NCBI GenBank assembly: GCA_034620365.1
Contig: JAQGEQ010000048.1
Coordinates: 372,001-436,000 of the forward strand
Reading direction: 5' to 3'
Length of the DNA: 64,000 bases
From: Pegea sp. RAD2-039
Lineage: Eukaryota > Chordata > Thaliacea > Salpida > Salpidae
Shown here: piece by piece, positions 1-64,000 of the stretch
Position numbering within the stretch: position 1 is the first letter of the stretch
Layout: every line of letters starts with the position of its first letter
Notes under the pieces: model-generated
Databases searched by the model: none
What the model saw: the letters and a program-made list of their open reading frames with translations, nothing else
What the model was told of the DNA's origin: nothing
Made by a program: the position numbers and the translations under genes

Positions 1-426
1 CAGGTAAAGAAATTCAAGGTGTTCACCAAATATTGCAAATTGAAAACTTTGAATTATTTTTATCTTGTTATGGCTGACGTCAATAGAGCTGGCATTGTGA
101 GGTATGCCTGCTGGCACCTTACTCAAGAATCTTACTGAACAATCCACGATTCCAGCGCTACTGCAGTTACAATCGCGGTCGCACGCGTTCTTCAGAATCT
201 TTTTACTTGGATTTAACTGATAACGACGTAAGAAAGAAATGTTGTCCCTCCGTTTTTGGGCTAATCTTTGCATAATCTCACGGATTCCTTTAGATGTTGC
301 TCGTCCCCGTTGAATGTTTCTAATTCGTTTTCGAAGCTCAGCGCTAAGGCGTCGACCGCGATGTTTACACGCTGCAAACGTCAAAATAAGGAGAAGAAAG
401 AAAATGACAAACTTCAAGTTTCTCAT
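1..426 (-). CDS. Leucine-rich-repeat secreted or membrane protein, 5' exon (partial)
   Basis: An open frame of exactly 142 codons starts at the ATG at 426-424 and is still open at position 1, so the gene continues off the left edge. Residues 1-20 form a signal peptide: MRNLKF, then a hydrophobic run ending in AAC. A very basic stretch rich in Arg and Lys follows (about residues 21-80). Then comes an N-terminal LRR cap, LRRNT, with the spacing CDRDCNCSSAG..VDC, followed by the typical VPAGIP turn and the first repeat (SIDVSHNKIKIIQ, ending FLYL). This cap and repeat pattern is that of Slit, peroxidasin and many LRR cell-surface proteins, whose role is protein binding outside the cell. The basic spacer between signal peptide and cap is unusual. 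The exact family cannot be told because the rest lies outside the window. Confidence 0.8.
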   Translation of the reverse strand, partial: MRNLKFVIFFLLLILTFAACKHRGRRLSAELRKRIRNIQRGRATSKGIREIMQRLAQKRRDNISFLRRYQLNPSKKILKNACDRDCNCSSAGIVDCSVRFLSKVPAGIPHNASSIDVSHNKIKIIQSFQFAIFGEHLEFLYL

Positions 427-3400
427 CTTATGCGTCACTTTTTTGTTGCAACTTTATTAGCTTAAATCTGTGATACAAAATAACTTAAGCAGTTTATCAA
501 AAAAATTCTTAAAATTACAAAAGAAAAGATCAAAGAGTTTCTATTTAAGTCTTATTAGCTGATCAATCATTATTATTACTTGTTTCTATTGCTGCTGATC
601 ATTAACAGATTCATGTTTAATTAATTCTAATATGTTAAGTTGAAACAAAAAATCATAAATTGAAATTGTAATTAAAATTTTGGTTAAATTGATAAGACTA
701 TTGTTATGCAACAACATTCCAAACGGCAAAAAGTGTTTGCTTTACGGCAAATTTAAACTAAAAGAGAGAATCAAGTTACAGGTAAAGCAAAAATGCTATT
801 TGTTCAAAGTAAGAAAGTTTAAATAAGCAAACATACAAATTCTTTTTGAGTGATAATACCTTCTCTTCTTGCTCGTTAAAACTAAATCAATTTACTTCAA
901 TAATTATTTTCGAAAAATACAGCATTTGAACTGATGAAAATATTTAAGTAAATATAAGACTGCAGTCAGTTGAAGTTGAAATAAATGTTGTCGACTAAGT
1001 TTAAGGAAAGACTACGCCTTTAATCAAAGTTACTTGTTTACCTGGCTAATAAATAATTTTCTACTAAATCGCTGAAAGATTGTGTCACAGATATGCTTCA
1101 ACTGATATAAACTCTTCTTAAGTAATAACTGCTTGAAAATATGTTCGACTTTTAGTATAAATTAACTGTAATTCGAATACTTAAGGCTCATGTAGAATTC
1201 AGGAACATTCGATATACAAAATTTTGAATAGTATACTAATTCAGGCGTTTAATGTAAATTAGTTTATTTTTTCTTTTCTTGAAAACCATAAAAACATGCT
1301 GCCAATTTCTTTGATTATTTTAATAAGTTAGTTATTTGAGTTACAAAAATCTTGAGTCGCAATTAGTCATACTGATGATAAAGCAAACTGTTTAAACCGT
1401 TTTATTGTTTTTATTTTTGAATTAGAAGAAAAATTTATAATTTTTATTGATCTTTTCTTCTCAAAAGTTTTCCTATTTTGCAAAGAACTAAAATATTTTT
1501 AATAATTATTATATTTGAAACATTTATTTATACGTGTTTACAATTTACTTATAGCTAAAACCCAAATTATTTGCCTACCTAATAAATGCACAAAAGTTTT
1601 ACTAGAAAGAAAATTTTCACAAAATACACGACATTTGATTTCCATAACTTTCAAAGTAATGATAAATGTTTAAAAAATATTTTGTTAGGATTTATTTTTT
1701 ACGCTAAAATTAAGATGATTTTGCAAAAAAAATTACTAATACTACAAGCGTAAGCTGATACAATAAAAAGATTTGTGTCTGATATATTTTATCAATTCTT
1801 ATCACTTGTCAAAACGTACCTACATTAGAACTGAAGCTGTTAAATAACTCTTACAATTATTTTCTAATTGGAGCCTAAAATATTTGTTTTAACTTGAACT
1901 ATATCCCTGGTGGACAATTCTTACTCATTTGATTTTGATTGAAAGAGATATAAAAGTATAAAAACCTTTTGTGAAGGCTTTTAACTTAACTGAAAACTAG
2001 CTTACTAGAAAATTTAACAAACATTTTTTAAGATGAAAATAATTCTTAATGAAATAAGTACTCAAAAAAGTTCTTATTTCTGTAAATTTAAAACTTCTTA
2101 CAAATGTACACAAGTTTCATTAATTAAACATTTTTCAATTATCTATATGCATAACAATCTGAAGATTTAAAAGTTTGTTTTTCTATAAATAATCAATTTT
2201 GTTTTTGCAATAAAATCTAATGAAATAATCATGGGTTTAGCAAATTGCTATATTTATCATATTTATTTATTCAAAATTCAATGAACGCAAGATTAGCATG
2301 TATTTCCTTCAAAAATAGATAATTTGTATACTTAATGTAAAGTAATTTATAGGATTAAAAAAAAATCCACGTTCTTATCATAAAACATACTATCTGTGCT
2401 ATAATAATAAAATTAACTTTATACTCATAAAATCAATCAGCGCTTTATAATAAAAAAAATCTTCAGTCCAACCAAGAAAATTCAGCTCAAATTTGACCTT
2501 AAATAAATTTAATTTGGTAAACCGATATAAAAAGCTTACTCAAATAATTCTAAAACTTTTTTAAGCGTTCAAAATTATCTAGTTGGTTTTATTTGTAATA
2601 TTTTCAATTAGCTTTATATTTTTTTACTTATATTTGATAATAAAAAGTTTATATGGTGATAGAATTTATTTTCTTAACCTTTTGTTGAATCATTTACATT
2701 AGCAGTTTAAAATGTAAACAGATACTTTGCTAAAATACACCAGCAAGAAAAATAGCAGCTAAATAATTATATAGAATAATTTGTTGTGATCTTCAATACA
2801 AACATCGCTACAGTAAATTTCAATAGAACTTTGAAACTAGAAACAAGCACTGCTTTTGTAAGATAAATTTTACAGCCGTTTTATCTGAATTTAACAAATA
2901 AATGAGTTATTATTTCATCTAATTTCTTCAGTATTAAGTATATTTATTAATAAGAAATTGTTTAACTCTAAACAGTCCAAAGGTTTTATTAACAAGGGTA
3001 TTGTCATTAAGAATTAAACTTATATTGTTATGACAAACCAATGAGAAAATATAAAAATTAATTTAATGTATCATTTCTAATTTTATTTATCGAATATTTT
3101 TAGTGCAAATATCTTATTTTTTGTCATCATGAATTTTTAACAATTCTTGAATTTCAGCTTATATAAAAAATAACTTATTTAAAATAACAACGTTTCAAAA
3201 TGTATTTTTCCTTAATAATCAAAATATATAATTTTGAAACCCTGAAAAAGAGATTAACGTAATTTGAGTATAAAGCTTAGTGCAATGAAGGATATTCTTA
3301 GATCAGTAAATCTATCTCCAACTTTTTACAATTAGCAAATTCATAAATTAAAGTTTTTTTTGAGTTAACAAAAGTGTTGACTTTTAATGCAAAGATAAAT

Positions 3401-6179
3401 ATTAGAAAAATACCGTAATAGCAGTATCAATTGCTTCCTCTCTACTCTAATACTTCAACTGCTAAATTAATTAAACATATCAGAAACAGTTGGTAAAGCT
3501 TTAACTTGTCATATAAAACCTAAGTTCGGTACCCAGGTCAATACTCTACTACTAAAGAAATTAACTTTACATAAATCTATTAAGAAGAAATGTCGAATGA
3601 AGCTTGTAATTATATTATACAAATTACCGCTTAGAGAAAATTAGCAAAAAAAAACGGTACAAAGTAATAACAGTGTAGTCAAGGCGTTCAAAAAATTTGA
3701 CTCTTACTTTCATGAATGGTGCTCAAAATAAACACATAACTTGATTTAGTGTAAACTGCTTGATATCTTAAAAGGGATTCAATTGAGACTTACGTGGCTG
3801 CAATCCATTCTGTTTTAATAACTAATTAATTGATTCTGTAATTTCAATGAAACGACAATTGAAGTAAGATCATCAAACAAACGACTTATCTAAATATAAG
3901 TTAGTATCATCAAAACACTTGTAGCAATTTAAAAGAATGTTTCTTTTAACCATGTCCTTAAAGGTCAGAGTTGGCTAATCAAAGTTATCTTGTATTGGTG
4001 ACAAAGGCTTAAATAGTCAATAAATTAGTAAAAAAGATTAATTTCGATCTGCTTTAGTAATAAATTATAAAGTGACCAAATTTGTTGTTTAGGAAAGTTA
4101 AAAGTTGCTCTCACCACAGAAAACCACAAACACTGACAAGCAAAGTTTTATTAACAAAAAAATTTAATTTTTAACTCAAACAAAGTAAACAAAGACTTTC
4201 ATCGAGTGCTTTTATGTCAGCCAATCAAAGTCTAAATAGGTGAATCCATCTTCTTATATTAATTGAAGCTACTTGAATTGAAAGTTGAAGTGGCTTAAAC
4301 TGAACTCTGTTTCAATTTTGGTGTTTCATCTACAAACAACCGATTTTAAATCTTTCAAAAGACCTATATCCTGACTTCAATACTTCTGTCTCGTCTGTAA
4401 AATTTTAAATGTATGTAAATAGTTTTATTGCTTCTGTACCAGCTTCTTGAACTTTTGTACAGAAAAATAAGTCAACTTAAAGAATTTTCAACTTCAACTT
4501 TAAAAATAAACCAAAAGTTATTTGTAACTTCAGTTTAGATCTTCACTTTCTTTTTCTAAATAATTCGAAATTAAACCTACTGTATTTCTAGGTATTTATT
4601 TTCATAGCCGCCTCTTATGTAAAATAAACATACTTGACTTTATCGGATAAAATCACAAAAAAATTAAAGAGATCCTTATATCAAATGTTAAAACAGTTAA
4701 TTAACTTAAGGTAAACTCTCGCCAAAAATTTCTCTAATACTCAACTTGTATTAACGCCGATTGAACCTCCTCAAACTGATCATTAGTTATTTTCACAACA
4801 ATTGAAAAAATCATGAAATTATAAATCAGTTTTTCAGCATATATCTTTATGGATATGATTCAATGTGAGAATTCTTTAGATTAGGATCGGTATTTGGTTT
4901 AAATATCAATTCTCTCCTTTCGCTGTCTGGCATAGCAACATTTTGCCTTCTTTCTATTATTCGCGTATTTTGAGTTTTCAACTCTCAAACAACTAGTTAA
5001 AGATGATGTAATTTGGGCAATTATTTAGGATATTTTGCTTCAACATTTATTTTGTTTAATGGAATTAATTGTTTTGCTATTAAATACCTTTTACTCAAAT
5101 ATAAAAGCTCAGGTCAAACTTTTATTACTTCCTAACAGAGATAATGCCTCTAATTTAAAAAACATTTTATAGGTAAAAAGCTGCCAACTGTTGACTTTAA
5201 AGCTGTTAAAGTCATAAAACGAGCAATAAAATTTCTACGTTTGTATCCAAAGCTCCAGTTTTCGCCGCTTATTATGTCGGAGCTCAACACAAATTAAAAA
5301 GATTTCCACTTCGACCCAAAATCATTTCACCTCAGACCTTTGATTGAAGTAAATTAAGCAAAGACGCAGTTAACCTGAACAGGAAATATTGATTTCGGTT
5401 TTATAGGATAACTTTTTCGTAATTTGTTACGATTAGAATCAAGAAGGTACTGAAGCGTGTTAGAGATAAGATCTGTTGAAATTTCAGCTATTTATTAACA
5501 AGACAGCATTTGTGTTGCCTTCACCTTAAAAGCCTTAATGTTCATCCATTTCTTTTCGTCTGACTAAATGTCAAAACTGTCTGTTTTTTTAATATTGGTA
5601 AAAGTTTTAAGAATATTTCTTCATTTAAAGTTTAATAATTCACCTTTTTACTGACATATTATCAATAAATAGTAATTTGCCACCTTTAATGGCTTTTAAT
5701 CATGCAAAAAATATTTTAATGAATTACTAACCTTATTAAAAGGGCATTTTATATATTTTTCTTCTTTGATTTGTAGATAAAAATGTTTAAGATATTTTGA
5801 TTAACACTTCAAGTCAATATAAGAGTTATTAAGTGACTTATTGATATCACAAATTCAATTTCACTTCAAACTTCTATTAATAAGTTTGCTGACATGCATC
5901 ATAATACCAATATCATTATAAATCTCCCTGAAATAGCTTGTCACTCACAGAAGCTTTTCGATTCATTAGTTATCAGAAGAAAGCGGAATAACGAATTGGA
6001 GGTATAATCAACTTCCAACTTTACTTCAAACTTTTTTATATAATGAAGCGGAAATATTTTAAAAATTACCATCATTATTATTAACTTCTCTTAAAATTAG
6101 AACGTATTTAAGTTAACCGTGGGAAGCAGACTTAAAAATACAACCAACCGCCTTCTAAAGCGATAATTAAACAAAAAGA

Positions 6180-6345
6180 CGAAATACACGTCACACATAC
6201 TTTCAGCAATAACCTTAAACTATTCTGTGGTTGGAGTAAGCTGCCCAATTGCTTCCGACAAACGTTTCCCTAAATCAGAAGTCATTTCTTCTAAGTGCAC
6301 ATACGTAAAAGCAGATCAAGACCTTTCGCTGATCCCTTGATCACC
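6180..6345 (-). pseudogene. Short coding relic, possibly of an adenylate-forming enzyme
   Basis: One reverse-strand frame reads like protein (TYVHLEEMTSDLGKRLSEAI and on to VIAESMCDVYF) but is broken by two in-frame stops within about 55 codons. The segment is richer in G and C than its surroundings. The tYxxLexxxxxLgxxL pattern resembles the N-terminal part of AMP-forming acyl-CoA or amino-acid activating enzymes. This is a weak resemblance from memory of the family, not a match. It could be a gene or transposon relic, or chance. Confidence 0.22.
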
Positions 6346-9300
6346 AAAAAACAATCATTGTAAAACTATACATTGACGTGAACATTTTGGTAGAAAAAAA
6401 AAGTTTTAACATTTGTTTGTTGTTGAAGAGAGCTCTTTTTAATTTCATTATCTTTCGAAATTGAAATTCTACTATTTATAAAAAGTCTGAATTTATAATT
6501 CACATAATAAAGACTTTGTGTTTAAAGAAGCAAATTTCATATTTTGAAATTATACTTTCAATTGGTTAATAACTTTTTCAAATGTTTTTTTCAGCTTAAT
6601 TGCCATCTAAGAGAGGATTAGAATATTCTAGCATGCATCTTCTTAGTGATTTACTTGCGGCTCAATTTTTTGAGTTTATTTTCCTTAAATATACCAACGA
6701 TTTTGTGTCTCATTAAAAAATTTATCTTAAAAAATAAAAACTCAGTAAAAGCTAATAAGATCTGAAAAATTAAAAATTATCTATTAGAAGCTGAATTTAA
6801 GGCAAACTTTAAACTTATTTAGCTATAATCTAATTAAAATAAACTTTTTCAGGACCTATATGCTGTTATCACAATTAATATTTGTTGTGATATATACAAA
6901 GCTTAAATATAATATGATGAAAGCTCATAAACTTCAATATTTCATTTCAGATATTGTCTAAAACTTTATTGAAACTAAGACAAACTCTAATCAACATCTG
7001 CAGCTTCATAAAAATGCTTGAAACAAAGTCAAAAGCTTTTTTAATCAATTCTACTCAAAGTAGTATTTCATTTGACTCTTTGTCAGAAGGATTTTTAAGT
7101 CTCAATATCCTTATCATATTGATTATACAACTTCCAAGGATTTCAAAAATAAAAGTTCTGTTGTTAAATGAAGTTCTGTTTGTCGTCAAAGTAATTTTTT
7201 CTGAAAACTACATGTATTTTTTTAACATCAAAATCTTTTTATGCATGCTTTTATCGGTTCATTAAAATCAAGTTAGCTCTGCTAGTATCAAAACTAAGTT
7301 TCATATCAATTTTGTGATGGTCTGCTGAATATCTAAGAACATTGTTCAGAAAACTGAATAAAAAATATCTCAATTAAAAGATAGAAATAAATAATAAACC
7401 ATATAAATAATTATAATAAACTTAATAACAGTTTGTGAAGTACATAAACAGCAATTTTAACATTTAAAATATTTTCTATAAGTTGCAACAAATGAAAATT
7501 TGTGATGGTAAAATTGCAGACCAAAAACTAACAATGAAATAAAAAGCAGCCTGATACTATCTTCTAAAATCAAAACCTCATCAGTTTTCAATGAAATGAA
7601 CTTTTAATAAGGAAGCATGTCTTACTTTAAATACATTCTATAAAAATTTAAAATCTGTGTAGCAAAAGTTTGTAAGAAACTGATTTTCAACTGAGCTTTA
7701 TATTTCCACAAAAATTCCATTAGTCTAATGTTATATGCATTCCTAAAGGTTAATTTACTGATTCATTGAAGTTATAATAAAATACAAATCAAATATATAG
7801 AAAAGAATTTCATATATTTGTTGTTACAGTTTTGAAAATATTTGTTTTTACATAAATTACACATAAGCTTTGTCTGGTTTGTAAACATTGTTATGATCTA
7901 ATTAATAAAATCATGAAAGTTTGATTAATTTATTGAAGCATTACTTGTAATGAAATACGTTAACTGAATTAAAAGTCTCAAGTTTTCAACTTCTGCTAAC
8001 TGCTTGAACTAAAATGAAATATCTTAACCAAATCGTTTGATAATTTGTGTAAAAATTTAATTTGAGATGTAAAAATCTAATTTGTAAAGTTGAACAATAG
8101 TAAGATAACCTCTATTATCAAATTAGCAAAAAAATGGCTTTATTCTTTTCTAAGCTAGTTTAATTATACAACAATAGGACAGCTTCAAAATAAGCATACC
8201 AAAAATTTCAGAGTAATTTAAATATTATTGATAAATAATTATATTTACTTATATAAATTATACATTTAAGCTAGTTCTAAAATTTTTGGTACAGGTAGAT
8301 TTATAAAGTTGACAAAACAAAAAGCAAAAGTGCGAAATAAAACTAACAAACTTATCAGAGACTTATTTTATTTCAAAATAAAGAAGCCAATAAAAAGTCT
8401 TCTTTGTAACTAAATCAGTCTAAAATTTGTTTTTTAAAAACTGTTTGCTAAGTTTTATTTTACACTTTCAAATATTTAAGTTTTAAAGTTTTTATTTTCA
8501 AAATATTTCAAGTTTAATGACAAAACTTTTTGACTTTTTAATTTCTATTAAATTATAAACAGGATAATGTTGTAAATTAACAATTATCAAATCATGTAAA
8601 TCTATCAAATATCTTACAACTAAGTAATAAAAATTCAATTAAAAAGTATTTTTGAAACTAAATAGTAGGCTATAAAACAAAGTTGTTAAATATTTGAATA
8701 TTTATCCAACCATATTAGAAAATTTAAACAAGTTTTTTAATTATTTTAGTGTTAAATTTTAATAGTTTTTTAATGTTTTAACAATAAAACTAAAGTTTTT
8801 TTGACACTTTACCAAGTTTTCAGCTTAATTTTTTTAAACAAGAAACCACAAAGTGAAAGGCTAATATTTGATATTTTTCTAAGACTTTTCCTTATTCTGT
8901 AACAAGTTTCTACTTTAGTTATTCATTAATTTCTTTTTTTTAATGACACAAGACATTTTGTTCATAAGGCTCCCCCTTAGATGTAGATATTGAATAGCTA
9001 ATCATTTAATCGGTTTAAATGATATTTTTTACTTTATATATTTAATTGTTCAGCTTTTTATTTATTTTTACTTGTTAAATCTAAACAAAATAACTATAAG
9101 CTTTATATTTTAGTATCTTATGATTGCTGTCACTGCTTAAATTATGTTTTAATAACTGTCAGAAAAGTCAAACTCAAGATGGTAAAACTAAAAAAAAATA
9201 CGTAGTAATACTTTTTCTCATTTGCAAAATAAGCAATTAATTTAAGATATGAAGCAATTATTAGCTTATTAAACTTGTAGACAGCAGAAATTTTTTGAAT

Positions 9301-11758
9301 TTTTTGTTTTATATAATGCTGTTTTATTATATTTCGACTATTATAAATATAATCTACATTTCTAATAAGATGGCATTTTCACGTAAAATTTTATGCTAGA
9401 TTAACATGTCATAATCAAGTTAAGTCAATCAAAATTTAAATTTTAAAAAGAATTATTTAATATTAATTATGTGCCAAATAAACAAAAAAAAATTGATTAA
9501 GCCGTAAGCACGGCTTTTTAAGATTTAATTTTTTTCAAATTATATTTTAGACTAAAAATATGTAAATTTAAACTACAAATTTTGAACACAAGTAAAAAAA
9601 TTACTTCAATAAAAGTATTCTTAGCAAAATATGAATATAATATAATTTATCAAATTTTAATTGCATTAAATTTGTTTACTTTACAACCAAATAATAAAAC
9701 TAAAAACTTATTTTTTAAAAGTTTCATAATTATATCAATTTTTGTAAGAAGTATAAATAATAGTCAAACCGACTTTATTAGCTTCTTGTAGTCATTGAAC
9801 TTAAAAAAATTGTTCTTTTACAAATTGGAAAATAAAATTGCATTCTTTGAACTTTGAATTATTGTGCATGATTAGAATTTTTAAAGTCGGCAAATTTGAA
9901 AGTGCTTGAACATTTTTATATTTACAAATTATACAGTTGCTTATCCTGCCTTATAGAACCATATGCACAACATAATTAACTATTAGTACACGTTTAAAAC
10001 TTAGAAATAATGTCAATTGTTGCATTGTACTTTTGGGAAAATTTCAAACTTATGAAAGAAGTAAAAAAAATGATTATAGGTTTTATTAATGTTTGGAAGG
10101 ATTGATATTTAAAAGTTTTGAAATTCGTTGAATGCAGAAAGTTTAAGGAGCTTTAAATTTTTTCAACTCAAATTGTTAAGTTCATTTAACTCACGATATG
10201 ATGCAAAGCCGTTATAAACACAGTAATTCAAGGTTGCAATTTGTAATTTCAATTCAATAAATAATTACTATTTTAATATCAACAATACATATATATTCTT
10301 ATTTAAATTAAAGAAAATAGACAGTAGTTAAAAATAGAAATACTCGTTCATAACGCGAGTAAGTTATATAGAAGAATTTATTTAATCGTCTTGAAACAGT
10401 TCACTTTTTTATATTTTTATAATTTTTAAGTTGTTCTATTCAGTTTTAACACAACTGCCATTTAATAAATTTAATTTTCGTAATAAGTAACATTTTGTTT
10501 TATAAACAACTAAACTTCTTTAAGTACTACTAATCACCCTAAAGTCAAATTCATAAGGTTTCAAGAATTTTTCATCTGAGCCTATTTATTTGATTGTCAA
10601 ATAGCTCTGATACTTAGAGATAAACCTTTTAAGAAATTATTTTTATTTAAATGTCTTTTAACTTGTCTAATTAGTCAATCACAGCTGAAACAATCTTTAG
10701 AAAAGGAAGCAAACTCAAACAACATAAAGTTTAATTATCTGAGTTAATGATCACCAAAACAATATAGCGGAATTGTTCTACTATAATGTCAATGATAGGT
10801 CAATATTGCTCAAGACTTAGTCGACAAGAGTCATATTTTCAAGTTTACTTAAGTTTTGAATCTAAAACGTAATGTAATTACCAAAATCAGTGATTATAAC
10901 TGTCGATAAAGAAATCGTATATTTTGTAAATCAGTTTTTTAAAGGTTCTTATTTGAAAAGTAATAGGAGTCTCTGTTTATTGTAAAATTTACCAAAATTA
11001 TCGTTTTGTATAATGACTTTTGCTGATTATCTTTTGAATTTCGATTAGAACTGTTAGCAGTTAATTCTTTTAATAATTATTCTAAGTTAGAATATCTTTG
11101 CAGTAGTAAAGAAGTTATAAGAAATTAAACAGTTAGAGCATAATTTCTTTTACTTAATATTACAAAATGTTTTAAAACTTACTTCTGATCGCTTTGAAGT
11201 TTTAGAAAATAGTGAAAACACATAGAGCCTGATCAAGTACTTGGTTTTGTTACATTGATATGAGATATGTAAGGGTATTTTTCAAATTCTTCCATAACTA
11301 ATCAGACAAAAATAATTTTCGGTGTTATCAAATGGCTTATAGTCTAGACTAGTTAAAACTATGCAAGCTGCATTTCAGCTTTATTACAATCCATAAAAGG
11401 CTTTTGAATTTAGTATATCTATATACAAAAAGCACCTTGTAGTAATTTTGCCAAAAGTAATTCATACGAAGATTGAAAACCGATAAATCAAAGCTAATTA
11501 AAAAGGCAATTAAACGTTTTAATCTATATTTAGTTGGCCGATCTCATATTGTTGATTGCACAAATTGAAACACAAAACAAAAAAATGTTCTTATTTTTAC
11601 CAGCGACAAAATTGCTTCATTCGTGATTTTTTTATTTATGTGATTAAGTGATGCTGACAAAAAAGCAAATTATCAAGTAATAAATTTTAAATCACTTCTT
11701 TATTTTATTATCTGGGTTTTTTTTAAATTAACTGTTTAAAAGCACAACTTAATGATTT

Positions 11759-11826
11759 AATTTGTCAAAATACAATTAAATTAAATTAAATTCAATACAA
11801 TTCAATTCAATTTGTCAAAATTCAAC
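11759..11826. repeat. AATTA/AATTC microsatellite flanked by a short direct repeat
   Basis: Pentanucleotide units (AATTA, then AATTC variants) fill about 37 bp between two copies of AATTTGTCAAAAT, at 11759-11771 and 11809-11821. The flanking copies suggest replication slippage or a small duplication. No mobile element is evident. Confidence 0.5.
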
Positions 11827-14800
11827 TTGAAACGAAAAATGATTTACTAATATTCTAATTACTGTGGTATCCTACTATTTAATTTTCTACTTTGTTTTTA
11901 AATTTTTTGCATAATTTAAAACTAATTTTCAATTTGTACTTCATCAATTAGACAAGTTCTAAATCATACTAGAGTCCAGTTAACCTTACTTGTCTCTTGT
12001 TTCAAAATCTTTCCAGTAAAAAATGAATCTACTTGTATCAATTATATCACCAGCTATGTATATAAAAAGCACATGTTTTATATAAAATTGCACTAAGGTT
12101 AAAGTTCATATCTGGTAACCTTTACATGCGCCATAAAACCATCAAATGGAAAGTAGAAATGAACTAGCTGGAATTGAATATAAATAGCGAATACAGATCT
12201 TGGCTTATTTGATTGTGTGACTAAATCTACCCTGTTCAATTAATAATTGATTTTTATATTAATTTTTATTACGCTGTTCACGTCAAACCTACTTCAAGGT
12301 ACTTAATGATTTCTAAAGCACCCTTATTGTACCTTGTTTGTCATGAATGTTCATTATTGTCTAAATTGCCTTTATTTCTACCTCCTTCTGAGATACAACT
12401 TTTAGATTTTTATTAAGCTCGCAACTTACGTAAACAAATTAAACATTATTTGCATATCATTGTTTTATATTTAGTTTAGCAAAAAACGTGTCCACGAATT
12501 ACAGATTTACAATATCTCGACGATTTGCGTAATTGTACAATTGTTTAAAATATGTTTTACGATTTAGTTTGTCAATTGCTGTTCAAATCATAACCTTAAA
12601 AACTGTTTAATGTTTTTGTTAAATCGAATCATATGTTTTCTGCAATCCATTTTAAGTTGATTACTCAACAAATAGATTACAAGAATTTTTTGAATGTTTA
12701 TCAATATAAATCATAGCTTAGATAAGCACAACTACATTTTAATGATTATTTGTTATACGAGCTTGTGGTCGATTGTAACAATATAGAGATTAAACATGGA
12801 CAGCATAATGTTAAATCTGAAACATTCCTAAGCATAGCTCAGATGCAAATAGATTAAGTTAGATTATTTTTACTGAATCAAATTAAAAAAAGTAAACACA
12901 GAATAAACCAAACTGATTAGTAAACAAAAGACTTTCTGATTAAATTATATTGAAAATGTTGCCATCTACAGTTGTTTGAAAGACTCTAAAATAAATTGTG
13001 ACTAAGTTAAAACAGTTTTTGTACAACTTTAGTAGTTAAAATTAAATCTATTACAAAAACTGTACTCATCTTTATCTGTGTGAATGTTTTAAACCTGATT
13101 TTAATTTTAAACTTAAGGTAATCTTATAAAATCATATAAATAATTATAGGCTGTACATAAAAGCAAGCATATATATTACTTCTATTCTCACCTTTGGTTC
13201 GTTTAATCCTGTGTGAATTCGGAAAGATTCCCATGATAATAAAGTGAAAAAAGTTTTATCGAAACCATATAAGGAAATATAACGAAAAATGGATTCAAAG
13301 TTATGAACTCAGTAAACTGAAAACGTTGAAACAGGAAAAACACTTTGTATCCTTACAATTTTTTTCAGTTCTCACGACATCTAAAAATAAATTTGTGATG
13401 AAAACTTTACTTTTTTAGAATTTCTATATAAAAGAGTTTCTCCCAAATTAATTCCATTTTGATTGAAATTTTTTAGTAATAACATACTTGTTTCCTAAAT
13501 AGAAAAGATTTCAGTGAAAAATAGCAAAAACATCTTCTTGTATTTTTAATGGGTGCTATTTTGATATTAATCAATAATTATTCAGGCAAAAATCAAACTT
13601 CACTTATTTGATCAACTACTCGACTGATCCTATTGTTTAGGAAAAAAATGTTTTTTTAGTCTGATTTACTTTTATTTTGAGATGCTATGAGCTCTGCTAA
13701 TTTATTTGTTGATCAAAGCTACAGAAAAATACATTAAAGCATAAAAAATTTGAAAATCTAAAATAAATGAAAACTTTTCATTAAGCCTTTTTTACAATAT
13801 ATAAAACTTTAATCAGTAGAAATAGAACGTTTTTTTAAATTCTTCTATAAAGCAAGTAATAAATATTTGTAGTGGTATGTTTTCTTATAGAATTATTTTA
13901 TATGTTTATTAATGGAGCGATCATAACTTTTCTAAGAGCAAAACACTACATAAAGCAAAAGAATCCTTCCATCATCAGAACTTGTGAAGACTTTCTAACA
14001 GCATCAACTGAATAGTATACTACCTTGCGTTTCATTTATAAGAAACACTTTTATAGATTTGAAAATAATTTCTAAACTTTTTCACAGGCTCACAGAAATT
14101 TGTTTGAAAATAATATTTAATCACCAAAGCAGAAATACAGCATAACATTGGTTACATTTAATTTGTTTTCTAAATTAATTTCAGAGAAAAATTGTTTATT
14201 ACAGTAAGTGCTTTTATTATTCCGCCTATAAAAGTTTAATTAAATAACTTTATAAGAATATGAGGCGTTTTCAAAAGTTGTAAATCACACTGGTAAATAT
14301 TGGAGAGGAAACATTAGAAAATGTCTAGACTTTTATATGCTCACATGGCCTATGAAGTTAGAATTTAATTTAAAAAGCTTTACAACATTAACAAATCTGA
14401 CATTTGGTAGAAAACTCAACATAAGATTGACTCGAAGAAATTTATAAATAAAAATCATTTATTTTGAGTAAATTTACTTAATTTATAGCTTAAGCTGTCT
14501 GCTGAAAAAGATACTAGGATTAAATTTGGTTATATATTTAATTCTAAATAGAAAGCAAGTTGTTTCAATTTGATTAAGGCTTGTTTTTAATCATCTGCTA
14601 ATATTAAAAAGAAATTTATATATCACAAGTAACTCAATATTAATAGCTGCAAGGCAAGTTAATTTTATATTTATTGATGATAGTTGATTATACCAATTTA
14701 GTATTAGACCTCAATGTTACAACTATTTACTTTTATCAAAAGTATCAATTTAGTGCAAGAAATATTATGGATCGGTAAAATAATAGAAGCTTTTCTTCAT

Positions 14801-15184
14801 TTAGATAATCTAATTTTCAGTTATCAAATTAATACCAGTTTTAAAATAATAAATTAAAATTAAACAAACCATTAACTCAACTAGACATAAATTGCAAAAT
14901 GTACAAAACAAAGTTTGAAACGTGTTAGTACTTTTAAACTAAACGTTACAGTTTTGTTTTATAATTTTACATTTAACCATTTCTTACCAGCCCAATTTAT
15001 ATTTGGAAAATAAATTCTTATCCACTAGAAAAAGCTGATCATTACTATTTAAATATGCTGATTCAAAGTGTTGAAATGAGGTTTTAAACAGATAGAATGA
15101 TCCAATCAAAAGAACCAATAAAACAGTAGCAGACAAAAGTCTTCGTTCAGAACATTAATTAAGTTTAATGTATAAAATAAACAA

Positions 15185-15959
15185 CTAAGCTTCGTTGTTT
15201 ACTCTACGCGAGTTGATGTACAATTTTTCGATTGCAACGTCTGAAGGTACTTTTATCTCAAAAGTTATTTTTTCAAACAAACTATTAATTTCAATCTTAA
15301 GTAAATATTGTAAAACCAACGTACTATGGTTGGAAGAAGGATCGTTTGCACGCAAATACTTCAATTTTGATGCTTCACTAAGCTTCATTAAATAGAAGAA
15401 CAGGTATTAAAAATATTACAAATATTATATAAATATTACTATAAAATTATAAGATTATAAGAATATTATTATAAATATTACAAATATTACAAATTGTGGC
15501 TTGAAGTTATAATTATCTTTTATCCAAATCATAGATTTATAGGTGTAGATATGATTTTTCGTAAAACATTGGCTGTAATTAATAGAATAGTTACAACAAC
15601 AAAAAACTTTGATAAAACTCAAAAATTATATAAAAATGTACGTGAGTATTAGTTTTCTATTTTATGAATCAAACTTCTTATTTATTTTTTTAGAATTAAT
15701 GAAAAAATCTGATAAAAAAGCTTTTATTCATACTTTTAATAGAAGTGTTTAGTTGCAGTGACAGCATCGAATGTTTAGTAACTCCTAAAATCGAAACTTT
15801 TTGGGTAAAATCATTTTCAGTATGTTTAAAATGTTTACATGCAATTGAATAATAAATAATTATAATTAAATTACTCTGTTCACTTTTTACATATTTGTTT
15901 AAAACTGGTATAATATCAACTTTATGATACCAATAAAGTTCATCTTTAACTAAGCTCAT
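15185..15959 (-). CDS. Small split gene, possibly ORC6-like (low confidence)
   Basis: Two protein-like reverse-strand frames lie 350 bp apart. The first starts at the ATG at 15959 (MSLVKDELYWYHKVDIIP) and stays open to a stop at 15696. The second probably enters through the acceptor before 15382 (frame LSEASKLKYLRAND) and ends at the stop at 15187-15185. Each has a helical A.CK....K...G(V)TK-like pattern recalling the two TFIIB/cyclin-like folds of the replication initiation factor ORC6: IIYYSIACKHFKHTEN in the first part, STLVLQYLLKIEINS in the second. That assignment is inference from remembered family patterns. The joining introns are unresolved; a middle exon after the acceptor near 15573 (QCFTKNHIYTYKSM) is possible. 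No C-terminal ORC6 tail was found. A decayed gene or two unrelated scraps remain possible. Confidence 0.3.
15404..15494. repeat. ATATTA-rich low-complexity run
   Basis: Irregular copies of AAATATTA and ATAATATT over about 90 bp, in the presumed intron of the preceding gene model. A simple AT repeat; no further structure seen. Confidence 0.5.
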
Positions 15960-16174
15960 GGTGTTAATTAATTATTTGATTTAATCAATTTCCTAAAAAT
16001 AACTTTGAATTCTTTTGAGAAGAAAAATTTGTGAAAAATGTTTCGGTAGAAGTAGCACAAATTTATTACGAAAGGCTAAATACTTGTAAAATTTCTATAA
16101 AAGTACTCCTAAATTGATACCATCACTACAACGATAAGCATCTGACGACTTAGTGAAAAGATAGAAAAGATTAA

Positions 16175-16273
16175 CTCAAAAACTCTGATTATGAATTCGA
16201 TGCTTACGTAGAAGCCGAACAACGTAAAAGAAACAGCCGAAACTATTTCGAGGAAACTTCAAACAGTTCATAG
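16175..16273 (+). other. Coding-like scrap of 32 codons
   Basis: Between a TAA at 16172 and the stop at 16271-16273, this forward frame has non-random composition (SDYEFDAYVEAEQRKRNSRN, then YFEETSNSS). No ATG or clear partner exon was found. It could be a terminal exon of an unseen gene, a relic or chance. No family recognised. Confidence 0.2.
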
Positions 16274-17629
16274 CTAGTCTATAGCCTTTGAAATGTGATA
16301 TTGGTACAACAAATTCAAAAATTCAAATAAACTTATAAAAAAGTCCTTTTATAAAAAAAATTCAACAGTTCTAATTTCAGTTTGACTGAGCTTTTTTCGC
16401 ATAAGACCACATTTGTGGCTTGTACACGACTGATCAAAGATTGAACCACTAATTTTATATGTATGTAAGAGTACATTAGAAAAATTACTAAGAAAAATTT
16501 AAAGTGAATTTGAGATTTAACTTTAGTCTAATAGTCTGAAGTATACTTTTCGTTTTGTAAAAATTTAATAAGAAATTTTTAATTCAGGGCTTTGAAAAAA
16601 TTGAATAAAAAATCTTTAAACTAGATCAAAAATATTATCTTTTAATAATATAGAAACTAATGATATTCAGTAAAAAATGCTTGAAATAAACTTTATGTTT
16701 TAAACATCTAAATGCAATTTACTTATTTCCAAAATTGCCTGTGCTACATTTGTTAAAATTTAACTTTAGTTAATATCAGAGTCTTATAATCACTTTATTT
16801 TTTTAGACAAGCTGTTCAAGTTTAATCTACTGAAATCTATTATTATAATATTTTTTAATGATTTTTTTAATTCTTATAACTATTTTTTTTGATTTGTTAA
16901 AATTTTCATAACTATTCTGTTAGATTACATAAAAACTATAACTTATATTTGATTATAATAATTTCTTTTTGAAATCATTTATTTTTTGTGTTTACTTTTA
17001 AACTTATTAGCTATATATCTCTTTAATAAATAAGTTTTATAATGTACTGCATTTATCAATTTGATTTTTATGAATAAATTATTAACATTTGATACTAACT
17101 ATACTTTTAATGTAAAATCAATTATTATATTGTATACTTTTAGTTAGCTATCCAAGAGTTTCTTATTTGTTAGAATTATTATTATAACATTTGTGAATTA
17201 TCATACTAGTAAGCATATTGATAAGAAGTATTTATCGAATTATTTATTTTTTTATTTATATTAGCTTAATAAAAGTTTAATACTTATAAACCAAAAAATC
17301 ATTAAAAAAATTATAATTTTTTAGATCAAATTTAATCTTGAACTTTTTTAAATTTGGTTTTTAGTTATAATGGAATAATATAACTTATATTTTAAATGGT
17401 TTACTAAATAAATCTTTAGTATCTACTTTTTAAATTTCTTTTATTTTAATTATAATGTATTTTTGAATTAAGCTATATTTATAAGAACTTTAAAGTTTTT
17501 TATCTAATGCCCTAAAAGTTTATGGCTGATAGGTTGTTTTATGAAATTTATATATACTTATAAAACTTATTTGAGTAACAATTACTGCTTTTTTAAAGTT
17601 TTTCTTATTTTGATAAACTTTTGTTGATT

Positions 17630-18799
17630 ATGGAAAATACTAAAGAGCACCAACTTGTTCTAAGAGTAATGAGACTTGCTAAGCCTTCATTTCTATCAAA
17701 TATTCCGATTATGAGTGAAAATAATGATCTCACATCTACAAAAGACTCCTTAATTGAAGAACAATTTGTAAATAGCAATATCTTGCTGCTACCTCAAAGT
17801 TTTGGAAGTATATTTCTGGGTGAAACTTTTGTTTGTTATCTTAGTATAAACAATGATAGTGATAAAAGTGCATCAAATATCACATTAAAAGCTGATTTAC
17901 AAACTTCATCACAGAAAACCATCTTACTTCATGAAATGGTGGCTACAGATTTATCAAGTGGATGTTCAAATGATCATATAATATCTCATGAAGTAAAAGA
18001 ACTTGGTACGCATATGCTTGTATGTGCTGTGACTTATCATAATTCAGCCAATGAAAAAAAACTTTTTCGTAAATTTTTCAAGTTTGATGTACAAAAACCA
18101 TTAGATGTAAAGACAAAAAGTTTCAATGTAGATAGTAACAAGCTCTTTCTAGAAGCTCAGGTTCAAAATATTACAAAAGCACCAATCTGTATGGAAAAAG
18201 TTAGTATTGAGCCTTCACCTCTATATGTAAGTGAATCATTAAATACAATTAGTGAAGACAATGATGACAGCTTATCATACCTAAATCCTTATGAAATAAG
18301 ACAATATCTGTATATGTTGGAGTTAAAACCAGAATATTTCCATTTTTCATTGACAGATAGAGTTGCTACAATTGGAAAGTTAGATATTGTGTGGAGATCG
18401 AATCTTGGTGAGAGAGGGCGGTTACAAACGAGTCAATTACAAAGAACTGTTAATCAACAAGAAGATCTTAGTGTTAATGTCTTAGAGTTTGATGGAAAAT
18501 GTGTTCAGATGAAGCCTTTTATAATGAAATGTAATTTAACTAACCTCAGTGATGCACCTAAAAAACTGGAGCTTAATTTTATTGGTGAAAATTCGAATGT
18601 TTTAAGGTTGAAAATAACTGGTTTTACTGGTGGAGATATTGCTGCTAAAGAAATTAAACAATTTTCTATTTCATTATTTCCAACTTGTTCTGGACTTCAA
18701 GTTATCAGTGGATTGTGCATCAAAGAAGCTGGGACAAATAGATTATACAAGTTTGATGAATTACAGGTGTTATTGGTGTTGCCACAAGATAAAAACTGA
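17630..18799 (+). CDS. TRAPPC13: TRAPPC13, trafficking protein particle complex subunit 13
   Basis: A single uninterrupted 389-residue frame. It starts at the ATG at 17630 (MENTKEHQLVLRVMRLAKPS); the in-frame TTG nine bases upstream is not needed. It aligns over its length with animal TRAPPC13 (about 417 residues in human). Landmarks are LPQSFGSIFLGETFVCYLS, a HEVKELGTHMLVCAV stretch, RKFFKFDVQKPLDVKTKSF, and the near-invariant GKLDIVW..NLGERGRLQTSQLQR around residue 250-270. The protein is a beta-rich subunit of the TRAPP complex (TRAPPIII in animals), which activates Rab GTPases in ER-Golgi traffic and autophagy. It is intronless here although most neighbours are split, which may mean intron loss. 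AARS follows 340 bp downstream on the same strand. No AATAAA is seen close to the stop. Confidence 0.95.
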   Translation: MENTKEHQLVLRVMRLAKPSFLSNIPIMSENNDLTSTKDSLIEEQFVNSNILLLPQSFGSIFLGETFVCYLSINNDSDKSASNITLKADLQTSSQKTILLHEMVATDLSSGCSNDHIISHEVKELGTHMLVCAVTYHNSANEKKLFRKFFKFDVQKPLDVKTKSFNVDSNKLFLEAQVQNITKAPICMEKVSIEPSPLYVSESLNTISEDNDDSLSYLNPYEIRQYLYMLELKPEYFHFSLTDRVATIGKLDIVWRSNLGERGRLQTSQLQRTVNQQEDLSVNVLEFDGKCVQMKPFIMKCNLTNLSDAPKKLELNFIGENSNVLRLKITGFTGGDIAAKEIKQFSISLFPTCSGLQVISGLCIKEAGTNRLYKFDELQVLLVLPQDKN

Positions 18800-19139
18800 T
18801 TTAAATAACAATTTTTATTTATCATATTTTTAAGCTACATTATTATCAACCAAATTTCATTCATTTTAATTTTCACTGACTCTATTTTATTTCATTTTGT
18901 GTACAAGGTAATCTTGTTTAATATCTTTTCAATCAAATATTACTTTGACTTTTTTGATTTTGTTTCTATTTTTTATGTGATGCACTTCTTATTTTCCAGC
19001 AACTACATTTAAGTTGTTACTAAAAATATTCTTCCATTAAAAAACTTAAAAGATGAGATAAATATTCAGAAGATAATTAAAAGATTAAATACATTTTTAA
19101 TCATCACTTGATTTTTTTATTCAGGTTATCACAGCTAAA
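18800..19139 (+). promoter_or_regulatory. Short TRAPPC13-AARS spacer with a splice acceptor just before the AARS start
   Basis: The gap holds a pyrimidine-rich acceptor (TTTTTTTATTCAG ending at 19124) only 15 bases before the AARS ATG. A possible donor, CAAG|GTAATC, lies at 18907-18908, so a 217-bp 5'UTR intron (18908-19124) is one reading. A spliced-leader acceptor is the other. The same-strand pair and the short gap leave a two-gene operon open, but the sequence alone cannot decide. Confidence 0.45.
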
Positions 19140-22097
19140 ATGGATTCTTCTTTAAAAGCTTCTCAAATTAGAAATATTTTCTACAAATTTTTTGAAGAAA
19201 AAAAGCAACATAAATATGTGCATTCATCTGGAACAATTCCGTTGGATGATCCAACTCTTCTCTTTACTAACGCTGGTATGAATCAGTTTAAGAACATTTT
19301 CCTTGGAACTATTGCTCCTTCTCACCCTCTTGCTAACTGCAAGCGGGCAGTTAACTCACAGAAGTGTATCCGGGCCGGTGGAAAACACAATGATTTAGAT
19401 GATGTTGGTAAAGACTCTTATCATCATACTTTTTTTGAAATGCTTGGTAGTTGGTCTTTTGGTGACTATTTTAAAGTCGAAGCGATCACGTGGGCGTGGG
19501 AACTTCTGACTGAAGTCTATAAAGTGCCGGCTGACCGCTTGTACGCCACTTATTTTGAAGGAAACTCTGAACTTGGTCTTGCACCTGATTTTGAGGCGCG
19601 TGATACTTGGTTGAAGTTCCTACCCGCTGACCGTGTACTAACTGGTGATATGAAAGATAACTTCTGGGAAATGGGAGATGTAGGTCCTTGTGGTCCATGC
19701 AGTGAGATCCATTACGATCGGATTGGTGGTCGAAATGCGGCTGCGTTGGTCAATCAAGATGACCCTGATGTATTGGAAGTTTGGAATCTAGTTTTTATGC
19801 AATTCAATCGTGAATCTGATGGAACATTGAAACAACTTGCAAAACAACATGTTGATACAGGTATGGGACTCGAACGGATTGTATCAGTCATCCAAGGACA
19901 TCGCTCTAACTACGATACTGACATGTTCTACCCAATATTTGATGCAATCCACGAAGGGACTGGAGCCCCACCTTACACTGGAAAGTTTGGAGATGAAGAC
20001 CCTCTACAGATAGACATGGCTTATCGAGTACTTGCCGACCACATTCGAACCTTGACCATCGCCATATCAGATGGGGGTCGACCACAAAGTACTGGTCGTG
20101 GGTATGTTTTAAGACGGATATTACGTAGAGCTGTGCGCTACGCTTCGGAGAAGCTGAACGCGAAGCCGGGCTTCTTTGGATCTCTTGTCCACACGGTCGT
20201 GAAGGTTCTTGGTGAAGCTTTCCCAGAGATCACAAAAGATCCACAAACAGTGATTGACATCTGTAATGAGGAAGAAGCACAGTTTTTGAAGACGTTGAAA
20301 CGCGGTAAAGCTGTTTTAGATCGAAAAATCGCCAATTTAGTTGAAGGAACAAAAGTATTTCCTGGTGATTATGCTTGGTTGTTGTATGATACTTATGGGT
20401 TCCCAGTTGATCTTACACAATTGATGACAGAAGAACACGGCCTTGCGATTGATCTTGATCAATATGAGAAGTCAAAGGAGATGTTCCGTGAAATGTCTCG
20501 CGGAACTAAAGATGTTGTTGATGATACAATTAAGTTAGATGTGCATTCACTAACTGATCTTCAAAACAGTAAAGTTCCAGCTACTGATGACTCTCACAAA
20601 TACAAATACCAAGCAGCAAGTGAAGGTACAAAATACCAGTTCAGTGGATGCAAAGGAAAGATTTTAAAGATTAGATACAACAAACAATTCGTATCAGAAG
20701 CAAGTACCGGACAAAAATGTGGAATTCTACTGGACAATACCTCGTTTTATGCTGAACAAGGTGGCCAGATATATGATACTGGCTACATGGTGAAGTCAAG
20801 TGACACTGAAACTGAATTTAAAGTCGATAATTGCCAAGTGCAAGGTGGTTATGTGCTTCATGTTGGTACTGTGGTCGGTGAATTGCGTGTGGATGATGTT
20901 CTTGAGTTGTTTATTGATGAAGATCGTCGTATGAGTATAATGAAAAATCATACATCAACTCATATTCTCAACTTCGGGCTAAGATGTGTCTTAGGAGAAG
21001 CTGATCAAAGAGGGTCACTGGTAGATTATGATCGATTGCGTTTTGACTTCACTGCTAAAAAGGCGATGTCTTCAAAAGAGATTAAAGAAACTGAAGATAT
21101 CTGTAAAGAGGTTCGTTGATAACTTTCCACAATTTGCTTTCAATTACAAAGTTTGTTACTTTTATAGGTGATCGCTAAAAAGTGTGACATCAGTGCCCAG
21201 GTTGCTGATCTGTCCAGGGCCAAAGCAATCATCGGTCTACGAGCAGTGTTCGATGAGACTTATCCTGATCCTGTTAGAGTCGTATCAATTGGAGTTCCTG
21301 TTGAAGATATTCTAGCTGATCCATCTTCAGATGCAGCTTTGAAAAATTCCGTTGAATTTTGTGGTGGAACTCATCTCTTAAACTCAGCTGATGCTAACGG
21401 GTTAGTTATCACAAGTGAAGAAGCAATCGCTAAAGGGATCAGAAGGATCGTTGCTGTAACTGGTGAAGATGCTGCAAAGATTGAAAGACGTTCGAATCTG
21501 TTGAAAGATGAACTTGATCTGATTGAATTAAAAAAATCCTCTGCGATAGAAAGTAATGAAGGTTTGAAAGTTGTTAGTAAAAAGTTGACGGAGTTTTTGG
21601 AAGAACTCTCACAAGCGACAGTTTCGCAATGGCAAAAGGATGTAATGAGAGAACGTGTTAAGGCTATGAAAAAAGAACTAGATGATATCGATCGTGCAGC
21701 TAAGATGGAGATGAAAAAGAAAGCTTTGGCAAGCGTTGAAGAAAAGATAAGTGAAAACCCGAACATGCCGGTAGTTGTTGAAGAATTACAAACTAATGGT
21801 GATTCGAAATCACTTAATATGGCTTTAAAAATCTACAAACAAAAATCTCCGGAAACTTCCGTGATGTTATTCAGTGTTGATTCCTCTGCAGATAAAATTG
21901 TTTGTTTGAGTCAAGTCTCTGCGAGTGCCTTGGAGAAGGGTCTTAAAGCAAATGAGTGGGTTTGTACTATTGCTGATTTAATCAAAGGAAAAGGAGGTGG
22001 TAAGCCTTCAAGTGCTCAAGCTACTGGTAAAAATCCTGATGCAATTAAAGAAGCTATTTCAATTTCTACTGAGTTTGCTCAGTTGAAACTTTTATGA
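19140..22097 (+). CDS. AARS1: Cytosolic alanyl-tRNA synthetase
   Basis: Two exons, 19140-21110 and 21168-22097, separated by a 57-bp phase-0 intron (GTTCGT..TATAG), give 966 residues against 968 in human AARS1. The enzyme charges tRNA-Ala with alanine and edits mischarged Ser or Gly. The class II catalytic domain comes first ([15 protein letters not shown] and [18 protein letters not shown] near residues 80-115). The editing domain carries the zinc and active-site residues HTSTH (His604, His608) and VEFCGGTHL (Cys722, His726), at almost the human numbering, so it looks fully functional. The C-Ala domain near the end contains [14 protein letters not shown]. The exon junction reads ICKE|VIAKK. 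AATAAA lies at 22113-22118, just past the stop. Confidence 0.97.
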
Positions 22098-24621
22098 TTA
22101 ATTTAATCTTCAAATAAAATCTTTGAAATTTGTTTTCAATGGAAAGTTAAAGGATAGAATATTTCCAGGAGTAAAAAAATAAAGATTTTTTTGTAATATT
22201 TTAATGTTCAGCATTTACTAATTCTTTAATCTTTAAAATAAATTAATGAATATTTTAACTCTATACTATTAAACAAACTTTATATAAATAAACAACTTTG
22301 CATTTCGAATAAACTAATTTTGATTATAGTAGAATTGCCTTAAATAGCGATTTAGACGGTGTTGTTTGGTGTGTGGAGGACTTACACAATATTTGTTTTT
22401 GAGTTTCATATCTCTTGTTTAGGAATTGATGATCATTCTGAGAAATATTGAAGATTTAATAAATGAAACTTCTGTATAATTATACAAACTTATTTGTATA
22501 CACCAACTAAAAAGACATTTTCTCATTTTAATAAATTTCTAATTTGTAGGTTCTTATTTGCAAATTTGTTTGAAATAATGTCGCTGGAAAAATTCTTCTG
22601 ACTGACATTTACTACAACTTTCGATGATAAATGTTTATATACAAAGCTGATTTTGAATCTAAATATTGAGTTTAGTCAAACGAGTATTTATTTAATTATG
22701 AGTTGGATTGAATCTAATTTTAAATTGTGTTGATAATTGCTTGTTGTCGGTTTTAATAATTAAAACTTAAAGATTTGGATATTCAGTTTACAATTGTGTT
22801 AATGAAGAACTTGATAATTACAATTCATGAATTCAAAGTTCTTTTCTAACATATTATCAGCACAATAAAAAAGATAAATTGATCTGTTTCACTTTAAATC
22901 CAATTTCATAATGTCCTTAGGCAGACACTTCTGGTTTAAAGCATTCCAGTAAAAAGTTTTTTTGCTTAAAATATATTTAATTTACAGAAAAATAAAGTTT
23001 AAAACGAACTGACTTAGTGATGATCATGAAAACATTTACAAACTTATGTTCTGGTTATATTTCTTAATAATCATATAAAAATCTGATTCTTATTAATCAT
23101 CATTAATTTAGCAAGCTAAAAGTAACCAGATAAACCTAATCAAGAATAGATCTAGAAATAAATTTTCAACCAGAGTTAGATGATGCATCACTAACATGCT
23201 TTAAACGTTGAAGCAAACAGCTGTTTGCTAACTACATATCTGACCTTTTCTACCAAAAACTTACTTTCCCACCACACAACATTTGCTAAGCAGAAGATTT
23301 TGCTGAACTAATAATTTAAACAGATTTTCTACGAGGACATTTCACGATTTTATAACATGATTGTTTCTATGGCGAAATCTATAAAGTTAAGTTTTTGAAA
23401 CAATTATTGGTGATTACAATATTAAGTTTTTTATATTAATGAAATAGCAGCAGAAAAAGTTCTGAACAATTTATTAGAGTTGTTTTGAGTCCTATAATTA
23501 AATAATTTATAAAAACTTTTTATCGATTTCAGATCAGCTTTTTAGTTTTTGAAGATAAGATCAAAGCAATTTAATTAAACTTTTGATAACTTCTAAGTTA
23601 GTTTCATTACCGCAAACTTCATGAACAAATTCTAACGGATCTTTTCATCAATTTCTTTTCCAACTTTTTAGTTTCATAGATAATTTTCAATCCAAAAGAT
23701 ATTTAAAGAGCTGAACTTTCACAAACGTATCATAAATAACACAAAATGTAAGAACAAACTTGTGTTTTAATATACCGGGTAAACGTCAATACCATAAAAC
23801 TACGAAACAGTCACTGAACAATGTCTTAAACAAAAATTTAAAAAAATATACTTTATAAAACATTCTGGGGTCAAAAACCGGTTTCTTAGCAGTCAGCAAA
23901 CTCAAGGCTGGGGCCAAATTAAATGTATAAAAAAGATTATATTTGAATAGTAGCATCTTATAGATGATAAAATTAAAACAGACAAAAGTTAACAAGACAA
24001 TTACAATTTAATGTTTTTATGCAAGTTTCCTATCATGTAGTAATTGAAGGCATTATTCGGATTGCTATATTTTAGAAAACGATAATCACAATTTTAAATT
24101 AATATATTTATAAAAAAGGTGTTTAAATGTAGAGAACACAGTTCCAAGTTTGAGCTTTGGATGTTTAAAAAAATTACGAAGAGAAACTCCTGAAGAGGAA
24201 GAAATATTTGGGGCTTCTAGTCATAAAAAGCTGAGCAAATATTAGTTAGAATTGACAATGATATCATGATTCAAATGAGGAAACATGGAATGAAAAACAT
24301 TGGGAGGTGCTAAAACGAAATTTGGAAGTGTAGAAACTCTAATGCACTTTATGTGAGTTTCAAAGTGTCCACAACAAAACTAAATTTTGCAAAAATTGAA
24401 AAAAAAATCTTGAAAAATACTAAAACATTAAGAATTGACACAAATTTAGTTACTGGCTACCGAAGACTTGTAAATAGGTTATCTTTTAGTAGGCACTTAA
24501 TCTGGAAGTTGAAAAGCTTCAGTTTCAACTATGTTCCCGAACATACAAAACACTTACATACTTGAAACAGATTGGCTAGCCCACATGGATAGCACTAACC
24601 AACAGACATGTACAAACTGGT
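22098..24621. other. Intergenic between convergent AARS and RCC2
   Basis: It contains the 3' ends of both convergent genes. The frames at 23786-23995 and 24353-24565 are short, lack support from composition or motifs, and start or end without splice context. The stretch at 24150-24580 has somewhat higher G+C and may be RCC2 3'UTR. Nothing else seen. Confidence 0.5.
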
Positions 24622-26959
24622 CTATGGACAGGATACTGGGTCATAAGCAGTAATTTCTTCAAGTGCTTTTTTATCTTTATCATCTTCATTTCTAGCTATC
24701 ATTAAAGAATGAGTCTGCCCACATGCCGCTTGATAGATGTAACAATTTGCCACACTTTTCATTATGACAGGTTGCGAACTAGACTTTCGAGAAGTTCCCA
24801 GGCCCTAGAGAAAATTTGAAAGGTCATTAGAAGATCTAAGTGGAATGTTATGAGGCTAAAGAGATTAAAAAGGATTTTTAAATAGTTGAAGTAACAATCA
24901 TATTAAAAAAAAAGTAAATTTTAGATATCTAAAAATCTATATTTTAAATTATTGCTAAAAATTAAGTTTATTTATAATTAATTTGTAAGTAGTTATTAAC
25001 TAAACTTGAAGTGAATTTATACAAATAATGATAGTTGGTAGCTTACCAGCTCTCCACTTGAAGTTTGAACTCCCCAAACAATTACACTTTCATCAGCAGC
25101 AACTACTGAATGCTTACTACCACATCCAATACTTCGAACTTTCCAACCCTGAAATAAATTCAATAAAATTACATCAATCCAAGTTGAAAAAAACGTTTCT
25201 TGAAAAATATTCGTTTTAAATTGATCTATAATTGAAAAATTAACTTCTAAGACTTACATGTAAGTCAGCAAAAGGTTTTGGATACATAGTAGACTCCCTA
25301 TTCGTGTTGTTTCCTTGCAAACCCCAGAAGTAAGTGACACCTAGTAATTAGAAAAAGTTGACATCAACAGTTTGCTGTAATTGTAACTAAATTTTTCAAA
25401 AACATTTTGCCTCACCAGTTTCATTAAGGGCCATTGAGTAACTAGCACCAGCCCAGATTTGGACAGCACCACGACCAGGGCGGTCAAAGTGTTGCACCAG
25501 ACGTGGTCGATGTTCATCTTTCTGTTCACTATGACCAAGTCGGCCATAACCGCCGAAACCCCAAGTAAAAACTCTTTTCTTATGATCAAGTGCAACCTGG
25601 AAGGTAGGCAAGCATTTCAAATCAAATAACGAATGAAACTAGTTTGAATATTTTGCTGAAATTTCAGCTCAAAACAGCAACTAGACCATCATCACATACC
25701 ACGTGGTTAGTACCGCATGCTATGCTAGTGATTTTCACGTCGAGGACCGGGACTGCTTGGCCTTCTCTGGTTTTTTCAATCCACACAGGAATACGGAAAG
25801 CATGTTTAATACTATCCAAACCAATTTTGTTGGAACTCACAAAATACTTACCATCAGTGTTATTGCCTAAACAAACAAACAAATTCTTATTTTTGTTTAT
25901 CTATAAAATGAAACTGAAAGATTGTCATTAACCGTTTGTAAACGCAAATAATCAGATGATAGAAGATTGCTTTTTGAGAAAATATTCGATTTGAAAATAA
26001 AATCAATTTTACCTAGCTGACCATACTCTGGACTTCCAAAGGAGTGGACATGCCCTTCACAGTCAAGTAGACAGCTAAATTCAGACCCACAAGCTAATCC
26101 TACAATTGAATTTCCATGATATTTAATTCTAGTTGGACTAATTACGTTTGTGCTGAGGTTTCCTGGACAATTTCTTATTAGAAATAGAACTTTTATCGAT
26201 AAAAACAAGTTACCCAAGCCTAGCTGGCCCTGGCCGTTGTCACCAGAAGCAAATACATTTCCATTTTCAGTCAAACACAATGTGTGGTTTCTACCAGTTG
26301 AAGCATTGACTATTTTGTAATTCTGTAAAACAGAAATTGGTTTTGGAGTATCATATCTAGCCCTGTCACCATGACCTAATTGTCCACATTCATTTCGTCC
26401 TGTTTGTAAAAATTAAAGTCAACAAACTTTTGCGAGGTTATAATATCTTACCCCACGAATAAATCTTCCCCTCATTATCGATCAGAAGATTATGATTTGA
26501 ACAGGGGCCTGTGATAACTTTGCATACTTTCACACCAACCATGCTTTTATACCGATGAGGCCAAAACAGGTTTTTCCCAACATTTTCAAATTGTTCTTGA
26601 AATAAAACAATTTTGAAATTAACTTATTAAAAGATTAGGTAATAAATAATTATCAAGTTTATCTTAAAGTAGTTCTAAAACTAAGCATTACCATCTCCTT
26701 TTCTAGGCTTCTTTCTTCCATTTACACTCCAGTTGGTCCCTCCACAAATTAATAACTCTCCATTATTTTCAGGTAAGCTTAATTTCTACACAAGTGATTG
26801 TTTTTATAAAAATTAAAAAATTTTAAGACATCAACTTACAACTGAAGAGTTTTCTTGGTCATCTAAACAAACATCTTCTTCTACAGCTTCAACAAGAGCC
26901 TTTGTTTTTTTGGCTTTTGGTGTTTCAAGCTTAGTTGGAGCCTGTTTACGACGGGGCAT
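24622..26959 (-). CDS. RCC2: RCC2 (TD-60 family), seven-bladed RCC1-repeat protein
   Basis: Ten exons in consistent phase: 26959-26840, 26785-26692, 26595-26452, 26399-26214, 26162-26013, 25866-25700, 25596-25416, 25340-25258, 25148-25047 and 24804-24622. They give 469 residues (human RCC2 has 522). The N-terminus is basic (MPRRKQAPTKLETPKAKKTK), as in RCC2, which has a nuclear/nucleolar targeting tail. RCC1 blades follow, with the RCC2-specific landmarks ELLICGGTNW, LFWPHRY, GQLGHGD, GRNHTLCLTENGNVFASG, FSWGFGGYGRLGH-type (here FTWGFGGYGRLGHSEQKDE) and CGQTHSLMIARNEDDKDK. RCC2 binds small GTPases and acts at centromeres, in cell-cycle progression and in cell spreading. It is distinct from RCC1 (the Ran exchange factor) in the ICG(A/G)TNW start and the missing RCC1 beta-wedge. 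The shorter N-terminal tail accounts for most of the length difference. Confidence 0.95.
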
Positions 26960-29900
26960 TTTAAATTCACAAGTTTCACTAATTAAAAACTTGCAAAATA
27001 AGAATAAAAAATTGTTAACAGTTGAGCAAAAATATTAACAAAATGTATTTTTTATAGTAAAGATATATTTAGTTAAAATAGATAACAATAAAAATATATT
27101 TAAAAATAGGAAATATTCATAATTAAAAAAATTTAAACCAACAAAATGAGACAAGAACATGTTATAAAAAGTAAATTAAAAGTTTATTTTAAACAGAATG
27201 TTAAATAAATTTAATCAATTTTTATTCTAATTGTCGAAGAAAAAGGTTACAAACTAATATAAAATAACTAAATAGATAATAAACAAAATAGATAAAAATC
27301 AAGTATCAAAAAATATGAAATAAAAAACTAAATAAAAGCAGCCTATAAAATGAAGATAAACTAGCTCAAATTGTAAACAAAAATGACATAACACACATTA
27401 CTCAACATATACTAAATTTCATAATAACAATTTATAAACATAACATAGCTTAATTGGAGAAATGTTCAAACAATTATTTATAGAACTCCATTCTTAACAA
27501 TATACATATCTATTATATTTACATTAATTTATTAAACTCAATATAAAAAGTTTTAAACAAAATAGAATTGAAATTTTTCCAACTTATCTAATTTACAATT
27601 TAAACTTTTAAATAGTAAGTTATATACTAAAGTAAAAGTTTTTTACTCTTTTATTATATTGATTTTCAATTGAATCAAATGAATCCGTTTAGCTTGAATC
27701 AAAAAAGTTGTAAAATTTAAAAATGTAATTTGAGTTAAAAGAAGCAAAATTGTAGAAAGCGTCATTTGAGAGAATACTGTGAGGAAATGTGAAAAAGCTA
27801 TACTATACATTAAAAGTCTACATATAAACAAATATTTTTTAGGTAAATAATTTAGACTAAGTCTAAACAAAATATCATTAATAAATAATGAGATTAAAAA
27901 ATAATATTGTTATAAGAAATAATCAAAATAATCGTTTAAATAAACTTTATGCAATTTATGCATAAAGTTACTGCTGATGTTACAAACATAAACAGCTTTA
28001 AAAGGTTTAGAATTAAAACATTACTGTAAAATTTGAATCTAGAGTTTCAAGTTGAAAATTGAGAAATAACTCCATTTTAAAAGTTAAAAATTAGCAATAC
28101 ATCAGGCTTGGAGAGAAAAAATAAAAGCTGAAGTCAGTGAAGCATAAACAGCAGACGATGATGAAAAAGATTGTAAATCAAAAGGAGAATGAATATCGAG
28201 AGCAAGTTACAAAATGGTCAAATTAAAAATGATAACATTCTGTATGCTAAAATTCTATAATGTAAAATTGTTTGTGCATAACTGGTAGCAGTATATTAGT
28301 TCAACAGTTAAGTAACTTTCTAAAAAATAGTGAATTAATATTTACTAATGATATATACTGATAATTGCATATATGACTTTGTATATGACTTTTATAAAAA
28401 AAAGTTATTATTATTTTCCAAAAGATTATATCAGTCTTGCATCCTTGCAATTTTATTTTATTTTAGTTTAATTATGAGATAGCCTAGGCTAAACTCTTGA
28501 ATAGATTAACTATAGATAAAATGTTTAGTTGTAAAGCTCTTTAAAATATCACCTAGAAAAAAAGCCTTGTCTGCAGTTATCGGTCTTTAGAACTAACTTT
28601 TTGTGTATTTGAAAAGTTGTTAACATGAACTACCTCACAATCCAGCTTTCTTACAATTATAAACTTTCTACAAACGCTTTTAGGTGGAAATTTTACTATT
28701 AATGCTCTAGCATATTAAGTAAGTGTATTAGTGTTTTTGAGTAGAATTTTCTTGAATATAAAAAAACAATACAACTGTAAAATTAAATGTATGTAATGTA
28801 AGTGATTTTAAGTCTATCAAACATCTGTTTATGAGGTTTTCGAATAATTTTGATTTTCATATGCTTTTCGAAAAGCTTTTTACTTCCTCAAAATTCTTGA
28901 AATATTAGAGAAAGGCTCTCAATTAATTGAAATGCTCGAAATAACCAAATAATGACTAATTTTATCACTTCTATGAGTAATATGATTACATATCTTATAA
29001 ACAATAGCTTATATTTTTGACACCTTTAAATAGAAAAAACAAGCCAATGCTTGATTGTCGATGATACTTGAAATAAGTCTGAGCACCAAAAGCTCAGTAT
29101 CATTGTGTTCAATGTATTCTCAACTTACAGATTACAACCGATAGTTCCTACAATAAGATAAAGTTACAGAATACAGGCTTATACATCTCACTGGATATAT
29201 TAAATACATCTTGCTTGTGTGGACCATCTAGTATATTGCAATTTTTTTATGTAGTAGAAATATTTGAAGAAGTGAGTAGCCGAAAAAAGGTGAGAACTAT
29301 TGCTTTATAGTAAACTAACTTTTTGTACGTCTATCTTTGTGTATGATTGCAGACGACTTCAAAGCTTGGTGTAATGCTTTTGATCGTTTATCATGATAGA
29401 TTATTTTATTTACTAAGAATTGTTTTGCATTTTAATGTAATTAATTCTTTAAACTTTTGATTTTTTTCCTTGTTTAATGTACTGTGGTAATAAAGTGAAA
29501 TTTGGAAGTTTAATAAGATTTATTTAGAAATTAAAGAAATGATAGTTATTGAAATATTGAAATGTCATCACTTTTGTTCGATCTTACTGTTTACATTACT
29601 TGAAATTAACGTTGTAAAACTCTAAATGGTTAAAAAATCATTCAACTTCAAATAGCTTTCCAGTTTTTCTTAATTATTTTGGATAATACTCTGTGCAAAA
29701 TCTTAGAACACGACTTTATCAGCAATGTAATAACAAATTTAATGAATTTACTAAATTTGATGTTGAATTGCTGTGGAATATTCTACCGCAAACATAAATG
29801 TCATTTACAGGAAAGTCTGCGAGCGTTATTGGTTTGTTAGTCTTTCTTTGTGCTTACAGTTCATCGTTACTTAGCATTGTAAAGCTCTCTTGAAAATTTG

Positions 29901-30235
29901 ATATTATTACACTGAGCTAATGATACTTCTATTTTCTATGTTGCTATAAATTTATAGTTAAAGTTTATTTTACAAACAAACTGCTTTTACTGGTTTACAA
30001 ACTGCTGAAAAGATGAAAAAAATTATTTTTGATTTATGTTCTGCTTCTTCTCGACTTACCGAATAACTTTATGCTTACCCATACCTATATGCACTCTCTA
30101 GGAACATAAAATATGAATCGTTAAAGTCATGCACACTAGATTAATGAAACGACTCTAACTAATAGACTTTAGAAAGATAATCTTAAAATGATGAAAAATA
30201 GTCAATAAAAAGTTGTCAAGTAGTTACTTAAATTT
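26960..30235. other. AT-rich intergenic stretch upstream of RCC2
   Basis: No supported gene. The reverse frame at 27643-27870 is hydrophobic and low in complexity and has no start or splice context. The RCC2 promoter and 5'UTR must lie at the left end, but no distinct element stands out. Long A/T runs dominate. Confidence 0.5.
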
Positions 30236-30249
30236 TTATTCTTTAGCTA

Positions 30250-30350
30250 AATGCAGTAAGGGTTAACTTTGAACTTCTATCAAACTACCCACCACCCATA
30301 AACTGCTGGTCAAGTTGAACGTTATTATCCGAAGACTTCAGCCGAGTATC
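30250..30350 (+). mobile_element. Relic of a Ty3-type retroelement integrase
   Basis: One forward frame reads FYQTTHHP, stop, TAGQVERYY. This matches the end of the integrase core of Ty3/gypsy-like elements (consensus TTxYHPQTNGQVER), with the Gln codon turned into a stop. No long terminal repeats, gag or reverse transcriptase frames were seen beside it, and the frame is lost on both sides. It is a small dead fragment. Confidence 0.6.
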
Positions 30351-30814
30351 AGGTTAAGTAATTGAAATTCTCCTTAATTGCTTAAATGAGTGCTTTATGA
30401 GAGAGTTGGGGTCTTTAAGAATAATGACGGAAACAGTAAAAACCGATCGGCTTAAAAACATGAAAGCGGTTTGGTTATACTATTATGGAAGACATTAGAT
30501 GAATAACCAATGCATTCTTAAACGTTCTAAGTCCGTAAGAGACATAAAAATGACTTTGAGCGGTTATAAACAGTATATTCAAAAATATAAGAGATTAATC
30601 TGGAAGTTAGTTATTCAAATAAATAAGGCGACCTACACAACAGCGATAAATATACTAACAATACGCACTATCTACCAACAAGCCTATGATCGAATGACAG
30701 TCGTCCTACCAAGTTGCATTCAACACATTTACGTCAGCGATAAAATACTTTACTGTTTCATATTTCAAATATATCACAATATGTAGTAGTAGTAGCCACT
30801 TAAACATCGATACA

Positions 30815-31750
30815 TTGCTTTCTTTGGCTGAGCAGGAGCATCAGGCACATTTAGAATACCAACACGAATCTAGCCTGACAACTCTCAGTAGTTTACATAA
30901 AGCTAGAAAATTATTTCGCAGATCTATAAAAAAAAATGAACATTTTAGCTTTTCAAAAACACAAATATCTAGGCTGCAACAGCAAGAGGTGATTCCAAAT
31001 CCGTGTACGCGGGTATTAAAATGTACGATCACACTTAAATAACCTTTAACTGCTCTCTTGCAATCTACTACAGGAAAAAGTTCATCAGAAACAAACAATT
31101 AGAGAGGTATTTTTCGCTTATATACTTCCAACGAAACACCAGCAGGAACACTGTATTGGAATAAATGAAATGTTTACAAGTCATACGGATCATACCAGAC
31201 TGTGAACCAACTAGAGAAAAATTAAATGAAGCCATTTCTGCAATGGATTCTTGGAAAATTAACGACGGTTTACCACCCAGCTTACAAAAGCAATGTAGAA
31301 CCTGTCTTCTACCCCTTCTCCATAATATTGTAATCTAACGTTGTACAAAAAGATACGTTCTACAAAACTTGCGCGTTGTAAAGATCATTGTGCAAAAACA
31401 AGGGTGCCAGAACCGAACGCAATAACTACAGAGGAATATTCTTGCCGAGTACTTAATTGGCAAGGTATTTATTCTCGTGTTACTTTCTTGTTTGCAAAAA
31501 TTGGCTGAAAGAATATATCTCAAGTCACAATTCGGTATCAAATCATATCTATAATAAAGTAGTTTTTTCTCTCCGCCAACTACTGAAAAATGCAAAGGAC
31601 TACATATGGTTTCACCGATATTACCATAGCTTTCGACCTCGTCAGTTGGGAAGGTCTGTTCTCGATACTGTTGAAGATTGGCTTTCCAACAAGCCTTTTG
31701 GACATTGTGAAACCATTTCACAATAAATTAAAATTAAAAGGGGCATCTCA
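30815..31750 (+). mobile_element. Degenerate non-LTR (LINE) retrotransposon, linker and reverse transcriptase
   Basis: The pieces appear in order but in shifting frames with stops. A basic linker (HKARKLFRRSIKKNE) lies at 30815-31042. The segment EPTREKLNEAISAMDSWKIN, then DGLPPS, at about 31197-31290 corresponds to the AI..L..KA.G.DG.P region before the RT of LINEs. KNKGARTERNNYRGIFLPST is at about 31390-31452, FSLRQLLKNAKDY at about 31570, and FTDITIAFDLVSWEGLFS with ILLKIGFP at about 31605-31690. The last is the KAFDxVxxxxL motif of the RT. The YADD catalytic box and an endonuclease were not found. Frameshifts and stops show it is inactive. The higher G+C compared with the flanks fits an inserted element. 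Confidence 0.7.
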
Positions 31751-32110
31751 AAAGCGTTATGGATGGGACTAATTGGCGTCAATTATTAGAACTAGCTTGT
31801 TTCGGCAAAGAACATGTTGTATGCCAAGACAGAAATTATGGAGGTTTAAGTGTTGCCCATGCAACAGTATTCCACTCTTCTTGCCAGCCAGGTTATGCAG
31901 TAAAAACAGACAGGCTGATGCAGCTACGCCCGGCTGGCGTCGCACGAGCTGCTAAAACGACACTGAGTACGGTGATGAACTGCCTACGAGGCTCCAACTC
32001 CGGCTTTAAATTCAGAGTTTTGCGTCTTTTAAAAGCGTTTTTATTAACAAAACTAACAAGGCCTTTTTGCTCGGGGTTTTAAAGGACTTTTCCTTGTCGT
32101 AAATATTTGT
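31751..32110 (+). other. GC-richer tail next to the LINE relic
   Basis: Overlapping short frames (31759-32082 and 31773-31955) are probably decayed 3' sequence of the same element. One contains CCPC and CSKNRQADAATPGWRRTSC. No RT motif is visible here. It is not an independent gene by any evidence in the sequence. Confidence 0.35.
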
Positions 32111-35100
32111 TAAAATTGTAGACATGTAAGTCCTGTGATTTAGAACCCAATCATTTGATTGAAGAGAATATGATAATATAGAAAGAGCTTCCTCAAAGTG
32201 AATTATTGTTTTACATGTTAGTCTGCTTTACAGAAACACTAAACATGCTGCAAGGGCAACAACTTGATAATTTTCGCCCTGGCTTACATCAGGGCCGTTT
32301 TAAGCTGAAATAGGTCATATTTTTATTGTTTATTTATTTTATAATTTATTGGTAATCTTAAATGTATATTATTCTGATTTATTTGATTTAAATAAAGATT
32401 ACATAAATCAGTTTAAATTAAACTGCTGAGTTTAAGTTAACAGACCAAAAACTATGTTTAAGATTAGGATGATAAAGATCTGGCATAATTCTTGTTCTTA
32501 CCTTGTTTCATTTTGTTCAAGTACATTTTGATATAATACTACTATTACTAAGAATATCATGAATTATTTTATTTATGAGTTTTGATTTACTTTAAAATGA
32601 TATGTTGTTTATAAATAAACGACTACTTGCTTAGATTGTCTAATTAACTTTTAAAGGTTTTTGCTGTTACAGGATTTTTATGAACACAGCTAACTTTATA
32701 GTAAAATCTTTTTTGCTACTACTGAATCGAAATGCTGCAACATGACTAATGGAAAAACTAATTATTTTTTGTATTCAAGTTCTTCCCACAACTTTAATTT
32801 TTGTTAATGAGTTATGCTTCATGGTAACATGAAAAGGTCATACTTTAAAACAACAGCTTAAACTATACTCGAAAGAAAAAAGAAAATTGAGAGAAATGTA
32901 AAAACTTAATATACAGGACAAGTTATAAAATTTAGATTTTAGTCAGTTAAAATTGTATTATTCAAGTCAAATTGTTTTTGCTATTTATTTTTTTAACAAT
33001 TTCAAGAAATTTATGAAGTTATAATGTTAGTTTGTTGTTTTAGGTAAATCTCTAAATTTTGTTTACCAATTTTAGTGCAAAAAAAGCTTTAATAATTAAT
33101 GTCTCTCTCAAAGAATTATAAAAAAAAATTGGAATCAGTTTTTTATAAATATTTTTAATTATATAAGTCATAGCTCAAGTTTGTTTAATTGTTTTTACAT
33201 ATTATAATTTCCATGAAATCTTAAGAACTTGACGAGTAGAAATAAAACCAGAAAATTTCTTATTAAATAAATATTTATTATAAAATATTAAGTATCAAAC
33301 ACCTTCACATTATTAAAGGTAATTTATAATTAGAAGGTATTTTTTACTTCTATAGTTTCAGTGTTTTTAAGTTTTTTTTTGAAAGTTTGTCGCGTTCACC
33401 ACAAATATTTCTGTAGTTTTTTGTTCTCGTTACTTTATCAATATGCTTACCATGTATATGCATATCATAATTTTAATTTTAAACAAATACTGCTGACTTA
33501 ATTTTTTGCTAATGTTTGCCGAAATCAAATGGAATTTTAAACAGATATAACGGTATTTTGTTTTTGAAGTAGTTTCTTAAATGAAAAGTTTTCATCGGTA
33601 TTTGGCTTTATACAGAATATTTCAATTTTAGAAAAAATGTTAATAATGATAAATCTTTGGCTTCTGAGAATATTTGTTTTTTGATATCTTGAAATTAAAA
33701 AATAGTTTATGCACCATCGACTTCAGTAGAGTTTATTAATGTTGATAAATGCAATCTATCATCAGTGCTTTTATTCGCCACAAAACCAGTTTTAATAAAG
33801 TATTTACTTATTGTAGCAATGTTTTACATTAACTCTGAGCCTTAAGTTGCTGACAAATTAGTTTTCAGTTAAATTTGAACAACAGTAAACTTTTTTATTT
33901 TAAAATTTAAATTGTTGTTTTTAGTAATTTTAATATTTTTTTGCTTTTGTTGTAGATTTTATTTGTCGAATTACAAAAAGAAGTTTTAACAATTAGTATA
34001 TTGATAACTATTTTTCATTTAATTTCTATATGTTTGTAATATTTATGCATCATTTCAAATGGAAAATTTATCAATATTTCAGCGAATAATCTTTAATTTT
34101 TGTAAACATGTTTATATACATTTAAACATATTGATTGGATTAAACTTTCATAAAAAACAAAAAGTTCAACACTAGAATTTGGATCTAATGTTTGCCACAA
34201 TTAAATCAGAATATCACTTAAATAAATTTTCAATGTTTTTTAATATTTTTGTCATGGGACAATGAAAAATGTTCTATCTCTTTTGTGTTTTGTTCACTGG
34301 AGATAAAAGTATTGTTAGCTAAATTTCGTTATGGTTACATCTCTCTTTAATATTCCGGAGACTGTAAAGAGTTGTCTTTATAATCTTATTACAAACTTTT
34401 ACATGATTTTAAATTATAAGCATAATTATCTTGACAATTGTTTGTAGCATTTTGTTAATAATTTGTTTTATGAAAGGCTTTCTTTTAAATTTCTTTTACT
34501 AAAATTTTTTACTTTTTTGATTTTAATCAATTGCAAACAAAAAAAGTTTTTAGAAATCGTTAATATCTTCAAAACGATTAAATGAGTTAATGGGTTTTGC
34601 AGTTTGAAACTGAAATTAAATTTTTATTAGAGTGCACTTTTAAATAGAATGAAATAATAATTTGCTTTTTTGTTGATCAATACTTTTTCACTAATTGCAA
34701 GTAGCCATCTTTTGCTGATGACATTATCTAAGGAATATCTAAAAGAAATTAGTCGAGGTATTCTAAGTAACTTTTTCTGTCATACTTATTCTAAATTACT
34801 AGGTTTTTAAAATTAGAAAATTACCGTTTTTAGTTGTTGACTCTTCAATTTATCTAAAAATGTTTTAAAGTAATATTTAACTAATCAATGACAGATTTTG
34901 AAGAAAGGTTAGGTTTTAATGTTGAAATATTTGATAAAACTTTTTATTGTAGCCAGTCTTAAGAGATACACACGTGACGTTATTTGTTATTAACGAATAT
35001 AAAAAAGAAAGCAAATTTACTATAGCAAAGAGCTTTTAAGTAAACAAATTTGATTTTTTTATGACATATTATAAAATTTGAGATAAAGAACTTAAAAAAA

Positions 35101-35895
35101 TATAAATTTACTCATATATAAAATACGACAGAAAGTTTGATTAGCTTTCAGTACATAAAATTTAAAAACAAATTTGTTAATAAAAAGCTGTTAATTATTT
35201 TGATAAAAATAAATACTCAGTAAAAATCAAGGAACAAAAAAGCTGTGCAAATCGGGTTGTAAATGTACATAAAACGTGGGATTATATAAATCAGTAAATG
35301 TTTATCAAATTAGATTTGAATAGAACTGAAAAATAGGTTAAGCTCAACAAATAGATCTTTTTGGATTACAATGATTTAATTATTCAAATTGAACTTTCCT
35401 ATTTTGTAATGGTTTGGGTAAGACTTTTCAATAGTAGTATAATATATTTCTAACTATAAAATTTCTGTTGAAAAATAGTTTTGACTTTACCACAGTGTTT
35501 ACAGTTTTGTAAAAAGAAATGATAGGAAATGAAAACAGAAAAACACTAAGCGATTCAAATATTTGTTCCACTTTGAATTCACCATTGAAATAGTGGGCTT
35601 GCGTTTTTTGAATATCGAAAGTATTTAAAGTAGTATGTAAAATTATTCAAATTATCTTATTAAATTATCTGAAATAGAAGAATCGATTAAGTACAAGGTT
35701 TATGTTAGTATACTTTTAGTTTAACCCTAGCTCATAATAGATCTCGTGAAAAGTATTTGAAAGTTTATAATATTTTTTTAAATCTATTTCAAATTTTATT
35801 TTTAACATAAAGTATACTCGAAAATTTACCGTTAAATTAAGAACAATATTATAATGTTATTTTATGTAGATTGAAAAATAGTAAATCTTAATCAA
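32111..35895. other. AT-rich intergenic stretch
   Basis: No open frame worth reporting, no repeat array and no RNA-like structure noticed. It contains long A/T runs. The 5' region of the CUB gene lies at the right end. Confidence 0.5.
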
Positions 35896-38800
35896 ATGAA
35901 CATGGAACAAATATATAAACAAGCAACATACATTTTTTTGTTTATTCACTTTTTACCAAAAGCAGAAAGCATAAGATCAAATTTTTCGAGTAAGTATAAA
36001 ATTTATCGACTGTTTTTGTATAATAGTTTTTTTTTGTTAGAGTATTTGTTAGATTCAAACAATAATAACATTTGTTTTTGGATTGCTTTATTTATAGGCA
36101 AAATAAAACCGTGTGGAAAAAATATTTATGTCACTACAGAAGCACAAGTTTTGCATATCGACGAAAATGCTCTTTCGTGTGAATGGATTATTAAAGCGTC
36201 AAAACCATATGAAAAGGTATAAATATATTAGATGGTTTTTATAAGCTTTTGTTTTGAGATAATTGTTCAAATTAACTGTTAGTAGTGAAAACAGAATTTC
36301 ATTGATGTTAAGTTAAACAAAATTTTAAATTAATGTTTTTTTGCTTAATATTGATAAATTTATGAGCACGTGAATAAAAGAAAATTGTAAAAGTAAAATT
36401 ATAAAAAGCATTTTACTTAAAATAGATAATCTTTATAGTTTCTAAAAATAAAATGGTTAGAATTGATTTATAAGAACTTTGGATCTTTTTGTTAAAAGTA
36501 AGTTCAATGAATAAAATCATTTGTATAAAACATAAAACTATTTATTGATTCCCTAAAAGCTTTACATCTTTTAACTTGTAAGTTTTTTGACATAATTTTT
36601 GACATTTGTTTAAAAATCATTTTTTTGCCGAAAATATTAAGTGATTTAAGAGTTACTATTGAGAAAATTAACTATTTTTAGTTAGTGTTTAGGTTACTTA
36701 AAGTTTTCAGTTTTATTAACTTAGTTTTAAAATCCTCTTAAGTTTTCGAACAAATCTTCTAATTAGTTGTCATAAAGAATAAAATTTTACATTTTGTATA
36801 CAACCTTTGAGCAATTGTAAACTCATTGTTTATTTATTCTTGAAAATCTATAGTACTTAAAATAAAGTAGAAATTCGAAAGCATCTGTATCATAAAGTCT
36901 TACAATATATCAGATTCTTCAACATTTGACATAAACTTTAATTTATCTTGAAAATTTGTAACAAATTTTACAAAAATATGTTTTTTCGATAACAACTTTC
37001 TTATAGAATGGTTTCGAATAATATTTTTAAGGAGGTTTTTTATTTTGATTATTTAAAAGGTTTTTCAAGTATTAATTGTAAATAAGCTAAGGTTTCAATA
37101 TTTTTAGCTATTAACAACTCATACAGGCTAGACAATTTTTATGACCAAAAACTTACATTAACACATTTTTGTGATTTAGTTTACTAACGCAAACTTGAAA
37201 AAACTATTTTCAAATCATTTAGCGTACCACCAATATATCAAAGTATTTAAAAAGACCTTTTACGAACTCGAAAGCACAACAAATCAGTTTTGATTATTTA
37301 AATCAATTAAAAACAAAAATAATTTTCACTCTTAAAAACTATTAACCGTTTTATGCAATTTTTAAAAATATTTTTTGCCTACAGAAAAAATTACTTTGTA
37401 AAGTAAAATTCTTTGGTTCATTTTACAATTGTAGTTTTAGGTTGTTCTATCGAGCAGTAGTTTTTTTCTTAACCTGTTTCTGTTTACAATTTATCTCACA
37501 GATTTTGTAAAGGTTAAATTTAAATTTTTATTTACTTAGTAGCTTTTCTAAATATAATTTTCAAACGTTGAAATGGCAACAAAATGTCTACTGAACTTAA
37601 TAAGGTGAAGCAATTGTGAGGAATCACATGCTAAAACCAAAGGTACAATAACAGGAACTCATTCTCTATAATAGAATTAGAGTAAGTATATCAAATATTT
37701 TCGAGAAGTTTAGTAAAACCGCCTGAAGCAGTTTTGAAATATGTATGTGCATTTGTTTACATTTTTTTGGAATTTACATTTGTCAATACAATTACTAAGT
37801 ATTTTTGACACCGATGCCTATGTCAGATTAAGCAGATGCTCTAAACGCAGCTGCATGATCGATATTTATTTCCATTCATTAGATCTCATTTTCTCCAATT
37901 TTGTTAACAAATGTAAGAAAGCTGAAAAAACGGTTTTTAGTTCTTTGTGCTAATAATCGAAAAAAACTGTCTTCTATTGATTGGTGTTTTAAATGAGTTG
38001 GTTTGTAAAGCTTATTAGTTTGAACTAAAAGAATGAAGTCAGTTATAACATCATAGATGATTTTTAATGTCTAGAAATTCTCATACATGGCTGATAAAAA
38101 TGGAATATTTCTGTAAACTTAAGTTTACGGTTAGTCTAATGTGAATGAACCTTATTTATACATAAAAAAACAAGCTCAAACTGGTTTAAACTTTTAATTT
38201 AACATATTTTTCTGTTTATCGAAACTCTCATTATAAATTATAAAATAATTTTCACGTATGAGAAACCTCAACAGTTACAAGTTGTTTAATAATATTCTAA
38301 TTTTGAAAATCAAACTAAAGACCAAGAAGATAGTTTAGTTGTTAAAGAACAAAATTAAAAGAAGATATTCGATGAAATTTATTCATAAATGATTTCCAAC
38401 CATCACTAAAAGACTAAACTTTTTGAAATAAAACTTTCTAACCAAGCTTTTATCAGATCTACTTTTTTTTGCAGATAGCTGTTTCAGCTGTAAATATAAC
38501 AGCAAACATGAATAAACCTAATAAAGAAATCTTTTCTTTACGAATCATTGACCATCAAATGGACAAGTTTAATAACTATGTGACCTTAAAAGAATGGAAA
38601 AATGTGTCAGACTTACAAGGTATGGTATATTTGAATAGTATTCAGAAGAGTATTTTACCGCTTACGTAAATGTGCTTTCAACTTTCTTATACCTTGAAAA
38701 TAACAAGTTTATTTATGTACGTCGAATTTATGTTATAAGTCGCTTTTTACAATTGAGTAAAGCTCTCTTTATTCTATTGTAATAATTTTTTCTTGGTCAA

Positions 38801-39697
38801 ATTACAGAAAGCTTCTTCGACCCTGTTAACTCACATTCAGATGCAATACAAATCAACTATAAACTGGAAAAGCTGGGCTTGCATTCTCCAATTGAATTCA
38901 AACTGCTAGTATATGTTTGTGGTGGACTACAACCAGCGGGAATATCCTTTTCTAGCCCTCAATTAAACACAACTCCTAGCTATTACTGGCCCAATTATAT
39001 CAGCTGTAACTGGGTTTTCCAAATGCCACCAAAAACAAAATTGTTCTTTGTTAAAACTGAAGCTATGAAAGGTGAATTTAGTTTGTACATCATCAAAACT
39101 GAAGGGGTCTTCTTCAATATAACAGCTGATTCGAGTTTTATAAGATACCAAAACGAAAAAAATGAAAACTTTGATCCATTTCAATTAATTCCTAAAGCTC
39201 AACAAATTATTAGCAATCATATTAACGTTAACTCTAACTCAAGCTCTAAATTCAGTTTGGCCTTTAACAGCAAACAAGTTCAAATAAATTATCATACTAT
39301 TCATCCTACAGACGAAGAGTTGTTTATCGCAGTATTTGGTCCACATATGCAACAAACTGAGACCAAAAACCCACCATGGTATCTAAATTATTGCAATCTT
39401 GTCTTTTTTATTCCATTAGGACTAATCATAGGAATGATCTTTATTATTTATCAACACCGAGATACTATCGAAAGTCCTCAACCTCTGCGTCCAACTAAAA
39501 GAAAGTTGAGATCTAAAGCAGAAAGTAGAACATTATCAACTCAAGTTACTGAAAATAGGAAAAATAAAAAGATTATTTCAAGTCGCAATCAAAATGCAGA
39601 GAAGATTAAAAAGGATGATGAAAAGACTCAAGTTGATTCCCCCACAGATGTAGACCAACCTTTTTTACATAAAGAAGAACAAGCAACTTTTGATTAA
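35896..39697 (+). CDS. Two-CUB-domain single-pass membrane protein
   Basis: Four exons in consistent phase (35896-35989, 36098-36216, 38475-38619, 38808-39697) give 415 residues. Signal peptide: about residues 1-25 (YIFLFIHFLPKAES). The first CUB-like domain begins KIKPCGKNIYVTT (Cys37) with the partner ALSCEWII (Cys59). The second begins VCGGLQPAGISFSSPQLN (Cys157), with YYWPNYISCNWVF (Cys186). The pattern C-G-G, a strand, then yPxNxxCxW is that of CUB domains, which bind proteins or glycans outside the cell. One transmembrane helix spans about residues 316-334 (NLVFFIPLGLIIGMIFIIY). The lysine-rich cytoplasmic tail of about 80 residues has no known motif. The DxE calcium-site residues of CUB domains are not clear. 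Exon 3 lies 2.3 kb from exon 2. AATAAA is at 39786-39791. A known orthologue was not recognised. Confidence 0.8.
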
Positions 39698-40360
39698 CTG
39701 TAACAAACAAATTGAACTTATATTAAATCAGTTCGATTCTTTCAGTATTATAGGCTTAAAAGACTTTGAAGTGTATTTATACGTAAATAAATGTTTTGTA
39801 AACTTTCGTTACAAATAAAACGTTTTTTTTATGATAGATATTCAATGAGATTATCGACTTACTTAAACCAATAAGAATTAACGATGTTGTAGTTAAAATA
39901 TGAAACTTTCATCATACTTTTTAAAATAAGTAATAATTAACCAATTTGTGTCAGACATTTTTATCTGTATTCTTTATGTTATATTTTTTATTTCAATAAA
40001 TAATTATTGTCAAAAAGATGATACTCTAAATATATTTCTTTTTATTCAAGTAAAAATGTGACCAACTACTGACAGATATTAACCTTGAATTCAATGATTG
40101 GCTTGAATATAAAATGTTGGTATTATATTAAAATTACAAAAATGTTTTATCTGATGAAACCATCCAACATGAAATAGATTGGTTTCTTGCAAACGAGTCA
40201 AAGTTCAAAAAGCTATTTTTGCAAGAGAATAATTTCGAGTTTTTGGTGTTTTTTACTTTGATGAGAAAAATAATAAATTTATTGTTTTATACAATCTTAT
40301 CGAATTCAATAGACGTTGAAGGACAAATATTTAATAGCTATGCACTGAAATAGTTTTAAA
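39698..40360. other. Spacer between convergent CUB and GH9 genes
   Basis: It holds the two 3'UTRs: AATAAA for the CUB gene on the plus strand, ATTAAA for the GH9 gene on the minus strand. No coding frame of note. Confidence 0.6.
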
Positions 40361-43300
40361 TCAATACAAGGACCTTTTAAGAGACATAAAGTAAACGAAA
40401 GCAGATAAAAAGAATAAATGAGCAAACGAAATCTTCTGCATTTGTGAGCTTCTGTTTGAAAGCAATTTCTCCTGAATTTCAAGATGATACAGAGCAATTG
40501 AAGCGACGTGAAGAGCAGCGTTTGTATCAAGGGAGACTCGACTTTGTGCTTCATTTGTACGTAAATCTTCGAACTTATCGTTTTCATCAGGACCTCCAAC
40601 AAGAGCACCTATCAAAGTCTGAAAAACATCAAGTTTAAGTGATATTTGATCTCTAGCAAACATTTCTTAGAATTGGTAGTAAATAAGCCAATAATTGAAA
40701 CTGATAACTGGTAGCTTTTTGATTAAAATTTACTTGAAGGTTCGCTGAGTTTCTGTTTTTAAACGACAAGCCACAAGGTTTTGTCAAAGGGCAGGAACTC
40801 CCCTTATGCTGGGGCTGGAGAGGCCATATATCACCATAATCAACAATATAACTTTGTCCAGTAGTAAGTCCACTTAGGTAGTTTATTTGGTTCCTCGCAA
40901 GATCCTTCCATTTGTGAGCATTTTTATAATTTGGAAAATATTCAAACGCCAAAACAAGTATAAATGCTGCATTTGCTAAAAAGATGATGAATGGAAATCA
41001 TTTTGGTCAAATGTTTTCAGTTTAATTTTTCTCAAATAACCTCACCTGCATATTTAGAAGGTTGAGTGGAACGTAGATACAAAAGTCCTGCAGGTGTTCT
41101 TGGAGCCTTGAACAATAAATAATCACAAAAAGGTGCAATTTGTTCAACATCTTCATTTTCAATTGCTAACAAGAGGTTCACTCCAGCCTATCAAAAATTG
41201 TTGTAAATTTTCTTTTAAAACTTTCATTATTCTACAAACGTTTATATCAGTTTCATTCATTATTAGAAACTAAATGTATTGTTCTCAAAACTAAAGCTGC
41301 AGTGAATTCTTTTAATAGAAAATTATCAAACGTAATTGAGGTAAACAAACTTACAATCTCCCTAATAACTAAGCTTAATGCTAACTTTGAAGCTAAAGTT
41401 ATTTTTACCATGCATTAGAAGTATTTTAATTTAATGATGCCATCTTTAAATTCAACTTAACTAAATTCAATTTGAAATTATATTTAGTTTCATTTCTATC
41501 GTTAGAACTATCTATTAGCGTAATGAATAATTATCAAAGTATTCTTTAGACTAACCCACTTTTCATCCCAAGAAAACGTTTTTGGTAAAATTTCAGTGTC
41601 ATAAATACTGTTTAAATATTGTATTTTTCCACTGCATTTATACAGCCAAAAGGCAGCCCACATGGTCTCATCTTCAAAACCTGAAGATCTGAAAAGGAAT
41701 ACTACTTCAGTTAAGTTTGAATAAAATAAATACTGAATGTAAAAATCTTTGTTTTAAACAGATCTATTTCAGATAAACATTTATAAGATTTAATAACAGC
41801 TTTTTAACTAGTTTTAGGTAAATGTTACTTTTTGTTTAAATAAATTCAAATAATAATGATTAAAGTAAAAATCTTTGATGAAAGCTGTTAATGACTTATA
41901 ATACTGTTCTGCAGCAGGGACACTTTCATGATAAAGTACTGGGTCTCCATATAAAGTTAGATTTTCAAAAATCCACTGAGCTCTCATACACATTATTAAA
42001 GGTGTTTCTGGTCCTAAATATACAAAGTTTAAAATTAAGTTGATCTCAACTTCTTCACTTATATCTCTAACCATCATCATAATCCAATTCACGAAACAAT
42101 ACAGAAGTAGCCGCAAGTGCTGCTGCCATTTCTGCAGTGAAGTCTCTTCCATTATTTGCTCTAGTGATCAGATAGCTAGGTCGCGTTTCTTCTATTTGAT
42201 CTGGTCGAGTCCATTCTTCTGTCTCTGGATTTCCTATTTGTGCAACTATTTCAAAACTAAAACGTAAAACAGTTGGTTAAAATTAGATTCTTTTTGGATG
42301 AATTCTTAACTTTGTTTATTAAATACTTTTTAGTATTTCAACTTAATTTTAAAATACTTGAATCTCAATAAAAACAAAATAAAAGTAGTATCAGTAATGC
42401 TTTTTGATTTTTTTTTCATTTTGACATCATTTATTTGATTAATATTTATTTGCAAACTTTTCAATATGAGTCTTTGTGATGTATTGTATTCCCCAGTTTA
42501 GTGCATCAATTGTCAAAATATATTGCTTGCTTTTATGGTAGGCAATCGGAAACTCTATCAAACTCCAAGAAAGAAGTGTCATTGAGAAGCAGAGTGGAAA
42601 CCCAAACTTAACGTTTGTGAAACCTGATAAAGATGAAATAAAAAAAATTAAAGCAATAAACAATCGAAATAAACTTCAAAAAAAGTCTTATTAACCATCA
42701 TAGTATCCTCCTTGTAAATCTTTACCAATATCCTTCCCGTCATTCACACAAGAGTCTGTTCGCCAAGATATTTTATTGTCAGAAGTTAAGTATCCAGATC
42801 TATAACAATTATAATCTGTACTCAAATTTAAAATCTTTTTTCTACCTTTGAGCTTCGAAAAACATCAATGATTTTCGTAAGATCTGCGGATAGTCTGGAT
42901 GCAGGTTTTCTTTCGGATCTTGTATGATTATTTTTGGTGGAGGAAGTTTGACTGAGTTAAAAAATTAAAATAATTTCAACAAAACTTAATAATTCATTTT
43001 TAACCTTCAGGTACGGTTATAGTACCAGGACTATCGTAATGAGGTCTGTAATCTGATCCATATAAATAGAAATCCAATAAAGAAGCGGCGCACGATTGAA
43101 ATCTAAAGAAAGTTAAAAATTTGAAATTTCAATTCCATGAAGTCTAAAGATTTAAGAAATTTTCACCCTGCATTAAAATCAAGGGTCACGCTATTTTGCT
43201 TCTCGTTGCTTCTTTGATCCATAAACGCATCATCAGCAGAAGGGCCACCAATGACTGCTCCGACCAGTTGAAAACTAAAATTTAAGACTATAAGTTACTA

Positions 43301-45348
43301 ATTTCGTTCTAATTCGATAACCCACTTGTTAGGGAGCTTATCATCGAAACGTGGACAAGGTGCTGGAGGAAGAGGACAAAAACTGGATTTATGGTAAGGA
43401 AACAGAGGATAGTTGTTTCCAAAATCAATTTGATAGCTTCTTCCGTAGGAGCCCAAAATATAATTAATCTGACTTTCCGCCAAGTTTCTAAAAATAAAAT
43501 TAATGTAGGTATCGTGTGAAGACAAACTATTTTAAAAGTAAACCTATTTTCTTTTGGATTAATGCCAAGATCAGCTACAATTGAACATATAAATGCAGTG
43601 TTTGCTGCGTATCTTAAAGGTCCCCATTCATTTATATACAACAAACCACCAGCAGTGTAATGAGATTGAACTCCAAACTCGTTCATTCTTACTTGAGCAG
43701 AATATTGGCAAAACCTACAGATAGTCGTTTGTCAATTTGTACAAAATTAAGAGCTTTTTGTAAATTTTAATTGATTTCTTATACAAGTATACCATTGTGC
43801 ATGTGTTCTGTATTTTTGCTTTTTAGTAATTTCAGCCATAAGAGTTTGTATGCCCGCTTTTTTATCATTCCAAGAAAATTCTCTTGCCTATAAAAATAGA
43901 TTAACCACTTATCTAAAATGAAACATTTATTCAAATCGATATTTACTTAAATCATTTACTTCAGTGAATCTTTTAAACTTAGAACAAAGTAGTCACTTAC
44001 CAGACTTCCCATTTTCCATTCTCTATATCCTTTTTCAGCAGCTTTAAGGTAATAGTCTGATCCTGTTCGCCTGTACAGCCAAGCTGCTGCCCATACTAAT
44101 TCATCTTTAAAGTCTTTTTTTCCTGACCTATAATTTTTTTACATCAAAAGTTAATTTATTCAATCCTAATAAAAAAGCCAAATTGCTTAAGACAACTTTT
44201 ATTTAGAGTAATTGTTTGAAAGCAGTGTTTACATGTACGACTGCTCGGCTTCTGCAATAGATTCGCTGTAAGACCCTCGAAAATTAAAAGCAAATTCGTA
44301 AAGTTCTTCTGCGTGTTTTAGTAATTGCTTAGAATACGCTGGGTCAGTTGGTTGAAACACTATTGATGCAGAAGCAAGTGCAGCTGATGTTTCAGCAGCT
44401 AGATCTGAACCTAAAAACATACGGATATATACAAGACATCATTTTAAAAGATTAAAATCTAATAAAGAAGGCAGTTTTTGAAATAAAATCATCACACCTG
44501 GTTTCTGCTCATTAATTTTAAATGATTTTCGTTTGTAATTGTTCGGATTCATGTTTTGTGGCACTCCTTGAAATTGTCGGTCAGAAGCCTTATCGCCAAC
44601 CTTTAAATAAATCAATAAATAAAAAAGTTCGATAATTTCAAGTTTTAAAGAAGTTTTTTAATTAAAGAAGAAAATTTAGTTTTACAAAAAGTTAGTGGTC
44701 TTACGCTAACCTGAGCATAGAACTCATTTGTGTCACTATGACATTTGATAAAGTAATCAGTTGCCCATCTTATAGTATCAAAGGCATATTGTAACTGATC
44801 AATAACATCATAAGCTCGTCGATATCTAATCACACCCCAAGCTAAAACTGTTGTCATTGCTGCTTGAGGAAAACCATACTTTACATATCCAGCACCTGTA
44901 AACAATTTATGTGATAAAAGAAATATTAAAGTATGACAACCATCATAATATCCTCCAACCAAATCAACACCATTGTCTTCTCCATCATGAAGCGCCGAGT
45001 TCTTTCTCCATTTAACTCGTTGGTTACCAGGCAATAAACCTGATCGTTGAGCCTCATAGAAGAGCATACTTTTAGCAATAGCCTCAGCATAGTTGTATCT
45101 GTAAAGTTAAATCTCAAACTGTACAGTTGTCCGCTTAGTTAAATATTAATGAATGGATTTATGTACAGCCTTTTCTGATAGTTTAAAATATGTTGAAATT
45201 AATTGAGTTTAATAAAAGCAGTGCCGTGAATACTTTTTTTCTTACTTAGGCTTTTTGCTAACATATTTCAAATTTGGAAACGAAAAAGTGGTTTCTTGGC
45301 TTGAATGAAAAGGATCATCTGATCTATCGATCGCATCTACTTGCTCAT
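40361..45348 (-). CDS. Tandem double GH9 (cellulase-family) protein, both domains lacking catalytic residues
   Basis: Twenty exons in unbroken phase: 45348-45246, 45098-44941, 44895-44711, 44600-44498, 44410-44233, 44127-44001, 43887-43793, 43714-43544, 43487-43326, 43274-43167, 43102-43005, 42951-42846, 42799-42696, 42623-42458, 42256-42072, 42013-41896, 41688-41556, 41187-41046, 40975-40734 and 40618-40361. They encode at least 979 residues; the signal-peptide exon upstream was not found. Numbering here starts at the first partial codon. Domain 1 is about 36-490 (SMLFYEAQRSGLLP, YVKYGFPQAAMTTVLAWG, DELVWAAAWLYRRTG, GAVIGGPSADDAFMDQRSNE). Domain 2 is about 500-940 (SLMFFEAQRSGYL, LVGGPDENDKFEDLRTNE). 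GH9 enzymes cut beta-1,4-glucans using a DAGD Asp, an active-site His and a Glu. Here the second Asp is Gly90 and Thr569, the His is Tyr405 and Gln870, and the Glu is Ser456 and Arg922. The WGRPE-type substrate loop of domain 1 reads FQGVPQ. A hydrophobic C-terminus (FAHLFFLSAFVYFMSL) suggests membrane attachment. Confidence 0.88.
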
Positions 45349-47327
45349 CTAAAAATTGTAAAATAGGGTGTCATTAAAATGATAAAAAAAAATTAAGTAT
45401 ATTGGACCATAAGTAATTTCAGATTTTACTTCTTTGAACTTTTTAGAACTTTAAAAATAGATGGTGGAGTACAAACATACATTACTTAAGATAAGCAACA
45501 ATAGTTTGATGGTATAACAAATAAATAAATTAAAGCAACACCTTACGATAAATTTCAATTCTTTAAAAGTTATTAAACTATTTTTGAGATTTAATAATTA
45601 TGGCAAAAGTATTTTCTTTACTAATAGTAAGACTGAACAAAAACTTTCACCAGTTTCAAATAGGCCTTCAACTTCCAAAAATATGTAGCTTGTATAGAAA
45701 AATAAGCAAATGTATGTACTTTTCATTATAAAAATAAGCTAACTAATAAATACTAATAAAATGTTCTACTATCTTTTCAAAAATATGTTATAAACATTTA
45801 GATAGAAGCTATCTATTTGCCTCATAAACGACAAGTTTTTATATGAAAACTTTGTAAAAAGATTGACACAGTTGTAAAAACGCCCGAAGGCTTAATTTTG
45901 ATTTAAAACTAGAAATGATATACTGAATAATAAACGCACTAATAGTAATTTTTGTAAAAAAGGTACCTTTAAACTACCTAAATCTAAGCAAAAATATTTT
46001 TCTAATTTTTAACAATAACTTAGCATAAGTAAAACAACAAAAGTAAATAATTAAAGTTATTGATAGATAATGCAAAGCATTTTGTGCATGTAGAAAACAA
46101 CAAATAATAAATTAGATCTCTTGAAAAGTTTGACTGGTTGTGTACTATCCGCTAATGGCTTAATAATTTAATTTTTAATCGATTTATAAAACATTGAAAC
46201 TGTAACAGAACATAATATAACTTTTAGTATTTCAGGAAAATTCGATGCAATCGAATAATTTTTTTAACAAGCTTTAATTGGCTGAGCCTTTAGCAGAACT
46301 CTGTGAATTAATTTATCAATACGCAATGCAATAATAGCAATATCTGCTTCCTGCAAAGTATTCGAAAGTAATTCAACCACATAGATTTTATCGAAGCATT
46401 AAGATTCTGGTGTAATGATAAAATTATCATACTACACATGAAGAGCAATATTAGGTATGCCAAATCGATTCTTATATTTTATTTCTTTTAGCAGTTTAAA
46501 CACTTTTCCTTGTAGCAAAAATCTGCTGAATCTTATTCTGCGGCATTCTTTGCTGCCAATAACCTCTATCATTTATTCTGTGTATTTTTACGTTTTAGGA
46601 AAAATTTATTAATTGACAGCGATTAGTTAGTGTAATAGCATTTCTAAATAGCTATTTTAGGTGCAAATAAAGTAGCAAGTATTAAAAGGCAAAACTAGTA
46701 CTTATAGTCTTAAGTCAGTGACTTTTGTTTTCAAAGGTACTAAAAAATTACTAAAATATAATAATTAGCATACTTAGTATAAACTAGGATATTCAGAAAC
46801 AATAGAAATAGTTTAATTTATCAGTAACTTTTACAGTTCTTGTTTTATAATTGTCATCCAAAAAACTTATTTGATTAATATCCAACTTTTTGAAACTCTT
46901 TTATTAAACTATGAGTTAAAATAAATTTTTAAATGACTAAGGATACTTGTTTTTATAATTCACAATAGTTTTAAGAAATTCCTAATTTTAAGAACTCATT
47001 ACAAACAGCCTATTGCAATATGAAAAAAGGAGTTGGAAATTTAAGTATATAAAATTCAAATTAGTCGGATTATATTATTTTTAGCATGTAGTAGACAAAA
47101 GTTTTTAACAGTTTATCGACGGTACTATGAATAAGAAAACTCTTTTTTTAGTTCAAAAATTGTGCGCCTTTTAATTTCAAACAACAGCTGTGTACTGTTA
47201 TCGCTTTTATTGTAATATTTTTGGATTTTAGAATTACTACTCGACAATTCAAGATTTGCTTATCTGAAATTGTTATAAAGTAATTGCAAAAACAAGAATT
47301 TTATTTAAAAGCATACAGATTTTACGG
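45349..47327. other. Divergent region between the GH9 gene and the Y-box gene
   Basis: It should contain both 5' ends. The missing GH9 signal-peptide exon must end in phase 1, one base before the acceptor at 45349, and no ATG frame here satisfies this cleanly. A hydrophobic reverse frame from the ATG at 46382 (MWLNYFRILCRKQILLLL) has its only donor in phase 0 and would need a bridging exon. No other feature seen. Confidence 0.45.
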
Positions 47328-50300
47328 ATGAATGATTTCATTTCAAGCCAACTAGGCGAGTTTGATATGTCATCAGATCATACCATCAAGTCACAGGTAG
47401 AGGTAAGTTGTTCATCTGATTCTTCCAAAGCTCCATCAATTTCTTGTACCATCATGTCGCAAACATCTGATCAGCCTATCGAACAGGCTGCCAAGCAACC
47501 TAAGGCGGAAAGACAAATTCTCGGTATAGTTATTATGCATTAATCTTTTGTATGTTAGATGACATTTTTTCTCAAAACTAGTAGACTTTCTACAATTTTT
47601 ACTCCTAGGTTACTTTTTAGTGATATTTTAGTCGTCAAAATACTTTCCTTGATTTTTTAGTAATTTTTCTTGTTATATGATGCTCTATTTTAAGGTTTCA
47701 AATTACAGAAGTTTGTTTGCTTTCCACAACATTTTGTTGTAGAAGTTGTAAATAAAATAAGTTGCCATTTCACTGGCTAACTTATCACTTGGCATATTTA
47801 CATATGCCACGTTCTTGTTTTTACTTGAAAAATTTTATATTTTGTCTATTTTATTATATTAGTTATCAATAAATTCAACATTTGAATATTTAAATTATCT
47901 TGAAAATAACAACTTGACTGCTTAGGTGTCACTTTCCAACATTTCAATTGTATGAAAAAAATAAATTACTAAAGTTTTTAAATCAATTTGCTAGTTTTAT
48001 ATTACTTTTTTTTGACATCATAATTTTAGGATTTTTTCTATATTTGAAGCCTCATGTGAAGTCTGTTCAAACCAAATATATATATTAATTATAATTCAAT
48101 AAATTGAATATATGTTCACCTTTCATATTTTTATTTGTTTTCAACTTTTTTTATAGTTCAGTAAGAATTTATGTTTTTAGTTGTTTGTATAAGCAGTTTA
48201 CTCATTGTACTTAAAAGTATACTTTTAGAAGTAGAAATCATTTCTATGTAATTTATAAAATGATGCTTAACAATAAGTCAGTTTGTATTTCTATAAACTT
48301 ATATTAAATAGTAGTTGGTTTTTTTATGTATAGTTCCAAATATAGTAAATGTAGTAAATTGTTAATCTTAACTAAAGTCTCTTTAAATGTTATTATTTCA
48401 ATTTGAAGTACATTGTATTATTTTAAGTTCTTTTGAAGTATCACTTTAAATCAACTATTTAGATTGTTTGGGAACTTAAACTATGATTAGACAAAATAAT
48501 AATAATTTTAACTTAGTTTCATAACTTGAAGTTGTTAAAAATAAACTCTTTTTGTCATTTCTAACTTGACTTTGTTTTTACTGTTTACTTTCAGCAGTTG
48601 TCAAGTTCTTGATTTTTATAAATTTGAATCTATTATTGTGCTATACAGATTTTAACTGAATAAATTAATTGAATGAATTTGTTTAACCGATTGCTTAGTT
48701 TTGTTGGTTTTACAATTGTTTATTTTGTGTTGGTTTAAATTTTTCAATAATATAATTTAGTGGATTATGTGAGAACTTTTTAGACAGAGCTTTTTGATGA
48801 CTTTTTTTTGAATGTTAAAAAAACTTGTTTTTAAACTTTGCTTCAAAACAGACCTTCAGAAATAACTTTTTATTGCTCAATTAAACCAACTATCTAGATT
48901 TTTCATTTTATATATACTTTCAAAAACCTATTCATATGGATATTTCTGTTTTCAGCTGTAACTTTAAATTAAATATTCCTCAGTTTTAAAATGTTTTAAA
49001 CTATTTTGAAAAGTGCAAAAATAATTTTGATAAGGCTTTTACTATATCTAAAAATTGATTTCTCGCTTAATCTAAAACAATTTCACAAGTTGTGCACAGC
49101 TGTCAATTTTACTCAATTTGTTTCAACTCTGCAGCTAACCATTGCACTGGTGTTGTTAAGTGGTTTAATGTTCGCAACGGTTATGGCTTTATCAATCGCG
49201 ACGATTTAAAAGAAGATGTCTTCATACATCAAACTGCTATCATCAAAAATAACCCAAAGAAATTCTTGCGAAGCGTCGGTGACGGTGAAGCCGTAGAGTT
49301 TGATGTGGTTATGGGCGATAAGGTGACTATCTGTTTTTCACTGCTTCAGTAGTTTATCATTTCAATTTGTAGGGTCTTCCTGAAGCTGCGAATGTCACTG
49401 GTCCTGATGGTATGCCAGTCCAGGGCAGTAGATATGCTGCTGACAGACGCCCAAAGTATCAGTACCGTTATCGCTCAAGAAATCAAGTAAGTTGAAGTAT
49501 TTTTGATTTAATTTTTTTAATTAGCTGATATTTAGAATAAGGATGCTGTTGATGAGGAAGAAAAACCAAAAGATGGGCAACAGGATGCGAGACGAAAGCC
49601 TCGACAAACTCGAAAGCGTAGAACTGGTCAGAACAAAGTAAGTCGCATATTGTTACCTTCTAGCTCAAATTGGAATGTTTTTCTTCAACTGTAGTCGGCT
49701 TCAACTAATGTTGAAAGAGATGAAAATGCTGAGAATCAAGAAGGTAATGCAAATGTGAGAAGAGCTCCTTCTAAAGGAGATCGGCAACCTCTTGCAGCGC
49801 ATCAGGTATCTTCTTCATTTGATCTTTTATATTTTGTTGATTGAAGTTTGTATGTAAAAGTTTTGATAGTAACTAAATAGCTTGCGTCTTTTTCTCCTGA
49901 TGCTTTCAATTATTCATCACTACTGCGTGCTTGTTCATTTCACTTAACTTTGTGTCAGGCTGCTGTGAGGTTTCTTTCATAGTTTTCTTGCTGCCAACAA
50001 GATTTCAAAAGAAATTATTTCTTTAAAGCAACAATCAAATTTCAATTCAACTAATTGTATTTTAGGGAGAGAAGAACCAGCAAAATGGTGAAGGTGGTGA
50101 AAACGGACATATTGAACGACCAGCCGGTCGAAGACCTCGATATAATAACAGACGAGGGTAAGGGTTAGATAATATCAGCAATTTCTTAATCAACTGGCTT
50201 TTATGTTAGACCTCCTCGTAAACCAAACAATAGTAACGCTGAAAAAGCAGCTTTTGAAAATGGTAAGGAAGTTACTGAGGCTGGTGGCGAACCGAAGACC

Positions 50301-50567
50301 AGCGGAAAGCCTCGAAGACCAAAGAAGAAAATGAATATGAACCGTAAGCCAAAGGAGAATAGTGAACAGAAAAGCAGTGGTGATGCTGAAGTGAGATTGA
50401 TTCACAACCAGCTGCATCTTTTAATATGATTTGTTCAGAATGTTGCTGTAAACGGAGATGGTGCCAAGAACTCGCCAGTTAAAACCGAACCAGTTGCACC
50501 TAGCAACGGTAACCACGCCAAGCAATTTCGTGAGATTTCCTCACCAGTGTTGTCTACTCAACAGTAG
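47328..50567 (+). CDS. YBX1: Y-box (cold-shock domain) nucleic-acid-binding protein
   Basis: Eight exons (47328-47523, 49135-49322, 49373-49486, 49536-49637, 49695-49805, 50066-50157, 50210-50390, 50439-50567) sum to 370 residues in consistent phase. A Ser/Thr/Gln-rich N-terminus is followed by the cold-shock domain at about residues 67-145. It contains [19 protein letters not shown] (RNP1, NGYGFI) and [10 protein letters not shown] (RNP2), then [18 protein letters not shown] and [20 protein letters not shown], which are typical of animal YBX proteins. The rest is the alternating basic and acidic tail of the family: [47 protein letters not shown] and [15 protein letters not shown]-box proteins package mRNA, control translation and stability, and bind Y-box DNA. 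Intron 1 (1.6 kb) is far longer than the others (49-260 bp) and probably holds regulatory sequence. AATAAA lies at 51067-51072, about 500 bp past the stop. Confidence 0.95.
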
Positions 50568-51080
50568 ATAGTTGGGTTGTTGGCATTTATGTTAGTGGTG
50601 GTGCTAGTTGGCGAAATCTTTATGTTTTTACACCCCTGCATGATCAGTTTTCATGTTTTTTTCATCGATTTAACTTTAGTTGACTTGAAGCCTTTCAACT
50701 TTTTAGTTGAAGTAGCTTTTCAATAGGCAACTTCACTGCAACAACTGAGGACTAGATTTTCAATTATTGATTTGGTTACAATGCATTTACGCCAGGATTT
50801 GCTATTCATCAAGATTTTGTTCAAAAGCTTAAACACTTTTGTTGCAAGCAACCCTGCACTGTTTTCATGAAAATGTTGACAAGTGTTTGAGCGCTTTCAG
50901 TTTAGCAAGTATTATCAAATACGCACTTTGTAGTCACTACATGAAGCTCTTTCTCAGTTATATTGGTGCATGCACTTACGTTTTCATCTTAAAATGCTTG
51001 AGTTTTGCATTTCTTATCTGATGTTTTAAGTGTTATTTCATTCTTCTGTTGCTGTTTTGTTCCTTGAATAAAATAAACCA
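50568..51080 (+). other. Y-box gene 3'UTR
   Basis: Non-coding sequence from the stop to the AATAAAATAAA signal at 51067-51077. It is less AT-rich than intergenic DNA nearby. The frame at 50839-51021 starts without ATG context and is judged part of the UTR. Confidence 0.6.
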
Positions 51081-51319
51081 AGAGGTATTGTGTAGTTGCA
51101 TACATCATTAGTAGCATACCACTGATCAGCTTACCAGTAGTGCTATCTCTAAAATCAGTAGAATTCTTTTCATACTTCTAGCAATTGGAGCTGGAAGACG
51201 GTTCTGAGTTTCGAATAAAACTAAAAACAATTTTCTTTTGGATTTTTTAATTAATTTGGTTCCAAAGTATAGATAAATGTAAACAAGAAGTCCTGTTTGT
51301 TCAGCAGTTGTGTTTATAA

Positions 51320-51800
51320 AGGTTTAGTGGGTTGGCGTAGTAGTAATGCTAACCTCCAAATCCTTTTGATACGATGCTGATGTTGAGGAGGCTGTGCTGA
51401 CCCCAACTTTCCCAGTTTGTCGAAGACGCAGTCACGAGACGTTTTAATGAAAATCATTAGATGGAGGTCTGGGACTCGACTCAAATGTCAACTCATTTTA
51501 GGCTGATCACTTTCAGCTGGTTAGGTGGAAATAGGGGCGGCTGTAAGACAGTTCTCAAAAGACCCGCTTGATAAAGTTGGAAGATGTACTGTGTTCAGCA
51601 AGCTGTTTTCCACGAATATTTGATGAAAACAAACTGCGATATATAAACAACTTATCTTTTGCAAAGAGTTATTTAAATGTAGTATTGACCATATCAACAT
51701 TGATAGGTGAATAGCACGGCTTAACCAAACCCAATAATGTTCATATTATCCGGTCACCATGACCGTCGTTCGAACTTTCAAAGTGATCAAATAGGAACTG
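51320..51800. repeat. GC-richer element, possible SINE or structured insert
   Basis: A compositionally distinct patch between two genes. GGTTGGC (51332) can pair with GCTAACC, and CCTCC with GGAGG (near 51388), giving nested stems in the first 80 bp. GGGACTCGACTC near 51471 and GTTCGAAC near 51768 resemble Pol III B boxes; a CGGTCA-CCA-TGACCG palindrome lies at about 51755-51769. No A box at the right distance, poly(A) tail or target-site duplication was confirmed, and no second copy is in the window. The call is tentative. Confidence 0.3.
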
Positions 51801-52196
51801 TGGCCTTAAAAATTGTTTTTATTAGTTTATAGAAAACTTATTTTGGATGTTATTAGATAAGTTAGTGTTTAAAAGCTCCTTTTTAGTAAATGTTAAACAA
51901 GGTTTATTGAAGTATTTAACTAATTTGAAATATAAAGGTTTAGATACGTTTGAGATAGTGATGACAAAAAAATTGAATTAAGAAACATTTCAAAGATAAA
52001 AAAGAAATTGCTTCAAAACAACTTTAAGCCAACAGGTGAGACAGATGTTTGAGATTACAGTTGATTATGACATCACTATACAAGTGATTGTTAGAATGTA
52101 CAGCCAGGTGATAAAGGTAAATTTAAGTAACAAATGACATTTTGTAAAAGTTACTGGTACTTCTTTTTTAGACTCGTGCGATTAATAAATGATATA

Positions 52197-55100
52197 ATGT
52201 CAACTACCGAGTATATGAACAAAATAAAAACTTCAAAACCTTTAAAAACGTGGTGGGTGATTATTTTAGTCTTCATTTCTTTCAACATTGTGGATTGTAG
52301 CGACAGAGCCAGCCGTGAATGGATTTGTGAACGTATGTATTTTAAACTTGCTATTAAGAAACTATTTTCAATCATAAATTAAAAAAGTTACTTAATAAAT
52401 ACACATTTTATAGCCAATATATATTCAATACCATGTAATTTAGAGTTTGAATTGGTTATTAAAGAAATAAATTTATTATCAGTGAGTATTACTTAAAACT
52501 CTTAGATTAAAATAAGTTGAAATCAAAGTTTTCTGTAAAAACTTATCAAACATTTTCTCTTTTTAATAAAAGGTTTAGCAGCTATATGTTTATCTAAATA
52601 TTGGAAATATTTTTAAGTCTTTTCTTTGAAAATATTTTCTACTAACCAAAACAACAATTGAGGTTTAAACAATTTGTTTGTTACAGTTGTAAAAGTGCTT
52701 TATTTTTGGTAAAAGCGTTTTTTTATAACTTAAAGTATAATCATTTTGTCAAGTTTTCACTAAAATTTGGTTCATAAAGTTTTAATAGACAAATATAAAC
52801 TCTATTTAAAATTAAAAACCTTGTGTTACCCTTTGTCAAAAAGTTTATTTAAGATACCACAAAAATTTGTCAATAAAATGATAATATGGCTTTGTATGTT
52901 CATAAATATTCAGAATAAAGCAGTTGGACTAAAGTTATAAAGTTTTTTTTTACAAATTTCATCAATTAATCTATACAAAATATAACTTTAAATTTTGATA
53001 AGCTAGCTAAAATCTTACATTTTCTGAAATCAATAACTTTTTATTAAGAGCTTTCTGTCAGTTGCTTTTTCAACATTTATTCTTAACAGAGTCAGCTCCT
53101 TGCCTTAGCGTTTTGCGACCAAAAGGCAGCCTAATTCGGCTTCCACATGACCAAAAAAGTTATGAAATGGAAATTACAGTAAAAAGAAGACAAAGTGATG
53201 AACGAAATATAGATCAAATTCAAGATTCTGTTTATTTTAAAACATCTTGGAGTGTTTCAGTGAATTGGTATCGACTGCTTGAAACAAAAGTTCGAGTTCC
53301 TTTGGTCAACTGCAAGTAAGTTTTGGGTTTTTGTAGTGTGCTACAACTTTAAAATTAGTTCAAGAATAAATGCATAGTAAACCAGCAAAAGATAAAACTG
53401 AAATACTTTTAACATTAGATGATTTTTAATCGCAGGAATCAATTTGAATGCTCAGTCCATCTTATGAATAGTAATGATATACAGCCAAGTGGTGATAGAA
53501 ACCCGGCATATGTCTACCGGCACTTCTTGATTGAAACCAACTACGAGGGTCACCCATCTAAAACTAAAGTTGAAATTGTCATAGGCAAAGCTTTACAAGC
53601 ACAGGACAATATCGAAAAACAAGCAGGAAGTTTGAATGTCAAGCAAAATGATTTGTACTCATCTGAAAAATGGTCGGAAGATGCCAACAAATATCCGAAA
53701 AAAGATCCTTCGATGATGGATATTAATCGAAATTTGATTGATTCTGCAAATATATGGCCTGATAACTCATATAAAACACAGCAAGATGCAAGTGAAAAGT
53801 CAAGCCATCGAAATAGCGACATTTTAGATATTCACAATGCAGATCAAGTGATACCAAAAAAGAACTCTCCTGGAGTCAGTTACAAGATACCATCGACTGA
53901 TATCTATTCAAATATTGATAAAGTAGATTATGTCGATTATGAAGAGTATGGTATGATGTCTCTTGAAGAAAGTTCTCAAGATGAGAAAAGAAAATGTAAT
54001 TTGATTTTGAATATATAAATTAGTATATTGATTTACATTTGTACATTTAGTTTCAGGGATTTTAGAAAAGATCGGTGTTGCAGGAGCTGTAGCAATTTTG
54101 TTGGCGATTCTGTTTGCTGTGGCCATCTTAATTTTCCTAATATACACAAAATGTTGCAAAACCAGGTAGAAAAATTATTTGTAATTCAACAGTTTTTTCT
54201 ACTTTAAATAGTTTTAGATTTATCCAAAATACTAATTTTGAACTTTTATAATTTGCAGACGAAAAAGACGCCAGCTCAAGAAACAGTTTCAAAATATCTT
54301 TAAAAACCCCTGGTCAAAGCTCAAGTCTTGCTGCTACCATGAAGAAGAAGATACTGATGTTATAAAAGTGAAATATTCACAACTAAATGAAGATGAAAAT
54401 GATAGTGATGATCTCTTATATCCCATGCCAAGTGGACAGCCTTATAAAAAGTTTTTAAAGAAAAACTTAAATAAATATTTTCGAGACAGTAAAGACGTAC
54501 CAGGCACTTCACATTCTATTCACCCTTCTGCTAATTCGTCTAAAAATAGGTAAGTGACATTAAACATTTTGTCAACATTTTTTTCACATTTTGATTTTCA
54601 GTAAATATTGGAAGAAGTTGGGACGGCGATTATGGCGAGGAATTTGTAAAACTGCAACAACAAGCTACAATCTACTTCTTAAAGCTGTTATTGCTGTTTA
54701 TAATTTTTTTCGCAAATGCTGTGAAAGTAAAAATTATGACGAATTCGATGATCCTGCTAACCATCCAAAAGATGATAAACCAAATGATGATCAACAGAAA
54801 TTTAATAAACCAAAAGATGACTACAACAATGAAAAATCTGACGAAGAAGATCCCCTTTTTGAAATTCCTAGGGTTAAACTATGTAGAAGTACCCCAATTT
54901 GCGGTCAACGATTTGGATATGAGCCGGCGGAAAATTTCAACATACCAAAACTTTCTGCAAAATGTGATGAAGAAGTTGCTTTATGTGGTGTAAGACGTAC
55001 AACTCCATTCAAAGCAAAGCCATATCGATTAGCCCCATCTACATCTCCAACAAGCTTAATTAATAGTCAATTTAAAGCTTTAACTCCTCTACAGCTTGTT

Positions 55101-56411
55101 GGAAGTAATCAAACAGATCTTGATTTACAACCAAACTGTCTTACTGAGTATCAAACGTCTACCGTCGAAAGCTCCTTAGAAGAAGTTGTTGTTGAATGTA
55201 AAAATAATTTTGATGAGCCTTCGACTATACCTAAGACTGTAATTGAACCATTTTACTCCACATCACTCACTAATATCAGCACTGCTTCAATTGATTCTAA
55301 AGAGTTTAGTAAACTTCGTCTTGGAAATCAACTTGGAACAAATGAATCCAATCAAAATAATACAAACCATAAACCATGCAGAAGAAGAAATGAAGGACTT
55401 AACGCACCGGTGAGCAGCTGCGGCTTGCACTGCTTACAGCATCATGATGAAGCTTCACAATCTTCAAGTTCTTTGTGGCGGGGACTTACTCAGCATCGAA
55501 CAAATTATCCGCGAATCGGAGACGGAGCTTCACCATCTACATCATTCACATCGATAAGTTCTTATTCCTTGTCTTCTGCGAGACATTTAAATTTAATGAG
55601 AAAACAAAGAGGATTGAGTCTTGGTGACGCCCCTAACTCGTAAGTAAACTTTCGAAGTCAATATGCTTCTTACAAAACTCTGTATTTAAGATCTTCCATA
55701 CTTCCACCACTTATCCTGCCTGGAAAAGCAGTGAGAAAATTTCCGCACAAGGACATAAAACCACGAAGATCTACAAATATATTAGAAGAAAGGTCTTTAA
55801 AAAGTATGAAACAAAAGGCTGCAGTGACTGATGCAGAAGGAAATCTTTCATTGCCAGGTAAATTCATAATTAATGAATCTAATTAAACGTGAGTTAATGA
55901 CTATCTGTGTTATTCATAGATGAAAGTAGAATGGAATATTTTGATAATCCAAATGTTTCAAATCATAAAAAAGCAATAAGGTAAAGTGAAATGTTTTAAA
56001 TTCAATAGAAGTTTTTTAAAATTGCTTAGATATTTTTTAAAAATAACGTTGATGAAATTTTTTAGATATCCTTTAAGAAAATTAAAGCAACATAAGCAGC
56101 AACTGATTATAGGAAAAAAACGATTTGATGATAGTAGAGAAAGTAAGAAAACTAGAGTCGAAAATAAGAATCAACAAACAACAAAATCAGCTCTTAATTG
56201 TGGTGCAAAACTTTCTGGCTCTAAAACTGAAACAGATAGATTACAAAACTTGTCAAATGAACAACTTGGTGAAGACTTTCAACCTACAACTAGTATGCAA
56301 GCTAGTAATGAAATGACAATTCGACAACATTTAGAATCAGAAACAAGAGCTTTCTTTTCCTCTGATGAACATGAAGATACCTACACAAGCGATGACCGAA
56401 ATTTTTGGTAG
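52197..56411 (+). CDS. Unrecognised large single-pass membrane protein
   Basis: Nine exons in consistent phase (52197-52332, 53090-53315, 53436-53995, 54057-54165, 54259-54549, 54602-55639, 55691-55857, 55920-55980, 56066-56411) encode 977 residues. Signal anchor or signal peptide: about 19-36 (TWWVIILVFISFNIVDC). Ectodomain: about 37-313, with four or five cysteines, a conserved-looking part (SWSVSVNWYRLLETKVRVP; YVYRHFLIETNYEGHPSKT) and a disordered acidic stalk before the membrane. Transmembrane helix: about 315-337 (VAGAVAILLAILFAVAILIF). A basic, Cys-rich juxtamembrane stretch follows (TKCCKTRRKRRQLKKQ; also RKCCESKN after a second amphipathic run near exon 6 start). The cytoplasmic tail of about 640 residues is Ser/Asn/Asp-rich and mostly disordered. 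An acceptor (TTTTTTAG at about 52171) precedes the start, so a 5'UTR intron is likely. No family was recognised; the layout would suit an adhesion or signalling receptor, which is inference only. Confidence 0.78.
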
Positions 56412-57626
56412 TGATAAAGATTACATTAATCGCTTCTTTTTAATATTTCTCTGTAATATTTCGACTTTTATCTTTCTTTTATATCTTTCATCAGGTAATA
56501 ATAAAAAATCAAATACATTTAACGGTTGTTTATATTTTGTTAATGGGATTTATATATTCCGATAAAATAATATAGTATAAGTTTCGCTAATAAGTTGAAT
56601 TATTTTTCTATTTATTATTTGACATAAAAAAATACTTAGATTATCAAAGGCTTAAGATATTTCAGTTTATACATTTTTTACAGTCTCTTTCATATAAAGC
56701 TGCTACTGAAAAAATATTAGTTACTTTTCTACAAAAGTGAATCTATATCAATTAGATACTAGTATTAGCTTTTTTAATTATGTTTTTCAGAGTTATACTT
56801 TGTAACTGCCTTAAGACACAACATACTTTAATTAAAAGTTTATTTCTATTAGGTAAATCAGGTAATTTATCTAGTTTTACATGAAAATTAAAATTTTCTG
56901 ATGATTATTCGAACGAAATTTGTTGACAAATATGCAGTAAAAGTTACTGAAAAAATTCGCTGTTATAAATAAGTTGTTATATTTTCTACATTTTGTTGAC
57001 AAATATATCACACAAAAAAATGTATAAATAATATTTGTAAAAAGCCAATATTTTCTCAACTATTGTTATGTCTAAGCAAGTTATAAGCAACGTTACATTA
57101 TGCAATTGGTGATAATATAATTTAATGTCCTTTCTTCATTTGTTAACTTTCTGGGTGGTCTTGTTGACAATCGTAGTGGACTTTGAACTTAAAGATTTTT
57201 ATTCAACTTTTAAAACTTTTTAATTATCTTTGTTTTTCTAACTTACTGCTTTATATAAATAGATAAAACAGATTGATAAAGTAACAATTTCTATAAAGCT
57301 TCACTTAATTTTGAAGTATTAGAAATAATTTATTTATTATTTGGTAATAATTATATCTTTTTTATGTGATGAAATGTTTAACTAATTAATATTTGTATTA
57401 GTATTTTATATTATGAAGATAATTACAAAAATAATATTCTGCAAACTTTATTTTAGATTTTTTTTTGTTTTTTCATAAAAATTTTGTAGTTATAAATTTT
57501 ATTAAAATAGTTTGTTATAAATATAAATAAATATTTTTTTGTCTTTTCACAAATACTTTAATAAACAAATAATTATTTTAGAAGAAAATTTGTTTATATA
57601 TAATTGTTTACTTTTGCTTGATTATT
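56412..57626. other. Intergenic stretch
   Basis: It contains the 3'UTR of the preceding gene (AATAAA-type signal near 56499) and the upstream region of the next. The reverse frame at 56877-57059 is low in complexity and unsupported. Nothing else seen. Confidence 0.55.
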
Positions 57627-58683
57627 ATGGTTATTGGAATATCTAAAGACCAGTTCCACTTACTAGCACCATTTACTATCCTATCATTTTTGGTTACCAC
57701 ATTTTTTATTGATTTAAAAAATGTTGGTCAAACATATCTTCATGTTTTTGGAAAAAATGATGAAATTTTGCAAAATCTATGGAGTTTTCTTTTCCTTTTT
57801 CTTTTATATAAATGCTTACAACAGATATGGTCAACATATCATCTATATTTAAATACAAAAATAACTGGTCTTGACTTTTATTTCACTTCTATCTTTAAAC
57901 TTTTCTCATTGATTCAAGTTGCTTGTTTTTGGGGCAGAACTCGTGCTGAAAATTTACAAGTCTTAGCAAAAGCTGAAATTTTGCAGAATTCTTTCATTTT
58001 ATCATGTTTCATTTGGTCTGTATTATGGAGTCGTCATATTAGATTGGGGTGGTTAGTACATCTATATTAATTTATAATTTATTTTATCTTCATAAAACTA
58101 AGGAATAGACTTAACTATCATTAAAAATAAATTCAAGATTATATAATATTTGACATTAGGTAATTTGAACAAATTTTAGCTGATCAATTTTAGTCATATA
58201 ATTATTTAATTCTATAAACCTATATCACATAATCATTAATTCAGTATTCAACTTTTTTCTTACAACCTAGTAGTTTTAATAGAAAGATTTTTATAATTTG
58301 ATTATAATTTTCTTAATTTTTTTAGGAATGCTGCTCACCAATGGATCTTTTGTTTAGTTCTTTCTCTATCACTTTATTCCATGTGTATACACATAGCTTC
58401 ATTCTATTTTCTGCTGGGAATTGCATCAACTTTATCTGCAATTTCTGTTCATGAGTTTTATAAAGTTCATTTTTATAGAGATAATGTGAAATTAGTTCAT
58501 CGTGTTTTATTGCTACTGCATCTTATTTTCTTTGTGTTGAATATTGTGGATTTCTTTTTTCATGATCAATTCTCAATTCCGTTTGCTCATATTTCTTCAA
58601 TTATATTTCTAATGATTGGAAATATTATGAACTATATTTACATTAAAGTTCTCGTCGAATTAAATGAACATAAAAGTTTTTAA
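57627..58683 (+). CDS. Unrecognised multi-pass membrane protein
   Basis: Two exons, 57627-58048 and 58326-58683, joined in phase (donor GG|GTGGTT, acceptor TTTTTTTAG), give 259 residues starting MVIGISKDQFHLL. About six or seven hydrophobic helices are visible: near 12-30 (LLAPFTILSFLVTTFFIDL), 46-66 (NLWSFLFLFLLYKCLQQIW), 83-101 (FTSIFKLFSLIQVACFW), 115-130 (FILSCFIWSVLW), 146-178 (IFCLVLSLSLYSMCIHIASF plus more), 199-220 (VLLLLHLIFFVLNIVDFFF) and 229-250. There is no signal peptide. Charged loops contain WGRTRAENLQVLAKAEI and HEFYKVHFYRDNVKLVH. The size and helix count suit several ER or Golgi membrane families, but no diagnostic motif was recognised. The donor is weak, so the junction should be treated as likely rather than certain. 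An AATAAA lies about 140 bp past the stop. Confidence 0.7.
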
Positions 58684-59243
58684 TATCAGATAATTTATAA
58701 GAATGTATAATCATACCGTTCAACATTCATATGTTTGCAATGGTTCTCATCAGCTGCAATTTTTTTATAACTATTTTATTCACAATTTTTCATCAGCTTT
58801 TTCTGTTTGTATTGTCATAATAAATGTGAATTGTTGTAATATTTCCTAGGGAGTTACAGAAGTTCTCATTCTATCAGATTCAGATGTATCATTTAATATT
58901 AGCTTGATTACCTAAGTCCTTGCTCAGTTGCATAATCAACCTATCCTGATGACTCAGATGTAGGAGCTTTTTAACTTTCATAAGTATTCTAATAATTCAA
59001 GATTATATTGTTCTTTACCTAATCAATGGGCAAACAGCTCAGGTGACTAATTTAAAGTTCCTATTTATGAGTAGTAATTTGTAGCTAAACAATTGATAAG
59101 TTTCTCGAAACTGTCTATTTGGACTGACAAGATAGAATAAGAATTAGATGAACAAATGATGGCAGTAATAAAGATCTGTGCTTTATTAAATAAAATCAAA
59201 CAAAGAGATACTTCAATAGAATTTATTGAACATATTATAAAGT
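58684..59243. other. Spacer between convergent genes
   Basis: It holds the 3'UTR of the multi-pass protein gene and the RPL8 poly(A) signal (AATAAA on the minus strand, 59227-59222, 17 bases past the RPL8 stop). No coding frame seen. Confidence 0.6.
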
Positions 59244-60821
59244 TTATTCTTTGTCTTTGACAACACGTGTTCCTCTCAATCGACCAGTTCTGCGGGCAGC
59301 AATCAAACCGACCTTGCGACCAGGAGATGCACTTCGTCGGACAGTTGATGGCGTACCAATATGTTGATGGTTACCACCACCGAAGGGATGCTCGACGGGC
59401 TGAAGATGAAAAGATTTTGATGAGTTCGAAGTTTATGAAATATGAGAGTTGAAAAGTTGATGAGTTTTCAGAAAAAGCCTCTTTTGATCATCACAAAGTA
59501 ATCATCAGATGAAGATATCATCATGAAATTTGAAAGGAGCAAATATTAATGAAGTTTTTCTTACGTTCATAGCAACACCACGGACTTTAGGCCAGCAGTT
59601 TCGCTTCGCTTTGTATTTGTGATAAGCAGCTCCTGCTTTCAACAAGGGTTTGTCGATTCGTCCACCACCAGCAACAATTCCTTCAAATCAGAATTATTTT
59701 AGAACAATTGAATAAGGAAATGGGAGGTAATTGAGAAATGTTAATTGTCTTCTCATTAATGGTTCCAATCACAACATATAAAGTTGAGATCGGCGTAGAT
59801 CGAGAAGTTTGATTTGTCACAAAACACGAACAACGTCATCACATGATCAGATGACGCCGCTGTCTGTTTGTGAAGTTAAGCATGACGAAGGAAATGAAAC
59901 AAACCGATGATTGCACGATTGGCTGATGGAATAAGTTTCTTGGATCCAGAAGGAAGCTTGACTCGAGTCTTGCCAGTATCTGGATTGTGAGCAATGATCA
60001 AAGCATAGTTTCCAGATGCTTTGGCGATCTTGCCACGATCTCCAGATTTTTCTTCGAGTGAGCAGATAGTGGTTCCTTCAGGCATCTCACCAACTGGCAT
60101 CACATTTCCAATAGTAAGAGCAGCTGGAATAGATATGAAATTGAAATGAGGAAGAAAAACTTGATTATTTCAACTTACCTTTTTTACCACAGTAGATGGA
60201 TTGTCCTGTGTAGTTACCTTCAACAGCAATAAAGGTTTCAAGACGTCTCTTATATCTATAAGGGTCTTGAAATTGGACTTTGACTAAAGGAGCACCTCGA
60301 CCTGGATCATGAAGGATATCCTGAATTAAAAAGTCTTGTTAAAATCCTGTAACGTCCAACAATTTCATCTTTCATCTTCTGACAAGTAGATTTGTTGTCA
60401 TCGATTAGTAGCACCATACATGCACTTCGCCAAGCTGCCAAGAGCATGTAAAATGCCACTAATAAAAAACAAAATATTTTTGTGTCCTCACCACAACCTC
60501 AAAAATATACTTCTAGGTGTTGGAATCTGTATGATCTTCATGTGGAGCATTTAATGCACTTATACATCAAACCATTATAAGTCCATCAAATACTCCAGAT
60601 GCAAATCACTTCAACACAATTTTGAAATAAAACTTACAACTTTTCCTGAATTGACTTCTCAGCTGTATCAAGTTGGCACTCACCTTTACGATACCTTTAA
60701 TGTATCCATGTCTTTCGGCGAAATCAACGGAACGAAGCTTTGCAGCTCCTTTTCGTGTTCGGGTTCTGGCTGTGAAAATAGAACCAGGACCCTTACGCTG
60801 AGAGCGAATTACTCTACCCAT
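59244..60821 (-). CDS. RPL8: 60S ribosomal protein L8 (uL2)
   Basis: Five coding exons (60821-60684, 60320-60179, 60123-59905, 59680-59565, 59399-59244) give 256 residues, against 257 in human RPL8, with near-identical blocks throughout: [107 protein letters not shown] and the C-terminal [16 protein letters not shown]. The protein lies at the peptidyl-transferase centre of the large subunit; the conserved His in GGGNHQHIG is the one hydroxylated in human RPL8. A leader exon with a TOP-like start lies at 61302-61337. Introns 1, 3 and 4 carry snoRNA-like elements, as expected for a ribosomal protein host gene. Codon use is more GC-rich than in neighbours, typical of high expression. Confidence 0.97.
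59464..59529 (-). ncRNA. C/D-box snoRNA-like element in RPL8 intron 4
   Basis: In the host orientation the intron holds, in order, ATGATGA (C box, 59524-59518), CTGA (D'), GTGATGA (C') and CTGA (D box, 59471-59468), spanning 57 bases. The 16 bases between C' and D (ending AGAGGCTTTTT) would be the guide. The box order is right. The closing stem is only three or four pairs (TTT with AAA), and the C-D' gap is short, so this may be chance in a TGATGA-rich intron. No rRNA target was assigned. Confidence 0.38.
59743..59872 (-). ncRNA. H/ACA-box snoRNA in RPL8 intron 3
   Basis: This 130-base element in the host orientation has the full H/ACA plan. Hairpin 1 has a lower stem CACAAA (59872-59867) with TTTGTG (59823-59818) and an upper stem GGCGTCATC with GATGACGTT, with an internal loop between. 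The H box AAATCA (ANANNA, 59815-59810) lies two bases after hairpin 1. Hairpin 2 has a perfect lower stem CTTCTC (59807-59802) with GAGAAG (59754-59749) and an upper stem CGATC/CAAC with GTTG/GATTG. The box ACA (59748-59746) follows at once, with exactly three bases (ATT) to the end. The hairpin 2 internal loop (GATCTACGC; GAACCATTAAT) would be the pseudouridylation pocket. Such RNAs guide rRNA uridine modification. The target was not worked out. Confidence 0.7.
60345..60461 (-). ncRNA. Possible second H/ACA-like RNA in RPL8 intron 1
   Basis: A strong hairpin lies at 60461-60406: TAGTGGCA with TGCTACTA (one G-U), a 5/5 internal loop, then CATGCTCTT with AAGTGCATG (one mismatch). Downstream are ACAACA (fits the H box) and ACA plus GGA at 60350-60345. 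The second hairpin is poor: CAACAA with TTGTTG overlaps the H box. It may be a one-sided or diverged H/ACA RNA, or just a structured intron segment. Confidence 0.35.
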
Positions 60822-61342
60822 TTTATAAGCTGCAAAATTTTATATAATTAAAAATAATTTTTATATAATTAGAAATAATTTTTATAAACAAAGAAAAATT
60901 TTTAGTAAATGTTGAAAACTATTCCAGCAATTATATCAATTTTCAAAGATTATCATAAAGCTTAGTGAAAATAAGATGCTATTAAAGGCACAACAGTATC
61001 AAAATTAGTATGGACTTAAATTATATATATCAGGAAAAACTTTGATATTTATTTGGTGTCAACATTTTACAAATACAAAATGAAACAATCTTAAATATAA
61101 TGACAATTCTTAAACGACTGAGTTAACTAAATGACATGTAATAAAAAAAATACTTTATAAATACAATGCTTAGGTAGAAATCAGCAAAAAATAAGAAGTG
61201 ATAATACAAAATCTTATTTTAATAAAATATGAAGAGAATATCAAGAACTAACGATAGAAATATTTATTAATAATTGTATAATATGAAAAAGATAAACTTA
61301 CCTTCTTGTTACAGGACGTAAGAGGCTTCTCAAAAGGCCAAG
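60822..61342 (-). promoter_or_regulatory. RPL8 5'UTR intron, leader exon and TOP-like start
   Basis: The acceptor TTTTGCAG ends at 60830, eight bases before the ATG. The donor AGAAG|GTAAGT is at 61302-61301, so a 472-bp intron splits the 5'UTR. The leader exon upstream begins in a pyrimidine tract (CCTTTTG from 61337, and CCTCTTAC further in), as expected for the 5' terminal oligopyrimidine start of ribosomal protein mRNAs, which ties translation to growth signals. The exact start site is inferred. Confidence 0.6.
60837..60890. repeat. 21-bp tandem repeat in the RPL8 5'UTR intron
   Basis: About two and a half copies of TTTTTATATAATTARAAATAA (R = A or G). AT-rich minisatellite; no function indicated. 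Confidence 0.6.
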
Positions 61343-62368
61343 CAATGAATTGTAAGCAGAACCGTAACTAGTTTGGATAAAGTCAGCTAGTAAAACCATA
61401 CAAGCCTGGTTTATAAATTGCACCAAAAATTAAAATTTTTATTTTAATCGTATAATATTAAAATATTGTCAATATTACTATTATTACTATTACAAAATTT
61501 AATTATTATAAACATTTTTTTTAATCATTTCTTAAAAACCTAAAAATTAATCCTATCAAACTTCCTTGAATATTCAATTGTTACAATCGACTACTATTTT
61601 ATTATCTGCTAATATTATGTGAAAATATCACTAAAATACTTAATTATTTAAAGCTATTAATTTAATAAATTAATGAAAGAAATTGTTTTTAGCTTTAATC
61701 CTTATTCTTTGATTTTTTTGACAATCTCAAATAGAAAAACTAAAGTATTTTTTTGATTATGCTATTTGTGTTAAGAAATAACAGCCATTTGCATATCAAT
61801 TACTTTTTTGAGGCCAAATGTATTTTTAAAAGGTGGTGCCTAAAACATTCTTGAAAATTAAAATATTATATGACAAATTATAAATCCCTTAACAAGATTA
61901 ACCTTGGATTGAAAAAAATAGTCATGAAGATTGTTGTTTTCTATTAGATGGCATTCCCTTAAAAATCCATCTAATCAAAAATAAATTATTTAACGTTAGT
62001 GGAACATCATTCCACAATATTTGTAACAGAGTTACAATATTTTGACTGACTTGAATGCTTAATATAATAAATAATTTGTTATAAAACCTTCTTATTTTAT
62101 TGTCTATTTATCTATAAGGCATGATTCAATTATAATTGGTATTTCTAGATATTTTGCTTGGCGAGTTACTCTTTGGTAAACTTATTCTTATTTCACCAAA
62201 AAACTTTATCTAGCTGCTGCTTTGATACCCTTAATACTGGTCTTTCAGTTTTCAAACCGATATTTGAGTGTGAAGTATTCTTAAAATAGTCGCTTATTGT
62301 CGTCGATATAATTTTTTCAATCTTTAGGTTATAGACTAAGTAAAAATTTTCGTATCCAATAATATTCA
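61343..62368. other. Intergenic stretch upstream of RPL8
   Basis: The RPL8 promoter should lie at the left end, but no TATA or other clear element was identified. The remainder is AT-rich with no coding frame or repeat of note. Confidence 0.5.
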
Positions 62369-62783
62369 TTAAACTTTTTTGTTATTTTTTTCGGTCTTCT
62401 TAACTTCTTTTATGTCATACACAGGAGTTTTAAAAGCTTGAACTTTTGGTGTTTCCAAAAGATTTGTTGTGTTCGTCTAAAAGAAGCTTAGTTTACATGC
62501 ACTACTTCGAAAAAAATTCGTATCCTACCTTAGTTTGTTTTTTATATGTTTTTAAGTAATAGCAAAAATAACCGTTAACATATAAATAATCTCTAATTGA
62601 TATTTGCTACAACAAAATTATTGAAAACCGAACAAAATTAAACAATATATCTAAAGAATATATTTAATATTAGTATTTTAAACTTCATACTTGAATAGCA
62701 AAAAAAATTGATAACCTCTTCACCGTTTTAATAGAAATTACAGTATCATGAAAAACATCAGAATCTAATGCTTCCTTCACATA
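62369..62783 (-). CDS. Possible last exons of an unidentified gene
   Basis: The terminal exon candidate, 62476-62369, enters through CTTCTTTTAG and reads LLETPKVQAFKTPVYDIKEV, then KKTEKNNKKV and a stop (35 residues). A preceding phase-0 exon at 62783-62724 reads YVKEALDSDVFHDTVISIKT with donor ACG|GTGAAG. A further protein-like frame near 62998-62900 (FVNITLQAEAGKIYEKIYYR) could be another exon. Composition and phase agreement favour coding, but the exons are short, the donor is weak and no family was recognised. Confidence 0.3.
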
Positions 62784-63009
62784 CTTATTTGATTATTAGT
62801 CAGCTTAACTAAACTTTAAAAGGAATACATAAAAAAAGTTCTTTAGTTGCTGCTGGTAAGTATTGGGTGAGTTTCTGGGCAATCCTTTAAGCACTTTTTG
62901 TTAACTCAATACTTTCTATATCTTTCCTATAATATATCTTTTCATAAATTTTTCCTGCTTCAGCTTGCAATGTGATGTTAACAAACTGTTCTTATTAGTT
63001 GGAGATGTT

Positions 63010-64000
63010 AGTATTCTTATTATTTAGTTAGAGAATAGTCGTTCATTTATAGTTGTTGATTGCTGTTGTAGGCTGTCTTATTAATTAGTCTTAAAGTTTA
63101 TTGAAATAAAGTGCTTATAGAGTTCATCAATAACGTCAACTCCTAAATGTTTAAATAAAGACACAAACACTTAACATCATATCTATTTACTTATTAATAA
63201 GTATTTTACCACGTAATTTGTTTTTAAATACCCTTGAATAAAATTGTGCTTGTGATAAATCAGTTGATTGACAAAATAATGTCCTCTAAAAATCTTAGTA
63301 CTACTGGTAAAGTATTACGATCTTGTAATTGAGTACCAATGACGACATATGATGTACAATTCGTTTAATTATCAAGTTAGCAAACTATTTCCGAGTAACT
63401 TTGACCACTATACATGAAAACAAATTAAATACGGTTGATAAGATTACAACTAAAAACAGCAAACATTAAATTTTAATTCTCTTTTACACATGAATAGTTC
63501 ATTTGAAGAGGTTCACAAATATAAGCCATTTCTGTGCAGATTAATGAGCTCTACTTGCCAAATGATAAAACCAACACTTTTATAACAAATAATTTAGCAA
63601 GTATTTTTACCGAACAATTTTTGAAGCTGCTAATTATACTACAGAGGTTTGGTCAGCTGTTTTTATTTTTGATTAATAACAGCTGCGAATTGTATAAAAC
63701 TTTTCTGAAAAATTATTAAAATGTATTTTTTTGGAAGTTTAATATTTGTTATAACCATAATAATCTAAATACTTAATATTTTTTTTGTTTTTGAATTAAA
63801 CAACTTTACAATTATTATTTATTAATTGCTTTAAATGTGGTTCTTGAAACCTCAAGTTTTGTTTTGATTAAAACATTCTACAAATATTAACTAGGTTAGT
63901 AACAAGTCAAAGTAGCAAATTTTTTGTCAACTTTTGTATTTTAACCTCAGTATACAAACTCTTATTCTTAACTATTGATTTAGAGTTGATCTGAGTTTTG
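63010..64000. other. Right-edge AT-rich stretch
   Basis: No supported gene. The forward frame at 63540-63719 (INELYLPNDKTNTFITNN and on) follows a TTCTGTGCAG acceptor-like sequence but becomes a hydrophobic low-complexity run. Upstream exons of the preceding reverse-strand model may lie here. Confidence 0.4.

Follow-up and report, generated by a model that had tools for sequence, protein, structure and literature searches.

The window analysed here, the whole 64,000-nucleotide stretch at positions 372001-436000 of contig C262 (from a genome of 105.7 Mb in 387 contigs), holds on its minus strand a predicted gene for a protein with two GH9 domains. We modelled genes by spliced alignment, which joins codons across introns, with a profile of the PDB chains 1ks8 and 3wc3 (which we take to be termite and earthworm GH9, respectively) as the guide. 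Both domains were recovered separately in this way, and a joined-protein query, read by hand from the six-frame translations, yielded a single model of 21 exons (45726..40361, minus strand) with 3009 coding nucleotides, a TGA stop codon (40363-40361) and 1003 amino acids devoid of any internal stop. The resulting exon chain is a prediction, supported by its coverage of the GH9 sequence, of which no piece is missing. The GC content of the predicted gene is 0.471, 0.388 and 0.277 at the first, second and third codon positions and 0.229 in the introns. A sequence-only reading of this DNA had placed a twenty-exon frame at 40361..45348; that interval does hold twenty exons, namely exons 2 to 21 of the model, and misses exon 1 (45726-45651). 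The splice dinucleotides lend the model no independent support, because the aligner permits GT..AG introns only and all introns are of this form by construction.

Exon 1 (45651..45726, minus strand), delimited by its splice junction, provides the ATG and the putative leader MKSTYICLFFYTSYIFLEVEG, which by eye looks like a signal peptide. It is followed on the same strand by GH9 domain 1, encoded by exons 3 to 12 (43075..45097), a linker (42896..43074) split by a 53-nt intron (43004-42952), GH9 domain 2, encoded by exons 13 to 21 (40490..42895), and a hydrophobic C-terminal tail, ISFAHLFFLSAFVYFMSLKRSLY (40364..40432), which may anchor the protein, possibly as a membrane segment or a GPI signal. 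The tail contains the top hydropathy windows of the protein (1.85 over 15 residues and 1.52 over 19 residues), values that are nearly matched by stretches within the GH9 domains (1.69 and 1.41, respectively).

Two complete GH9 folds in one polypeptide had been claimed from the letters, with a PF00759 profile search proposed as a check, and this is borne out. Pfam PF00759 matches the full model, a single predicted frame, with an E-value of 2.2e-224 (746 bits) in two stretches that cover both domains, the better of which spans model residues 63-492 over positions 1-442 of the 444 in the profile, i.e., a full domain. In PDB searches, which used the hand-read domains and hence differ from the final model in a few junction residues, the best match of domain 1 is 1ks8 (E 1.8e-122, query 1-439 of 441) and that of domain 2 is 8ihw (E 6.2e-80, query 2-421 of 424, again a full domain); identity to 1ks8 is 48.2% for domain 1 and 38.0% for domain 2. 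We consider it very unlikely that the model has fused two adjacent genes: the linker and leader exons are indeed joined by splice rules alone, yet only the one 53-nt intron and no stop lies between the domains, another predicted fused pair is found at a second locus (C374; see below) and, taken as two genes, both would still be catalytically dead.

Residues are numbered according to T. fusca E4 (1js4), and we take the active-site His of GH9 to be that of the PHxR motif. In GH9 enzymes, D55 and D58 serve the base function and a Glu acts as the acid, according to PMC4221708, where this Glu bears the number 461. When aligned with E4 and mapped to codons, domain 1 displays Gly at the catalytic base D58 (GGA, 44888..44890, minus strand, as for all codons given here), Tyr at H376 (TAC, 43394..43396) and Ser at the catalytic acid E424 (AGC, 43190..43192), while domain 2 displays Thr (ACA, 42616..42618), Gln (CAG, 40809..40811) and Arg (CGA, 40538..40540) at the same three sites. 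These are the very letters given in the sequence-only reading, whose observation that YYD and GFP are spaced by 13 residues in both domains also holds in the model sequence. D55 is retained in both domains; H125 and Y429 are additionally changed in both, with an Arg aligned to H125 in domain 1; the H125 site of domain 2 is an unsure assignment that adjoins an alignment gap. Neither window domain possesses the base Asp, acid Glu and PHxR His that mark a catalytic GH9 endoglucanase. All six substituted codons fall within exons and lie at least 2, 1 and 3 (domain 1) or 3, 1 and 2 (domain 2) nucleotides from a catalytic codon for the base, His and acid, respectively; base-calling error or alternative splicing is therefore an unlikely cause, in agreement with the earlier contention that these are substitutions rather than splicing errors. 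With the family sequence kept, the catalytic residues gone and the frame intact, the gene product is predicted, by sequence, to be a glycoside hydrolase pseudoenzyme.

In a search of the genome with PF00759, 31 candidates were scored and gave at least 41 matches at the exon level, which resolve into at least seven GH9 loci (C15, C59, C6, C374, C18, C3 and the window's own C262). We modelled the six non-window loci by spliced alignment alongside it, giving nine domains in total; terminal exons of 7-8 nt in the C6 and C18 models are probably spurious. D55, D58, H376 and E424 are all retained in C15, C59 and C6. C374 has two domains, in both of which Gly replaces D58, Tyr replaces H376 and Lys replaces E424, and a two-profile model passes through both without a stop, making it a second predicted fused pair. 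C18 retains D58 and H376, with D55 replaced by Val and E424 by Ala; in C3 the residues at 58 and 424 are Gly and Asp, respectively, and the His is retained. The acid Glu is accordingly absent from six of the nine modelled domains (four loci), hereafter the dead domains, five of which also lack the base. The Glu-to-Asp replacement in C3 is itself a mild change, and the base is lost there too.

The other loci also differ in the modules that flank their GH9 domains, as judged from upstream and downstream pieces that were chosen by eye and are putative parts of the same transcripts. Pfam scans of hand-joined N-terminal pieces detected a CBM_2 domain above the cut-off in C59 (E 1.4e-6), matches below it in C6 (0.0018), C3 (0.16) and C374 (0.24), and no CBM_2 match in those of C15; the module is thus shown for C59 and is a lead for C6, C374 and C3. 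A thyroglobulin type-1 repeat lies upstream in C18 (E 3.7e-10, the sole match among five pieces in an initial Pfam scan), and C374 continues past its second domain into a Thr/Ser-rich stretch. In the window gene, neither a CBM2-like module nor a thyroglobulin repeat or Thr/Ser stretch was seen in the upstream frames by eye or in the model by Pfam. A PF00553 search of the whole genome gave no match either, a null that is uninformative for the window because it also missed the CBM2 of C59. The want of a visible CBM2-like module in the window gene, whereas C59 has one, speaks against glycan binding.

To place the catalytic losses in the context of the whole domain, we used as a reference the 106 columns that do not vary among six catalytic GH9s (E4, 1ks8, 3wc3, C15, C59 and C6). 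Window domains 1 and 2 keep 84 and 70 of these, respectively, C18 keeps 80, C3 81 and the C374 domains 74 and 75, and seven columns (A56, A107, H125, Y420, E424, A426 and Y429) are changed in all six dead domains. For the active site we started from 18 E4 positions taken to belong to it, dropped two whose letters did not match E4 (W129 and D422) and five that vary among the six catalytic rows (F205, W209, W256, D261 and Y318), and used the remaining 11. Losses fall on 7 of these 11 as against 15 of the 95 other columns in window domain 1 (p 0.0013), and on 8 as against 28 in window domain 2 (p 0.0068); the corresponding counts are 8 and 24 (p 0.0027) and 8 and 23 (p 0.0021) in the two C374 domains, and 6 and 19 in C3 (p 0.02), with all p-values being favourable to the extent that D55, D58, H376 and E424 also served to call the domains dead. 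Five of the six dead domains thus show a concentration of losses at the active site, the exception being C18 (4 of 11 and 22 of 95, p 0.27), which, with no such enrichment and with its base and His retained, is the weakest of the set.

One feature of these columns bears on the reading that the protein is still an enzyme, with altered chemistry or an altered substrate, e.g., with its acid relocated to E4 position 420. Both window domains have a Glu at this position, four residues ahead of the lost acid, and the Y420E change is confined to them among the six dead domains; the retention of D55 in both would likewise suit an altered enzyme. We nevertheless regard this as improbable, as D58, H376, H125 and Y429 are gone as well and domain 2 carries an Arg in place of E424.

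The state of the frame argues for retention rather than decay. The predicted frame has no stop in 1003 codons, and 7.5% of random substitutions in the coding sequence, drawn from a mutation spectrum set to the intron composition, would yield one, such that 22.6 stops are expected at 10% neutral divergence; with indels left out, the open frame and splice sites bound neutral divergence at about 1%. Because the aligner might route introns round stops, we also ran it on randomly mutated copies, with the model itself as the query, a choice that favours the real sequence: clean models were obtained for one of ten copies at 1% and one of ten at 2% divergence and for none of ten at both 5% and 10%, and the real sequence is clean. 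In the 12-row tree described below, the end branch of window domain 1, at 0.90, falls among those of the catalytic paralogues (C15 0.54, C6 0.81 and C59 0.96); window domain 2 has an end branch of 2.13, the C374 domains have 1.12 and 0.74, C18 has 1.07 and C3 has 1.52. A recently dead gene heading to decay would account for the lost catalytic residues and the long branch of domain 2, and, with one clean run at each of 1% and 2%, neutral divergence of this order could still leave the model clean. It is nonetheless very unlikely, given the frame open over 21 exons, the mutated copies at higher divergence, the two or three nucleotide differences seen at four of the six codons for catalytic residues and the concentration of losses at the active site. 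The claim that this is an intact gene and not a pseudogene is thus supported by evidence from one genome, by which retention is probable and decay unlikely. When a genome-contig collection was scanned with domain 1, 17 pattern stretches came up, and none of them is a relative. Probes for a bdelloid spliced-leader 23-mer (one mismatch allowed) and a Brachionus manjavacas mlh3 guide (two mismatches allowed) gave 0 hits each.

The ancestry of the dead domains was examined with three trees. Tree 1 has 11 rows, excludes the catalytic columns and uses the first model of domain 1; tree 2 has 12 rows and all columns, with E4 added as the outgroup and domain 1 corrected; and tree 3 is the set of tree 2 minus window domain 2. 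In tree 1, the p-AU values are 0.040 for the six dead domains as one clade, 0.048 for the four tandem domains, 0.371 for window domain 1 with C374 domain 1 and 0.005 for the window pair, and the C374 pair group together (87/89). The values in tree 2 are 0.214 for the six dead domains, 0.192 for the five without C3, 0.159 for the four tandem domains and 0.114 for the window pair; those in tree 3 are 0.178 for five dead domains and 0.400 for four, with window domain 1 joining the C374 pair (81/87). C3 groups with C15 and C6 in trees 2 and 3 (84/87 and 88/89), and no inner branch in the three trees reaches the starred support level. A107C and A426S are each present in five of the six dead domains, yet the number of columns shared in this way, six, is not unusual, as 74 of 924 six-row subsets attain it, and the window pair ranks 13th of 66 pairs for exclusive sharing. 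An intron at column 223 in phase 2 is shared by the two window domains with C374 domain 1, three of the nine domains in all, and one at the DAGD codon is common to seven of the nine, including the catalytic C15 and C6. One early loss prior to an internal duplication and several separate losses both fit these trees and introns, and the parallel loss in both domains proposed earlier is therefore one option only. It is not established by these data: the window pair is rejected in tree 1 (0.005) and not in tree 2 (0.114), and the two domains share an intron position, as a single loss before duplication would allow.

We posit that the window gene encodes a retained, exported double-GH9 pseudoenzyme that would most likely function as a bivalent glycan-binding, adhesive or matrix protein, a reading for which we infer the export and the binding and which we hold at about even confidence. 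The N-terminal leader would export the protein and the hydrophobic tail would perhaps hold it at the cell surface, where its two clefts, with some of their sugar-contact residues, could bind but not cut a glycan, e.g., an algal or matrix beta-glucan; the protein would then act as a lectin-like, adhesive or matrix component, with digestion left to the three catalytic-looking GH9 genes of the genome. Remnants of the cleft include Y206 and Y318 in both domains, W313 and R317 in domain 1 and W128 in domain 2. Domain 1 has lost W128, and domain 2, which has the long branch (2.13), has lost W313; on these grounds the clefts may bind no glucan. A retained non-catalytic scaffold for matrix structure or signalling, with no sugar binding at all, is a contender that we rate as rather unlikely; it is favoured by the loss of H125 and Y429 in both domains besides the catalytic residues, the eroded cleft and the lack of a visible CBM2-like module, and is disfavoured by the persistence of Y206, Y318 and some other cleft residues. 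More generally, the preserved dead fused domains and their dead relatives suggest that the GH9 fold has been reused for another role. We tentatively extend the glycan-binding reading to all four dead loci, whose six domains, including two fused pairs, might constitute a family of GH9s dead for cutting that act as glycan receptors, adhesins or matrix proteins at the feeding or body surface, a proposal we put well below even. If true, dead GH9 domains would outnumber the catalytic-looking GH9 domains of this genome, and the window gene, with its tail and two heads, would belong to this family.

The closest known proteins are the animal GH9 endo-beta-1,4-glucanases 1ks8 and 3wc3, which belong to the same family (the identities to 1ks8 being the 48.2% and 38.0% given above) and keep all catalytic residues, unlike the window gene, a fused pair bereft of base, His and acid. 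Glycoside hydrolase folds do non-catalytic work in animals in the chitinase-like proteins (GH18), klotho (GH1) and alpha-lactalbumin; these are of unrelated families and their functions were proved by experiment, whereas the role of the window gene is proposed from sequence. In the portions of the open-licence literature that our search covered, neither an animal GH9 pseudoenzyme nor a fused GH9 pair is described. The kind is already known, and the window gene is thus a variant of it, since, as stated in PMC6509783, the GH45 of Phytophaga beetles include duplicated cellulase-family genes, several of which are inactive on the tested substrates and two of which have a catalytic residue replaced. 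These beetle pseudo-enzymes are from another family and have one catalytic residue replaced per case, whereas several are replaced per fused domain in the window gene.

Animal GH9 genes, which are regarded as cellulases, are believed to have existed already in the common ancestor of animals (PMC4221708). The absence of the acid Glu from six of nine modelled GH9 domains, with the frame and much of the conserved sequence kept, would show that an old digestive family has been repurposed; counts of GH9 genes in animal genomes would then not equal counts of cellulases, and the GH9 paralogues of this genome offer a set for direct tests of catalytic loss. Cellulase-family domains outside digestion, as proposed for the window gene, have a counterpart in tunicates: the cellulose synthase CesA carries a GH6 domain and the tunicate Gh6 is termed a most likely functional cellulase, this family being GH6 rather than GH9 and tied to the cellulose tunic (PMC10986139).

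A second predicted fused GH9-GH9 gene is found in the same genome, on contig C374 (C374:185495-181930, within C374:180500-187500), and both of its domains are devoid of the catalytic residues. A Thr/Ser-rich stretch comes after the fused pair. GH9 domains without the catalytic acid Glu are also present at loci on two further contigs, C18 (C18:254000-259500) and C3 (C3:2704500-2712500). On C18, the GH9 domain is preceded on its own strand by a thyroglobulin type-1 repeat. In the C3 domain, the base is replaced by Gly and the acid by Asp, and the locus features two introns of more than 1 kb. Upstream of this domain lie a region with weak similarity to CBM2 and another rich in acidic residues, and frames judged by eye to resemble pieces of reverse transcriptase lie downstream (C3:2700500-2705500). 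Two GH9 genes that look catalytic, as judged from conserved residues, display an N-terminal CBM2, which scores above the Pfam cut-off on contig C59 and is a candidate under that cut-off on C6.

Within the window, an open frame on the forward strand (38879-39697), convergent with the GH9 gene, encodes a hydrophobic segment and a charged tail and had no match in a Pfam search. Two long open frames on the forward strand (17621-18799 and 19140-22097) correspond to TRAPPC13, by Pfam, and alanyl-tRNA synthetase, by eye.
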